Shown here one piece after another: positions 1 through 51,307 of a stretch of DNA of 51,307 nt (positions within the stretch are counted from its first letter, which is position 1; every line of letters starts with the position of its first letter). Origin of the DNA: an uncultured Bacteroidales bacterium (GTDB lineage Bacteria > Bacteroidota > Bacteroidia > Bacteroidales > JAFGXI01); contig CAMZKE010000093.1 in assembly GCA_947311115.1 (NCBI GenBank), positions 1 to 51,307 on the forward strand, read 5' to 3'. Under the pieces are notes generated by a model, which saw only the letters and a list, made by a program, of their open reading frames with translations, was not told the DNA's origin and searched no databases. The position numbers and the translations under genes are program-made.

Positions 1-8
1 AATTCCAT

Positions 9-67
9 CTAACTAAATTGGTAAAATCTGAATATTACCAACATGGTATTTATCAAAATTTAGTTAG
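9..67 (+). terminator. Nested inverted repeat, possible terminator of an upstream gene
   Basis: Perfect 11-bp outer arms at 9-19 and 57-67 enclose a second 7-bp hairpin (18-24 with 35-41). The right arm is followed on the plus strand by a T-rich run (69-76). This could end a plus-strand transcript that starts left of the window. It could equally be a structured repeat, since the enclosed bases are longer than in a simple terminator. No gene is visible in 1-206. Confidence 0.35.
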
Positions 68-156
68 CTATTTTTTGCTACTTTTTCTAAAGTCTTGTAA
101 TCCGGGTTAATTACTAATGTTTATTACACAAATTACATTTTGTTATTTGTAAAAGA

Positions 157-184
157 AACCGATAATGAATTAACATTATCGGTT
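157..184 (-). terminator. Rho-independent terminator of the receiver-kinase gene
   Basis: A perfect 11-bp stem (157-167 with 174-184) has a 6-nt loop. Read on the minus strand, the stem is followed by a short T-rich stretch (TCTTTT). It begins 22 bp beyond the stop of the minus-strand kinase gene, the expected place for its terminator. Confidence 0.65.
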
Positions 185-206
185 AAAACACAAAAAACTA
201 AACTAA

Positions 207-1292
207 CTATATATTTACTATATTGAAAACCAATTTTACTTTAAAAAATTTATTGTACTCGCTATATATCTTTAAATCAAGATTATAAATATCTGATATT
301 AATTTTACAATTGCTAAGCCTATACCAATACCCTGCTGTTCTTGAGTGTTTCTATTGAATTGCATAAATGCACCGATATTTGAGATTTGTTTTTTTGTTA
401 TACCTGAACCACTATTTTCGATAGTTAAAACTAATTTGTTATTTTTTATTAATGATGAAATTCTTATTAAATCATTATTTTTTGAAAATTTAACTGCGTT
501 AGATATAATTTCATTTATTAATATTTTTAAATGTTCTTGCATAATTCTTATTTCTGCTTCTTGAGTTTGTAATAAAAATTCATTATTACTGTTCGCTAAT
601 TCATTAATTGAATTATTAATAATTTTAGCTAAATTAACGCAGCTATTTTCTTGTAATTTTATAACGCTTGTATTATCAGATGCCAGAGTCATTAATTTTA
701 TGTAAATTAAGTAGCGTTCAATTAGATGCAATACTCTATTGCCACTTTCGTTTATGTGGTCAGCAAATTCTTTTATTTCTTTTTTTGATAATTTATTATT
801 GTCAGTTTTTATTAAATATGAAAATCCTAAAATGCTATTAAGCGGTGTGCGTAGTTCGTGAGGGATACTTTTTAAAATACTTTCTCGTAGTGCTTTTAAT
901 CGTTCTTCACTTTTTCGCTTAGCTCTAAGCTTTATTTTTACCGCTTGTACTAAATCATCAGTACTTATAGGTTTAGTTAAATAATCTTCAGCTCCTAAAT
1001 CAAGTGTATTTTTAATGTATTCTTTATCAGATAAAGCTGATAAAAATATAAATGGTATATTTTCTGTAAATGGGTTGCTTTTAACCTCTTTCATCATTTC
1101 TAATCCATTTTTGTGAGGCATTAGCATATCTGAAATAATTATATCAGGAAGTTTTTCTTGTGCTAACCTCAACCCTTCTTCGCCATCCTTTGCTTCAACT
1201 ACTTGATAATCTTCCATTTCCATTAGGTCTAGTAATTCTTGCCGAATAGCTTGATTATCTTCTACTATTAATATTTTCGCACTAGTTGTCAT
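207..1292 (-). CDS. Response regulator receiver-histidine kinase hybrid
   Basis: Cytoplasmic signalling protein of 361 aa with a reversed hybrid layout: receiver domain first (about 5-125), then HisKA and HATPase. The receiver has acidic E11/D12, phosphoacceptor D55 (ISDMLMP), S85 and K107 (TKP). The H-box is HELRTP with H145. The ATPase part has an N-box (NEIISNA, N265) and a G2-type glycine stretch (GIGIGL, 321-326). There is no membrane segment or sensory domain, so input should come by phosphotransfer or partner binding. The G1 box reads NSGSG where DxGxG is usual, so the adenine-contacting Asp is Asn; this variant occurs in other kinases and need not kill activity. No output domain or cognate partner is adjacent; the neighbouring alpha-2-macroglobulin is divergent. 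Target unknown. Confidence 0.9.
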   Translation of the reverse strand: MTTSAKILIVEDNQAIRQELLDLMEMEDYQVVEAKDGEEGLRLAQEKLPDIIISDMLMPHKNGLEMMKEVKSNPFTENIPFIFLSALSDKEYIKNTLDLGAEDYLTKPISTDDLVQAVKIKLRAKRKSEERLKALRESILKSIPHELRTPLNSILGFSYLIKTDNNKLSKKEIKEFADHINESGNRVLHLIERYLIYIKLMTLASDNTSVIKLQENSCVNLAKIINNSINELANSNNEFLLQTQEAEIRIMQEHLKILINEIISNAVKFSKNNDLIRISSLIKNNKLVLTIENSGSGITKKQISNIGAFMQFNRNTQEQQGIGIGLAIVKLISDIYNLDLKIYSEYNKFFKVKLVFNIVNI

Positions 1293-1642
1293 TGTGTTGT
1301 TTTTTATGCAAGGTACAATAATAGAACCCTATAGTAATGACATATTAAAGCCAAATATTTTATTGAGTAGTAATACCTAAATTTAGTAATTATAAATTTG
1401 TGGGTATTTGTACCCATTTATTAAAATGCAATATTTAGCCTATTAATTGTGTATATATATGATGTAAATTTGTAACGAATCTAAAACAACTAAAACTTAA
1501 TGTTTCAAAGAAAGCCCGCAAGGGCTTTTTTTATTTTAACTCATCAAAAAAATTACAATCTTATTTTCGGCTCAAAAATTGTTTTATGGAAATTAGAGTT
1601 TTTTTACTCTTAATGTTATATTTTTATTATAAATTAAATACA
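1293..1642. promoter_or_regulatory. Divergent intergenic region with promoter-like boxes
   Basis: No gene seen. This 350-bp gap separates the minus-strand kinase from the plus-strand alpha-2-macroglobulin. It holds two plus-strand matches to the Bacteroidota -7 box TAnnTTTG (TAAATTTG at 1393-1400 and 1465-1472), a small inverted repeat at 1402-1415 (GGGTA/TACCC), and a strong hairpin at 1512-1527. The 1465 box has a TTG 15 bp upstream, shorter than the usual spacing. Which box drives which gene cannot be settled by eye. Confidence 0.4.
1512..1537 (+). terminator. Hairpin plus T-run terminator with no obvious gene upstream
   Basis: AAGCCC/GGGCTT stem (1512-1517 with 1522-1527), GCAA loop, then a run of T. 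It reads as a classical intrinsic terminator on the plus strand, yet no plus-strand gene precedes it. It could end a very short transcript from the TAAATTTG box at 1465, or act as an insulator or attenuator ahead of the alpha-2-macroglobulin gene. Confidence 0.6.
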
Positions 1643-4600
1643 ATGAAAATGAAAACAAGGTTTTATTTATTCTCGGCAGTTGTTTTGTTTAGTTTATTGG
1701 GTTTTGGCTTTAGTAATTTTGAACCTGATAATAAACCAATTAAACTTTCAAATTCAGATGAATATGTTGCAGATTGGAAAAAAGTTGATAGTCTTAGTAA
1801 TAAAGGCTTGCCAAAATCAGCATTAAAAATTGTTAATGCTATTTATATTGATGCGAAAAATAAAAATAATTCAAACCAGATAATAAAATCATTTATTTAT
1901 AAAATGAAATTTAAAAATGCAGTTGAAGAAAGTGGATTTGAAAATTCAATTTATGATTTACAGAAAGAAATATTAGTTGCAAAATATCCATCGAAAAATA
2001 TAATGCAATCGATGTTAGCCGAAATGTATTGGATGTATTACCAAGCTAATCGTTGGAAGTTTTCAAAACGTACGCAAACTATTGGCTATTCAAGTAACGA
2101 TATAAAAACTTGGGATTTGAACACTCTTGCCGACCATGCAATAAAAAATTATAAATTATCATTACAAAATGCCGATAGTTTAAAACGTACACCTATTTCG
2201 TATTTTAGTGTACTAATAAATAAAGGCGAAAACACCGAAAATTTACGTACAACATTGTACGATTTTTTAGCTCAACGAGCTATAGATTTTTTTAAGAACA
2301 AAGAAATTGCTTTATCACGACCTACCGATAGTTTTCAGTTAAAAGAAAACTTTTATTTTGCCGATGCAAGTATATTTGCAAATACAAAAATTGAATCGTT
2401 AGATACTTTATCACTTCAATTTTATGGTATAAAGATATTGCAAAATATAACTAAGTTTAGATTGTTAGATAAAAATATAGATGCTTTTGTTGATGTAGAA
2501 TTGCAACGATTACAATTTGTTTATTCAAATTCAACAAATCCTAATAAAGATAGATTATATAAAATAGCTATTGAGAATTTGTTAAAAAAATATGGAAATA
2601 AACCATTTTCAACAAATATATCGTTTGAATTAGGTAGTTATTACAACAATTTAGGAAGTAAGTATTATTACGCCGATACAGCAACTTATAAATATAAAAA
2701 ATACGAACTATTAGCATACAAAATTTTCGATAATGCTATAAAGAAATACCCTAATACTATTGGAGCAAAAAAAGGTAAATATATTTTAAATCAGATGATG
2801 AAAAAAAGCTTATCATTTGAGATAGAAAAAGTTATTATCCCAAATAATAATTTTGTAAGTTTTGTTAAGTACAAGAATATTGAAACTGTTTATACTAAGT
2901 TATTAAAATTAGATTTTAATGAATATAAAAAATTATCGAATAACTATTACGGCGAAGATTTGTATAACAAATTACTACAAAATTCGGAAGTTGTAAAAAC
3001 AAACTATTTCACTTTAGTTTCAGATAAAGATTTTAATGCACATAGTACCGAGTTTATTTTTAATAAACTAAATACAGGATTCTATTTATTGGTTATGTCC
3101 GATAACTCTGAGTTTAACACAAAAGAATCATTATTGAGTTATAAAACATTTACTGTTTCAAATTTAAGTTACATAAGTAGTAACAACAAAAATATGGTTG
3201 AGTTTTATATTTTAAACAGAACAACGGGAGAGCCAATTAATGAAGCAAAAATTGATATTTTTACTCAAAAATACGATTATCACCAACGAAAATACATTCG
3301 TAAAAAAATAAGCACTAAAAATTCTAATAAATTAGGATATTTATCAATCAATAATGCAGGTAATAATAGTTTTTATATAGACATTTATTATAAAGATGAT
3401 TTTTTAACATCAAATAACTCGTTCTATGCTTACGATTATGGTTACAAAGAAAAACCACATATAAAAAACCATATTTTTACTGATAGAGCTATATATCGTC
3501 CGGGACAAACAGTATATTTTAAAGGTATAGCAATAAAATACGAGGGCGATAAACGAAAAATTGTTACTAATAAAACTGAGTTGGTTAATTTTTATGATGT
3601 TAATTATCAGATGGTTTCTGCGTTGAAACTAAAAACAAACGAATTTGGAACTTTTAACGGAAGTTTTGAAATACCACTTGGAATATTAAATGGACAAATG
3701 CAAATACAAACCCCAGACGGTAGTGTATATTTTAATGTTGAGGAATACAAGCGTCCTAAATTTGAAACTTCAATTTTACCTTTTAAAGGAAATTACCAAC
3801 TATATGATTCAGTTGCAATACAAGGAAAAGCATTGTCTTATTCGGGAGCAAATATTACTGATGCACAAGTTAAGTATCGTGTTATTCGTTCACCTAAATG
3901 GCGATATTGGTGGTGGAACAGAACAGAGCCAACTGTAGAAATTGCAAACGGAACAACTACAACAAACGATAAAGGTATTTATACAATTAATTTTAAGGCT
4001 TTGCCTGATTTAAAGTATAAACAATCAGAAGGTATTTCGTTTAATTATACAATATATGTCGATGTTATTGATAATAATGGCGAAACTCAATCTACATCGA
4101 GTAATATAAATATTGGTTATGTTGATTTGAATATTTCGGCAAATATACCATCCGCAATAGCAAAAGAAAATACCGATACATTTAAAATAAGCACAACAAA
4201 CCTTAACGGAGAATTTGTTAGTGCAAAAGGTAATATTAAAATTTTTAAATTAAAGTCGTTAAAGAGGGCAAAGCAAAAACGATTATGGTCAGAGCCTGAT
4301 ACCTATATATATAATAAAACACAGTGGGAACAAAAAATACCGGATATAGAATATCAAACTCAAAATGTAATGAATTTACAAACAGAAAAACAAGTATTTT
4401 CATCAAATTTTGATACAGAAAAAGATAAAATATTATTACTTCCTAATTTAATAAAGTGGCAAACGGGTTATTATAAACTTATTGCAAGCTCAAAAGATGC
4501 TTTTGGTAATGATGTTGATAATATACAATATTTTACTTTGTTTTCAGATAAATCAACTGAAATGCCATATCCTCAAATTTCGTGGTATAAACCATTAAAA

Positions 4601-7600
4601 GTAAATTGCGAACCTGGTGATACTGCAAAACTTTTAATTGGCTCAAGCAAAAAAGTAAAAGTTATATACGAACTTGAAAGAAAAAATACATCACAAAAAC
4701 ATTTTATCGAAATTAATAATGAGCAAAAGTTAATATCAATACCTATAGCCGAAGAAGATAGAGGTAATATTACAGTATATTTTAGTTATGTGTATAATAA
4801 TAGGGTATATTTTTATACTCAAACTATTGTTGTTCCTAATTCAAATAAAGAATTAGACATAAGTTTTCAAACCTTTAGGAATAAACTGTTACCCGGTACT
4901 AAAGAAAAATGGTTAATGACAATTAAAAATAAAAATGGTGATGCTGTTATGTCAGAATTGATGGCTGTTTTATACGATAAATCTCTTGATAAGTTTGCTA
5001 CAAATACTTGGTTTTTAAATATTTGGGATACTCGATACAATGATAAAAGTTGGCAAACAGATATGTTTGGATCGCAATCATCGCAACTTATTTATAATAC
5101 AAATAAACAATATGTTGCATATCCAAATATACGTTACGATACATTTAATTGGTTTGGTTTTAATTATTACGCAAACAATTATTATAAATTTAGTAATGGT
5201 TTAACTCGTTCGGCAGGAGGAAAAATGTTAGAAGAAACAGTAATGGCAGAAACAACTGAAGATGAACGTAATTATGATGCTGTACCTGCCGAAAAATCTA
5301 AAAAAGCAGTAACAAAAGGAGTTGCACATATTGGAGAACTCAAAAAAGCAGAAGCAGGTAGCACTGATAAAAAATTATCGCAAATAAAAGCACGCACAAA
5401 TTTTAACGAAACAGCATTTTTCTATCCCGAATTACGAACAAACGAAAAAGGAGAGCTTGTTGTAGAATTTACTATTCCGGAAAGTCTAACAACATGGAGA
5501 ATGAAAGGTTTAGCTACGACAAAAGACCTTAAAATAGGATATGTAGAAAACGAATTAATTACACAAAAAGATTTAATGGTAATGCCAAATCCTCCACGGT
5601 TTTTTAGGGAGGGAGATATAATAAAGTTTCCTTTAAAAATATCGAATGTGTCGAAAAAAGAACTTAAAGTTAATTACAATATTGAGTTTTTTGATGCCAT
5701 TACAAATAAACGATTAAATATTTTAGATAATGTTAAAAATAATGCTGTAACAATTACAAAAGGCGGAAATAGCTCTGTTTACGCAACTATTACAATACCC
5801 GATAATATTGATGCCATAAAATACAGGGTTGTAGCTAAAGCAGGCAAATTTTCTGATGCCGAAGAAAATGTAATTCCCGTATTGAATAACAGAATGCTTG
5901 TTACCGAAAGTATGCCTTTGCCAATTAGAGGAAATACATCAAAAACTTTTACATTTACAAAATTAAAGAATAACAAATCCAAAACTTTTAAAAATTATAA
6001 ATATACATTAGAATTTACATCAAATCCTGCATGGTATGCTGTTCAATCTTTGCCATATTTAATGGAGTATCCTTACGAATGTGCCGAACAGACATTTAGT
6101 CGTTTTTATGCAAATTCTATTGCGAGTCATATTGCAAATTCATCGCCTAAAATTAAAGCTGTTTTCAATTCATGGAAAAATGCACCAAAATCAGAAGCTC
6201 TTTTATCAAATCTTGAAAAAAATAAAGAGTTAAAAGCTCTTATGTTAGAAGAAACGCCTTGGGTATTAGATGGAAAAAATGAAAGTGAACGTAAGGCACG
6301 TATTGGTTTGCTTTTCAACCTTAATAAAATGAGTTATGAGCAAAACAAAGCATTGCGAAAACTTCAAAATATGCAAAGCCCTAATGGTGGTTGGCCTTGG
6401 TTTAAGGGTATGCCCGATAATAGATATATTACTCAATATATTATTTCTGGACTTGGGCATTTAACCCATTTGGGTGTAAAAAATATTCGTAATGATTATA
6501 AAACTTGGCAAATGACTTTAAAAGCTATTAACTATCTTGATAATAGGATTTTAGATGATTACACGACACTTGTCAAAAATTACACAAAGAGCGAAATTGA
6601 AAATCAACATATTAGCAGTACACAAATACAATATTTATATGCTCGTAGTTTTTTTAATGATGTTGAAATACCCCAAAAAATTAGTGATGCATATAATTAT
6701 TATATTAAACAAGCAAAACGGTATTGGCACAGTGAAAATAAATACTCACAAGCTATGATTGCATTGGCTTTATATAGAGACGGGGGTGCAAAAACAGGTA
6801 TTCATATTGAGCAAGAAATTGTTAAATCTTTAAAAGAAAATTCTATTATTGATAAGGAAATGGGAATGTATTGGAAAGCTAATACAGCCGGGTATTATTG
6901 GTATCAAGCACCTATTGAGACTCAGGCTCTTATGATTGAGGCTTTTGATGAGGTTGCAAACGACCAAAATGCAGTTGAAGAACTAAAAATATGGTTGCTA
7001 AAACAGAAACAAACTCAAAATTGGGGCACTACAAAAGCTACTTCAGAAGCTATTTATGCTATGTTATTAAAGGGGAGTAATTTGCTTGCAAGCGATAAAC
7101 TTGTTGAAATAAAATTAGGGAATAATAATATTGACCCTCGTATAATAGACGGTGTAAATATTGAAGCAGGAACAGGTTATTTTAAAACATCGTGGAACGG
7201 AAATGAAATTACACCCGAAATGGGCAAAATAACTGTAAGCAAAAAAGATGATGGTGTAGCTTGGGGAGCCGTTTATTGGCAGTATTTTGAACAATTAGAT
7301 AAAATTACAAAACATAAAACGCCTTTATATTTAGAGAAGAAGTTGTTTGTTGAAAAACTCACAAAATCAGGGAAAATAATTGAGCCAATAACAAAAAACA
7401 AGCTGAAAGTTGGCGATAAAGTAATTGTTCGTATAGAGCTTCGTGTTGATCGTAATATGGAATATGTACATATGAAAGATATGCGTGCAAGTGGTTTTGA
7501 ACCAATAAATGTAATTTCACAATATAAATATCAAGATGGTTTGGGTTATTACGAAACTACAAAAGATGCATCTACAAATTTCTTTATGGATTATCTTAGA

Positions 7601-7738
7601 AAAGGAACTTATGTGTTTGAATACCCGTTAAGAGTATCTCATAGTGGTGATTTTTCAAATGGTATTACAACTATACAATGTATGTATGCACCTGAGTTTA
7701 CCAGCCATAGCGAGGGTGTTAGGGTTGATGTTGAGTAG
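1643..7738 (+). CDS. Alpha-2-macroglobulin family protein with thioester
   Basis: Large secreted or periplasmic protein (2031 aa from this start) of the bacterial alpha-2-macroglobulin family, thought to trap foreign proteases by covalent capture. I chose the ATG at 1643 because it begins directly with a signal peptide (MKMKTRFYLFSAVV...GFGFSN, no lipobox Cys); an in-frame ATG at 1586 would add 19 residues ahead of it. The MG-domain hallmark TDRAIYRPGQTVYFKG lies near 613. A hydrophilic low-complexity stretch near 1190-1255 is the likely bait region. The A2M domain (FFYPELRTNEKG...ESLTTWRMKG) starts near 1256. The thioester motif is intact as YECAEQ (C1480, Q1483), followed by the alpha-toroid with PNGGWPWF. 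No penicillin-binding protein 1C gene, the usual partner in proteobacteria, is adjacent. It ends at a bidirectional terminator. Confidence 0.92.
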   Translation: MKMKTRFYLFSAVVLFSLLGFGFSNFEPDNKPIKLSNSDEYVADWKKVDSLSNKGLPKSALKIVNAIYIDAKNKNNSNQIIKSFIYKMKFKNAVEESGFENSIYDLQKEILVAKYPSKNIMQSMLAEMYWMYYQANRWKFSKRTQTIGYSSNDIKTWDLNTLADHAIKNYKLSLQNADSLKRTPISYFSVLINKGENTENLRTTLYDFLAQRAIDFFKNKEIALSRPTDSFQLKENFYFADASIFANTKIESLDTLSLQFYGIKILQNITKFRLLDKNIDAFVDVELQRLQFVYSNSTNPNKDRLYKIAIENLLKKYGNKPFSTNISFELGSYYNNLGSKYYYADTATYKYKKYELLAYKIFDNAIKKYPNTIGAKKGKYILNQMMKKSLSFEIEKVIIPNNNFVSFVKYKNIETVYTKLLKLDFNEYKKLSNNYYGEDLYNKLLQNSEVVKTNYFTLVSDKDFNAHSTEFIFNKLNTGFYLLVMSDNSEFNTKESLLSYKTFTVSNLSYISSNNKNMVEFYILNRTTGEPINEAKIDIFTQKYDYHQRKYIRKKISTKNSNKLGYLSINNAGNNSFYIDIYYKDDFLTSNNSFYAYDYGYKEKPHIKNHIFTDRAIYRPGQTVYFKGIAIKYEGDKRKIVTNKTELVNFYDVNYQMVSALKLKTNEFGTFNGSFEIPLGILNGQMQIQTPDGSVYFNVEEYKRPKFETSILPFKGNYQLYDSVAIQGKALSYSGANITDAQVKYRVIRSPKWRYWWWNRTEPTVEIANGTTTTNDKGIYTINFKALPDLKYKQSEGISFNYTIYVDVIDNNGETQSTSSNINIGYVDLNISANIPSAIAKENTDTFKISTTNLNGEFVSAKGNIKIFKLKSLKRAKQKRLWSEPDTYIYNKTQWEQKIPDIEYQTQNVMNLQTEKQVFSSNFDTEKDKILLLPNLIKWQTGYYKLIASSKDAFGNDVDNIQYFTLFSDKSTEMPYPQISWYKPLKVNCEPGDTAKLLIGSSKKVKVIYELERKNTSQKHFIEINNEQKLISIPIAEEDRGNITVYFSYVYNNRVYFYTQTIVVPNSNKELDISFQTFRNKLLPGTKEKWLMTIKNKNGDAVMSELMAVLYDKSLDKFATNTWFLNIWDTRYNDKSWQTDMFGSQSSQLIYNTNKQYVAYPNIRYDTFNWFGFNYYANNYYKFSNGLTRSAGGKMLEETVMAETTEDERNYDAVPAEKSKKAVTKGVAHIGELKKAEAGSTDKKLSQIKARTNFNETAFFYPELRTNEKGELVVEFTIPESLTTWRMKGLATTKDLKIGYVENELITQKDLMVMPNPPRFFREGDIIKFPLKISNVSKKELKVNYNIEFFDAITNKRLNILDNVKNNAVTITKGGNSSVYATITIPDNIDAIKYRVVAKAGKFSDAEENVIPVLNNRMLVTESMPLPIRGNTSKTFTFTKLKNNKSKTFKNYKYTLEFTSNPAWYAVQSLPYLMEYPYECAEQTFSRFYANSIASHIANSSPKIKAVFNSWKNAPKSEALLSNLEKNKELKALMLEETPWVLDGKNESERKARIGLLFNLNKMSYEQNKALRKLQNMQSPNGGWPWFKGMPDNRYITQYIISGLGHLTHLGVKNIRNDYKTWQMTLKAINYLDNRILDDYTTLVKNYTKSEIENQHISSTQIQYLYARSFFNDVEIPQKISDAYNYYIKQAKRYWHSENKYSQAMIALALYRDGGAKTGIHIEQEIVKSLKENSIIDKEMGMYWKANTAGYYWYQAPIETQALMIEAFDEVANDQNAVEELKIWLLKQKQTQNWGTTKATSEAIYAMLLKGSNLLASDKLVEIKLGNNNIDPRIIDGVNIEAGTGYFKTSWNGNEITPEMGKITVSKKDDGVAWGAVYWQYFEQLDKITKHKTPLYLEKKLFVEKLTKSGKIIEPITKNKLKVGDKVIVRIELRVDRNMEYVHMKDMRASGFEPINVISQYKYQDGLGYYETTKDASTNFFMDYLRKGTYVFEYPLRVSHSGDFSNGITTIQCMYAPEFTSHSEGVRVDVE

Positions 7739-7772
7739 ATTTTGTCAAATATTTTTGTCTATTAGGCACTAA

Positions 7773-7808
7773 CTAAAAAAGGAAGCAAATATTTGCTTCC
7801 TTTTTTAG
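7773..7808. terminator. Bidirectional rho-independent terminator
   Basis: A perfect 36-bp palindrome, 18 bp per arm. The A6 on the left and T6 on the right supply the U-tract for either strand. It lies between the convergent alpha-2-macroglobulin (+) and infB (-) genes and should end both. Confidence 0.9.
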
Positions 7809-7827
7809 TATTGTATAAATAAGCGTA

Positions 7828-10803
7828 TTATAAAGTACGCTTATGTTCTGTTTCAATAAATGCTTCAATATTATCGCCAGCTTTAATGTCGTTATAGTTT
7901 TTAATACTAACACCACATTCAAGTCCTGCAACAACTTCTTTTGCATCATCTTTAAATCGTTTAAGAGCAGCTAATTCTCCGGTGTAAACTACAATACCAT
8001 CTCTAATTAAGCGAACTTTAGCACCTGATTTAATTTTACCTTCTTTAACCATACAGCCTGCAATAGTACCAACTTTAGTAATTTTGAAAGTCTCTAGCAC
8101 TTCAAGATTAGAAATAATTGTTTCTTTAATTTCAGGAGAAAGCATGCCTTCCATAGCATCTCTCAACTCGTTAATAGCATCGTAAATAATAGAGTAAAGT
8201 CTAATTTCAACTTCTTCTTTTTCAGCTAATCTACGTGCTGCAACCGATGGGCGAACTTGGAAACCAATAATTACAGCATCTGAAGCAGTAGCAAGCAATA
8301 CGTCCGATTCTGAAATTTGACCAACAGCTTTATGAATTACATTAACAATAATTTCGTCGGTAGAAAGTTTTTGTAACGAGTCAGTTAATGCTTCAATTGA
8401 GCCATCAACATCACCTTTTATAATTACGTTTAGTTCTTGGAAGTTGCCAATTGCAATACGTCTTCCAATCTCGTCAAGAGTAATATGTTTTTGTGAACGT
8501 AAATTCTGTTCACGTTGTAATTGTAATCTTTTATTTGCAATTTCTCTTGCTTCTGATGTTGTTTTCATTACATTGAAAACGTCACCCGCTTGTGGTGCTC
8601 CATCTAAACCAAGAATTAACACAGGTATTGATGGCCCTGCTTCTTTAATTTTTTCGCCACGTTCGTTAAACATAGCTTTTACATGTCCGTAATTACTTCC
8701 GGCAAGTAATACATCACCAATTTTAAGAGTACCGGATTCAACAAGTACTGTAGCTAAATAACCTCTACCTTTATCAAGTGATGATTCAACAACCGAACCT
8801 GTTGCAGGTTTATTTGGATTAGCTTTTAGTTCTAACATTTCTGCTTCTAAAACTACTTTTTCTAGAAGCTCTTCTATATTAATACCATTTTTTGCTGAAA
8901 TATCTTGTGATTGATACTTTCCTCCCCAATCTTCCACAAGGAAATTTTTTGCAGCTAATTGTTCTTTAATTTTTTCAGGGTTAGCGTTAGGTTTATCAAT
9001 TTTATTTATTGCAAAAATAATTGGTACTCCAGCCGCTTGTGCATGATTAATAGCCTCGGTAGTTTGTGGTTTTATACCATCGTCAGCAGCAATTACAATA
9101 ATTGCAATATCGGTAACTTGTGTACCTCTGGCACGCATGGCTGTAAATGCTTCGTGTCCCGGAGTATCTAGGAATGATATTATTTCACCATTCTTTAATT
9201 TTACACTATATGCTCCAATATGCTGAGTAATTCCTCCTGCTTCACCGGAAATTACATTTGCACTACGTATATAGTCAAGAAGTTTAGTTTTACCATGGTC
9301 AACATGTCCCATAACAGTAACTATTGGCGGACGTTTTACTAAGTCTTCTTCTTTATCTTCTTCAACTTGAATTGCTTCTTGAACATCAACTGAAATAAAT
9401 TCAATTTCATAATTAAATTCATCGGCAACAAGGGTAATTGTTTCTGCATCTAAACGTTGGTTTATTGATACAAATAAACCTAAATTCATACAAGTTGTTA
9501 TTACATCACTTGCATTAACATCCATCATTGATGCTAACTCACTTACTGAAACAAATTCAGTAATTTTAAGAATTGATTTTTCAAGCTCTTGTAATTCTGC
9601 ACTTTGTTGTGATTTTTGTCTAACGTCAGAACGTTTATCTCTACGGTGACGTACCGATTTAGATTTTCCTTTGTTTTGTAAACGAGCTAAAGTATCTTTA
9701 ATTTGTTTTTGAACATCTTCTTCTTTAATTTCAGTTTTTGGAGTATATTTCCCTTTTCTAAAATCTTTCTTTTTGAAATTCTTTCGGTCTTTATTATTAG
9801 TGTTATTGGTGTTTGCTCCACCTTTTTGAGGTGCCGGAACTTTAGAAGGGTCGATTTTTCTAACTCGTTTTCTTTTCTTCTTTTTCTTAAATTCGTTAGC
9901 CTTTTTATGGTCTTTTTTCTCAGGTGTTTTAGGTAATTCAATTTTACCCATAACTTTTGGCCCTGATAATTTTTCGAACTTAGTATTTATAAAGTTATCA
10001 TCTTCTTTTGGCTTTGTTGTTTCAGTAAGTTCATTTTTAGGTTTAACTTCAGCCGGTTTTTCAATAATTTCTTTTTGCTTTTTTAGGATTGCTTTTTCTG
10101 CTACTTTTTTCTTAATTTTCTCCTTTTTTATTTCTTTCTTAGATTTTTTATCAGGTCTTGTTTTCTGATTAATATCATCTAAGTTAATTTTAGCAACAAC
10201 TTTTGGTCCTTGTCCTTCCGTAGAAACTTCTTCTTTTTTTGGTGCAGATTTATTTTCGTCTTTCTTATCTTCTTTTGTTGTTTCTACTTTTGTTGTTTCT
10301 TTTTCAACTTCAATAGGTTTTTTAGAATTAGGTTTTTCTTCCTTTACTTTTTCAACAATAGGCTTCTCTTTTAATTGAGGTTTTTGTTCAACTTTAGGTT
10401 CGGCCTTTTTTGCTTTTGGTTTATCTAAATCAATTTTTCCAACAACTTTAGCTCCTTTAGGCTTATCTACTTTTATGGTAGTAAGTTCTTCAATTTTTGT
10501 TGAAACATTATCTTGAATAGTAAATTCTTTTTCTTTAGGAGTCTCCTCTTCTTCTATATCTTCAACAACTTCTTCCTTTGCCTTGCTTTTGGCTACGCCA
10601 AAGCTAACTTCTGTTGACTCTTTTTTCAAATCACGATCAGACTTATATTCCTTTAAAAGAATATCGTAAACATCTGCCGATAATTTTGTGTTAGGAGTAG
10701 ATTCAACTTCATGCCCCTTCTCGCTTAGAAATTCCACTATGGTAGAAATACCAACGTTAAATTCCTTCGCTGCTTTAATTAATCTTATACCTTTGTTGGC
10801 CAT
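7828..10803 (-). CDS. infB: Translation initiation factor IF-2
   Basis: GTPase that brings initiator tRNA to the 30S subunit and promotes subunit joining. At 991 aa it is longer than the E. coli protein because of an extended Lys/Glu/Pro-rich N-terminal half (about 60-400), usual in Bacteroidota. The N-terminal IF2_N module ([21 protein letters not shown]) is present. The GTPase core begins at 499-506 with GHVDHGKT, then DTPGH, NKID and SAK, followed by the beta-barrel and C-terminal tRNA-binding domains. It is the last gene of rimP-nusA-infB, 51 bp behind nusA, and is closed by the bidirectional terminator at 7773-7808. Confidence 0.98.
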
Positions 10804-10854
10804 AAGTTACTATTACAATTAATAAAAATGTGTATAAATATATATAATCTATAT

Positions 10855-12096
10855 TTATTCTTCAAATTCTTCTTTAAAGATTTTAAGTAAATCTTCAATG
10901 GTCTCTACTTCTAAATCAGTTCTTTTTTCTAATTCTTCAGCAGATAATTCTAATACACTTTTAGCGGTATCGCAACCAATTGCTTTAAGTGCATCAATAA
11001 TCCAACTATCTATTTCATCAGCAAATTCATCAAGATTTACATCATCTTCTTCATCGTCTTTTATATTACGATAAGCTTCAATTTTGTAGCCTGTTAATTC
11101 GCCGGCAAGCTTAATATTTAAACCACCCTTACCTATTGCCATTGATACTTGGTCTGGTTCTAAATAAACATCTGCTTGTTTTGTTTCTTCTGTAATTTTT
11201 ATAGAAGAAACTTTGGCAGGACTTAATGCCCTTTGAATATATAGTTGTACGTTATTCGAATAATTAATAACGTCGATATTTTCATTTCTAAGTTCACGAA
11301 CTATTCCATGGATTCTAGAGCCCTTCATTCCTACGCAAGCACCCACAGGGTCTACTCTGTCATCGTAAGATTCTACAGCAACTTTGGCTCTTTCGCCTGG
11401 TACACGAACAATGTTTTTTATTGTAATTAAGCCATCAAAAATTTCGGGTACATCAAGTTCGAATAAACGCTCTAAAAACACTGGTGATGTTCTCGATAGT
11501 ATAATTAATGGGTTATTGTTTCTTAAATCAACTTTTGAAACAACTGCTCGTAAATTATCTCCTTTTCTAAAATAATCAGAAGGTATTTGTTCTGTTTTAG
11601 GTAAGATTAGCTCATTGTTATCATCATCAAGAATAAGAATTTCTTTTTTCCAAACTTGATAAACTTCTCCGCTAACAATATCACCAATTCTATCTTTATA
11701 TTTTGTGTAAACATTACCTTTTTCGAGGTCCATTATTTTAGCTGCTAAATTTTGGCGTAAGCTTAATATTGCTCTTCGTCCAAATGATGAAAACTTAACT
11801 TCGTCTGTAACTTCTTCACCAATTTCGTAATCTTCATCAATGGCTTTAGCATCAGTTTCTGTAATTTGTCGGTTTGGTTCTGTAATTTCATCATCAGCAA
11901 CAACTTCACGATTTCTCCAAATCTCAAAATCGCCTTTGTCGATATTGATAATTATATCGTAATTTTCGTCAGTTTCGTATTGCTTAATTAACACACTTCT
12001 AAATGCGTCTTCAAGAATACGCATCATAGTTTTTCTATCAATGTTTTTAAGTTCTTTAAACTCCGAAAATGTATCAAATAAATTTAACTCATTCAT
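10855..12096 (-). CDS. nusA: Transcription termination/antitermination factor NusA
   Basis: RNA polymerase-binding factor of 413 aa that modulates pausing, termination and rRNA antitermination. The N-terminal NusA domain (about 1-130) is followed by S1 (GDIVSGEVYQVWKKEILI), KH1 (VDPVGACVGMKGSRIHGIVREL) and KH2 (SMAIGKGGLNIKLAGELTG). A short acidic tail with one helical repeat-like segment (IGCDTAKSVLELSAEELEKRTDLE) ends the protein. It lies between rimP (7-bp gap) and infB, the order conserved across bacteria. Confidence 0.97.
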   Translation of the reverse strand: MNELNLFDTFSEFKELKNIDRKTMMRILEDAFRSVLIKQYETDENYDIIINIDKGDFEIWRNREVVADDEITEPNRQITETDAKAIDEDYEIGEEVTDEVKFSSFGRRAILSLRQNLAAKIMDLEKGNVYTKYKDRIGDIVSGEVYQVWKKEILILDDDNNELILPKTEQIPSDYFRKGDNLRAVVSKVDLRNNNPLIILSRTSPVFLERLFELDVPEIFDGLITIKNIVRVPGERAKVAVESYDDRVDPVGACVGMKGSRIHGIVRELRNENIDVINYSNNVQLYIQRALSPAKVSSIKITEETKQADVYLEPDQVSMAIGKGGLNIKLAGELTGYKIEAYRNIKDDEEDDVNLDEFADEIDSWIIDALKAIGCDTAKSVLELSAEELEKRTDLEVETIEDLLKIFKEEFEE

Positions 12097-12103
12097 TTTA
12101 TTG

Positions 12104-12568
12104 CTATTTAAAACTTATTACAACCTTTGTTGAAATTGTATCATCTAAGTTAATAGTATGGTTTACTTCAACTTTTTGTTTTCTCTTTTTGCCCTCAGGT
12201 TTTATCATCTTCTCTTCTATAAGTTCAATAATATTACCATCAAAGCTTTTTAATTCTCCTTTTATTTTATGTCCGTCTTTAAGTTGAGTTTCAACTTGTC
12301 TTCCAATATTTTTTTTATATTGTTGTGGCACTTTAAAAGCTTCGCTTAAACCGGGTGTTGAAACTTCTAACTCAAAATCTTCTACTTCTCTATCTAAGTT
12401 GTTTTCAATATTTCTACTTACTGTAATACAGTCTTTTATTGTAGTTCCTGTAATACTATCAATTAATATATTTATTTTATTAGATGTAGATATTTTAATG
12501 TCAACGATAAAAGTATTATCGTCAATCACCTCATTTACAAAAGATTCTATTTTGTTTAGTTCAACCAT
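12104..12568 (-). CDS. rimP: Ribosome maturation factor RimP
   Basis: Assists 30S assembly. At 154 aa it has normal length. The N-terminal alpha/beta domain carries the family signature around DCITVSRNIENNLD and FELEVSTPGLSEAFK, followed by a small SH3-like C-terminal barrel. It is the first gene of the operon with nusA and infB. The leader upstream contains a clear promoter (12618-12649) and a GC-rich hairpin close to the start codon. Confidence 0.95.
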   Translation of the reverse strand: MVELNKIESFVNEVIDDNTFIVDIKISTSNKINILIDSITGTTIKDCITVSRNIENNLDREVEDFELEVSTPGLSEAFKVPQQYKKNIGRQVETQLKDGHKIKGELKSFDGNIIELIEEKMIKPEGKKRKQKVEVNHTINLDDTISTKVVISFK

Positions 12569-12580
12569 AAATAATAAAAT

Positions 12581-12598
12581 AGGGGACTTATGCCCCCT
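12581..12598 (-). promoter_or_regulatory. Leader hairpin of the rimP-nusA-infB operon
   Basis: An inverted repeat of the form AGGGG/CCCCT at 12581-12598 lies in the 5' leader about 13 nt before the rimP start. In otherwise AT-rich DNA it is the only GC-rich stem here, so it may affect translation or transcript stability. No T-run follows it on the minus strand that would make it a standard terminator. Confidence 0.4.
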
Positions 12599-12617
12599 AA
12601 CCTCACTAATTCTTTTG

Positions 12618-12649
12618 CAAAAGTATATTTTTTAATTGAAAAATACAAA
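12618..12649 (-). promoter_or_regulatory. Promoter of rimP-nusA-infB (Bacteroidota consensus)
   Basis: On the minus strand, TTTG (complement of 12646-12649), 20 nt, then TACTTTTG (complement of 12618-12625). This matches the established Bacteroidota primary-sigma consensus TTTG-N19~20-TAnnTTTG. The leader to the rimP ATG would be roughly 40 nt. The same TACTTTTG box with N20 spacing recurs in the repeats of the glycan locus. Confidence 0.8.
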
Positions 12650-12719
12650 AAATACTCTTGTTATTTTATAACTGGCTTATTTTATATCTAGGTTTATGTT
12701 TATGATATGGTGAGTTTTT

Positions 12720-13056
12720 TAATCTGTTTGGGTTTAATTCCCCGTCCCTTGGGACGTATAAAAGAATAGTATTCCAAAACGATACCTCGTCCGCTTGCGG
12801 CGAGGAGATTCATTTAGCCATTTGGAGGGTATTAACCCGCATTATTCATAGAATTCAATAATATTACGTATAACTTATTTATAAACAATTTGTTATCGCA
12901 AAACTCAAATCACCAAAATTTGGGTGGTTATATTTTTCAATATACATTTTTCTTTTCCTTATACTTCGTTTCAAACCATTTGCAGCAGCATGGTTTATCG
13001 CCTCGTCTCAGAAAAAGAAAAAAGCATGAATAATGTAGGTTAACTCAAACAGATTA
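12720..13056. mobile_element. MITE-like palindromic element at left edge of glycan locus
   Basis: Non-coding element with several nested inverted repeats: outer ends at 12720-12736 and 13040-13056 (15 of 17 match); a second pair at 12832-12849 and 13026-13043 (16 of 18); a third, A/T-rich pair starting at 12942 and ending at 13027; and an inner stem AAACCAT/ATGGTTT (12973-12979, 12990-12996). Two GC-rich hairpins (12743-12756 and 12785-12805) lie in the left part. No open reading frame, so it is non-autonomous. A decayed copy in the same orientation lies at 41837-41946. The rest of 12569-13063 holds only the rimP promoter and leader. Confidence 0.6.
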
Positions 13057-13063
13057 CAAATAG

Positions 13064-14152
13064 CTACAATAAATCTATAAACTCCAAAATTCGTTCAGTT
13101 GCTTTTCCGTCCCAAAGTGGTGGAATTGTACCTTTTTTATATGTTCCGTTTTCTATAGCTGAAATCTCGGTTTTTATTTTATCTAAATCGAACTCAATTA
13201 GTTTATTTGTACCTATTGTTATGGTACTTGGGCGTTCGGTATTTGGGCGAAGTGTTAAACAAGGAACTTGCCTAAAAGTACTTTCTTCTTGTATGCCACC
13301 ACTATCGGTTAAAATAAAACTGCAATTGGCTATTAGTTTCTGGAAAGCAAAATAATCCATTGGTTCGCCAAGTATTAAGTTTTTTATTTTTTTAAATTCA
13401 TCGTAAAGCTCAAATTTCTTAAGATTATTAACTGTGCGTGGATGAATAGGGAAAACAATTTTGTAGTTAACTGATAAATGCTGAATTAGTGCAAGAAGTT
13501 TTTCTACTTCATTTTTTACATCAACTAATGCAGGACGATGAATTGTCATTAGCACAAATTTATTTTTTTGCAACTGCAATTCGTTCATTATTGGCGATGC
13601 TTGTATGTTTTTTTCAAAGGCTACCATTGTGTCAATCATGGTGTTGCCTACAAAAACAATTTCGCCATGTTTTTTTTCGGCTTGCAGATGGTCTATGCCC
13701 GATTGTTCGGTAACGAAATAATAATCGGTAATTTCGTCGGTTAAAATGCGGTTTATTTCTTCTGGCATTCCTCTGTCGAACGAACGCAGACCACTCTCTA
13801 AATGGGCAATTTTAATTCCCATTTTGTTTGCTGTAAGTGCTGCTGCAAAAGTTGAGTTTACATCGCCCGGTACAATTATTAAATCGGGGGTGAATTTATT
13901 GGTAATAATATCTTCTAATCGTAGCATTATTTCTGCCATTTGTGTGTTTGGCGATGCTTGCGGAATATTCATAAAATAATCGGGTGTTAAACCAAATTGC
14001 TGAAAAAATATATCAGACATTTTTGCATCGTAGTGCTGACCTGTATGTGCTATTTTGATCTCAATATTTTTACATTGCTCTGCTACTCGCTTAAACTGTG
14101 TAACTTTTATAAAGTTTGGTCGCGTTCCTATTATTATTAGTATTTTTTTCAT
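13064..14152 (-). CDS. wecB: UDP-N-acetylglucosamine 2-epimerase, non-hydrolysing
   Basis: Interconverts UDP-GlcNAc and UDP-ManNAc for surface polysaccharide. The 362-aa protein has the family start KILIIIGTRPNFIK, the HTGQHYD segment, PGDVNST, HLESGLRS, PEEINR and the C-terminal TDSGGIQEE and LRPNTERP motifs of the GT-B-like epimerases. No wecC (UDP-ManNAc dehydrogenase) is visible, so the product may be used as ManNAc rather than ManNAcA. A WecG/TagA-family transferase lies two genes upstream, consistent with a ManNAc-type acceptor step. A possible TATATTTG -7 box is at 14165-14172 on the minus strand. The stop lies only 7 bp from the MITE-like element. Confidence 0.93.
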   Translation of the reverse strand: MKKILIIIGTRPNFIKVTQFKRVAEQCKNIEIKIAHTGQHYDAKMSDIFFQQFGLTPDYFMNIPQASPNTQMAEIMLRLEDIITNKFTPDLIIVPGDVNSTFAAALTANKMGIKIAHLESGLRSFDRGMPEEINRILTDEITDYYFVTEQSGIDHLQAEKKHGEIVFVGNTMIDTMVAFEKNIQASPIMNELQLQKNKFVLMTIHRPALVDVKNEVEKLLALIQHLSVNYKIVFPIHPRTVNNLKKFELYDEFKKIKNLILGEPMDYFAFQKLIANCSFILTDSGGIQEESTFRQVPCLTLRPNTERPSTITIGTNKLIEFDLDKIKTEISAIENGTYKKGTIPPLWDGKATERILEFIDLL

Positions 14153-14180
14153 TGTATTTTTTTACAAATATATTTATTTT

Positions 14181-14254
14181 AACCACAAATTTTCACTTAT
14201 TTTCTCAAATTGTTTTTTCTCCCGCAGATACCGCAGATATACGCAGAGTTTTAA
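14181..14254. repeat. Dispersed intergenic repeat, family 3, copy 1 (partial)
   Basis: Begins AACCACAAAT and shares the CACTTATTTTCTCAAATTG core and the CTCCCGCAGATA and ATACGCAGAGTTTTA blocks with copies at 15555 and 16910. It lacks their right-hand 40 bp or so. It lies between wecB and the broken ATPase gene. Confidence 0.75.
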
Positions 14255-14307
14255 ACAAACATAATTTCTAATATCAATTATATTTACAAGCTAAATTAAT
14301 CATAAAA

Positions 14308-15425
14308 TTATATTATGAACTCAACAAAATTTTCTTTATTTATTACTATAAATTCACAATTAGGATAGGCATTGCTGAATGTTTTTGACAAATATGCTTT
14401 TGCATTATTATTCCATTTTATTTCGTAGGCAAAAATCTTACCGTCTCGTTCTTCTATGTAATCTATTTCTTGTTGAGCGTGTGTTCGCCAAAAATATTTA
14501 TTTGCCAAAATATTATTATAATGTGTGTGCTTTATTCTTTCGGTTATAATAAAGTTTTCCCATAATGCTCCAATATCTTGTCGTAAACCCGGCTGATTAA
14601 AATTCGCAATAAGTGCATTTCTTATACCATTATCATAGAAATATATTTTGTGCGATTTTTTTAATTCTTTTCTTAAATTACGACTAAAAGAGCTTAATCG
14701 ATAGATAACAAAACTTTTTTCTAAGAGTTGAATGTATTTTTCAATGGTTTGATTATCAAGGCCTATTGTTTTGCCTAATTTGTTATACGAGACCTGATTA
14801 CCTAATTGTAATGCTAATACCTGTAAAAGTTTTACTAACTTATCGGGTTTTTTAATGTTTTGCCACATTAAAATATCTTTATATAAATAACTTTCGGAAA
14901 GTTGCTTTAAGATTTCTTTTTCAGAACCCGGATTATTTACTACATCGGGATAGTATCCATATATTAAACGATGATTTAACAATCGTTTTTCTTGTAACAA
15001 CCCAATATTATTTGCCATTTCTGCAAAAGATAAGGGAAATAACATATATTCCCATTTTCTGCCTGTTAATGGCTCGTTGAGTTTATTGCTTAAATCGAAT
15101 GATGATGAACCTGTGGCAATTAATTGTTTGTCTTGTAATTGGTCGGTTATTAACTTAAATTTTAATCCTACATCTGTTATTCGTTGTGCTTCGTCAACTA
15201 CTATTATTTTGTATTTATTAAACAAAACTTTAAATTGTGTTGATGATGCTTGATTAAACATTTCTCTAACATCTTGCTCGTCGGCATCTAACCACAACAC
15301 ATCACTTGATGTAAAAAGCTTTTTTAATAATGTTGTTTACCTGTTTGACGAGCTCCAACTATTATTATAGCCTTGTTTTTATTAAGTTTTTCTTTTATGT
15401 TGTTTTCTAATAATCTATCTATCAT
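14308..15425 (-). pseudogene. DUF4143-type AAA ATPase, frameshifted in the P-loop
   Basis: The ORF 14308-15300 encodes 330 aa with a Walker B (KIIVVDEAQR), an ATPase body and a C-terminal DUF4143 nuclease-like part (FWRTHAQQEIDYIEERDGKIFAYEIKW). Its natural start is an ATG at 15423-15425, which reads MIDRLLENN...AIIIVGARQTGK and then runs into a stop. Adding one base in the AAA run at 15336-15338 restores GARQTGKTTLLKKLFTSSDV in frame with the rest. The gene therefore has a one-base deletion at the Walker A lysine/threonine. It is either a pseudogene or a homopolymer sequencing error. Such ATPases are common orphan genes in Bacteroidota; their role is poorly known. Repeats flank it on both sides. 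Confidence 0.85.
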
Positions 15426-15554
15426 CTGTTAAATATTAGAGTATAATCGCAAATTTATTAATAATTTTGCGAATTAACACACATTATTAATTGAATATTT
15501 TTATGCCCACAGATGATTTCTCAGATAGACACAGATTGGTTTTGTATTATGTTT

Positions 15555-15673
15555 AACCACAGATTTACACTTATTTTCTCAAATTGTTTTTTTCTCCCGC
15601 TGATAATGCAAATATACGCAGAGTTTTATACCAAGCTAATTACTAATTGCACATTACACATTATTAATTGTAT
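15555..15673. repeat. Dispersed repeat family 3, copy 2; left direct repeat of wecG
   Basis: A 119-bp unit starting AACCACAGAT that aligns without gaps to 16910-17028, with about four mismatches by eye. It fills most of the 348-bp gap between the ATPase pseudogene and the WecG-family gene. The rest of that gap is AT-rich and shows no gene. Confidence 0.85.
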
Positions 15674-15773
15674 TTTACACATTGCTAATTGAATATTGTT
15701 TTTCTGTTAACCGATTACGCAACTTGTTTCGGTATATTGGAAAATTAAAATAGATTTTTGCTAAGAGGTGTTA

Positions 15774-16502
15774 TTATAAATTTACTTTTTTTGTTAATTT
15801 ATATCTGTATAATCTAAATATATATATTATTAAACCTAACTGCGATTTAAAACGCTTAGGTTCTTTAAATAATCTATACAACCATTCTATACCATTATTA
15901 ACAAAAAAATCAGGTGCACGCTTTAGTTTACCCGCTAAAATATCTAAACGACCACCAGAGCCAATAAATATTATCTCAGGGAATTTTTTATTTAATTCAG
16001 CACTCAATATTTCTTGTTTTGGTGAACCTAAAGAAATCATTACCATTTGTGGTTTTGTTTCTTCTATTTTTTTTTCTATTTCTATTTTATCTTTAAAAAA
16101 ACCATTATTTCTACCAACAATATTAATATTAGGGTATTTAACTTTAACTTTTTCTACTGCTAATTTATTATTCTCTTCGGTTGTTCCGAAAAAGAACATT
16201 CTTAAATTATGTTTGTTTGCAATATCTAATGACAAACCGGGTAAATCTAATTTAATTACCTTTTGTTTATGTAAAACTTTAAATGCAATTAAAGCACCTG
16301 CTCCATCAGGTGTTTGAATTAACGATTTGTCAATTATCTCTTTAACTTCATTGCTATCATTGTATTTAAGTATTTTAAGGGCATTTATAGCAGCAGTATA
16401 ACCTCCTTGTTTTTTGTTTATTTTATCTAAAATAAAATCTTCTACTTCTTTTGCAGAAGTAACATTATAACATGGGCAATTTATTAATTTGTATTGTTTC
16501 AT
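15774..16502 (-). CDS. WecG/TagA/CpsF family glycosyltransferase
   Basis: Membrane-associated GT26 enzyme of 242 aa, a family that usually adds ManNAc or ManNAcA to a lipid-linked GlcNAc as the second step of a repeat unit. Visible signatures: AAINALKILK near the N-terminus, the nucleotide-sugar motif TPDGAG, FFGTTEENN, ISLGSPKQE and the C-terminal basic/aromatic patch NNGIEWLYRLFKEPKRF. It fits functionally with wecB downstream. It is a single-gene unit between two near-identical 119-bp direct repeats. I cannot tell the donor sugar, so I give no symbol. Confidence 0.9.
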   Translation of the reverse strand: MKQYKLINCPCYNVTSAKEVEDFILDKINKKQGGYTAAINALKILKYNDSNEVKEIIDKSLIQTPDGAGALIAFKVLHKQKVIKLDLPGLSLDIANKHNLRMFFFGTTEENNKLAVEKVKVKYPNINIVGRNNGFFKDKIEIEKKIEETKPQMVMISLGSPKQEILSAELNKKFPEIIFIGSGGRLDILAGKLKRAPDFFVNNGIEWLYRLFKEPKRFKSQLGLIIYIFRLYRYKLTKKVNL

Positions 16503-16818
16503 TATTTTTTAAATTTATCAGTTTATATAATCTAAAAGCTCTGTTTTAGATTAACTTCGTTGAGGGCTTCGCCGTTTAAAAGGATATATTTTTATTTTAT
16601 TTACTTTTATTGGGTTCATTTATAAATTATTTATTTGCCGGTTATATGTTATTGACGAGAATTCAAAATATTATTATTTTTCGTCATTAGTTTCCATCTT
16701 GTGCAATATATTTTTTATATAAGATATTGTCATTTTTTAGTTTAACATTCTTTTCCAAAAATAATAATTAAAAATGTATTGTACACTTATTTTTATGATT
16801 AACTATATTTTAATTTTT

Positions 16819-16892
16819 AACCACAGATTTACACTTATTTTCACAAATTCTTATTATTTTACATTTGTGTTAATTTGAGTAATTTGTGGTTA
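16819..16892. repeat. Palindromic repeat, family 3 hairpin form
   Basis: The left end AACCACAGAT and the right end AATTTGTGGTT are inverted, so the whole unit can fold into a hairpin. It joins the left arm of family 3 to the right arm seen alone at 28045-28105 and 38190-38222. The gap 16503-17032 (530 bp) otherwise shows no gene. Confidence 0.7.
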
Positions 16893-16909
16893 GTTTATTT
16901 AGATTATTT

Positions 16910-17028
16910 AACCACAAATTTACACTTATTTTCTCAAATTGTTTTTTTCTCCCGCAGATACTGCAAATATACGCAGAGTTTTATACCAAGCTAATTACTA
17001 ATTGTACATTACACATTATTAATTGTAT
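16910..17028. repeat. Dispersed repeat family 3, copy 3; right direct repeat of wecG
   Basis: Same orientation and same 119-bp length as 15555-15673, with about four substitutions and no gaps. Together the pair flanks the single wecG-like gene as direct repeats. Confidence 0.85.
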
Positions 17029-17032
17029 ATTG

Positions 17033-17461
17033 CTAGTTCTTTACAAACTGCCCATACGCACCAATAGTTTTGTCTTTACGGATAAGTTTGGCGGGATTTC
17101 CGGCAACTATTGAGAAGTCTTCTACGTTTTTGGTTACTACCGAGCCTGCTCCTATTATTACATTATTGCCAATTGTTAGCCCGGGCATAATAATAGAGCC
17201 TGTTCCTATAAATACATTATTGCCAATTTTTGTATCTACAAAAGTTCCATTGCCCATTACGTAATTGTGTGTAAGAATAACCACACCTCCTGTTATTACG
17301 GTTTTTTCGCCAACATATATACCTTTAGGGTTGGTTTTGTCTAATTGTGCTTTAAGCGATATTAAAGCCGATGGATGAATATGCATACCATACACTTTAG
17401 TATAAACAAAATGTTTTAAGAATATGATTATTCTACGGATTAGGGTTCTTAGTTTTGACAT
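17033..17461 (-). CDS. Hexapeptide-repeat acyltransferase
   Basis: Left-handed beta-helix O-acetyltransferase of 142 aa, likely decorating a glycan sugar. Hexapeptide turns are clear (YVGEKT, IGNNVFIGTGSIIMPGLTIGNNVIIGAGSVVTKNV), followed by the usual C-terminal IVAGNPAKLIRK. It is short for a full maltose/galactoside acetyltransferase and begins with a basic amphipathic stretch. It lies 6 bp downstream of the GT2 gene and is the last gene of the wzy-GT2-acyltransferase run. The acceptor is unknown. Confidence 0.88.
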   Translation of the reverse strand: MSKLRTLIRRIIIFLKHFVYTKVYGMHIHPSALISLKAQLDKTNPKGIYVGEKTVITGGVVILTHNYVMGNGTFVDTKIGNNVFIGTGSIIMPGLTIGNNVIIGAGSVVTKNVEDFSIVAGNPAKLIRKDKTIGAYGQFVKN

Positions 17462-17467
17462 GATATA

Positions 17468-18340
17468 TTATTTTAAATACCTTTTATTAAATTCATTTTT
17501 GTTAAACAATTTCATATAATCAAATTTGTTCATTGATTTTGATATTTCTTTATTAAGGATGTTTTTTTCTCCTTTAATTAATGCTGATAAATAGCCGGAA
17601 AAATAGGCAATAGTATTTAATATATATGGGTAAGTTCTCATTTTAAAAATAGAACGCATTAGAGAAAGACCAAAAGAAGCTCTACGTTGACGTGCAGCAT
17701 ATCCATTATTAAAATTCAGTTTTAAAGGTTTATAAGCTTTACTTGTTGGTCTATGATGAATAACTTGTAATTCTATTGAATAAACATTCCATTTATAATA
17801 ACGAGCTTTAAACTCGTCTATACCATCCCAGTGCAATACAGGCATAAAGCCTTCAATTTCATCGAAGCAAGTTTTTCTAATACTTTTTAATGCTCCTCTA
17901 ACATGATACATTGCCGCTTTTTCTCTAACTAAAGCATTATTTTTTTCAATATAACAAACGCCTCCGCAAATACCTAATTTAGGGTTGTTCTTAAATTCTT
18001 TTGCGATTTCTTCAAAATAGGTTGTTGGTAGTGTTAAATCTGCATCTAATTTAGTAATAAAGTCGTAATCTTTGAACTGTATATGCTTATATCCGTCATT
18101 AAAAGCACGAACTACTTTACCTCCGCCGTAGCGTTGTTCTTGTTTTGTTTCACGTTTAATTAATTTTATCCACGGATATTTTTTAATATACTTTTCAATT
18201 ATCTCAATCATATTATCGGTAGAACCATCGTCTACAATAATCCATTCTTGTGGTAACAAAGTTTGAGCAACAACACTTTTTATAGTATTTTCAATATATT
18301 TACTTTCGTTTTTTGCGGGTGTTATTATTATGTGTTTCAT
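17468..18340 (-). CDS. Family 2 glycosyltransferase
   Basis: GT-A inverting glycosyltransferase of 290 aa. The nucleotide-binding start (ITPAKNESKYIENTIKSV) leads to DDGS (37-40) and the metal-binding DAD (99-101). A C-terminal region rich in basic and aromatic residues follows, without a clear transmembrane pair. It should add one sugar of the repeat unit at the inner membrane. It lies 6 bp from both neighbours and so is probably co-transcribed with the polymerase gene. Confidence 0.9.
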   Translation of the reverse strand: MKHIIITPAKNESKYIENTIKSVVAQTLLPQEWIIVDDGSTDNMIEIIEKYIKKYPWIKLIKRETKQEQRYGGGKVVRAFNDGYKHIQFKDYDFITKLDADLTLPTTYFEEIAKEFKNNPKLGICGGVCYIEKNNALVREKAAMYHVRGALKSIRKTCFDEIEGFMPVLHWDGIDEFKARYYKWNVYSIELQVIHHRPTSKAYKPLKLNFNNGYAARQRRASFGLSLMRSIFKMRTYPYILNTIAYFSGYLSALIKGEKNILNKEISKSMNKFDYMKLFNKNEFNKRYLK

Positions 18341-18346
18341 TGGGTT

Positions 18347-19750
18347 TTATTTTTGTCTTTTTATTACAAAGTTATTATAATGCGTTCCTTTATCTAATTT
18401 TAAATGTTGGTTTTTTATATATAGAATATTAATTAATAAAATTGTTATACCAAACAACTCGTTAATTCCACCATAATTAAAGATAACATTTGAAATTTGA
18501 GAGAGAAATAAGCCTAATAAAATAGTTATAAGAATATATTTTTCGTCAGGGAAAAATGTAATTTTCTTTAATCTGCTTATTAAAAAATTATAAAAAATCA
18601 GGAAGAATCCTAATCCAAAAAATCCAGAGTATAATAAAAGTTCTACAATATAGCTTTCCGCTACACCTGTTCTCTTGTCAAAATCTTCATGGTCTTCATT
18701 TTTATTAAGTTTATACCCGTAACCAAAATAAGGCTTTTCTATAAAAAGTTTAAAATATTTCTCCCACATATATATTCTATACTTGAAACTATTTGGTACA
18801 AAATCTAAATTTCCATAATTTTCTATAACCGTTGATTCTACTGTTTGTCCCTGAATTCTAGCATCTAAAGTTTCTGTTAACTGATTTCTTATATTAGGAA
18901 TTAATAAAATCAGGGATGATAAAATTAATATGTAGAATCCAATTTTTAATATTTTAGTGGGGTTAACCTTGCTTTTCCATAACCAATAAAAGAACATAAA
19001 CAAAAACGTAAATATTGAAGAAAAAGAGGCTGTGAAAAGTAAAAAGATTAATAGTATTACAAAAGAATAAATATATTTATTCTCTTTAAGTTTAAAAAAT
19101 AAATACAACGAAAAAATTGCAGATATTGCAAATAAAATACCAGCTCCATTAGTTCCACCAACTGTTGCTTGCATTCTAAGTGCATTACCTTTTAATGTTG
19201 ATACAAATGGCCATGTGTCTTCAATAAATTGATAAAAAAAAGGTGCTTTTAACAATCGCAAAACCCCAATACTTCCAGAAATAAACATACTCCATACATA
19301 AGAAGAGGCAATCGTTATAAAAAGATTCTTTTCAGAAATGTTTGATGTCAAGTATATAAAATAAAAAATTCTAAATATCATCCATATTTTTAATGGTAAA
19401 ATTTCTCTAGCAATACTAAATCTTGCTATATCTTCACTAAAATCAATAAGATTAGCAAATAAAGGTATTATAAAAACAGTTATATAAAAAAAGAAAAAAA
19501 CTTTATCGCCCCATGTAATGGTAATAAATTGTTTTTTTTTTGTTAAAAAGGAAATAAAAATGACTAAAAAAAATGTAAAAAGAATTATTAATTCGTGTGG
19601 CAAACGACCAAACATTGAATACTTTTCGTTTAGCATACCTCCTATTATATAAGAGAATATTAGAAGTGGAATTATTTTGTGATTACTTCTTTTTGTAAAA
19701 AGAATCATTAAAATATACCCAAATATTAATATAAAAAGCAAAAGTATCAT
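18347..19750 (-). CDS. O-antigen polymerase/ligase-like membrane protein (Wzy)
   Basis: Inner-membrane protein of 467 aa with about ten or more hydrophobic helices. The large periplasmic loop (about 290-365, LTETLDARIQGQTVES...YMWEKYFKLFIEKPYFGYG) and the following VAESYIVELLLYSGFFGLG fit the O-antigen polymerase/ligase family. Given the Wzx flippase in the same locus, polymerase is the more likely role, but a WaaL-type ligase cannot be excluded from sequence alone. It is the first gene of a tight three-gene run, with 148 bp of gene-free DNA separating it from rfbD. Confidence 0.8.
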   Translation of the reverse strand: MILLLFILIFGYILMILFTKRSNHKIIPLLIFSYIIGGMLNEKYSMFGRLPHELIILFTFFLVIFISFLTKKKQFITITWGDKVFFFFYITVFIIPLFANLIDFSEDIARFSIAREILPLKIWMIFRIFYFIYLTSNISEKNLFITIASSYVWSMFISGSIGVLRLLKAPFFYQFIEDTWPFVSTLKGNALRMQATVGGTNGAGILFAISAIFSLYLFFKLKENKYIYSFVILLIFLLFTASFSSIFTFLFMFFYWLWKSKVNPTKILKIGFYILILSSLILLIPNIRNQLTETLDARIQGQTVESTVIENYGNLDFVPNSFKYRIYMWEKYFKLFIEKPYFGYGYKLNKNEDHEDFDKRTGVAESYIVELLLYSGFFGLGFFLIFYNFLISRLKKITFFPDEKYILITILLGLFLSQISNVIFNYGGINELFGITILLINILYIKNQHLKLDKGTHYNNFVIKRQK

Positions 19751-19898
19751 ATTCTGGTTTTAAATATTTGATTTAAATTAGTTTCAATCTTTTTTAAATA
19801 CATTTTTTTTAGAACTCATTATTAATTTTTTTAAATTGTAAAATCCATTATTGCTTATACCATTTAATATTGTATATGTTTTTTAAAATTTGTTTCAT

Positions 19899-20747
19899 TT
19901 AAAGTTTTAAATCATTCAAATATCTTATTGTAGCACCTTCCCAACTTGGCATTTGCCAAGAGGTGATATTATTAAACAGCGTATTATCTAAAACAGCATA
20001 TTTAGGTCGTTTTGCTTTAAAATTAATACTATCAAGATTTACTGCTATAATATCGCCTTTCCAGTTTATTTTTTTTAAAATAAATTTTGCCCAGTTTAGT
20101 TTACTTGTTGGGGTATTACTAATATGAAAAGTTCCTATTGCATTTTCTTGTACCAATTTAATAACAGCTTGTACTAAATTGAATGTATAGGTTGGCGAAG
20201 ATACTTGATCTTGAATAATTTCTAATTTATTATTTTGCTTACTCCATTCTATCAGTTTAGTAATAAAATTATCTTTTCCTCCAAAAACCCAAGAGCCTCT
20301 AATTATTATATAATTATCATAGCTGTCTCTAATTGCTTTTTCTCCAAAAAGTTTACTGCTACCGTAAACAGATAATGGGTTAGGTTTATCGTACACACAG
20401 TATGGCGAGTCTTTTTGACCATCAAAAACATAATCTGTTGAGAAATGAATTAGCTTAGACTTATTTATTTGAGCAATCTCTGCAAGATATTTAACACCAA
20501 AATAGTTTGTGTTAAATGCATCATCCTTTTCTGTTTCTGCTATATCAACTTTATTATAAGCCGTGCAATTAATAATTATATTATACGAATTCTGTTTTGC
20601 TAATTCAAATAATTTCTTTCTATTAGTAATATCCAATTCTTTACGATTATAAGCATGCACTTCATAATCTAACAAATTTTTGAAATAATGTACAAATTCT
20701 TTACCTAACTGACCATCTTTACCTAATAATAGAATTTTAATTTTCAT
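19899..20747 (-). CDS. rfbD: dTDP-4-dehydrorhamnose reductase-like
   Basis: SDR enzyme of 282 aa that reduces the 4-keto group in the last step of dTDP-L-rhamnose synthesis. Nucleotide-binding GxxGxxG lies at G9-G12-G15, STDYVFDG near 103-110 and the YxxxK pair is Y128/K132 (VYGSSK). It overlaps rfbC by 4 bp, so translation is coupled. The earlier enzymes rfbA and rfbB are not in this window and must be elsewhere if rhamnose is the product. Confidence 0.9.
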   Translation of the reverse strand: MKIKILLLGKDGQLGKEFVHYFKNLLDYEVHAYNRKELDITNRKKLFELAKQNSYNIIINCTAYNKVDIAETEKDDAFNTNYFGVKYLAEIAQINKSKLIHFSTDYVFDGQKDSPYCVYDKPNPLSVYGSSKLFGEKAIRDSYDNYIIIRGSWVFGGKDNFITKLIEWSKQNNKLEIIQDQVSSPTYTFNLVQAVIKLVQENAIGTFHISNTPTSKLNWAKFILKKINWKGDIIAVNLDSINFKAKRPKYAVLDNTLFNNITSWQMPSWEGATIRYLNDLKL

Positions 20748-21304
20748 AATTTAAAATATTCTTTAAAACTTGGTAGTATTTTATCTCTTTCCGATATTTT
20801 AGGGCTTTGAATCTTAAACTCTTGCAATTTCCAATTAATATTTATGTTTTTATCGTTCCACATAATACCTTTGTCGAACTCCGGATAAAAGTAATCTGTA
20901 GTTTTATAAAAAAAGATAGTGTCATTTTCTAAAGATAGAAAAGCATGCCCCATACCTTTAGGCATAAACACCATACGAGGATTACTTTCTTCTAACAAAA
21001 ATGTTAGGTGTTTGCCAAAAGTGGGAGATTCTTTTCGGAAATCTACAACTACATCTAAAACTTTACCCGACATTACCGAAACTAATTTGCCTTGTGGGTG
21101 TTGTTCTTGAAAATGAATACCTCTTAAAACCCCTTTTTGTGATTTTGTCCATTTGTCTTGTACAAACTTTACTTTTAATAAGTCTGACAAAACTTTCTGA
21201 TTATACGCTACCGTTAAATGCCCTCTTTCATCACCAAATCGTTGAGGTGTTATAATTTTAAGTCCTTCTATTTTTGTATTTTCAATTATAAATTTATCGT
21301 CCAT
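20744..21304 (-). CDS. rfbC: dTDP-4-dehydrorhamnose 3,5-epimerase
   Basis: Cupin-fold epimerase of 186 aa with the catalytic RGIHFQ motif (H64) and the family segments QGKLVSVMSGKVLDVVVDFRKESPTFG, PKGMGHAFL and TDYFYPEFD. It acts before RfbD. Its ATG shares one base with the stop codon of the ORF6N gene upstream (TAATG), so it is probably translated by re-initiation. Confidence 0.93.
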   Translation of the reverse strand: MDDKFIIENTKIEGLKIITPQRFGDERGHLTVAYNQKVLSDLLKVKFVQDKWTKSQKGVLRGIHFQEQHPQGKLVSVMSGKVLDVVVDFRKESPTFGKHLTFLLEESNPRMVFMPKGMGHAFLSLENDTIFFYKTTDYFYPEFDKGIMWNDKNININWKLQEFKIQSPKISERDKILPSFKEYFKL

Positions 21305-21840
21305 TATTGTTTATTTCCTTTCTTAACAGTATGTTTAAATTTCAATACTGCAAAGTTAATTTCTATTGTTGTTTCACACTCATTAGTTTGTAAATCGTTA
21401 TCTAAAAGTTCTGATATTATTTCACCTGATTTTTGCATAAGCGATTGTTGCTTTTCTTTTGGTGGATTAGCAGAGAGTTCGTTTATTGTACTTGTTAGTT
21501 CTTTTACTTTTGCAAATGTTTCAATAATTGCAATTGTAGTTTGAGTTGCAATTTTACTTTTCAGAATTGTAGCAAGCATATACAATCCTTTTTCTGTAAA
21601 TGCTTTTGGTAATTTTATTTTACCACCTTGCAATGAAGTCGAAAATTTCGTCTTCATCATATCCCACTCATTTTTATTAAGTTGGATAACATAACCATCA
21701 GGAAACTTTTCTTTATTATTTTTTACGGCTTCGTTTACTCTTTTTGTTTCTACACCATATAAATCAGCAACATCGCTATCTAAAATAACTTTTTGTTCTC
21801 TAACTATAATAATTTTATTTTCAATTTTTTGTATATCCAT
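21304..21840 (-). CDS. ORF6N-domain (KilA-N-like) DNA-binding protein
   Basis: Protein of 178 aa with an N-terminal ORF6N domain (about 8-95: VILDSDVADLYGVETKRVNEAVKNN and FPDGYVIQL), a phage- and mobile-element-associated DNA-binding module. A helical C-terminal part follows (ELTSTINELSANPPKEKQQ). The domain is known from prophage antirepressors; here it sits inside a sugar operon, 2 bp after gmd and overlapping rfbC by 1 bp. It could regulate the locus, or be a passenger gene that landed in frame with the operon. I see no phage genes next to it. Confidence 0.88.
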   Translation of the reverse strand: MDIQKIENKIIIVREQKVILDSDVADLYGVETKRVNEAVKNNKEKFPDGYVIQLNKNEWDMMKTKFSTSLQGGKIKLPKAFTEKGLYMLATILKSKIATQTTIAIIETFAKVKELTSTINELSANPPKEKQQSLMQKSGEIISELLDNDLQTNECETTIEINFAVLKFKHTVKKGNKQ

Positions 21841-21842
21841 AA

Positions 21843-22892
21843 TTACTCTTTATTTTTAAAAAGTGCATAATCGGATATAACCATTTCAGAAACTAATTCT
21901 TCTAAAGTTATTTTTGCTTCCCAGTTTAAAATGTTTTTAGCTTTAGTAGGGTCGCCAATTAATAAATCTACTTCTGTGGGTCTGAAATAACGAGGGCTTA
22001 CCTCAACTAATATTTCGTTGGTTTGTTTATTAATTCCTTTTTCTTCAACACCTTTGCCTTCCCAAACTATTTCTATATCAAGAGCTTTAAATGCTAATTC
22101 TACAAAAGTTCTAACGGTATATGTTTTGCCGGTTGCTAAAACAAAATCTTCGGGTTTTTCTTGCTGAAGCATTAGCCACATACCCTCTACATATTCTTTT
22201 GCATGCCCCCAATCTCTTTTTGCATTTAAGTTTCCTAAATACAACTTTTCTTGTAATCCTAATTTTATTCGAGATGCACCCATCGTTATTTTTCGGGTTA
22301 CAAAGGTTTCTCCTCTTCGAGGTGATTCGTGGTTGAACAAGATTCCGTTAACCGCAAATAAATTATAAGCTTCTCTATAATTTTTTACTATCCAATATGC
22401 ATACATTTTAGCTACTGCGTATGGCGAACGAGGATAAAACGGAGTAGTTTCTTTTTGAGGAATTTCTCTAACCTTTCCATATAGTTCGGATGTTGAGGCT
22501 TGATAAAATTTTGTATTTATCCCTGTTTCTTTTATGGCATCTAAAAAGCGTAATACCCCTAAACCATCTACATCGGCAGTATATTCAGGCACTTCAAACG
22601 ATACTTGCACATGCGATTGTGCTGCTAAATTATAAATTTCATCAGGTTTTACTTTTTCTAAAATACGATTAAGGTTACTCGAATCGGTTAAATCTCCATA
22701 CATTAGCTTTATAGCCGGAGCTTTCGACATATCTTTAATGTATTTATCTAAATATAAATGTTCTATCCTTTCTGTATTAAAACTGCTCGAACGCCTCACT
22801 ATCCCATGTACTTCATATCCTTTTTGTAAAAGCAATTCTGCTAAATAAGAGCCATCTTGTCCTGTTATTCCTGTTATTAGTGCTTTTTTCAT
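21843..22892 (-). CDS. gmd: GDP-mannose 4,6-dehydratase
   Basis: Converts GDP-D-mannose to GDP-4-keto-6-deoxy-D-mannose, the precursor of GDP-fucose, rhamnose or perosamine. The 349-aa protein is of normal length. It has GITGQDG (8-14, GxxGxxG), the [15 protein letters not shown] signature, TSELYG (134-139), the YxxxK pair Y158/K162 and [13 protein letters not shown] near the C-terminus. It starts a tightly packed run gmd-ORF6N-rfbC-rfbD. No fcl or rmd reductase or GDP-perosamine aminotransferase is visible, so the downstream step must use another enzyme. Confidence 0.96.
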
Positions 22893-22893
22893 A

Positions 22894-24021
22894 CTAATTA
22901 ATTAAATATTCTAATAAGTTTTGTTTTTCTTTACTTATTAATTTATTAAACTCTTCTCTATTATTAATTGCATTTTGTTTTAAAGAGTTAATATTTATCT
23001 CCAAATTTTCAATTTTTGCTAAGATAGTAAAAAGTTCATTATAGTTATTAAACTTTATTAATTGAGAATCGAAACCTGTTAATATATTTTGTTGTGTTGG
23101 AACTATTACGGGCTTTGCGTATTTGTATGCAATAAAAGAAATACCCGATTCTTTAGAAATGCCATAAAATTCTTTTATTCCCCTAGCTGTTGTTTCTAAA
23201 ACAATATTAGAAAACACGAAATCTGAAGTTTCAATTTCGTTATCAAACTCAGCTGTAGGAACAAATTTTTTCCAATAATGTATTTTGTTATTGTATTTAT
23301 TATTTATTTCTTCGATTAAATTAAAAACATTTAACTCTTTATCTTTTTCAATTCTTCCCAAAAACTTAAATATTATTTTAGAATTTTTATTTTGTTCGTA
23401 ATACTTTTTAAGTATATTAAGCAGTTCTATATAATTTCTTCTTTTACTTGAAATTACTCCGGGTATAACAATATTAATTTCAGCTTTGTTTAATTGTTTT
23501 TTTAATTCAATTTTTTTATTATCCTCATCGAAAGAAAAAAAGAAAGCTTTTTTGTTCGATTTCGTTTTTTTGTAATGTTCAACAACATTTGGTGCTATGG
23601 CTATAACAGAATTGAACTGTGAGAATAGTTTATTACGAAAGAACCAATCGATAAAATTTTTGCTAAAAATATTAGTGTTTAATTTAGTCCATCGGTTAAT
23701 ATTGTGTAATATTATTAACTTTTTTTTATTCAGAAATTTAATTTTTCTAAGATATAAATATGCGCTATTATATTCGTCGCTTATTAAAATATGGTGAGAA
23801 TTTATTAAGTCAATATTTTTTTTAAACACATCGTATATTAACGAGTTATCTATTATTATATTTATATTTTTAAGTACAGGGGGGGCTATTTCGTTAACTA
23901 TTTTATCTCTTGATAAAAATGTTATTACAGTAAAATGTTCTTGTAAAAACAATAACATATTTTGATAAAGCGTATGATGATTTACGGTTTGCCCAATTAG
24001 TATTATACTTTTATCTTCCAA
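22894..24021 (-). CDS. Putative GT-B glycosyltransferase
   Basis: Protein of 375 aa, Lys/Asn/Ile-rich, with a GT-B-like outline. The N-terminal half has [14 protein letters not shown] and [15 protein letters not shown] hinge near [18 protein letters not shown] follows, and then a GT4-like C-terminal half with [14 protein letters not shown] and an acidic-residue segment around [19 protein letters not shown], where GT4 enzymes carry the donor-binding EX7E region. The match to a named family is weak, so donor and acceptor are unknown. Its start overlaps the end of the acetyltransferase gene by 11 bp, indicating coupled expression. Confidence 0.7.
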
Positions 24022-24697
24022 CCTTTATAAATTTATCAATATTAGTAAAATTTTTGGCTTCTTTTCTTAATTTTTCCAAATCCCAATTCCACCATTTTAT
24101 TTGTAATAATTGTTGTATTTGGGTATCGGTAAAACGCTTTTTTATAGGTTTAGCTGGTAATCCACCAACAATGGTATATGGTTCTACATCTTTTGTAACA
24201 ACAGCACCTCCTGCTATTACTGCTCCATCGCCTATATGTATGCCGTCCATTATCATAACATTATTACCTATCCAAACATCGTTTCCTATTTCGCAAAAGT
24301 AGCGTTTTTCTTTGTCAATATATAAATGTTCGTCGAACAACTGTTTGTTTACAAAGCTTAAGCCATTTTGTTTATTTACAGAATAGAAACTTGGGCTTAT
24401 TGACACAAAATCTTTTGTAGGATGCACACCTAATCCTGTTCTTACATTTCCGCCTATGGAACAAAACCGACCTATTTTGGCACCACCAATTATAGAACCG
24501 TTGGCAATATAAGAGCCTCGCCCTAAAAACGAACGAGCTATTCGCACATTGTCTTGGAGTGTGTTGTAGCCTTCGAATACCGTTGTATTATCTATTTGGC
24601 AGTGTTTGCCAATAGTAATATTATTGTATTTTTTTTTAATTAAAACACGAATAATTAATTGTTTTATACTATATGGGATTAGTTTTTTTATTTGCAT
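24011..24697 (-). CDS. CatB-like (XAT) acetyltransferase
   Basis: Left-handed beta-helix acetyltransferase of 228 aa. Hexapeptide repeats occur in two blocks: GKHCQIDNTTVFEGYNTLQDNV...GSIIGGAKIGRFCSIGGNV and IGNDVWIGNNVMIMDGIHIGDGAVIAGGAVVTKDV. The loop LGVHPTKDFVSISPSFYS between them is typical of the xenobiotic-acetyltransferase-like group found in O-antigen loci. The C-terminal IVGGLPAKPIKKRF fits. It should O- or N-acetylate a glycan sugar. It overlaps its neighbours by 10-11 bp on each side. Confidence 0.88.
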   Translation of the reverse strand: MQIKKLIPYSIKQLIIRVLIKKKYNNITIGKHCQIDNTTVFEGYNTLQDNVRIARSFLGRGSYIANGSIIGGAKIGRFCSIGGNVRTGLGVHPTKDFVSISPSFYSVNKQNGLSFVNKQLFDEHLYIDKEKRYFCEIGNDVWIGNNVMIMDGIHIGDGAVIAGGAVVTKDVEPYTIVGGLPAKPIKKRFTDTQIQQLLQIKWWNWDLEKLRKEAKNFTNIDKFIKVGR

Positions 24698-25698
24698 AGT
24701 TCTTTAATTATTTTGGGGTATTTAACTTTGTTATTAGAGTTCTCATTAAGATATTTAATATACATTTCTTTGGTTTTTTTTTGGGTAAAATTTAATAAGT
24801 TTATAAGAGACAATACTTTGTTACCTTCTTTTGCAAAATACGATAAAGATGAAGATTGTATTCCAATTATGTAATCGAAGCTGTCAACATCTAACAATTC
24901 GGCAGGTATTTCTTTTGGAATAATAGAGTTGCATATATTACTAATTTCTTTAGAGGAACCTAAACTGGGATGTCCTTTAATAAAAACTTTAAAGCCTTGT
25001 TTTTGCAGAAATTCAATTATTTCTGTTGTTTCAGCAATATAATTTTTAAATAAATTATAATTACTTAATTCTGATTCGAAAAACAACACAGATTTCGTTA
25101 AATTGTTTTCTGTTTTATACAAATACGGTTTAAAAATATCTTGATTTATTTTTAATGGTAATTGCGATTTAATATTGTATTTTTTATAAGGAAACAGTAA
25201 TCGCTTAACGCTTGTTTCTGTGGTGTATTGTAGTTTTATATTTGTTATTAAATATAATTGCAACAATTGTATTTTCTCTTTAAAATCGTATTGTGTTTTT
25301 CCCTCTTCGGGAACAGCAAGGTAATGTTTGTAAAAAATAAATTTATTTCGTTTATAGAGCTTACTAATAAAAAAGAACGAAACCCAATCGAACCAGATAG
25401 AAAAAAAATAGATTGTTTCGTTTTCTTTTTTGAGAAACAAGTTCCGATAAATTTTTCTTAACTTTTTTCGTGTTGTAATTATACTTAATGGGTTTTTAAT
25501 AGATAAATTAAAATCGTATGGAATAAACTCTAAGTTGTCCAGTTTAAGATTAAGCGATTTTATATATTTATATATGTTTTCTACATTAATACAATATATA
25601 GAAATATTTGCCTTTTCGCTATACTTATGATACAGTGCAAGGGTATGTATAACATCTCCCGGTGCTTGACAAAATATGCTAATCTTATCTTTATTCAT
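24688..25698 (-). CDS. Putative sialyl-/legionaminyl-transferase (GT52-like)
   Basis: Protein of 336 aa that I would assign to the bacterial sialyltransferase group (GT52/GT38-like) from motifs. It has an [DE][DE]G motif (E131-E132-G133), a KGHP motif with H243/P244, EIPAELL (263-269) and a Ser-rich stretch IQSSSLSY (281-287). In that enzyme group these regions form the acid/base and CMP-binding site. The setting supports it: the same locus encodes a full legionaminic-acid-type pathway and no other obvious nonulosonic-acid transferase. It is packed between the acetyltransferase (10-bp overlap) and Wzx. Identity below the superfamily level, and the actual donor, are inferred; other capsule GT-B enzymes also carry HP motifs. 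Confidence 0.6.
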   Translation of the reverse strand: MNKDKISIFCQAPGDVIHTLALYHKYSEKANISIYCINVENIYKYIKSLNLKLDNLEFIPYDFNLSIKNPLSIITTRKKLRKIYRNLFLKKENETIYFFSIWFDWVSFFFISKLYKRNKFIFYKHYLAVPEEGKTQYDFKEKIQLLQLYLITNIKLQYTTETSVKRLLFPYKKYNIKSQLPLKINQDIFKPYLYKTENNLTKSVLFFESELSNYNLFKNYIAETTEIIEFLQKQGFKVFIKGHPSLGSSKEISNICNSIIPKEIPAELLDVDSFDYIIGIQSSSLSYFAKEGNKVLSLINLLNFTQKKTKEMYIKYLNENSNNKVKYPKIIKELCK

Positions 25699-27117
25699 TT
25701 ATTTTTGTTTTAGCATGGCTTTAATCTTATCGAAAAAGACAAAATAAGCTATAACCGTTAAAATTAATACAAATATAGCTTTAATAATTATAGTTTTTAT
25801 TAAAGAAAGTTCTATTAAATAAAAAATCCATTGTATGGCTATTGCTATAATTACTACAGCAAATATATTTAACCATTTTGTTTTAATGTGATAGTATTTT
25901 TTTGCGTAAAAGTATTTTACACCGGCAAATATCATAAAAGATAATATAGTGGCATAGGCAGCACCATATATGCCATAAACGGGTATTAACAAATAGTTTA
26001 GAATAATATTTACAACTGCACTTGCCAAAACAATAAACATAACTACTGTTGTTTTCTTTTTTTGATAGATAGACAAATTGAAAAGCCCTGCTATTTGACT
26101 TATTAAATAGGCAAAAGAAATTAAATATACTATTTTGTATGCTTCTAAATAAGCCGGTTTAAAAAGCAATTGCATTAGTTCGCGTGCAAAAAAGCTAATC
26201 ATAAAAATAATAAAAATTAAAGCATAGATATAAGTTGTGCTGTATTTAGAAAGTTTAGCTTTTGCTTCAACCTGATTATCGGAACTTGCTAAGCGGTAAA
26301 ACACAGGATTATAAGCCATGTTAAAAGCACCTGCAACAATTAAAACCAAACCTGCAATTCTATAACCCAGCGAATAAATTCCAACTTCCGACATAGAAAA
26401 ATAATGCTCAACAAATATTCTGTCGGATAGGTTTAGTATCCATGCCGAAAGTAATGAGGGAATCATGGGTAAACTGTATTTTAAGCTGTTTTTTAAATAT
26501 TCGAAATTAAATTTAAAATTAATAGCTTTTATGGCAATGTAAATAAATACGGGTAAGGTAATAAGATTGCCTAACATTAAGCCTTGTAACCAACCGCTTG
26601 CTCCGGCTTTTGCGAAAACCACAAAATACAACACAAAGCCTGTATTTGCCACAAATTGCAATAAAGAAAGCGAAATAAAATGGACTGCTTTTTCGTTTAT
26701 TTGATAATAAATTTTAGGTATTATTGAATATATAGAGAAAAACGAAGTTAATATAGCAAACGAATAGTAGGGGTAAAAATCGATTGTTGAATATATTTGA
26801 CTTACCAAATTGTTAAAAACAAACAGAGAAGCTAATATTAAAACAGATATAGCAAATAAAGAAATAACTATAGTGCTTAAATATGTTTTTTTGTCTTCGT
26901 CGGTCTTGTAATCAAAATATAAACGATATACAGAACGGTCAACTGCCAAAGTAAAAAATATAGCTAAAATTGTAGTTAGCACCTGCATAGACTGCACAAT
27001 ACCATAGTCGGCAGTTGTTAAATATGCCGTATAGATAGGCAATAAAAAAAAATTGGCTATTTGTGGAATAATATTGCCAATGGTATATAATGAGGTGTTT
27101 TTAATCAGTTTGCTCAT
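25699..27117 (-). CDS. Polysaccharide flippase Wzx (oligosaccharide flippase family)
   Basis: Inner-membrane protein of 472 aa with about 12-14 hydrophobic helices and the family start LIKNTSLYTIGNIIPQIANFFLLPIYTAYLT. Internal loops carry the SLPMIPSLLSAWILNLSDRIFVEHYFS region typical of the MOP superfamily polysaccharide exporters. It should flip the undecaprenyl-linked repeat unit to the periplasm for Wzy. Its start overlaps the SGNH hydrolase gene by 4 bp. Confidence 0.93.
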   Translation of the reverse strand: MSKLIKNTSLYTIGNIIPQIANFFLLPIYTAYLTTADYGIVQSMQVLTTILAIFFTLAVDRSVYRLYFDYKTDEDKKTYLSTIVISLFAISVLILASLFVFNNLVSQIYSTIDFYPYYSFAILTSFFSIYSIIPKIYYQINEKAVHFISLSLLQFVANTGFVLYFVVFAKAGASGWLQGLMLGNLITLPVFIYIAIKAINFKFNFEYLKNSLKYSLPMIPSLLSAWILNLSDRIFVEHYFSMSEVGIYSLGYRIAGLVLIVAGAFNMAYNPVFYRLASSDNQVEAKAKLSKYSTTYIYALIFIIFMISFFARELMQLLFKPAYLEAYKIVYLISFAYLISQIAGLFNLSIYQKKKTTVVMFIVLASAVVNIILNYLLIPVYGIYGAAYATILSFMIFAGVKYFYAKKYYHIKTKWLNIFAVVIIAIAIQWIFYLIELSLIKTIIIKAIFVLILTVIAYFVFFDKIKAMLKQK

Positions 27118-27818
27118 TCAAAAAAGTCTTTTAGTTCCGAATAAACAAATGTATTACCTTTTGCATTTGGATGATAGCCATCCGTGAAAATTATCTCATT
27201 AGTTTTTGATGAATCAAGAGGATTGATAGAATTTACAAATGGGTATTTCTTTTCCAATTTATCGTAAACTGCGTTATACTTTATTACATTTTTTATTATT
27301 TCCGGATTTTTATCTACCATTTCTTGAGAAGGTATTGCTATCTTAATAATTATTAATTTTTCTATGTTTTGATTTTTACATCTTTCAAAATAATTGATTA
27401 AATTATCTTCAAATTTTTTTAGACTTACATAAGTATTAGCTGTATTTCTTTTGCGTGTTGTTTTTATTAACTTAATATAAATATTGGCAATCTTTTTGGG
27501 TAGATGATTTACAAGTTTTGTTTCCATTCCTTGTTTTAATAATCGTGGGGCACAATCTACAATACCTAATTGCAGAATAATTATATTTGGTTTATAATGC
27601 TCTAAACAATCAGCTCCAAAAGGATATTTTTCTGCTGTATTTTTATCTCCTCCACCTTCTTGAACTAAAATATTTGTTGTTATTCCTCTTTTAAAAAAAG
27701 AGATGAAATCTATATCTTGAAAATAATGTTTAAGTAAATAAAACCAAGTATTCTCATATTTCACATCCTCACCTCTGGGTAAAGTTAAAGAATCGCCTAT
27801 GCAAAGTATTTTTTTCAT
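27114..27818 (-). CDS. SGNH/GDSL hydrolase family protein
   Basis: Protein of 234 aa with block I GDSLT (8-12) and block V DxxH (D213, H216 in TDGYHP), giving the Ser-Asp-His triad of SGNH hydrolases. The block III residue (LQLGIVD, 82-88) has Val where the usual GxND carries Asn, so the oxyanion hole may differ. There is no signal peptide, so it should act in the cytoplasm, perhaps as an acetyl esterase trimming an activated sugar or lipid-linked intermediate. It is the first gene of a compact run with wzx and the sialyltransferase-like gene, 147 bp behind a repeat-borne promoter. Confidence 0.82.
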   Translation of the reverse strand: MKKILCIGDSLTLPRGEDVKYENTWFYLLKHYFQDIDFISFFKRGITTNILVQEGGGDKNTAEKYPFGADCLEHYKPNIIILQLGIVDCAPRLLKQGMETKLVNHLPKKIANIYIKLIKTTRKRNTANTYVSLKKFEDNLINYFERCKNQNIEKLIIIKIAIPSQEMVDKNPEIIKNVIKYNAVYDKLEKKYPFVNSINPLDSSKTNEIIFTDGYHPNAKGNTFVYSELKDFFE

Positions 27819-27964
27819 TTTAGAAGAATATTTTAAATTATTTTACTATTAAAGTATAGTTTATTTCTTTCGCAATACCTCCATAAAGTATTGGTAATTG
27901 ACTTCTGCTAAATAGTACAATATTTATTTTATCCATTAAACTTAAAATGAGTTATTAAAAGACC

Positions 27965-27995
27965 CAAAAGTACACAAATAATTGATAATTGGCAA
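27965..27995 (-). promoter_or_regulatory. Repeat-borne promoter, copy A
   Basis: On the minus strand, TTG (complement of 27993-27995), 20 nt, TACTTTTG (complement of 27965-27972), exactly the spacing and -7 box of the rimP promoter. The surrounding sequence is shared with copies at 38124, 40405 and 41641 and mostly with 39199. It would drive the SGNH hydrolase-wzx run with a long leader of about 140 nt. Confidence 0.6.
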
Positions 27996-28245
27996 TTAGT
28001 AATTAATAATTAGTAATGTGTAATTAGTAATTGCTTATTTGAGCGTTTATATTTGTGCTAATTTCCCGATATATCGGGACAAGTTGAGTAATTTGTGGTT
28101 AGTTCTTTTTATTTAACCACAAAATTTCACTTATTTTCTCAAATTTATTATTTGCTTTCGTGCTAATATCTTGATATATTGGGGGTAAGTTGTGTAATTT
28201 GTGGATATATGTTTTTTGTCCACAGATTAATGGGATTAACACGGA
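27973..28245. repeat. Composite intergenic repeat (AATT-rich arm plus family 3 arms)
   Basis: The 514-bp gap 27819-28332 has no gene and is mostly repeat. It holds an AATT-rich quasi-repeat (27981-28032), a right arm ending AATTTGTGGTTAG (to about 28101) with a perfect 16-bp palindrome TCCCGATATATCGGGA (28065-28080), then a left arm starting AACCACAAAA (28115) and another right arm ending TTTGTGG near 28204. The same modules recur at 38130-38225, 39207-39435 and 40413-40600. Confidence 0.7.
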
Positions 28246-28332
28246 TTGTTAATTTGAGTTTTTAACTCCTAATATTTATTTGTTATTCTGTAGTGAGGCT
28301 ATTCTCCCTATTGCCCTTGCAATAACAGGTAT

Positions 28333-29169
28333 TTACAAAAATGCTTTTTCTTGTTTTAAAGAAGGAATTAATGTCTTATCGATTTCTTTTGCGAACCCTA
28401 TGGCTTTTTTCTTATTGTTTTCAAATTCAGTATTAATTTTCTTCATTATTTCTTCCGGAACACCTAACTGGATTTTATCAGAATTAATTAATCTAATTTC
28501 GGGTTTATTTTTTAAAATATCCAATACATCAACCAAAGATGGGACATCCTCTGTTTTGAAGCTTTTGTAAATAGTTCTAAAAAATTTGTAATCTTCGGGG
28601 TAATCTAATGTAATTCTTTGTTTTTCGTCGAAAAGAGCATTTTCTACTTGTAATTCTGCCACATTAAAAAAATCGGGGCGGTTGATAAACGGTCCCCATA
28701 TTTCGGTATCAGATTGTTGCTTCATAAAGTTTACAACTTCTAAAGCTTTTACATCGAGCATGTAAGTTCCACAACCAATGGGTAAACCTTTAGTATTAAT
28801 AAAATCGTGTTGCTCTTTTTTATACATATCTACTAATAAACCTGATGTGTAAATTGAAAAGAGAGGGTTATCGGCTGTTATACTTACAAAAGCATCATAG
28901 CCATAATATTTTGCAGCACACAATAGGCGTTCCAATACATCGTCTTCGGAACCTGCATAAAACTGTATTTTGTTAGATAAAGCATTGTTGTAAAGAATTG
29001 AGTCTTGAGTGTTTATAGATGTGCATAATACAATCCCATCAATACCTTTAACCTGTTTTGCTCTTTCTATAACTCTATCTAATACTGTTTTTCCATTTAA
29101 GTCTAAAAGTATTTTTTGTTTTAAACGTGAGCTTTTTAGTCTGGCAGTAATAAAAAAACCTATTTTCAT
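28333..29169 (-). CDS. SpsF-like / acylneuraminate cytidylyltransferase family
   Basis: Nucleotidyltransferase of 278 aa, of the SpsF branch of the CMP-sialate synthetase fold. It has an ARLKSSRLKQKIL start (9-21) resembling the ARxxSxRLxxK loop, GSEDDVLER (73-81) and TADNPL with D100, the likely metal ligand. The last 60 residues are helical and basic. It is the only candidate in the window for making the CMP-activated nonulosonic acid, which classical NeuA/LegF/PtmB proteins do; whether it uses CTP and which sugar is inference. It follows the divergent NeuB by 12 bp, last in the run from YhcH. Confidence 0.8.
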   Translation of the reverse strand: MKIGFFITARLKSSRLKQKILLDLNGKTVLDRVIERAKQVKGIDGIVLCTSINTQDSILYNNALSNKIQFYAGSEDDVLERLLCAAKYYGYDAFVSITADNPLFSIYTSGLLVDMYKKEQHDFINTKGLPIGCGTYMLDVKALEVVNFMKQQSDTEIWGPFINRPDFFNVAELQVENALFDEKQRITLDYPEDYKFFRTIYKSFKTEDVPSLVDVLDILKNKPEIRLINSDKIQLGVPEEIMKKINTEFENNKKKAIGFAKEIDKTLIPSLKQEKAFL

Positions 29170-29181
29170 AATTAATTAGTT

Positions 29182-30177
29182 TTATTCAAAATCGTTACTA
29201 TTTAAACAATGTCCCAAAGTTAAATCTTTTGAAATTTTTTCGCCTACTTTATCTAAAATATTTAATTGTGATAAATCGGAACTTTGCCCTGTTCGTTTAA
29301 ATGTAAAATGTTCTTTTGTGAATTTTTCTCCTTTTTTTATATCTTTAGAAAGAATAGCTGCTTTTTTGTTTGCTCCAAAGGTAGAATACGATTTTTCGCC
29401 TGCGTTTAATTTTAGTTTTGCATCGCCATAGGCTTGTTCTACTACTTTTAACTTTTCGGCTATTTCGTTAAACATTTCTATGCTTATAGCGGCTTGCCAA
29501 TCTATTCTATCTTTGCCATAAACAGTTGTAACATGCTTTTCTATGTATTGCATTCCCAAGTTTGCTCCCAACAATGTAATTAAAATATTATTTTCGTTAT
29601 CCCAAGCGGTATGGTCGGCATAACCGTGTTCGTAATTGGGGTAGAGTTGCATTATTTTTAACACTTTACCAAAATTTATATCTTCGTATTTTGTTGGGTA
29701 GTTTTGGAAACCGTGCATTAAAACCATATTCTTTGTTTCAAAAATACTTATGGCATTTTCTATTTCGTATAAATCGGAACCTCCTACTCCTAATACAACT
29801 TTTGTATCAGAATTAATTTTTAAATTTAGATGTTCAAGTAATTCTATATCGTTAAGGCAAACCGAATGTATTTCTACTATTTCGGGATTGTATTTCATGC
29901 CAAAATCAATGGCTTTTTTGTCGTTAAACAAAAGCATTAGTTTTTTCTTATACTTTAATGCTATATTTAAAACCTCGTCCCATTGCTGTTCTGTAAACAT
30001 TCTATCTACCATCCACTGGTATCCGGGGTGGTCTGTGTGTACATATTCATCTACATCTAAAGAAATATGGAATTTAATAATTTCTGTTTTTGTCTTTGTA
30101 GATATCTCTGTTATTAAATTCTTAAAGAATTCGAAATCACCATCATGGTGCCAAGCTGTTTCTGCAATTAATTTCAT
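29182..30177 (-). CDS. Divergent NeuB-family synthase (SpsE-like) with SAF domain
   Basis: 331-aa protein with the TIM-barrel plus C-terminal antifreeze-like SAF layout of sialic acid synthases. Both metal-binding His positions are kept: ADHT (H189) and IEKHVTT (H215), and the YPTKYEDINFGK loop is recognisable. The N-terminal half is altered: EAGxNHxG reads ETAWHHDG (6-13), KFQ reads KFH (35-37), and the KIPSGE lysine region reads VEIHSVCLND (101-110). PEP and sugar binding may therefore differ from LegI in this locus. It is coupled to the YhcH gene (4-bp overlap) and followed by the SpsF-like gene, suggesting a second, distinct nonulosonic-acid-like route. Confidence 0.85.
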   Translation of the reverse strand: MKLIAETAWHHDGDFEFFKNLITEISTKTKTEIIKFHISLDVDEYVHTDHPGYQWMVDRMFTEQQWDEVLNIALKYKKKLMLLFNDKKAIDFGMKYNPEIVEIHSVCLNDIELLEHLNLKINSDTKVVLGVGGSDLYEIENAISIFETKNMVLMHGFQNYPTKYEDINFGKVLKIMQLYPNYEHGYADHTAWDNENNILITLLGANLGMQYIEKHVTTVYGKDRIDWQAAISIEMFNEIAEKLKVVEQAYGDAKLKLNAGEKSYSTFGANKKAAILSKDIKKGEKFTKEHFTFKRTGQSSDLSQLNILDKVGEKISKDLTLGHCLNSNDFE

Positions 30178-30629
30178 GTCATTTTTATTTTTAGAACAAT
30201 TTTTTTAACCTTACTTTTTTCTTTGTTTATTACACCGGGCAAATGTAAATCGTTTGGAAATAATATTGCAAACATACCAGTGTTAAATTGTATCTGACTT
30301 TTTGCTTTGCTTGTTTGGTACAAAATATAATCTTCTTCTGTATTATAATGGGTATGTATTTTTTGTTGATTAAATAACTCATACTCTATCAATTCCGAAC
30401 CTTCCAAGATATATTGAAAATCGATATAAGTTTTATGAGCTTCCAAGATTTCTAATTTGTTTTCTTGTGTTTCGTATGCATTAACTAAAACAAACATATT
30501 TTCGTTTATTTCGTGTTTGCCCGTTTCCATTTCTAAAAAGTTGGTTTTTTTAATGTATTCTATGGCGTTTTTAATATTTTCCGATACCATGGCATACATG
30601 TCTATGTTTTCTATTTTATCTATTATCAT
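30174..30629 (-). CDS. YhcH/YjgK/YiaL family (NanQ-like anomerase)
   Basis: Cupin-like protein of 151 aa. It has the family motifs EAHKTYIDFQYILEG (H65, D70, Q72), the HTHYN segment (92-96) and FPNDLHLPG (H129). E. coli YhcH (NanQ) is an N-acetylneuraminate anomerase found with sialic acid catabolism genes. Here the gene overlaps the divergent NeuB gene by 4 bp inside a biosynthetic locus, with no nanA, nanE or nanK in sight. An anomerase could supply the anomer needed by the cytidylyltransferase. Assignment to the family is firm; the role here is inference. Confidence 0.88.
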   Translation of the reverse strand: MIIDKIENIDMYAMVSENIKNAIEYIKKTNFLEMETGKHEINENMFVLVNAYETQENKLEILEAHKTYIDFQYILEGSELIEYELFNQQKIHTHYNTEEDYILYQTSKAKSQIQFNTGMFAILFPNDLHLPGVINKEKSKVKKIVLKIKMT

Positions 30630-30660
30630 ATTTTTTATTTTTTATCATTCTTCCCTTTCA

Positions 30661-30812
30661 ATCATTAAGAAGTTAAGTTTATTAATATTTTTTGCTTAAT
30701 GTTACTTAATGCCTTAATGGTTTTATATTTAAACGTTTATTTTTGTTACTCTTTTTCCAATTTAGAAGTATAGATTATTAAGGTTTCTTTCGTAATATTA
30801 CATTAATGATTT
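30661..30812. repeat. Palindromic repeat family 2, copies 1 and 1b
   Basis: The first unit (30661-30722) has ends resembling ATTAAG...CTTAATGG in inverted orientation and the core CTTAATGTTACTTAATGCC. A weaker second unit (about 30759-30812) follows. They fill the gap between the YhcH and ptmE-like genes. Confidence 0.75.
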
Positions 30813-30817
30813 ATAAT

Positions 30818-31864
30818 TTAATCCCAATTAATATGAGCAATATCCATTTGAGCTTTATCAAAATCTTTATGTTTACCTATATCTAACCAATAACCTCGAA
30901 TAGGATAATGAATTAGTTTCATATTTTTTGCTATAACATCTTCCATAAAATCGGTTGCATTATAAACTTTGTTTTGGGGAACTAAATTTAATAATTCTTT
31001 TTTGAAAAGATAAATACCTGCGTTGGCATAATGTGTATAGCTTGGCTTTTCTTTTAATGATTTTATATTTCTATCGTCGGTTTCAAATACTGCATAGGGT
31101 AAATTTACTTCATAAGGTATTGATGCAACTAACATATCGGCACTCTTATCTATAAAAGTTTTATAAAAATCTTCGTAATCAATATTTGTTAATAAATCAG
31201 AATTCATGAGCAATATAGTGTCGTTTTTATAATCTTCTATCAAACTTAAAGCTCCTGCTGTTCCTAACATTTGTGGTTCAATAACTGTATCGAAATTGAT
31301 TTCCTGATTGTAAGTATTACAATAATCAATAATTTGACCGGCTAAGTAATTTAATGTTATATGCTGGTCTACAATCCCATATTGATAAAGTCTATCAAAA
31401 TTGTAAGCTATAATTTCTTTATTCCCTACTTTTAATAGTGGCTTTGGTGTGTTTTCTGTCAATGGACGTAATCTTATACCTTCTCCTCCTGCCATAATAA
31501 CTGCATCTATTGGCAAAATAGACTTTATTTCGGTAAAATTATAAATTCGCAAAAGCTGCCCTTGTCTATTTAATAAAGGAACTGCTTTTAATTTTCTTTT
31601 TCTAAATTCTTTTAGTTTAGAAAAATTATCAGCACCATCGGTTAAAAAACTAAAATCTTTAAAAATATATTTTGTTAGTTCATCTTCCAATTCTAACCCA
31701 TTAATTATACCTCTACGTATATCACCATCAGTAAGGGTTCCTACTACTTTTTGGTTTTCATTCAAAACAAAAACTGTTTGTAAAGAAGGTAGAGTATTTA
31801 GCTTTTTCAATGCATCAATTATACTTGCATCTATCGTTATTGTATATTTTAAGATATTCTCCAT
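30818..31864 (-). CDS. ptmE: CBS-domain sugar nucleotidyltransferase (PtmE-like)
   Basis: 348-aa protein with a CBS-pair (about 5-115, including GTLTDGDIRRGI) fused to a GlmU/RmlA-type nucleotidyltransferase: VIMAGGEGIRLRP (122-134), TPKPLL with K141, then LLMNSDLLTN. In Campylobacter legionaminic acid synthesis PtmE makes GDP-glucosamine from GlcN-1-P; the same CBS+NTP-transferase layout and the neighbouring leg genes support that role. The CBS pair may give feedback control by nucleotides. It is flanked on both sides by family 2 palindromic repeats. Confidence 0.85.
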   Translation of the reverse strand: MENILKYTITIDASIIDALKKLNTLPSLQTVFVLNENQKVVGTLTDGDIRRGIINGLELEDELTKYIFKDFSFLTDGADNFSKLKEFRKRKLKAVPLLNRQGQLLRIYNFTEIKSILPIDAVIMAGGEGIRLRPLTENTPKPLLKVGNKEIIAYNFDRLYQYGIVDQHITLNYLAGQIIDYCNTYNQEINFDTVIEPQMLGTAGALSLIEDYKNDTILLMNSDLLTNIDYEDFYKTFIDKSADMLVASIPYEVNLPYAVFETDDRNIKSLKEKPSYTHYANAGIYLFKKELLNLVPQNKVYNATDFMEDVIAKNMKLIHYPIRGYWLDIGKHKDFDKAQMDIAHINWD

Positions 31865-31890
31865 TGTTTACAAAGTTAATTATATTTTTT

Positions 31891-32130
31891 ACCATTAAGA
31901 AGTTAAGTTTATTAAGGTTACTTTCTTAATGTTGTTTAATGCCTTAATGGTTAGTATTATTTAACATTTATATTTTTCACCATTTAGAAGTTAAGATAAT
32001 TAAGAGTTATTTTCTTAATGTTACTTAATGCCTTAATGGTTATTATTTTTCAACATTTATCTTTTTTTACCATTAAGAAGTTAAGTTTATTAAGGGGTGT
32101 TTCTTAATGTTACTTAATGCCTTAATGGTT
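31891..32130. repeat. Palindromic repeat family 2, three tandem copies
   Basis: Units at 31891-31951, 31979-32041 and 32069-32130, with a period of about 90 bp. Each runs from ACCATT(A/T)AGAAGTTAAG to CCTTAATGGT, with inverted ends that can fold into a hairpin. The spacers between units are similar to each other (AACATTTAT...TTTTTAC). They fill the gap between ptmE and the GxxExxY gene. Confidence 0.9.
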
Positions 32131-32134
32131 AGTA

Positions 32135-32557
32135 TTATTCAGGTAACGCACTAAAAACCTCATTAACAAAAGGCTTCATTGTTTTTGTAATATTATCGGT
32201 ATAAAAATTTATTAAAAGTCCTTGCGGTTTTTTTAATAGTTTCATGTATGTTAGTAGTTGAGCTTCGTGAACAGGTAAAATATGTTCTATTGCTTTTAAC
32301 TCCACTATTATGGTATTGTTGACTAATAAATCTAATCTTAAATCAACTTCCATATCTAATCCTTTATAACTTACAGGAACTTTAACTTGTTGTTTTACAT
32401 TAAATCCTTTTGATTCTAACTCATATTTTAAACATGTTTCGTATACACTTTCTAACAAGCCTGGTCCTAATTCTTTATGTACATCAATGGCACAACCAAT
32501 TATTTTATACGATAACTCTGTTACTTCTTTTTTTGTCATATTTTTATTTTTTTTCAT
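32135..32557 (-). CDS. GxxExxY protein
   Basis: 140-aa member of the GxxExxY family, with the motif at G33-E36-Y39 (GLLESVY) after LSYKIIGCAIDVHKELGP, and a PD-(D/E)XK-like core later (EVDLRLDLLVNNTIIVELKA). The family is frequent in Bacteroidota glycan loci; its function is not established, although the fold suggests a nuclease. It interrupts the nonulosonic-acid genes and is bracketed by family 2 palindromes (32069-32130 and 32555-32609). An internal ATG 18 bp downstream (M7) is an alternative start. Confidence 0.88.
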   Translation of the reverse strand: MKKNKNMTKKEVTELSYKIIGCAIDVHKELGPGLLESVYETCLKYELESKGFNVKQQVKVPVSYKGLDMEVDLRLDLLVNNTIIVELKAIEHILPVHEAQLLTYMKLLKKPQGLLINFYTDNITKTMKPFVNEVFSALPE

Positions 32558-32609
32558 TAAGAAGTTAAGGTAATTGATATTATTTTTATTAATGCATCTT
32601 AATGATTTA
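32555..32609. repeat. Palindromic repeat family 2, degenerate copy
   Basis: Begins CATTAAGAAGTTAAGG and ends CATCTTAATGA, a worn version of the family 2 hairpin. It spans the 41-bp gap between the GxxExxY gene and neuC and touches the ends of both genes. Confidence 0.6.
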
Positions 32610-33705
32610 TATTTTTTATTATTTCAACAATATGTTTTGCACTATTACCACCTCCATAAATATTACAATTTTTTGGTAAAGCACTATTTTCTATATCTTT
32701 TACAGCTTTTAAAATTCTATTTTTTTCAACAGGAACAGATATTATATTGTTAGTTAATATCCTCCCTTTTTGTCTATCTCCTAAATTTATGACCCATTTA
32801 GGAAAGTAAGCCGCTTCTACAAAACCACTTGATGTGTTGCCCAATAAAAAACTTGAATATTTCATGCAAGTTAGATATCCTTTCATACCAAAACTTTCTA
32901 TTAGAATAATATTTTCTTTTCCTTTTGCAAACTGTTCCAACTCATGCCTTATCATTAATCCCATTGTATCTGCATTGGGCATGGTTATTACAATCTGGTG
33001 TTGTTTTTTTAATTCGTCAAATGATTTTATCAATTCTTTTATATAAATTTCATTCTTTTCTAGAGCTACTGTTTCCGGATGAAAAGTTGATAAAATAGTA
33101 GGTCTCCTAATATCTATTCCAAATTTTTCGTAGAATTCTTTTTTCGAAAATAATTCAACTTTTTTAAGATTATCGATACTTAATGCTCCAACATTAAAAA
33201 TTTTATCGGGTTCTTGGTTTATCTCTATTGCACGTTTTTTATATTCATCTGTTGAAACAAAAAGATATTCAGACATTAAAGAAATGCTATGCCTATATGC
33301 ATTATCTATAGCCCCAAGAGTAGTTTCTCCTGCATGCAAATGAGCAATTTTAATATTAAAAGGGGTCGCTGCAGAAACAGCAGCAAACATTTCATATCTA
33401 TCGCCTAATGCAAAAACCAAATCTAAATTATTGTTAGCCCAGAAGTCAGAGAATTTATCTACGGTTAAAGCCATCGCCTTAGCAATATCTCTTGCGGTAT
33501 CGCCTTGTGGAATGGTTTTTAATTTATATTTTACTTTAAAACCGGAATTAATTATTTCTTGAATAGTATATCCATGTTTCTCAGATACATGCGTTCCAAA
33601 AGCAATTATTTCAATTTCAAAAAATCTATCATTCGCTAACTCTTTTAATAAAGGTAAATATATCCCAAAATCAGCTCTTGTACTTGTTAATATTCCTATT
33701 TTCAT
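32599..33705 (-). CDS. legG: Hydrolysing UDP-sugar 2-epimerase (NeuC/LegG)
   Basis: 368-aa hydrolysing epimerase of the NeuC family: start MKIGILTSTRADFGIYLPLL, then FALGDRYEMFAAV, HLHAGETTLGAIDNAYRHSIS and LLGNTSSGFVEAA near the C-terminus. It removes UDP and inverts C2 of the diacetamido-trideoxy-glucose intermediate, giving the free mannose-configured sugar for LegI. LegG fits better than NeuC because legB, legC and the NeuD-like acetyltransferase lie just upstream, whereas plain sialic acid synthesis needs none of them. Palindromic repeats sit on both sides. Confidence 0.9.
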   Translation of the reverse strand: MKIGILTSTRADFGIYLPLLKELANDRFFEIEIIAFGTHVSEKHGYTIQEIINSGFKVKYKLKTIPQGDTARDIAKAMALTVDKFSDFWANNNLDLVFALGDRYEMFAAVSAATPFNIKIAHLHAGETTLGAIDNAYRHSISLMSEYLFVSTDEYKKRAIEINQEPDKIFNVGALSIDNLKKVELFSKKEFYEKFGIDIRRPTILSTFHPETVALEKNEIYIKELIKSFDELKKQHQIVITMPNADTMGLMIRHELEQFAKGKENIILIESFGMKGYLTCMKYSSFLLGNTSSGFVEAAYFPKWVINLGDRQKGRILTNNIISVPVEKNRILKAVKDIENSALPKNCNIYGGGNSAKHIVEIIKNINH

Positions 33706-33717
33706 TTTTGCTTTTTT

Positions 33718-33790
33718 ACCATTTAGAAATTAAGATAATTAAGGGCTATTTTCTTAATGTTTCTTAATGTTACTTAATGCCTTAATGGGT
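33718..33790. repeat. Palindromic repeat family 2, single copy
   Basis: Runs from ACCATTTAGAAATTAAG to GCCTTAATGGG with a small internal duplication (TTCTTAATGT). It exactly fills the gap between neuC/legG and legI. Confidence 0.8.
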
Positions 33791-34795
33791 TTATAAGGTT
33801 ATCAAATCATCTTCATTAAAATCTTTCTTAGCAGTTTCTCCAATTATTTCATCCCAACGCATAGGCGAAATTCCAGTTCCCGGTCGTTTAACCGTAATAT
33901 TTTCGTCTGTAAAGATAGTGCCTTTTTTAATATTTTGTTTAGCTACTATACTTTTTCTGGCTATTGCAATATTTTTAGTTTCAGATGGTGAGGGTTCTTT
34001 TATCCCGTTTCCCATTGCTTGTTCTATATTTCTGATTACTTTAACCATTGCAATTAATTCATCAGGTTCTAAACTTGCTTTATGGTCGGGACCTTCCATT
34101 GTTTTGTCAAGAGTAAAATGCTTTTCTATTACTGTTGCACCCATTGCAACTGCGGCGATATCCACTTCTATACCATTGGTATGGTCGGAATAGCCTATTT
34201 TTACACCAAATTCATCTCTAATAGTAAGCATGGCTTTTAGATTTACATCCTGCATTGGTGTTGGGTACTCTGTATTTGCATGAAGAATTGTTATTTGCTT
34301 TTTTTGCAATCCGTTGTTTAATAAAACTTGCAGAGCATCAGCAATTTCTTGTATATTAGCCATACCTGTTGACATAATTACGGGTAGTTTTTTACTTGCT
34401 ATTTTTTTTAAATATGGATAATTTGTTATTTCGCCAGACGGTATTTTATATAATGGTATTTTTAATTCGTAAAGCAAATCGATACTTTCTAAGTCGAATG
34501 GTGTAGAAAGAAACATAATGTTTTTTTTATTGCAATAATCAATAAGTTCGATATGTGCGTTTTTGTCTAGTTCAAGCTTTTTTATCATATCAAACTGGCT
34601 TTCGTCTGCATCGGTAGTCTGTTTTTGATAATCTGCTTTTTTTGCATTTTTCGATATTGCTAATTCAGCTTTGAATGTCTGAAACTTCACATAATCTACG
34701 CCTGCTTTTACTGCTACATCAATAAGTTTTTTTGCTAATTCGATACTTCCGTTGTGGTTTACACCTGCCTCTGCTATAATAATTGTTTTATCCAT
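33791..34795 (-). CDS. legI: Legionaminic acid / N-acetylneuraminate synthase (NeuB family)
   Basis: Condenses the 2,4-diacetamido-trideoxy-mannose with PEP to make the nine-carbon acid. The 334-aa protein keeps the full NeuB signature: EAGVNHNG (9-16), VKFQT (36-40), FLSTPFD, YKIPSGEITNYP, MSTGMA, LHANTEYPTP, IGYSDHT, EKHFTLD, and a C-terminal SAF domain (IVAKQNIKKGTIF...RPGTGISP). Its intact active site contrasts with the divergent paralog at 29182-30177. The family 2 repeats lie directly on both sides. Confidence 0.93.
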   Translation of the reverse strand: MDKTIIIAEAGVNHNGSIELAKKLIDVAVKAGVDYVKFQTFKAELAISKNAKKADYQKQTTDADESQFDMIKKLELDKNAHIELIDYCNKKNIMFLSTPFDLESIDLLYELKIPLYKIPSGEITNYPYLKKIASKKLPVIMSTGMANIQEIADALQVLLNNGLQKKQITILHANTEYPTPMQDVNLKAMLTIRDEFGVKIGYSDHTNGIEVDIAAVAMGATVIEKHFTLDKTMEGPDHKASLEPDELIAMVKVIRNIEQAMGNGIKEPSPSETKNIAIARKSIVAKQNIKKGTIFTDENITVKRPGTGISPMRWDEIIGETAKKDFNEDDLITL

Positions 34796-34812
34796 TATAT
34801 TATATTTTTTTT

Positions 34813-35066
34813 ACCATTAAGAAGTTAAGGTTCAATAAGCGTTGTTTTCTTAATGTTACTTAATGCCTTAATGGTTATTATTTTATATTCAACATTTATC
34901 TTTTTTTACCATTAAGAAGTTAAGGTTCATTAAGTGTTGTTTTCTTAATATTACTTAATGCCTTAATGGTTATTGTTTTATATTCAACATTTATCTTTTT
35001 TTACCATTAAGAAGTTAAGGTTCATTAAGTGTTACTTTCTTAATGTTACTTAATGCCTTAATGGTT
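34813..35066. repeat. Palindromic repeat family 2, three tandem copies
   Basis: Units at 34813-34876, 34908-34972 and 35003-35066 with a period of 95 bp and near-identical spacers (TATTCAACATTTATC). Unit ends ACCATTAAG/CTTAATGGT are inverted. They fill the gap between legI and the neuD-like gene. The copies here are the most alike of all, suggesting recent amplification. Confidence 0.92.
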
Positions 35067-35070
35067 AGTA

Positions 35071-35709
35071 TTATTTTATCTTCCGAGCCGGACTTCCAAC
35101 ATAAACTCCACTTTCGGTTATGTCTTTTGTAACAACTGAACCAGCTCCTATTATTGTATCTGATGTAATGTTTATTGAATGATTTATTACCGTATTACTT
35201 CCAATAAAACTATTTTTACCTACTTTACAATCTCCATTTATAATAGTTCCTGTTGAAATGTGAGTATTATTTTCAATTATAGTATCGTGTTCTATTAATG
35301 CTTTATTATTTATTATACAATTTTCATCAATTTTTGCACCTGTATTCACTATTGCTTGATGCATTATAATAGTGCCGTCTTCTATTTTTGCATATTTTGA
35401 AACATGTGCTAGCGGTGAAATAATAATAGGTAAATTACCATTATTTGATTTAATTATTTTGAAAAGTTTTCTCCTTAACTGAGGATTACCCAGATGACCA
35501 ATTGTAATTAAAAAACTATATCCTTGTTTTGCATATTTTTTTATGTCATTATCATTTCCAACAACCTTGTACTTTAATATTGAATTGTTTAACTTGTCAG
35601 GTATATCTAACACACCAAAAATCTCAAACTTATTTTCTGTTTCAATTACATCAATACAAGCCTTACAATGTCCGCCACCGCCGACTAATATTATTTTTTG
35701 TTTATTCAT
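35071..35709 (-). CDS. legH: NeuD/PglD-like sugar O- or N-acetyltransferase
   Basis: 212-aa protein with the N-terminal Rossmann-like domain of the NeuD/PglD family (LVGGGGHCKACIDVI) and a C-terminal left-handed beta-helix (SPLAHVSKYAKIEDGTIIMH to IGAGSVVTKDI, ending VGSPARKIK). PglD homologues N-acetylate the 4-amino group of the sugar made by the adjacent dehydratase-aminotransferase pair. That fits LegH in this locus; an O-acetyltransferase of NeuD type is the alternative. Confidence 0.85.
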   Translation of the reverse strand: MNKQKIILVGGGGHCKACIDVIETENKFEIFGVLDIPDKLNNSILKYKVVGNDNDIKKYAKQGYSFLITIGHLGNPQLRRKLFKIIKSNNGNLPIIISPLAHVSKYAKIEDGTIIMHQAIVNTGAKIDENCIINNKALIEHDTIIENNTHISTGTIINGDCKVGKNSFIGSNTVINHSINITSDTIIGAGSVVTKDITESGVYVGSPARKIK

Positions 35710-35765
35710 TATTTATCACCTCCCAGTACCCTGTTTTACCAGAGACAAGTTTTTTATTTGATTTT

Positions 35766-36917
35766 TTAAACTACACTACTTGGTATATTTATAACTCTAT
35801 CGGTTAGCCATTCTGCATTTTCTATATTTTCGCACTGGCAATTTTTAAACATTGGCAAACGGTTCATTAGTTCCCAAATCGGGCGTGTCATTACACCATT
35901 TTTGTTGGTATATTCTAAAAAATTATCGCGTTCTATTCTGTCTTTAAGAATAACTGCATTTAACCAATAGTTCGATTTTGAATTTTCAGGTTCTTTGCAG
36001 AATTTAATATCTGTATCTTTAAAAAACTGCTCATATTTTTCGGCAAGTTGTCTTTTAGATTTTATTATTTCGGCTAATTGCTCTATTTGAGCAACTCCAA
36101 GTGCAGCGGCTAAGTTAGTTAAACGGTAATTATAACCAATATAATCGTGCTCATAATTCCATTTATGCGGAATCTTTGCTTGAGTTGTTAAATGTTTGGC
36201 TAATTTTGCAGTATTCTCGTCATTGGTAATTATCATACCTCCACCACCGGTTGTTATGGTTTTGTTTCCATTAAAACTTAATGTTCCTATTTCCCCAAAT
36301 GTGCCGGTATGCTGCCCTTTATAAAAACTTCCTAAACTTTCGGCAGCATCTTCTATTACAGTAATACCATACTCGTTACAAATTTCTATAATTTCATCAA
36401 TACGAGTAGGATGCCCAAAAGTATGCATTGGCACTACGGCAGCAATTTTTCGTTTTGTAATTTTGTTAATTGCCTCAGTTTTTCCTGTTATAGCATCAAC
36501 TGATTTTATGGTTTTCTGTTCTAAAAATTCTTTTAATTTTTGAGGGCTCAAACCCATTGTGTCTCTATCAACATCAATAAATACAGGCTTTGCTCCGGTG
36601 TATGATATTGCATTTGCAGTTGCTATAAATGTAAGCGGCTGCGTTATTACTTCGTCGTCTTGTTTTACGCCTGCTAATTGCAATGCAATGTGCAATGCCG
36701 CAGTTCCGTTTACTGCTGCCACTGCATATTTTACACCGGTATATTCGGCAATTTTTTGCTCAAATAAATCAACAAATTTCCCAACACTCGAAACAAATGT
36801 GCTGTCAATACACTCATTCAAATACTTTTTTTCGTTACCACGAAATCTTGGCTCATGCAATGGTATAAAGTCTGTTGTATTGTATATTTTTTGTATGAAA
36901 TTTATAAGGTCTTTCAT
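35766..36917 (-). CDS. legC: LegC-type PLP aminotransferase
   Basis: DegT/DnrJ/EryC1-family aminotransferase of 383 aa that puts an amino group on C4 of the 4-keto sugar produced by LegB. It has the LegC-like start with STFVSSVGKFVDLFE, the PLP-ring Asp in EDAAE (D190), and the Schiff-base lysine K219 in SFNGNKTITTGGGG. The 5-bp gap to legB indicates co-transcription. Glutamate is the likely amino donor, from family knowledge. Confidence 0.92.
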   Translation of the reverse strand: MKDLINFIQKIYNTTDFIPLHEPRFRGNEKKYLNECIDSTFVSSVGKFVDLFEQKIAEYTGVKYAVAAVNGTAALHIALQLAGVKQDDEVITQPLTFIATANAISYTGAKPVFIDVDRDTMGLSPQKLKEFLEQKTIKSVDAITGKTEAINKITKRKIAAVVPMHTFGHPTRIDEIIEICNEYGITVIEDAAESLGSFYKGQHTGTFGEIGTLSFNGNKTITTGGGGMIITNDENTAKLAKHLTTQAKIPHKWNYEHDYIGYNYRLTNLAAALGVAQIEQLAEIIKSKRQLAEKYEQFFKDTDIKFCKEPENSKSNYWLNAVILKDRIERDNFLEYTNKNGVMTRPIWELMNRLPMFKNCQCENIENAEWLTDRVINIPSSVV

Positions 36918-36922
36918 TTATT

Positions 36923-38104
36923 TTACATTTTACTATCAAGAAACTTGCCTGTTTCCATATGATTAAAATTAGGTAGCATTAAATTAAACAATTCCTCTAT
37001 TTGTTTCTTATCCCATTTTTTTTGAGCTAACAAATTATTTATTTCTGTTTCAAATTTTTGAAGTTTTGTTTCATCATAATTTAATTCATTTTTTATAATC
37101 CCCAAATTTTGAAATCTATTCATATCAAGTTCCTCGTTTTCTGTAAAAAATTCCTCAAAATCTTTTTCACCGGTAGTATCGCTTTTTGTAAAAAGGCAAG
37201 GCCACTGTTTTTTGTTGGTATTTGTTTTTGCAAAATAACGGGCTTCCTCTTCAGTTTTACAAATGTATGGTTCCAAACCTTTTTGGTTAAGATATTTTAT
37301 TGCTATTTCTGAGAAAGTAATTAAATGTAATTGTTCGCTTAATTTAGGAAAAAATATATCTCTATTATCTCCAAAAATACACGACATTAAACAAAGCTCT
37401 CCGGCTTCTTGCGGAACAACAAAATAGCGACGAATATCGTTAGGTGCAACAATCGGTTGATTTTTCTTTAAACGCATATCAAAACCATGCAATAATGAGC
37501 CATCAGAAAATGCTACATTGGCAAATCGTGCCATTGACACTTCAATCTCTTTACTTCTACGATGCACAAACATTTCCATTATTCGCTTTGATGCCCCCAT
37601 CATATTAACTGGGTTTGCAGCTTTGTCGGTAGAAACACAAAAGTATTTTTTTACATTTTGGTTTATTGCTTGTTGAAGGGTTTTATCTGTATTAAATATA
37701 TTTGTATTTATCATCCTCATTAAAGTAAATACATCTTTTTCGCTTCTTACATGTTTTAATGCTGATAAATTTAAAACATAATCATATTTTCCATCAGCAT
37801 CCCAAAATACATCGTATTCTTTTGACCCAATATCTATGGCAAAAGTTTGAAAATCGCCATTAATATAACCATAAGAACTTCTAATATCTCTTACAAGTTC
37901 AACCATATTATTCTCACTAATATCAACAACATGCAATTTTCTTGGGTTGCGTTTAAAAATTTCTTTTACAACAGCTTGCCCAATGCTTCCTGCACCACCA
38001 AGTACCAAAAATTTAGAATTTGAAACTATTTCTTTTAGTTCTTGGTCTTTGTTTTTAATATCTCCTGTAAATAGTAATTCTGAACGACCTATTAAATTCA
38101 ACAT
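36923..38104 (-). CDS. legB: UDP-N-acetylglucosamine 4,6-dehydratase (LegB)
   Basis: SDR dehydratase of 393 aa that starts the legionaminic acid route. It has LVLGGAGSIGQAVVKEI for NAD(P), LSALKHVRSEKD, and STDKAANPVNMMGASKRIMEMF as the catalytic TDK region, then a long C-terminal part (EEFFTENEELDMNRF). I place the start at ATG 38104 (MLNLIGRSELLF): the upstream in-frame GTG at 38134 lies within the repeat-borne promoter, whose TACTTTTG box sits 19 nt before this ATG. It heads the leg gene block. Confidence 0.92.
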   Translation of the reverse strand: MLNLIGRSELLFTGDIKNKDQELKEIVSNSKFLVLGGAGSIGQAVVKEIFKRNPRKLHVVDISENNMVELVRDIRSSYGYINGDFQTFAIDIGSKEYDVFWDADGKYDYVLNLSALKHVRSEKDVFTLMRMINTNIFNTDKTLQQAINQNVKKYFCVSTDKAANPVNMMGASKRIMEMFVHRRSKEIEVSMARFANVAFSDGSLLHGFDMRLKKNQPIVAPNDIRRYFVVPQEAGELCLMSCIFGDNRDIFFPKLSEQLHLITFSEIAIKYLNQKGLEPYICKTEEEARYFAKTNTNKKQWPCLFTKSDTTGEKDFEEFFTENEELDMNRFQNLGIIKNELNYDETKLQKFETEINNLLAQKKWDKKQIEELFNLMLPNFNHMETGKFLDSKM

Positions 38105-38123
38105 AAGCTTTTTATATTTTATC

Positions 38124-38154
38124 CAAAAGTACACAAATAATTGATAATTGGCAA
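38124..38154 (-). promoter_or_regulatory. Repeat-borne promoter, copy B (legB)
   Basis: Minus-strand TTG (complement of 38152-38154), 20 nt, TACTTTTG (complement of 38124-38131), then 19 nt to the legB ATG. The promoter lies at the end of an AATT-rich repeat whose family 3 arm runs on to about 38225. It probably drives the whole legB-legC-legH-legI-legG series. Confidence 0.75.
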
Positions 38155-38250
38155 TTGGTAATTAATAATTAGTCATTGCTTATTTGAGCGTTTACATTTG
38201 TGCTAATTTGAGTAATTTGTGGTTAGCTATTTTTTATTTGTTTATTAAAA

Positions 38251-39084
38251 TTAATTATTTAATTTGTTTAACATTTCGTTAATATCAATATTTATTTTCG
38301 AAAAAGCAAACCATTTTTTACCCAAATCTTTTAACGATGCTCCTATATGGAAGAGTTCTTTGTTATCGATAATTAAAAACCTGTCGTGAGATTGTTTGTA
38401 TGTTTTAATAGTAATTTTAGGGTATTGGCTGTTATGCTTTTCTATATCGAGTTTTAATTGCTTTGTAATATTAGATGTGTAAATTGCAGCTTTAATATTT
38501 TGTTTGCGTTTAGATAGCATTAACAAAACACTTTCGTCTATATAGTTATCTATTAGTATTATTTCTTTTTTTGCAGTTTTTATTAATTTAGAAACAAATG
38601 CATAAGCATCGAATATTTGTCCGTTGTAGAAAATGCCTTCGGTTTTTGGTAGGTTTGTGTTTAAAATTAAATCAAACTTTTTATCGTGCTCTGTTAATTT
38701 TTGCTCTAACTTGTCTATTCGGTTATTTATAGCATATCCTTTTAGTAAATAATCTTTTATAATTTTATTTGCCCATATTCTAAATTGTATACCTTGCTTT
38801 GATTTAACACGATAACCTACGGAAATTATTACATCTAAGTTGTAATACTCTACTTGATATATTTTACCATCTGATGCAGTTGTCGCAAATTTTGCGACAA
38901 CTGCATCAGATTGCAACTCTTCCTTTATTGCATTGGCGATATGCTTGCCTATTGTTTTTATATCTCTATCAAATAAACTTGAAATTTGTCGCCTATTTAG
39001 CCAAACTGTCTCATCTTCTAACTTAACCTCAATAGAAGTAGATAGTTTGTCAGATTTATAGATTATTATTTTGTTGTTATTCAT
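38251..39084 (-). CDS. RhuM-type virulence/ORF6N-like protein with C-terminal PLD-like part
   Basis: 277-aa protein. Residues about 8-120 match the RhuM family (VWLNRRQISSLFDRDIKTIGKHI, VVAKFATTASDG, VEYYNLDVIISVGYRVKS). A linker coiled coil (NNRIDKLEQKLTEHDKKF) and a C-terminal domain follow, with ILIDNYIDESVLLML and HDRFLIID resembling a phospholipase-D-like HxK/D motif in which Lys is Arg. RhuM was named from a Salmonella pathogenicity island; its biochemistry is unknown. The coding DNA contains a 43-bp perfect palindrome. It is an orphan gene inserted between legB and a toxin-antitoxin-like pair, preceded by a broken aminotransferase stub. Confidence 0.82.
   Translation of the reverse strand: MNNNKIIIYKSDKLSTSIEVKLEDETVWLNRRQISSLFDRDIKTIGKHIANAIKEELQSDAVVAKFATTASDGKIYQVEYYNLDVIISVGYRVKSKQGIQFRIWANKIIKDYLLKGYAINNRIDKLEQKLTEHDKKFDLILNTNLPKTEGIFYNGQIFDAYAFVSKLIKTAKKEIILIDNYIDESVLLMLSKRKQNIKAAIYTSNITKQLKLDIEKHNSQYPKITIKTYKQSHDRFLIIDNKELFHIGASLKDLGKKWFAFSKINIDINEMLNKLNN
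38869..38911. repeat. 43-bp perfect palindrome inside the RhuM gene
   Basis: Two 21-bp arms match perfectly around a single central base. The palindrome encodes the peptide SDAVVAKFATTASD, which overlaps the conserved signature of RhuM proteins. Neither arm contains a T-run, and it lies in the middle of an intact reading frame, so it is not a terminator. Confidence 0.9.
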
Positions 39085-39094
39085 TGTTTTTATT

Positions 39095-39181
39095 TCATTC
39101 TAAAAGATATTTATCTTTAAACTCTTTTAAATCGGGTAAACTTGGCTGTGTTACTAATATTGGTTTGTTTATTTTTTTCAT
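39095..39181 (-). pseudogene. N-terminal remnant of a DegT/StrS sugar aminotransferase
   Basis: An 87-bp frame from an ATG encodes 28 aa that include KPILVTQPSLPDLKEF. This strongly resembles the extreme N-terminus of DegT/DnrJ/EryC1/StrS aminotransferases of sugar loci. The frame then diverges and stops, so the remaining 340 or so residues of such an enzyme are absent. A repeat-borne promoter box lies 17 bp upstream. It looks like the start of a former glycan gene whose body was replaced by the RhuM gene. The match is short, so confidence is moderate. Confidence 0.55.
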
Positions 39182-39198
39182 TAAAATTTTAGTTTTTT

Positions 39199-39435
39199 CA
39201 AAAGTACACAAATAATTGATAATTGATAATTGACAATTGAGTTTAATTAGTAATTAATAATGTGTAATTAGTAATTGGTTTTTGAGCGTTTACATTTGTG
39301 CTAATTTGAGTAATTTGTGGTTAGTTCTTTTTATTTAACCACAAATTTACACTTATTTTCTCAAATTTATTTACTATTTACTTTTATGCTAATCTCTTGA
39401 TATATTGGGGTAAGTTGTGTAATCTGCGGTTAGTT
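39199..39435. repeat. Repeat with promoter box copy C plus family 3 arms
   Basis: TACTTTTG on the minus strand is at 39199-39206. The AATT-rich arm is one unit longer than in the other copies, so the base triplet 20 nt upstream reads TTA instead of TTG. A right arm ending AATTTGTGGTTAG (about 39325) and a left arm starting AACCACAAAT (39338) follow. Together with the aminotransferase remnant this accounts for the 373-bp gap 39085-39457. Confidence 0.65.
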
Positions 39436-39457
39436 CTTTTTTATTTGTTTATTAAAA

Positions 39458-40072
39458 TTAAGTATTTAATTTTCTAATATTTTTTTTAATTGTTTCTTTT
39501 ACTTTATGCCAACTAATTGTATCAAACATTTTAGGCATTACATCTTCGTCAGCATCGTCGAAATAGGCTAAACTTTTTAAGACTAAAAATACTGAACCAT
39601 CATTATATTTTTGTTCATAAAACGATATTACTTCTTTTAGACTAAAATGTTTTAAAAGAAAATATATATCAATGAAATCTTTCATTGTTCCTCGTCCTGT
39701 AATTGCTGATAGTTTCATTGCGGCAATATCTTTCAAACCTGCCATTTTAATATCATCTTCAATAATATCATTTTCAAGCCATGGATATTCGTAATTTACT
39801 ATATCCACCTTAATTTTATTAACAGTAAAGATATTAATATTTTCGGTGAAATGAATTGTTTTAACATTTCCTATTTTTTTTAATTCTTTAATAATTAAAT
39901 CTTTATCTAGGTTAATTTTACCAAATAAATCAATATCTATAGAATTTCTATGGCCTAACTGTAGTGCTAAAGATGTTCCTCCAACAAGACGTAAAGGTTT
40001 AAAAACATCTAAATCCTGAATTTTCTTTAGAAGTTCCAATGTTTTTGTGTCGATTGTTCTATAGTGTAACAT
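39458..40072 (-). CDS. AbiEii/AbiGii-type nucleotidyltransferase (putative toxin)
   Basis: 204-aa protein of the nucleotidyltransferase AbiEii toxin family: LVGGTSLALQLGHR (GG/S motif at 31-34) and SIDIDLF with the metal-binding D46/D48, followed by IKVDIVNYEYPW and the MKLSAITGRGTMKDFIDIYFLL helix typical of the family. AbiEii toxins act by nucleotidylation, for example of tRNA, and cause growth arrest in phage abortive infection. It overlaps the upstream small gene by 46 bp, the usual coupling of toxin and antitoxin. Confidence 0.88.
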   Translation of the reverse strand: MLHYRTIDTKTLELLKKIQDLDVFKPLRLVGGTSLALQLGHRNSIDIDLFGKINLDKDLIIKELKKIGNVKTIHFTENINIFTVNKIKVDIVNYEYPWLENDIIEDDIKMAGLKDIAAMKLSAITGRGTMKDFIDIYFLLKHFSLKEVISFYEQKYNDGSVFLVLKSLAYFDDADEDVMPKMFDTISWHKVKETIKKNIRKLNT

Positions 40073-40332
40073 AAAAATTCCTTTTTTGGAGTCTCCGATA
40101 TAACCGATAAGAATGCTAGTGTTTTTTTATCAATATCTTTTATTGTAATAGCATGTTTTATGATAGTTTTTAAACCATAGGTTTTTAATAATAATTTCCA
40201 ATCGTTATAAAACCCATATTGTAATACTTTTTTTATAATAAATTTCTGATGTTTATCAAAATCAATTTGAGATATATCAGTATCCCAAAATAAATGAGAC
40301 GAAAAACTTTTTATGTCTATAGTTTTATTCAT
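40027..40332 (-). CDS. Small DUF6922-like protein, putative antitoxin
   Basis: 101-aa protein with the outline seen upstream of AbiEii-type genes in Bacteroidota: SHLFWDTDISQIDFDKHQKFIIKKVLQYGFYNDWKLLLKTYG, a helical DUF6922-type module. It is the upstream member of the pair and overlaps the toxin gene by 46 bp, the expected position for an antitoxin. Regulation by antitoxin binding is plausible but not shown by the sequence. A repeat-borne promoter begins 73 bp upstream. Confidence 0.75.
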   Translation of the reverse strand: MNKTIDIKSFSSHLFWDTDISQIDFDKHQKFIIKKVLQYGFYNDWKLLLKTYGLKTIIKHAITIKDIDKKTLAFLSVISETPKKEFLCYTIEQSTQKHWNF

Positions 40333-40404
40333 TATTGCAAAGATAATAAAAACTTAAAATACAATACTTGGCATACTTTAGTATATAACCTTTTTTATTT
40401 TATC

Positions 40405-40435
40405 CAAAAGTACACAAATAATTGATAATTAGCAA
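40405..40435 (-). promoter_or_regulatory. Repeat-borne promoter, copy D
   Basis: Minus-strand TTG (complement of 40433-40435), 20 nt, TACTTTTG (complement of 40405-40412). It should drive the DUF6922/AbiEii pair, with a leader of about 65 nt. Confidence 0.65.
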
Positions 40436-40604
40436 TTGAGTTCAATTAGTAATTGCTTATTTGATTTTTTGCATTTGTGCTAATTTGAGTAATTTGTGGT
40501 TGCTTTTTTTATTTAACCACAAATTTACACTTATTTTCTCAAATGTTATTATTCTACATTTATGTTAATCTCCTGATATATCGGAACAAGTTGTGTAAAT
40601 TATT
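40436..40604. repeat. AATT arm and family 3 arms upstream of the toxin pair
   Basis: Right arm with GTGCTAATTTGAGTAATTTGTGG (ends near 40502), left arm AACCACAAAT from 40515, then a worn copy of the GATATATCGG palindrome near 40573. It makes up most of the 303-bp gene-free gap 40333-40635. The short hairpin-like GCCACATCAGGTG stretch at 40613-40625 may end the epimerase transcript. Confidence 0.6.
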
Positions 40605-40635
40605 GCACACTTTACACCTGATGTGGCTTTTTTAT

Positions 40636-41622
40636 TCATTTAGTATTGTTCATCATCTTCCAATACCAATCAATAGCTTCTTCTAAGCCTTGTTTAACAG
40701 AGTATTTAGGTTTGTAGCCAAGTAGTTTTTTTGCTTTGTCGATACTTGCAAGTGAATCGTGTATATCTCCAACCCTATCAGGTCCGTAAATACACTCTAT
40801 TTTAGATATTTCCGGTTTGTATTTGCTTAAGTTTTCTTTTAATATTTTTAAAAGTGTGTTTAAATTTATGTTTTCGCCAAAAGCTACGTTGTACACTTGG
40901 TTTAGAGCCTCTTTACTATTAGTTAATGCCGCCAACTCATTCATTTGCACTACATTTTTTATGTATGTAAAATCGCGAGTAATACTGCCATCGCCATTTA
41001 TTGTTGGTTGTTCTCCTTCAATTAATTGTTTTACAAACAATGGTATTGCTGCAGCATAAGCTCCGTTAGGATCTTGTCGTTTTCCAAAAACATTAAAATA
41101 GCGTAAACCTATAACTTCCATTTGGTAAAGATTAGCAAAAACATTGGCGTAAAGCTCGTTTACATATTTTGTTATTGCATAAGGTGATAATGGTTTTCCT
41201 ATTTCATCTTCAACTTTTGGTAGTTTTTTACTATCGCCATAAGTAGAAGAACTTGCTGCATATATAAAACGTTTAACTTTAGCATCTCTACAGGCAACAA
41301 GCATATTTAAAAAACCTGAAATGTTAATTTCGTTTGTAGTAATTGGGTCGTTTATAGACCGTGGCACCGAACCAAGTGCTGCTTGATGAAAAACAAAGTC
41401 TTTTGCTTCAACTGCCTCTTGGCAAGTTTCTAAATTTCTGATGTCCCCTTTTATAAAAGTAAAGTTTTTATTACCGAAATGATGCTCTATATTTTCTTCT
41501 TTACCTGTAAGTAGATTATCTAAAACTGTAACTCTGTTGTTTTCAATAAAATAATCAACAAGGTTAGAACCTATAAAACCGGCACCTCCCGTAATTAGTA
41601 TATTTTTGTTTTTTAATTTCAT
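40636..41622 (-). CDS. UDP-HexNAc 4-epimerase-like SDR (WbpP/TviC type)
   Basis: NAD-dependent epimerase of 328 aa: ILITGGAGFIGSNLVDYF for NAD binding, the HQAALGSVPRSI segment that marks the WbpP/TviC UDP-GlcNAc/GalNAc(A) 4-epimerases, SSSTYGDS and the YxxxK pair in PYAITKY. I set the start at ATG 41622 (MKLKNKNILI). An upstream in-frame TTG at 41643 lies inside the promoter's -7 box, and the TACTTTTG box then sits 18 nt before this ATG, as at legB. It is the first gene of the glycan locus in the direction of transcription and would supply a GalNAc-type sugar. Confidence 0.92.
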   Translation of the reverse strand: MKLKNKNILITGGAGFIGSNLVDYFIENNRVTVLDNLLTGKEENIEHHFGNKNFTFIKGDIRNLETCQEAVEAKDFVFHQAALGSVPRSINDPITTNEINISGFLNMLVACRDAKVKRFIYAASSSTYGDSKKLPKVEDEIGKPLSPYAITKYVNELYANVFANLYQMEVIGLRYFNVFGKRQDPNGAYAAAIPLFVKQLIEGEQPTINGDGSITRDFTYIKNVVQMNELAALTNSKEALNQVYNVAFGENINLNTLLKILKENLSKYKPEISKIECIYGPDRVGDIHDSLASIDKAKKLLGYKPKYSVKQGLEEAIDWYWKMMNNTK

Positions 41623-41640
41623 TAAAATTTTTAGTTTATC

Positions 41641-41671
41641 CAAAAGTACACAAATAATTGATAATTGGCAA
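41641..41671 (-). promoter_or_regulatory. Repeat-borne promoter, copy E (epimerase)
   Basis: Minus-strand TTG (complement of 41669-41671), 20 nt, TACTTTTG (complement of 41641-41648), 18 nt before the epimerase ATG. The 31-bp promoter core is identical to copies A and B by eye. Confidence 0.75.
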
Positions 41672-41836
41672 TTAGTAATTGTTTATTTGAGTTTGTATAT
41701 TTAGACTTCAATAATTACAAAAACTAAGTTTGCTTGGGTGATTTGCTTGATTCCTTGCAACTTTTTAATCTCTTTAATTTCTCGTAATTATTTAGTTTTT
41801 AGTAAATTGAACAAATTGGGGCAATTGGTTTTTTTG

Positions 41837-41946
41837 ATATGCATTTTTCTTTTTCTTATACTTCGTTGCAAACCATTTCATTATTCATATACAGCAGCAT
41901 GGTTCTACGCCTTGTCTAGAAAATCGTATAAATAATACGTGTTAAA
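41837..41946. mobile_element. Decayed MITE-like element at right edge of glycan locus
   Basis: Matches the right half of the element at 12720-13056 in the same orientation: the ATGCATTTTTCTTTTTC arm, CTTATACTTCGTTGCAAACC, the CAGCAGCATGGTT loop, GCCTTGTCTAGAAAA and a worn right end ATAAATAATACGTGTTAAA. The left outer inverted repeats are missing. No gene is visible in the rest of the 662-bp gap 41623-42284, which also holds the epimerase promoter and a candidate ppiD promoter. Confidence 0.65.
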
Positions 41947-42219
41947 GATATACAATACGAATAATTAGCATTTTGGAGTTATGTGTAAAATTATGGTGGA
42001 ACTTTAATAAGTTGTAAATTAGCAGTATATTGCAGTGCCAAATATTTGATGTAGTATGTTAAACAATTAATTGTATTATCTCGATAGTACTTATAAAAAT
42101 TAAATCGCCTTTGAAAATTTCTGAAAATCTTGAATCGAATGAATTATTATAAGTCGCCTTAATAATAGGTGTTTATTGTTTTATTTTGTAAGAAATCAAC
42201 TAATAAGTAATTATTAATT

Positions 42220-42248
42220 GTCCATTATTAATACTTTTTATATATTCG
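42220..42248 (+). promoter_or_regulatory. Candidate promoter of the PpiD-like gene
   Basis: TTG (42220-42222), 18 nt, TATATTCG (42241-42248), one base off the TAnnTTTG consensus. The leader to the ATG would be about 30 nt. Plausible but not strong in such AT-rich DNA. Confidence 0.4.
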
Positions 42249-42284
42249 CAGATTATTTTATAACACTAAATTATTTAATTACAA

Positions 42285-44378
42285 ATGGCAACATTAGAAA
42301 AAATAAGGAATAAAGCAGGTTGGTTAATTTCGTTGGTATTAGGATTAGCATTGTTGGCTTTTATTTTAGGTGACTTTTTGAAAAAAAGTAACAATAGACA
42401 AGGCGATACTAATATTGCAGAGGTATTAGGTGAAGAAATTCCTTATAATGAGTATCAAAGTAGATTACAAACTTTGACAGAGAATTATAAAGCAAATACC
42501 GGTAAAACAGGTTTAGACGATAAAGAATCGGAGCAAATGAGAGAGCAAACATGGGAAACTCTTATTAAAGATGTGGTAATGAACAATGAGTACGAAGAAT
42601 TAGGAATTGATGTTTCGGCTGATGAACTTTACGATATGGTTCAAGGAAAAAACTTAGACCCAAGTATTCTACAAGCTCCAATATTTAAGAATAAACAAAC
42701 AGGTCAGTTTGATAGAAACCTTGTAATTCGTTATTTAAAATATATTGAAAACGAAGCCGAAGAAAAAGATAGAATGATGTGGTTATCATTTGAAAAAGAA
42801 TTGGAAAATAATAGAAAAATTACAAAATATAACAATTTAATAAAAGGAGCTTTTTATATCACAAAAAATGAACTTGCTATGAAAGTTGATGAGGAGGCAA
42901 AGAAAGTTGATATAGAATATGCTTTAAACCCATTTACATCTATCAGTGATAGTACTGTAACATTAACTGATGCAGATTATAAAACGTATTATGATGAGCA
43001 TAAATATCAGTTTGAGCAAGAAGCGTCACGTACTATTGAGTATGTTACATATAATATTGTACCATCAAGCGAAGATATTAAAAGAATAGAAACTGATATG
43101 AACGAAATGAAGGAAGAGTTTGCAAATGCAAAAGACGGAATTCAGTATGTTAATATTAATTCAGATTTACCATACCAGCCAATAAATTATAAGCCGGGAG
43201 AATTAGATCAACAAATTGACACAATTATGTTTGCAGCTGACTCAGGCTTTGTTTATGGACCTTATATTGTTGATGGCAATGTATATAAAATAGCAAAATT
43301 AGTTGGTATTAAAATGATGCCTGATTCGGTTAAGGCTCGCCATATATTGTTGCAAGTTAAAACACAAGAAGAATATACAAAAGCAAAAGCTTTGGCTGAT
43401 AGCTTAAAAACACTTATTGAAAATGGTGCTGACTTTGCACAGTTAGCAAAACAGTATTCTGCTGATAAAGGCTCTGCTGCTGATGGTGGTAATTTAGGTT
43501 TCTTTACAGAAGGTAAAATGGTTAAGCCATTCGAAGATTTTTGTTTTAACGCAAAAGCCGGTGATATAGATATTGTAAATTCACAGTTTGGAATTCATAT
43601 TATTGAAGTAACAGAATTAGGTAAGTTAGCAAAAAGAGTAAATGTTGCATTTATTCAAAGAGAATTATTACCTAGTCAAGCAACTATGCAAGCAATATAT
43701 GCTGAAGCAGGTAAGTTTGCAGTAGAAAATAATACTCAAGAAAAATTTAATTCGTATTTAGCTGATAACGATAATTTAACTAAAAAAATTGCATCTAACC
43801 TTAAAGAAAACGATAAAACTATTGCAGGTTTAGAATCGCCAAGAGAAGTTATTCGTTGGGCATATAAAGCCGAAAAAGGCGAAGTTTCTCACCCTTTCGA
43901 ATTGCAAGGGCAATTTGTGATTGCAGTACTAACAGAGGTAAAAGAAAAAGGCACAGCTCCACTTGATGAAGTTAAAGAAGAAATTCAACGATTTGTAATG
44001 AATACAAAAAAGTTTGAAATGTTAGCACCTAAAATGAAAGGTGCCTCTGTAAACGAGATTGCATCGGCAATTGGTCAAGAAGTTAAAATAGCAGGGAATA
44101 TGAATTTTAATGCATTCTCAATACCGGGAGCAGGTTTCGAACCAGATGTAATTGCAGTAGCAACAGCAATGAACGAAGGCGAAATGTCAACTCCTATTGA
44201 AGGCAGAGCCGGAGCTTATGTATTTAAAGTTACAAAAGTAATTAAAGATGATAAAGTTGATGAAAATCAGATTAAATCTAAGTTATCATTAGGATTTAAA
44301 AATAGAGTTTCTTATCAAGTATTTGATGCGTTAAAAGAAAATGCAAATATTGTTGATAACAGAGCCAAGTTCTTTTAA
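42285..44378 (+). CDS. PpiD-like peptidyl-prolyl isomerase/chaperone
   Basis: Periplasmic folding factor of 697 aa anchored by one N-terminal helix (about 12-30, GWLISLVLGLALLAFILGDF). A SurA_N-like helical region comes first, then one parvulin-type PPIC domain (about 350-445: VKARHILLQVK, DFAQLAKQYSADKGSAADGGNLGFFTEGKMVKPFEDFCF, FGIHIIEV), then a second degenerate rotamase-like region near 560-650. It should help fold outer membrane and secreted proteins at the inner membrane surface. A strong terminator follows, so the next gene is probably a separate unit or read-through. Confidence 0.93.
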   Translation: MATLEKIRNKAGWLISLVLGLALLAFILGDFLKKSNNRQGDTNIAEVLGEEIPYNEYQSRLQTLTENYKANTGKTGLDDKESEQMREQTWETLIKDVVMNNEYEELGIDVSADELYDMVQGKNLDPSILQAPIFKNKQTGQFDRNLVIRYLKYIENEAEEKDRMMWLSFEKELENNRKITKYNNLIKGAFYITKNELAMKVDEEAKKVDIEYALNPFTSISDSTVTLTDADYKTYYDEHKYQFEQEASRTIEYVTYNIVPSSEDIKRIETDMNEMKEEFANAKDGIQYVNINSDLPYQPINYKPGELDQQIDTIMFAADSGFVYGPYIVDGNVYKIAKLVGIKMMPDSVKARHILLQVKTQEEYTKAKALADSLKTLIENGADFAQLAKQYSADKGSAADGGNLGFFTEGKMVKPFEDFCFNAKAGDIDIVNSQFGIHIIEVTELGKLAKRVNVAFIQRELLPSQATMQAIYAEAGKFAVENNTQEKFNSYLADNDNLTKKIASNLKENDKTIAGLESPREVIRWAYKAEKGEVSHPFELQGQFVIAVLTEVKEKGTAPLDEVKEEIQRFVMNTKKFEMLAPKMKGASVNEIASAIGQEVKIAGNMNFNAFSIPGAGFEPDVIAVATAMNEGEMSTPIEGRAGAYVFKVTKVIKDDKVDENQIKSKLSLGFKNRVSYQVFDALKENANIVDNRAKFF

Positions 44379-44401
44379 TAAAATAAAAAAAGATAAAAAA
44401 A

Positions 44402-44433
44402 GGGATTGATATTTTATCAATCCCTTTTTTTTT
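44402..44433 (+). terminator. Rho-independent terminator after ppiD
   Basis: A 10-bp stem GGGATTGATA/TATCAATCCC (44402-44411 with 44415-44424) with a 3-nt loop is followed by nine T. It lies 23 bp after the ppiD stop and ends only about 20 bp before the ATG of the next gene. Confidence 0.9.
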
Positions 44434-44453
44434 ATAACTTTATAAAAAAAACA

Positions 44454-47400
44454 ATGAGAGTATTTTTGCTCATAAACTTCTTAATTTTAAGTGTATTATC
44501 TTACACTCAGGATTTTCCGTATAAAAAATTTACAATATCAGATGGCCTTGCACAATCGCAGGTAATAGCTCTCGAAATTGATGCAAAAGAACGAATCTGG
44601 GCAGGAACTAATGGTGGTGGAATAAGTATTTATGATGGAGTTTCATTTACCAATTACACCAATAAAGAAGGGCTAACTAGCGATTATATTTACTCACTTT
44701 TTAAAGACTCTAAAGATAATATATGGATAGGAACAAATAAAGGAGTTAGTTTTTATAGTAACGGTAATTTTCAAAAATATACAGATGGATTTAATGATAA
44801 AGAAATAGTATTTTCAATTACAGAAACAAAAACAAACGAAATTATAATTGGAACAAGTTTAGGTTTAAAAAAATTTAAAAATAATAAATTCGAGAAAATA
44901 ATTACTAATTCATTAATCGATAGTAGTCTTATTTACAAAGTATTTGTTGATAATGAAAATAATATATGGGTAGGTACTCATGGCAAAGGTGTTGTAAAAT
45001 ATGATGGGCATAAAATAAAACAATACACCCAAAAAGATGATTTGCCATATAATACTGTACGGGTAATTTTTCAAGACCAAAACAACAATATAATTATAGG
45101 AACTGATAAAGGAAATTGTTATATAAATAATAAAAATAAAATATTATTCTCTAAAAAAAGAAATACCCAATCGTTTACCGATGGAATGTTGAGTAAGTTT
45201 AATAATGTTTTATTCGTGAATTATAATGGTTGGTTCACAGCCGGTAAAATTACAAATGGAATTGCAGAAAATTTTCAAACAGTTGAATTTTCTGAGAAAT
45301 CATTAAGGCAAATTAAACAAGATAAAGAAGGTAATATTTGGATAGGCACAATGAATGGCTTAATTAAATTTGATTCGGAAATTAAATTTGCCACATATTT
45401 TTATAATTCTTCCGGTAAAGGTGGAGTTAATTCTTTTGCTGTATATGCCAACGATTCGTTCGCATTTATAAGCGATTATAGAAAAGGCATACGTGTAGTA
45501 CAGAATAAAAAAACATATATATATAACAAGTTAAAATATAGGTTGTTACAAAATTCAGATAAAATTGTAGGTGGTAGAATTTTCTCTTTTGCCGATAATA
45601 AAAATGATACTTTATGGATTTCTACCTGGTCAGGAATAACAGGATTGAATATGAAGACAATGAAAACTGTTAATTATTCAAGTTCAGATAGATTAACAAT
45701 TCCAAAAAAATCTCTTGAAGAAAAATTTAATCCTGTAACAAATACAAGCATAGTAAAACCTGATAGCTCAATATGGTTTGGAACAAAGGAGGGAATAATA
45801 ATATACAAAAAAGGTAAATTTTCGTTATTAGCCGAAAAAAAGCAAGAATACAATATATTGAAAAATATTGAGATTATTAAATTACTACCTGATGCCAATA
45901 ATGTTTGGGCAGCAACAAAAAACGGCATACTAAAAATAACTGATAACGGTATTGAAGAATATGGTTTAAGAGCTGGTTTTGTTGATACACAAGTTAACGA
46001 TATGGCTATTGACTCTCTAGGCAATTTGTGGCTAAGTTCTCGCGAAGGATTATTTTTTTACAATAGAAAACAATTTGTGAATATATCATCAAAATATAAT
46101 ATAAATTTTGGCTCTATTTATATAATTCAAAAAGATAATCTTAATAACCTATATATTGGAACAAATAAGGGTTTAGATAAGTTTAGTCTTAAAGATTTTT
46201 ATCAAAACCATACTATAATACTAACCCATTATGGCAAAGAAGATGGCTTTTTAGGAGTAGAATGTAATCGTGGTGCTTCGTTTAAAGATAACGATGGTGA
46301 TTTATGGTTTGGTACAGTAAATGGTGTAGTGAAATATTTTCCTAATAAAGATGTGAAAAATAATGTAGAGCCGGATACATACATATCAAAAATTACACTT
46401 AGTTTAGGGAAAGATTCGTTATCTAAATACAGCGACGGTTTAAATAATGATAATTTACCAAATAATTTAGAATTAGCATTTAATAAAACTCACTTAACAT
46501 TTCATTTTATTAGTACAAGTAAAAAAATACCATCAAAAGTAAAATATCAATATAAACTTGTGCCTTTAAATGAAGAATGGATTCCAATTAAAAATAATAT
46601 TGCTGATTTCCCTATTTTACCTGACGGAAAATATACATTTAAAGTACGTTCTTGTAACGATGATGGCTTATGGGACAAAACTCCTGCAGAATTTAGTTTT
46701 ATTGTAAACCCTCCTTTTTGGAAAACTTTGTGGTTTATTTTTACAGCTGTTGTGATAGGTATAATTATAGTTGTACTATATATAAATATTAGAGAACGTA
46801 AATTAAAAAAGGAGAAAGAAATTCTCGAAAATAAAGTAGCCGAAAGAACAGAAGAACTTGTAAAACAGAAAGAAATAGTTGAAGAAAAAGATAAAGATAT
46901 TACTGATAGTATAAATTATGCACGAAATATACAGCACGCTCTTTTACCTGGCGAAGACGATTTTAAAAATAGTTTCGAAAACTTCTTAATAGTTTATAAA
47001 CCTAGAGATATAGTTAGTGGTGATTTTTATTGGCTTACAACAAAAAACAAACGAACTTTTATTACTGCCGCCGATAGCACAGGACATGGTGTACCAGGTG
47101 CATTTATGAGTATGCTTGGCATGGCATTTTTAGACCAAATTGTAAGTAATGATGCGAGTATTAATGCTGCTGAGGTGCTAAATCAAATGCGTCAAAATGT
47201 TATGAGCTCGCTTAAACAAGGCACTAAAGGAAAATCAAGAGATGGTATGGATATGGCTCTATCTATTATTGATTGGGGAAATAATAAACTTGAATTTGCA
47301 GGAGCCAATAATCCACTATATATTATATCAAAAGATACTGAGAAAACCGTTTTTGTGAAAAATAATAACGTATTATTACATCCTAAAATTAAAGGAGCGA

Positions 47401-47714
47401 ATTCGTATAATTTATTCGAGATTAAACCGGATAAAATGCCGATAGGCTATTACATTAAAACAGATGATTTTACAAATCATATAATTAATATTGTAAAAGG
47501 AGATATAATATTTATGTTTTCTGATGGCTATGCTGACCAGTTTGGTGGTAAAGAAGGTAAAAAATTTAAATATAAAAAATTTAAACAATTACTTCTTTCA
47601 ATAGCTGACTTACCAATAGAACAACAGCAAGAAAAACTTGACAATACTTTTGAGGAGTGGAAAAAAGGTTACGAACAACTTGATGATATTATCGTAGTTG
47701 GAATAATACTTTAA
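44454..47714 (+). CDS. Two-component propeller sensor with SpoIIE phosphatase output
   Basis: Signal-transducing membrane protein of 1086 aa. I use the ATG at 44454, which begins with a signal peptide (MRVFLLINFLILSVLSYTQ); an upstream ATG at 44406 would overlap the terminator. Many propeller repeats follow (IWAGTNGGGISIYDG, IWIGTNKGVSFYSNG, IWVGTHGKGVVKYDG, IWIGTMNGLIKFDS), then a Y_Y_Y domain (about 690-750), a membrane helix (about 758-778) and a coiled coil. A PP2C/SpoIIE phosphatase domain comes last (from about 845: SGDFYW, ADSTGHGVPGA, DGMDMAL, SDGYADQFGG, DDIIVVGI, with its metal-binding Asp residues present). The expected role is to convert a periplasmic cue into dephosphorylation of an anti-sigma-factor antagonist or similar protein. 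No such partner is next to it. Confidence 0.93.
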   Translation: MRVFLLINFLILSVLSYTQDFPYKKFTISDGLAQSQVIALEIDAKERIWAGTNGGGISIYDGVSFTNYTNKEGLTSDYIYSLFKDSKDNIWIGTNKGVSFYSNGNFQKYTDGFNDKEIVFSITETKTNEIIIGTSLGLKKFKNNKFEKIITNSLIDSSLIYKVFVDNENNIWVGTHGKGVVKYDGHKIKQYTQKDDLPYNTVRVIFQDQNNNIIIGTDKGNCYINNKNKILFSKKRNTQSFTDGMLSKFNNVLFVNYNGWFTAGKITNGIAENFQTVEFSEKSLRQIKQDKEGNIWIGTMNGLIKFDSEIKFATYFYNSSGKGGVNSFAVYANDSFAFISDYRKGIRVVQNKKTYIYNKLKYRLLQNSDKIVGGRIFSFADNKNDTLWISTWSGITGLNMKTMKTVNYSSSDRLTIPKKSLEEKFNPVTNTSIVKPDSSIWFGTKEGIIIYKKGKFSLLAEKKQEYNILKNIEIIKLLPDANNVWAATKNGILKITDNGIEEYGLRAGFVDTQVNDMAIDSLGNLWLSSREGLFFYNRKQFVNISSKYNINFGSIYIIQKDNLNNLYIGTNKGLDKFSLKDFYQNHTIILTHYGKEDGFLGVECNRGASFKDNDGDLWFGTVNGVVKYFPNKDVKNNVEPDTYISKITLSLGKDSLSKYSDGLNNDNLPNNLELAFNKTHLTFHFISTSKKIPSKVKYQYKLVPLNEEWIPIKNNIADFPILPDGKYTFKVRSCNDDGLWDKTPAEFSFIVNPPFWKTLWFIFTAVVIGIIIVVLYINIRERKLKKEKEILENKVAERTEELVKQKEIVEEKDKDITDSINYARNIQHALLPGEDDFKNSFENFLIVYKPRDIVSGDFYWLTTKNKRTFITAADSTGHGVPGAFMSMLGMAFLDQIVSNDASINAAEVLNQMRQNVMSSLKQGTKGKSRDGMDMALSIIDWGNNKLEFAGANNPLYIISKDTEKTVFVKNNNVLLHPKIKGANSYNLFEIKPDKMPIGYYIKTDDFTNHIINIVKGDIIFMFSDGYADQFGGKEGKKFKYKKFKQLLLSIADLPIEQQQEKLDNTFEEWKKGYEQLDDIIVVGIIL

Positions 47715-47783
47715 TACTTTTATTATTAATTATTTTGTAGCAACAACCTTTTATTGCATTTTTAAGTCTGTAAAAAAAATCTT

Positions 47784-50700
47784 ATGCGAATAATATATAT
47801 ATCAATAATGTTTTTTGCACTAATAGTTAGTGCTTCATCTCAACAGCTAAATAAACATCATAATTTTAATCAAGAACATGAAAGTAAATATCAAAAATAC
47901 GTAAATCAGTATTTTAGTGTACTTGATAAGTATAGAAATGTAGATTTAAAAAAAATACCAAAATACGACAGACCTGATTTAGCTGCTGAACATGATTTTA
48001 TTATGACAGTTGACCCTGCATTGGGTTATGTTCCTTATAAAAGGAAAGTAACTGCATATAATTATGCAAAACTATTATTATCTCAAAAATCGGCAATACC
48101 AAATGTTGAATGGACTGAGCGAGGACCAAATAACATTGGCGGACGTACCAGAGCATTAATGTTTGACCCAAACGATTCTCAAAATAAGAAAGTATGGGCA
48201 GGAAGTGTTTCCGGAGGGCTTTGGTATAATACTAATATAACATCAGCAGCAAGCCAGTGGCAAAACATAAACGATTTTTGGGCAAATATTGCCGTTACAA
48301 CTATTGCCTATGACCCTTCTAACACAAGTGTTTTTTATGTAGGAACAGGCGAAGGCTGGAGTTCTAAAATGGCAAGAGGAAATGGAATTTGGAAAACTAT
48401 TGATGGAGGAAATTCGTGGAATCAATTAGTAAGTACAACTAATGGTAATTTCGATTATAATCAGAAAATTGTTGTTACTTCAACAGGTCGAGTAATTGCC
48501 GCTACAGAAGAAGGCATTTTTACTTCCGATGATGGAGGTGCAAATTGGAACGAAGCTCTTAGTGGTTGGTTTTCCGATTTAGAAATTGCTACAAATGGCG
48601 ATATTTATGCCGGTCATGGAAAATCAGGATTTTCAGGTGACTTATTCAAATCTACCGATAACGGAACAAACTGGACAAGTATATTACCATCTGGTGGAAA
48701 CCCTGAACGAATTGAAATAGCTTGTGCTCCGTCAAACTCACAAGTAGTATATGTTGTTGCCTCAAATGGTACGCAAATTGAATGGATGAAAAAATCTACC
48801 GATGCCGGTTCAACATGGAACGATTTAACTATTCCTATGTATATAGACCAAAGCTGTTCTGAATCAACAAACGATTATACACGTGGGCAAGCTTGGTACG
48901 ATTTAATTTTAACTGTAAACCCAACTGATGAGGATATTATTTATGCCGGAGGTATTGATATTCATCGTTCAATAAATGGAGGTAATTCGTGGGAATCAAT
49001 AACATATTGGACAGGAGGGTGTGCAACTTATGTTCATGCCGACCAACATGCAATGAAGTTTAGGCCGGGTTCGTCAAACCAAGCAATAGTTGGTTGCGAT
49101 GGCGGTGTTTATTATTCTGATGATATTGCAAATAACAGTTTTAGTGCTAGAAATAAAGGATATAATGTAACACAGTATTATGCATGTGCTCAAAAAAATG
49201 AAGCTGCTTCAAATTATTATTTAGCAGGAGCTCAAGATAATGGGAGTCATAAATTTACTCAACCCGGAATAAATTCAGTATCAACAGTTACTGGTGGTGA
49301 TGGTGCTTTTTGTTTCATCGACCAAACAAATCCTGATATTCAAATTACATCTTATGTTTATTCAAATTATTATATATCAACAAATGGAGGTAACAGCTTT
49401 GGAAACTTAACAAGCGATAATACAGGAGGATTTATAAATCCATGTGATTATGATAGTGATAGCCAAACATTATTCGCAAACTATGGAGTTGATAAATTAT
49501 TTGTAATTCCCATTGCCGGAGGAAGTACCGATTATGATATAACAAATGGATTGCAAGGAAATTCAGCAAGTACAATAAAAGTATCGCCATATAGTAGCAA
49601 TGTACTTTATATTGGCACTTATGGAGGTAATGTTTTTAGAATTACTAATGCAAATTCAAATCCCATATCACAAGATATTGACCCTAATAACACTTTGCCT
49701 GATGGCTATATCTCAAGTATCGATTTTGCAGGCGATGAAAATCATATATTATTAACATTTTCAAATTATGGACTAACATCAGTTTGGCAAACGCAAAATG
49801 GAGGAAATACTTGGGTAAGTAAAGAAGGTAATTTACCTGATATTCCTGTTCGTTGGTGTTTGGTTAACCCAAATAATACAAATCAAGTTTTATTAGCAAC
49901 TGAAGTAGGAGTGTGGTCAGTAAACGATATTTCTGTTGCAAACCCAGTGTGGGAGCCAAGTGTTGCCGGCTTGGCAAATGTACGATGCGATATGTTAAAA
50001 TACCGTACTGCCGATAAAATGGTTGCTGTTGCTACTTACGGAAGAGGTTTATTTACTTCAGATGTTTTTACAAGCGAAAACCCAATTGCCGCTTTTGAAG
50101 CAAACTCAACTATTGCTTGTATTCAAGATACCATTGTTTTTACCGATTATACTACACGGAATCCTGATACATGGGTTTGGAATTTTTCGCCATCAACTGT
50201 AAGTTTTGTAAACGGAACAAATGCAAATTCGCAAAATCCTAATGTTGTGTTTAATAATGAAGATACATATTCGGTTACGCTTTATGCCTATAATGCTATT
50301 AGTGGAGATACATTGTTAAAAGCAAACTATATAAACATCGAAAATACTTGTAATTATATTATGGGTAATGAAACAACATATACTTGTAACGCAATGTTTT
50401 ATGACCCGGGGTACACATCTGATTATGCTAATAATCAGGATTTTGTACATACATTTTATCCAAGTTCGTCTAATGCAACTATTAAAGTTGATTTTAATTC
50501 ATTTAATATTGAATCAGCTAATAATTGTATTTACGATTATCTCGAGATTTATGATTCGGAAGATGCTAATTCAAATTTAATTGGTCAATACTGCGGAACA
50601 ACAAACCCCGGTACAATTACAGCTACAAATTCGGCAGGAGCATTAACTTTTGTATTTCATTCTGATGGTGGAGTTGTTAAATCAGGTTGGGAAGCTGTTA

Positions 50701-51307
50701 TTTCTTGCGAATCTACAAGTACATCTCCGCTTGCTGATTTTACATCAAATAATACAGAAATATGTGATGGCAGTAATATTAATTTCACCGATAATTCATC
50801 AGGTTTACCAAATACATGGACGTGGACTTTTACACCATCAACAATAACATATATAAATGGTACTAATGCAAATTCACAAAATCCGCAAGTTCGGTTTAAT
50901 CAGCCTGGTAATTACACTGTAAGCCTTTATGTATCAAATTCTAATGGCAACTATACAAAAACGATAAATAATTATATTACAGTTAATATTTTGTCGCAAA
51001 CGCCTACAGCTACAGGAGCTGAAGTTTGTTATGGTACATCGGAAATAATGTCGGCAACAGGAACTAATATAAAATGGTATAATGCAACACAATCAACAGT
51101 TTTAGGTAATGGAAACACTTATACACCATCAACATTACCTGCCAATACTTACACGTACTACGTTACGCAAAACACAAATGGGTGTGAGAGTAATTTTGTA
51201 CCGGTAACGACTCGTATATACGATGTTTTGGATATGTTTAGCACAAAATTTCATACGTGTAAAAGTAGCAAAATCATTTTGGTTTTACAATTTTTTTTCG
51301 TCAATAT
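47784..51307 (+). CDS. Secreted Asp-box propeller protein with PKD, CUB and Ig-like domains (partial)
   Basis: Open reading frame with no stop before the window end; at least 1174 codons. Signal peptide MRIIYISIMFFALIVSASSQ. The N-terminal part is a VPS10/sortilin-like propeller that starts with WTERGPNNIGGRTRAL and has at least six Asp-box motifs (TIDGGNSW, SDDGGANW, STDNGTNW, STDAGSTW, SINGGNSW, TQNGGNTW). A PKD domain (around 780-850), a CUB domain (about 856-970, with paired Cys), a second PKD (about 975-1065) and an Ig-like repeat (TPTATGAEVCYGTSEIMSATG) follow. No sialidase catalytic residues are evident. Proteins of this build are usually exported by type IX secretion; the sorting domain would lie beyond the window. 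The last 25 or so residues do not resemble the preceding domains. Confidence 0.88.
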   Translation, partial: MRIIYISIMFFALIVSASSQQLNKHHNFNQEHESKYQKYVNQYFSVLDKYRNVDLKKIPKYDRPDLAAEHDFIMTVDPALGYVPYKRKVTAYNYAKLLLSQKSAIPNVEWTERGPNNIGGRTRALMFDPNDSQNKKVWAGSVSGGLWYNTNITSAASQWQNINDFWANIAVTTIAYDPSNTSVFYVGTGEGWSSKMARGNGIWKTIDGGNSWNQLVSTTNGNFDYNQKIVVTSTGRVIAATEEGIFTSDDGGANWNEALSGWFSDLEIATNGDIYAGHGKSGFSGDLFKSTDNGTNWTSILPSGGNPERIEIACAPSNSQVVYVVASNGTQIEWMKKSTDAGSTWNDLTIPMYIDQSCSESTNDYTRGQAWYDLILTVNPTDEDIIYAGGIDIHRSINGGNSWESITYWTGGCATYVHADQHAMKFRPGSSNQAIVGCDGGVYYSDDIANNSFSARNKGYNVTQYYACAQKNEAASNYYLAGAQDNGSHKFTQPGINSVSTVTGGDGAFCFIDQTNPDIQITSYVYSNYYISTNGGNSFGNLTSDNTGGFINPCDYDSDSQTLFANYGVDKLFVIPIAGGSTDYDITNGLQGNSASTIKVSPYSSNVLYIGTYGGNVFRITNANSNPISQDIDPNNTLPDGYISSIDFAGDENHILLTFSNYGLTSVWQTQNGGNTWVSKEGNLPDIPVRWCLVNPNNTNQVLLATEVGVWSVNDISVANPVWEPSVAGLANVRCDMLKYRTADKMVAVATYGRGLFTSDVFTSENPIAAFEANSTIACIQDTIVFTDYTTRNPDTWVWNFSPSTVSFVNGTNANSQNPNVVFNNEDTYSVTLYAYNAISGDTLLKANYINIENTCNYIMGNETTYTCNAMFYDPGYTSDYANNQDFVHTFYPSSSNATIKVDFNSFNIESANNCIYDYLEIYDSEDANSNLIGQYCGTTNPGTITATNSAGALTFVFHSDGGVVKSGWEAVISCESTSTSPLADFTSNNTEICDGSNINFTDNSSGLPNTWTWTFTPSTITYINGTNANSQNPQVRFNQPGNYTVSLYVSNSNGNYTKTINNYITVNILSQTPTATGAEVCYGTSEIMSATGTNIKWYNATQSTVLGNGNTYTPSTLPANTYTYYVTQNTNGCESNFVPVTTRIYDVLDMFSTKFHTCKSSKIILVLQFFFVN

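Follow-up and report, generated by a model that had tools for sequence, protein, structure and literature searches.

Among the closest described counterparts of the locus analysed here are the legionaminate clusters of the Campylobacter and E. coli O161 type (LegB-C-H-G-I-F with PtmE), which have the same upstream gene set and a comparable activator slot after PtmE. This slot holds LegF, whereas our locus has a YhcH gene, a second NeuB homologue, hereafter NeuB2, and an SpsF-like gene in its place. In A. baumannii elaABC and in E. coli O61, a CTP transferase, a Gfo/Idh and an SDR gene stand after PtmE instead of a plain activator; the O61 sugar is 8-epilegionaminic acid (PMC3628348) and elaABC has a like role in A. 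baumannii (PMC9676051). E. coli O61 differs from our locus in lacking NeuB2, and our run in turn lacks Gfo/Idh and SDR genes. We rejected the possibility that elaABC includes a NeuB-like gene, since E. coli O61 has only the Gfo/Idh, cytidylyltransferase and SDR genes.

An SpsF-type cytidylyltransferase is part of the sps system of B. subtilis (SpsM, SpsC, D, G, E, F), where SpsF is required for legionaminate use (PMC7439481). In contrast to our locus, the described pathway has a single NeuB (SpsE), neither NeuB2 nor YhcH, and UDP-linked precursors. An SpsF-like domain has also been proposed as a replacement of NeuA in a Vibrio cluster (PMC7371886). In the 8-epipseudaminate system EpaA/EpaB of A. 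baumannii, a protein with a CTP_transf_3 domain acts in late nonulosonate processing (PMC12053666), although there on the pseudaminate route, with a fused aldo-keto reductase and with no NeuB-like partner reported. YhcH, finally, is known from E. coli as an "openase" of the DUF386 family, which passes the open 2-keto form of Neu5Ac to an aldolase, NanA (PMC8141875); this partner is catabolic, whereas our cluster is biosynthetic and without NanA. We found no description of a NeuB2-SpsF-YhcH set in the searchable literature, which leaves out most subscription papers.

The window, a stretch of 51,307 nucleotides from an uncultured Bacteroidales bacterium, belongs to a genome of 3.53 Mb that is 99.25% complete. 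The YhcH, NeuB2 and SpsF-like genes form a tight minus-strand run directly downstream of a LegB-LegC-NeuD-LegI-NeuC-PtmE set (Table 1). All three open reading frames of this coupled run lie where the initial annotation had placed them, with YhcH and NeuB2 overlapping by 4 bp and 12 bp separating NeuB2 from SpsF. Matches to NCBIfam and Pfam profiles cover all steps of the legionaminate set up to PtmE, LegI retains K53, T110, K129, S154 and S213, and LegB is 59-74% identical to its counterpart in most other NeuB2 clusters.

Table 1. Genes of the legionaminate-type cluster and adjoining open reading frames in the window
Feature	Coordinates	Strand	Basis and role
Wzx-like flippase	25699-27117		
GDSL-family hydrolase	27114-27818		
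SpsF-like cytidylyltransferase, 278 aa	28333..29169	-	PF02348, AlphaFold fold match, follows NeuB2; predicted CMP-nonulosonate synthetase in place of LegF
NeuB2, NeuB-fold enzyme with SAF-like C-terminal domain	29182..30177	-	PF03102, residue map, AlphaFold, clade
YhcH/DUF386 anomerase-family protein	30174..30629	-	PF04074, TIGR00022; predicted ring opener of the LegI product
PtmE-type CBS + nucleotidyltransferase	30818..31864	-	Pfam CBS + NTP_transferase; sugar-1-phosphate guanylyltransferase, GDP-linked legionaminate route
GxxExxY-family ORF	32135-32557		
NeuC/LegG hydrolysing 2-epimerase	32599..33705	-	TIGR03568 over cut-off
LegI, canonical PEP-dependent nonulosonate synthase	33791..34795	-	TIGR03569, 527 bits, over cut-off
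NeuD-type acetyltransferase (LegH role)	35071..35709	-	TIGR03570 over cut-off
LegC aminotransferase	35766..36917	-	TIGR04181 over cut-off
LegB-type 4,6-dehydratase	36923..38134	-	Pfam Polysacc_synt_2

NeuC and PtmE are separated by the inserted GxxExxY-family ORF; unrelated ORFs also break up the Leg clusters of close relatives, for example a DUF4143 ATPase (L016) and a RhuM-family gene (L020). A scan of the locus for promoters and terminators gave fewer sites than in shuffled sequences.

The initial annotation saw neither a classical CMP-legionaminate synthetase nor nan catabolic genes. A PF02348 search of the whole genome returned two genes, of which one is the SpsF-like gene and the other resembles KdsB and lies on a different contig. 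LegF and NeuA are missing; the absence of a classical synthetase is therefore genome-wide. No NanA exceeds the curated cut-off in the genome, the sole match of the DHDPS superfamily scoring 107 bits where 382 would be required. The YhcH of the run is the only DUF386 gene of the genome.

We compared the run with 40 LegI regions of the same order, from genomes or contigs without NeuB2, and with four E. coli clusters. A LegF/acylneuraminate-type cytidylyltransferase is present in 34 clusters, mostly directly after PtmE, whereas 20 non-redundant clusters carry NeuB2-SpsF in this same slot (L040 and L160, apparently one record, being counted once). None carries both, and in most comparison clusters PtmE comes before whichever of the two is present. 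In genome G236, both cluster types occur, one with LegF (L121) and one with NeuB2-SpsF (L018); they lie on different contigs, and each comes with a LegI and an activator of its own. Five PtmE-bearing clusters have neither activator; three of these are cut by contig ends. The other two, L020 (genome G002) and L132 (G326), lack LegF and NeuB2-SpsF even though the contig continues, and the sole PF02348 gene of G002 is of the KdsB type; a missing activator is thus not always telling. Comparative genomics favours a replacement of LegF over an independent second pathway. This comparison shows that, where LegI is kept, LegF gives way to an SpsF-type cytidylyltransferase, with NeuB2 as its obligatory partner and YhcH as a frequent one.

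Among 84,980 species genomes scanned, 22 relatives came up, 21 belonging to the NeuB2 family and one, L045, being remote. Within the order (393 genomes), 55 genomes have LegI and only 5 have NeuB2, and a closely related SpsF is found in exactly those 5; in a phylum-wide sample (n=396), NeuB2 and the SpsF subfamily are present in the same 4 genomes. At the boundary of the SpsF subfamily, profile scores drop sharply from 351 to 186 bits, and NeuB2 ends at exactly this point. The initial annotation had proposed to look for the run in other loci, and there the coupling proved tight: in all 22 loci showing both genes, from several phyla, NeuB2 directly precedes SpsF, with gaps of -8 to 84 bp, and LegI accompanies them in every locus with enough flank, the archaeal ones included. 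Carriers of the cassette belong to Bacteroidota, Balneolota, Nitrospirota, Omnitrophota and archaea, and include the cultured environmental organisms Halpernia humi, Maribellus maritimus and Fodinibius roseus. Phage collections contained no relatives of NeuB2 and plasmid collections no close one (matches of 20-29% only, ordinary synthases where annotated); E. coli DNA gave no match to the YhcH-NeuB2-SpsF run, but its Leg clusters supplied references of the LegF and O61 types.

The SpsF-like protein is a member of the CTP_transf_3 family (PF02348, 66.1 bits against a gathering score of 22.6). Its best matches in NCBIfam are KdsB models, all below cut-off, and its alignment with LegF is confined to the N-terminal third, which does not amount to sequence kinship with LegF/NeuA. 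The AlphaFold model (pLDDT 93) matches best the fold of a Leptospira cytidylyltransferase (6oew, TM 0.77-0.89), followed by CMP-Kdo synthetases. By position and mutual exclusion, on the other hand, it qualifies as a stand-in for LegF. Two further genomes that are near-complete, G555 and G619, have no PF02348 gene other than the SpsF of the module, which leaves it as the one recognisable candidate there for CMP activation. We infer that SpsF activates the LegI-derived acid.

NeuB2 has the NeuB domain and fold (PF03102, 88.6 bits), yet scores far below the equivalog cut-offs (NnaB 108.6 vs 399.65, PseI 87.8 vs 340.25). Its AlphaFold model (pLDDT 93.5) shows a confident barrel with an SAF-like domain and is closest to NeuB and PseI (TM 0.79-0.83). 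In the phylogenetic tree, NeuB2 forms a single clade with 100/99 support on a long stem, separate from LegI, by which a recent duplication of LegI as its source is rejected; it is one old clade that spans Bacteroidota, Balneolota, Nitrospirota and archaea. LegI sequences from NeuB2 clusters are intermixed in the tree with those from LegF clusters, suggesting that the cassette has moved between Leg backgrounds. In a test for co-evolution, the pairwise distances of NeuB2 and SpsF were only weakly correlated (Spearman 0.14, Pearson 0.50), and partners may have been swapped.

We mapped the active site of 20 NeuB2 members, using the numbering of N. meningitidis NeuB. E25, K53, Y186, H215, E234, H236, D247 and R314 are retained in all 20, among them the metal ligands (H215, H236) and the sugar-contacting residues (E25, Y186, D247, R314). 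In contrast, the PEP pocket, judged by T110, K129, G131, N184 and their neighbours, is not preserved, with K53 still present: T110 is changed to L, K129 to E, G131 to H, S154 to G, C182 to G and N184 to Q in 20/20, and S213 to A in 19/20. Positions 110, 129, 131, 132, 182 and 184 surround PEP (PMC7371886). All LegI and NeuB references in the alignment have K129, whereas every NeuB2 has Glu at this position (E102 in the NeuB2 of the window); within the LegI comparison set, K129 and S213 are found in 24/24 and S154 in 23/24. Since nearly all positions of the PEP pocket, including Lys129, are replaced throughout the family, NeuB2 is unlikely to work as an ordinary synthase that depends on PEP. 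The initial annotation did not notice this loss of the pocket, and its term "second NeuB paralog" is probably wrong where it implies a second PEP-dependent synthase. The new residues (E102, H104, H37, Q158, N109) are themselves invariant from Bacteroidota to archaea, so that by its residue pattern the pocket looks re-purposed rather than decayed.

The remote relative L045 (L045:9977-10861) is a NeuB-like protein from Omnitrophota, apparently without an SAF domain. It has H55, H131, G182, Q184, A213 and the motif HGFQNYPT in common with NeuB2 and retains K129 and S154. This mixture suggests that the change was stepwise, with L045 as a possible evolutionary intermediate.

YhcH is a member of DUF386 (PF04074, 139.2 vs 26.5 bits; TIGR00022, 121.9 vs 45.5 bits) and shares E63/H65/D70/H129, a conserved ExH/D/H pattern, with H. 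influenzae YhcH; it stays below the cut-off of the Neu5Ac-anomerase equivalog NF040884 (119.4 vs 160). In profile searches, YhcH was found in 13 of 20 NeuB2-SpsF clusters, compared to 0 of 34 LegF clusters (Fisher p = 7e-8). By analogy to E. coli, ring opening of the LegI product is its predicted role, though not an obligatory one, given the seven NeuB2 clusters without YhcH. The cassette points to a biosynthetic role of DUF386 proteins, which are mostly known from the breakdown of sialic acid.

The NeuB2-SpsF clusters fall into forms that differ in the length of SpsF. Gfo/Idh and SDR genes are present in 6/6 clusters with an SpsF of 249-256 aa (L018, L026, L029, L037, L044, L162) and in 0/12 with one of 263-281 aa; three archaeal SpsF of 237-238 aa also have neither. 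An elaABC-type module, with Gfo/Idh and SDR beside the cytidylyltransferase, is thus absent from the run in the window and present in six sister clusters, which are predicted to yield 8-epimer products by analogy to the similar gene pair of E. coli O61.

We consider it fairly probable that the run provides the last, activating part of a legionaminate-type pathway, which would lead from LegI over YhcH and NeuB2 to SpsF. LegI would make the nine-carbon acid and YhcH would deliver this acid in the open 2-keto form, in the same way as it serves NanA. NeuB2, as a metalloenzyme without PEP pocket, would act on this open form around C2-C4, or hand it on, and SpsF would then make the CMP-sugar for a surface glycan. 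NeuB2 is common to the plain form in the window and the presumed 8-epimer form, which points to an action on another part of the molecule. NeuB enzymes work on the future C1-C4 end of the nonulosonic acid, and we would place the action of NeuB2 there. A PEP-independent, aldol-type epimerisation at C4 would be an example of such a step; it is one option, not a finding. The final product may differ from legionaminic acid itself. The initial annotation had offered completion of the CMP activation of the LegI product, with ring opening or anomerisation as an explicit step, as one of two readings, and this one is well supported by comparison: LegF and NeuB2-SpsF exclude each other in one slot, LegI is always present where the locus is long enough, and YhcH occurs only with NeuB2-SpsF. 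A more specific version, by which NeuB2 is a PEP-independent, metal-dependent enzyme that alters the open-chain acid delivered by YhcH, giving a different nonulosonic acid activated only by the paired SpsF, is tentative and rather less likely than not.

The evidence speaks against the other reading of the initial annotation, by which the run would be a second, independent pathway to a nonulosonic acid. It would take the form of a NeuB2 that is still PEP-dependent with a rebuilt pocket and makes a different nonulosonic acid for SpsF, the run then being a true second module. The NeuB fold with its SAF-like domain, the retained K53 and metal ligands, and the coexistence of several new residues with K129 in the distant L045 could be explained in this way, but the universal Glu at a position that is Lys in all aligned references could hardly be, nor could the retention of LegI where LegF never is, the presence of LegI wherever NeuB2 loci can be checked, or the lack of a second NeuC/LegB/LegC set, for which a profile search of the window cluster gave no match. 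We regard this explanation as quite improbable. NeuB2 might also be a non-enzymatic, structural or regulatory partner of SpsF that binds the LegI product at the sugar site it has kept, leaving SpsF alone to form ordinary CMP-legionaminate. Obligate adjacency to SpsF and the loss of the PEP pocket with sugar contacts (E25, Y186, D247, R314) kept agree with this; yet all mapped residues of the metal site and several of the new pocket are invariant, which is more than binding needs, and B. subtilis makes use of its SpsF with no partner of this kind (PMC7439481), making this alternative unlikely.

Two further explanations have next to no probability. A chance meeting of three unrelated sugar genes would suit a mosaic locus in which the GxxExxY-family ORF separates NeuC from PtmE and some of the gaps are wide, but is refuted by the identical sets of genomes with NeuB2 and SpsF (5/393 and 4/396) and by their adjacency in 22/22 loci across phyla. 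The initial annotation would have yielded to such random co-occurrence combined with a LegF gene elsewhere, and the genome contains no LegF. That YhcH and its neighbours serve sialic acid breakdown might be expected from the nan operons, where YhcH is best known (PMC8141875), but is rejected, as the genome has no NanA over the cut-off and its sole DUF386 gene lies in a biosynthetic run.

Gene-based prediction of bacterial sialic-acid-like sugars relies on kinship to NeuB and NeuA/LegF, a rule broken by this cassette: its activator is not LegF-like and its NeuB homologue, a nonulosonate synthase by family-level annotation, probably does not use PEP. Given the recurrence of the cassette from Bacteroidota to archaea, current assignments may be wrong for a class of surface sugars. 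If the proposed NeuB2 step is true, for example as an inversion of C4 by retro-aldol/aldol chemistry, it would add a new reaction to the biosynthesis of nonulosonic acids.

In the window, the run is followed by genes for a GDSL-family hydrolase and a Wzx-like flippase. Relatives of the hydrolase are found near NeuB2-SpsF in L026, L030, L034, L041, L043 and L160 and are rare near LegF; the enzyme may carry out an O-acyl modification of this sugar.
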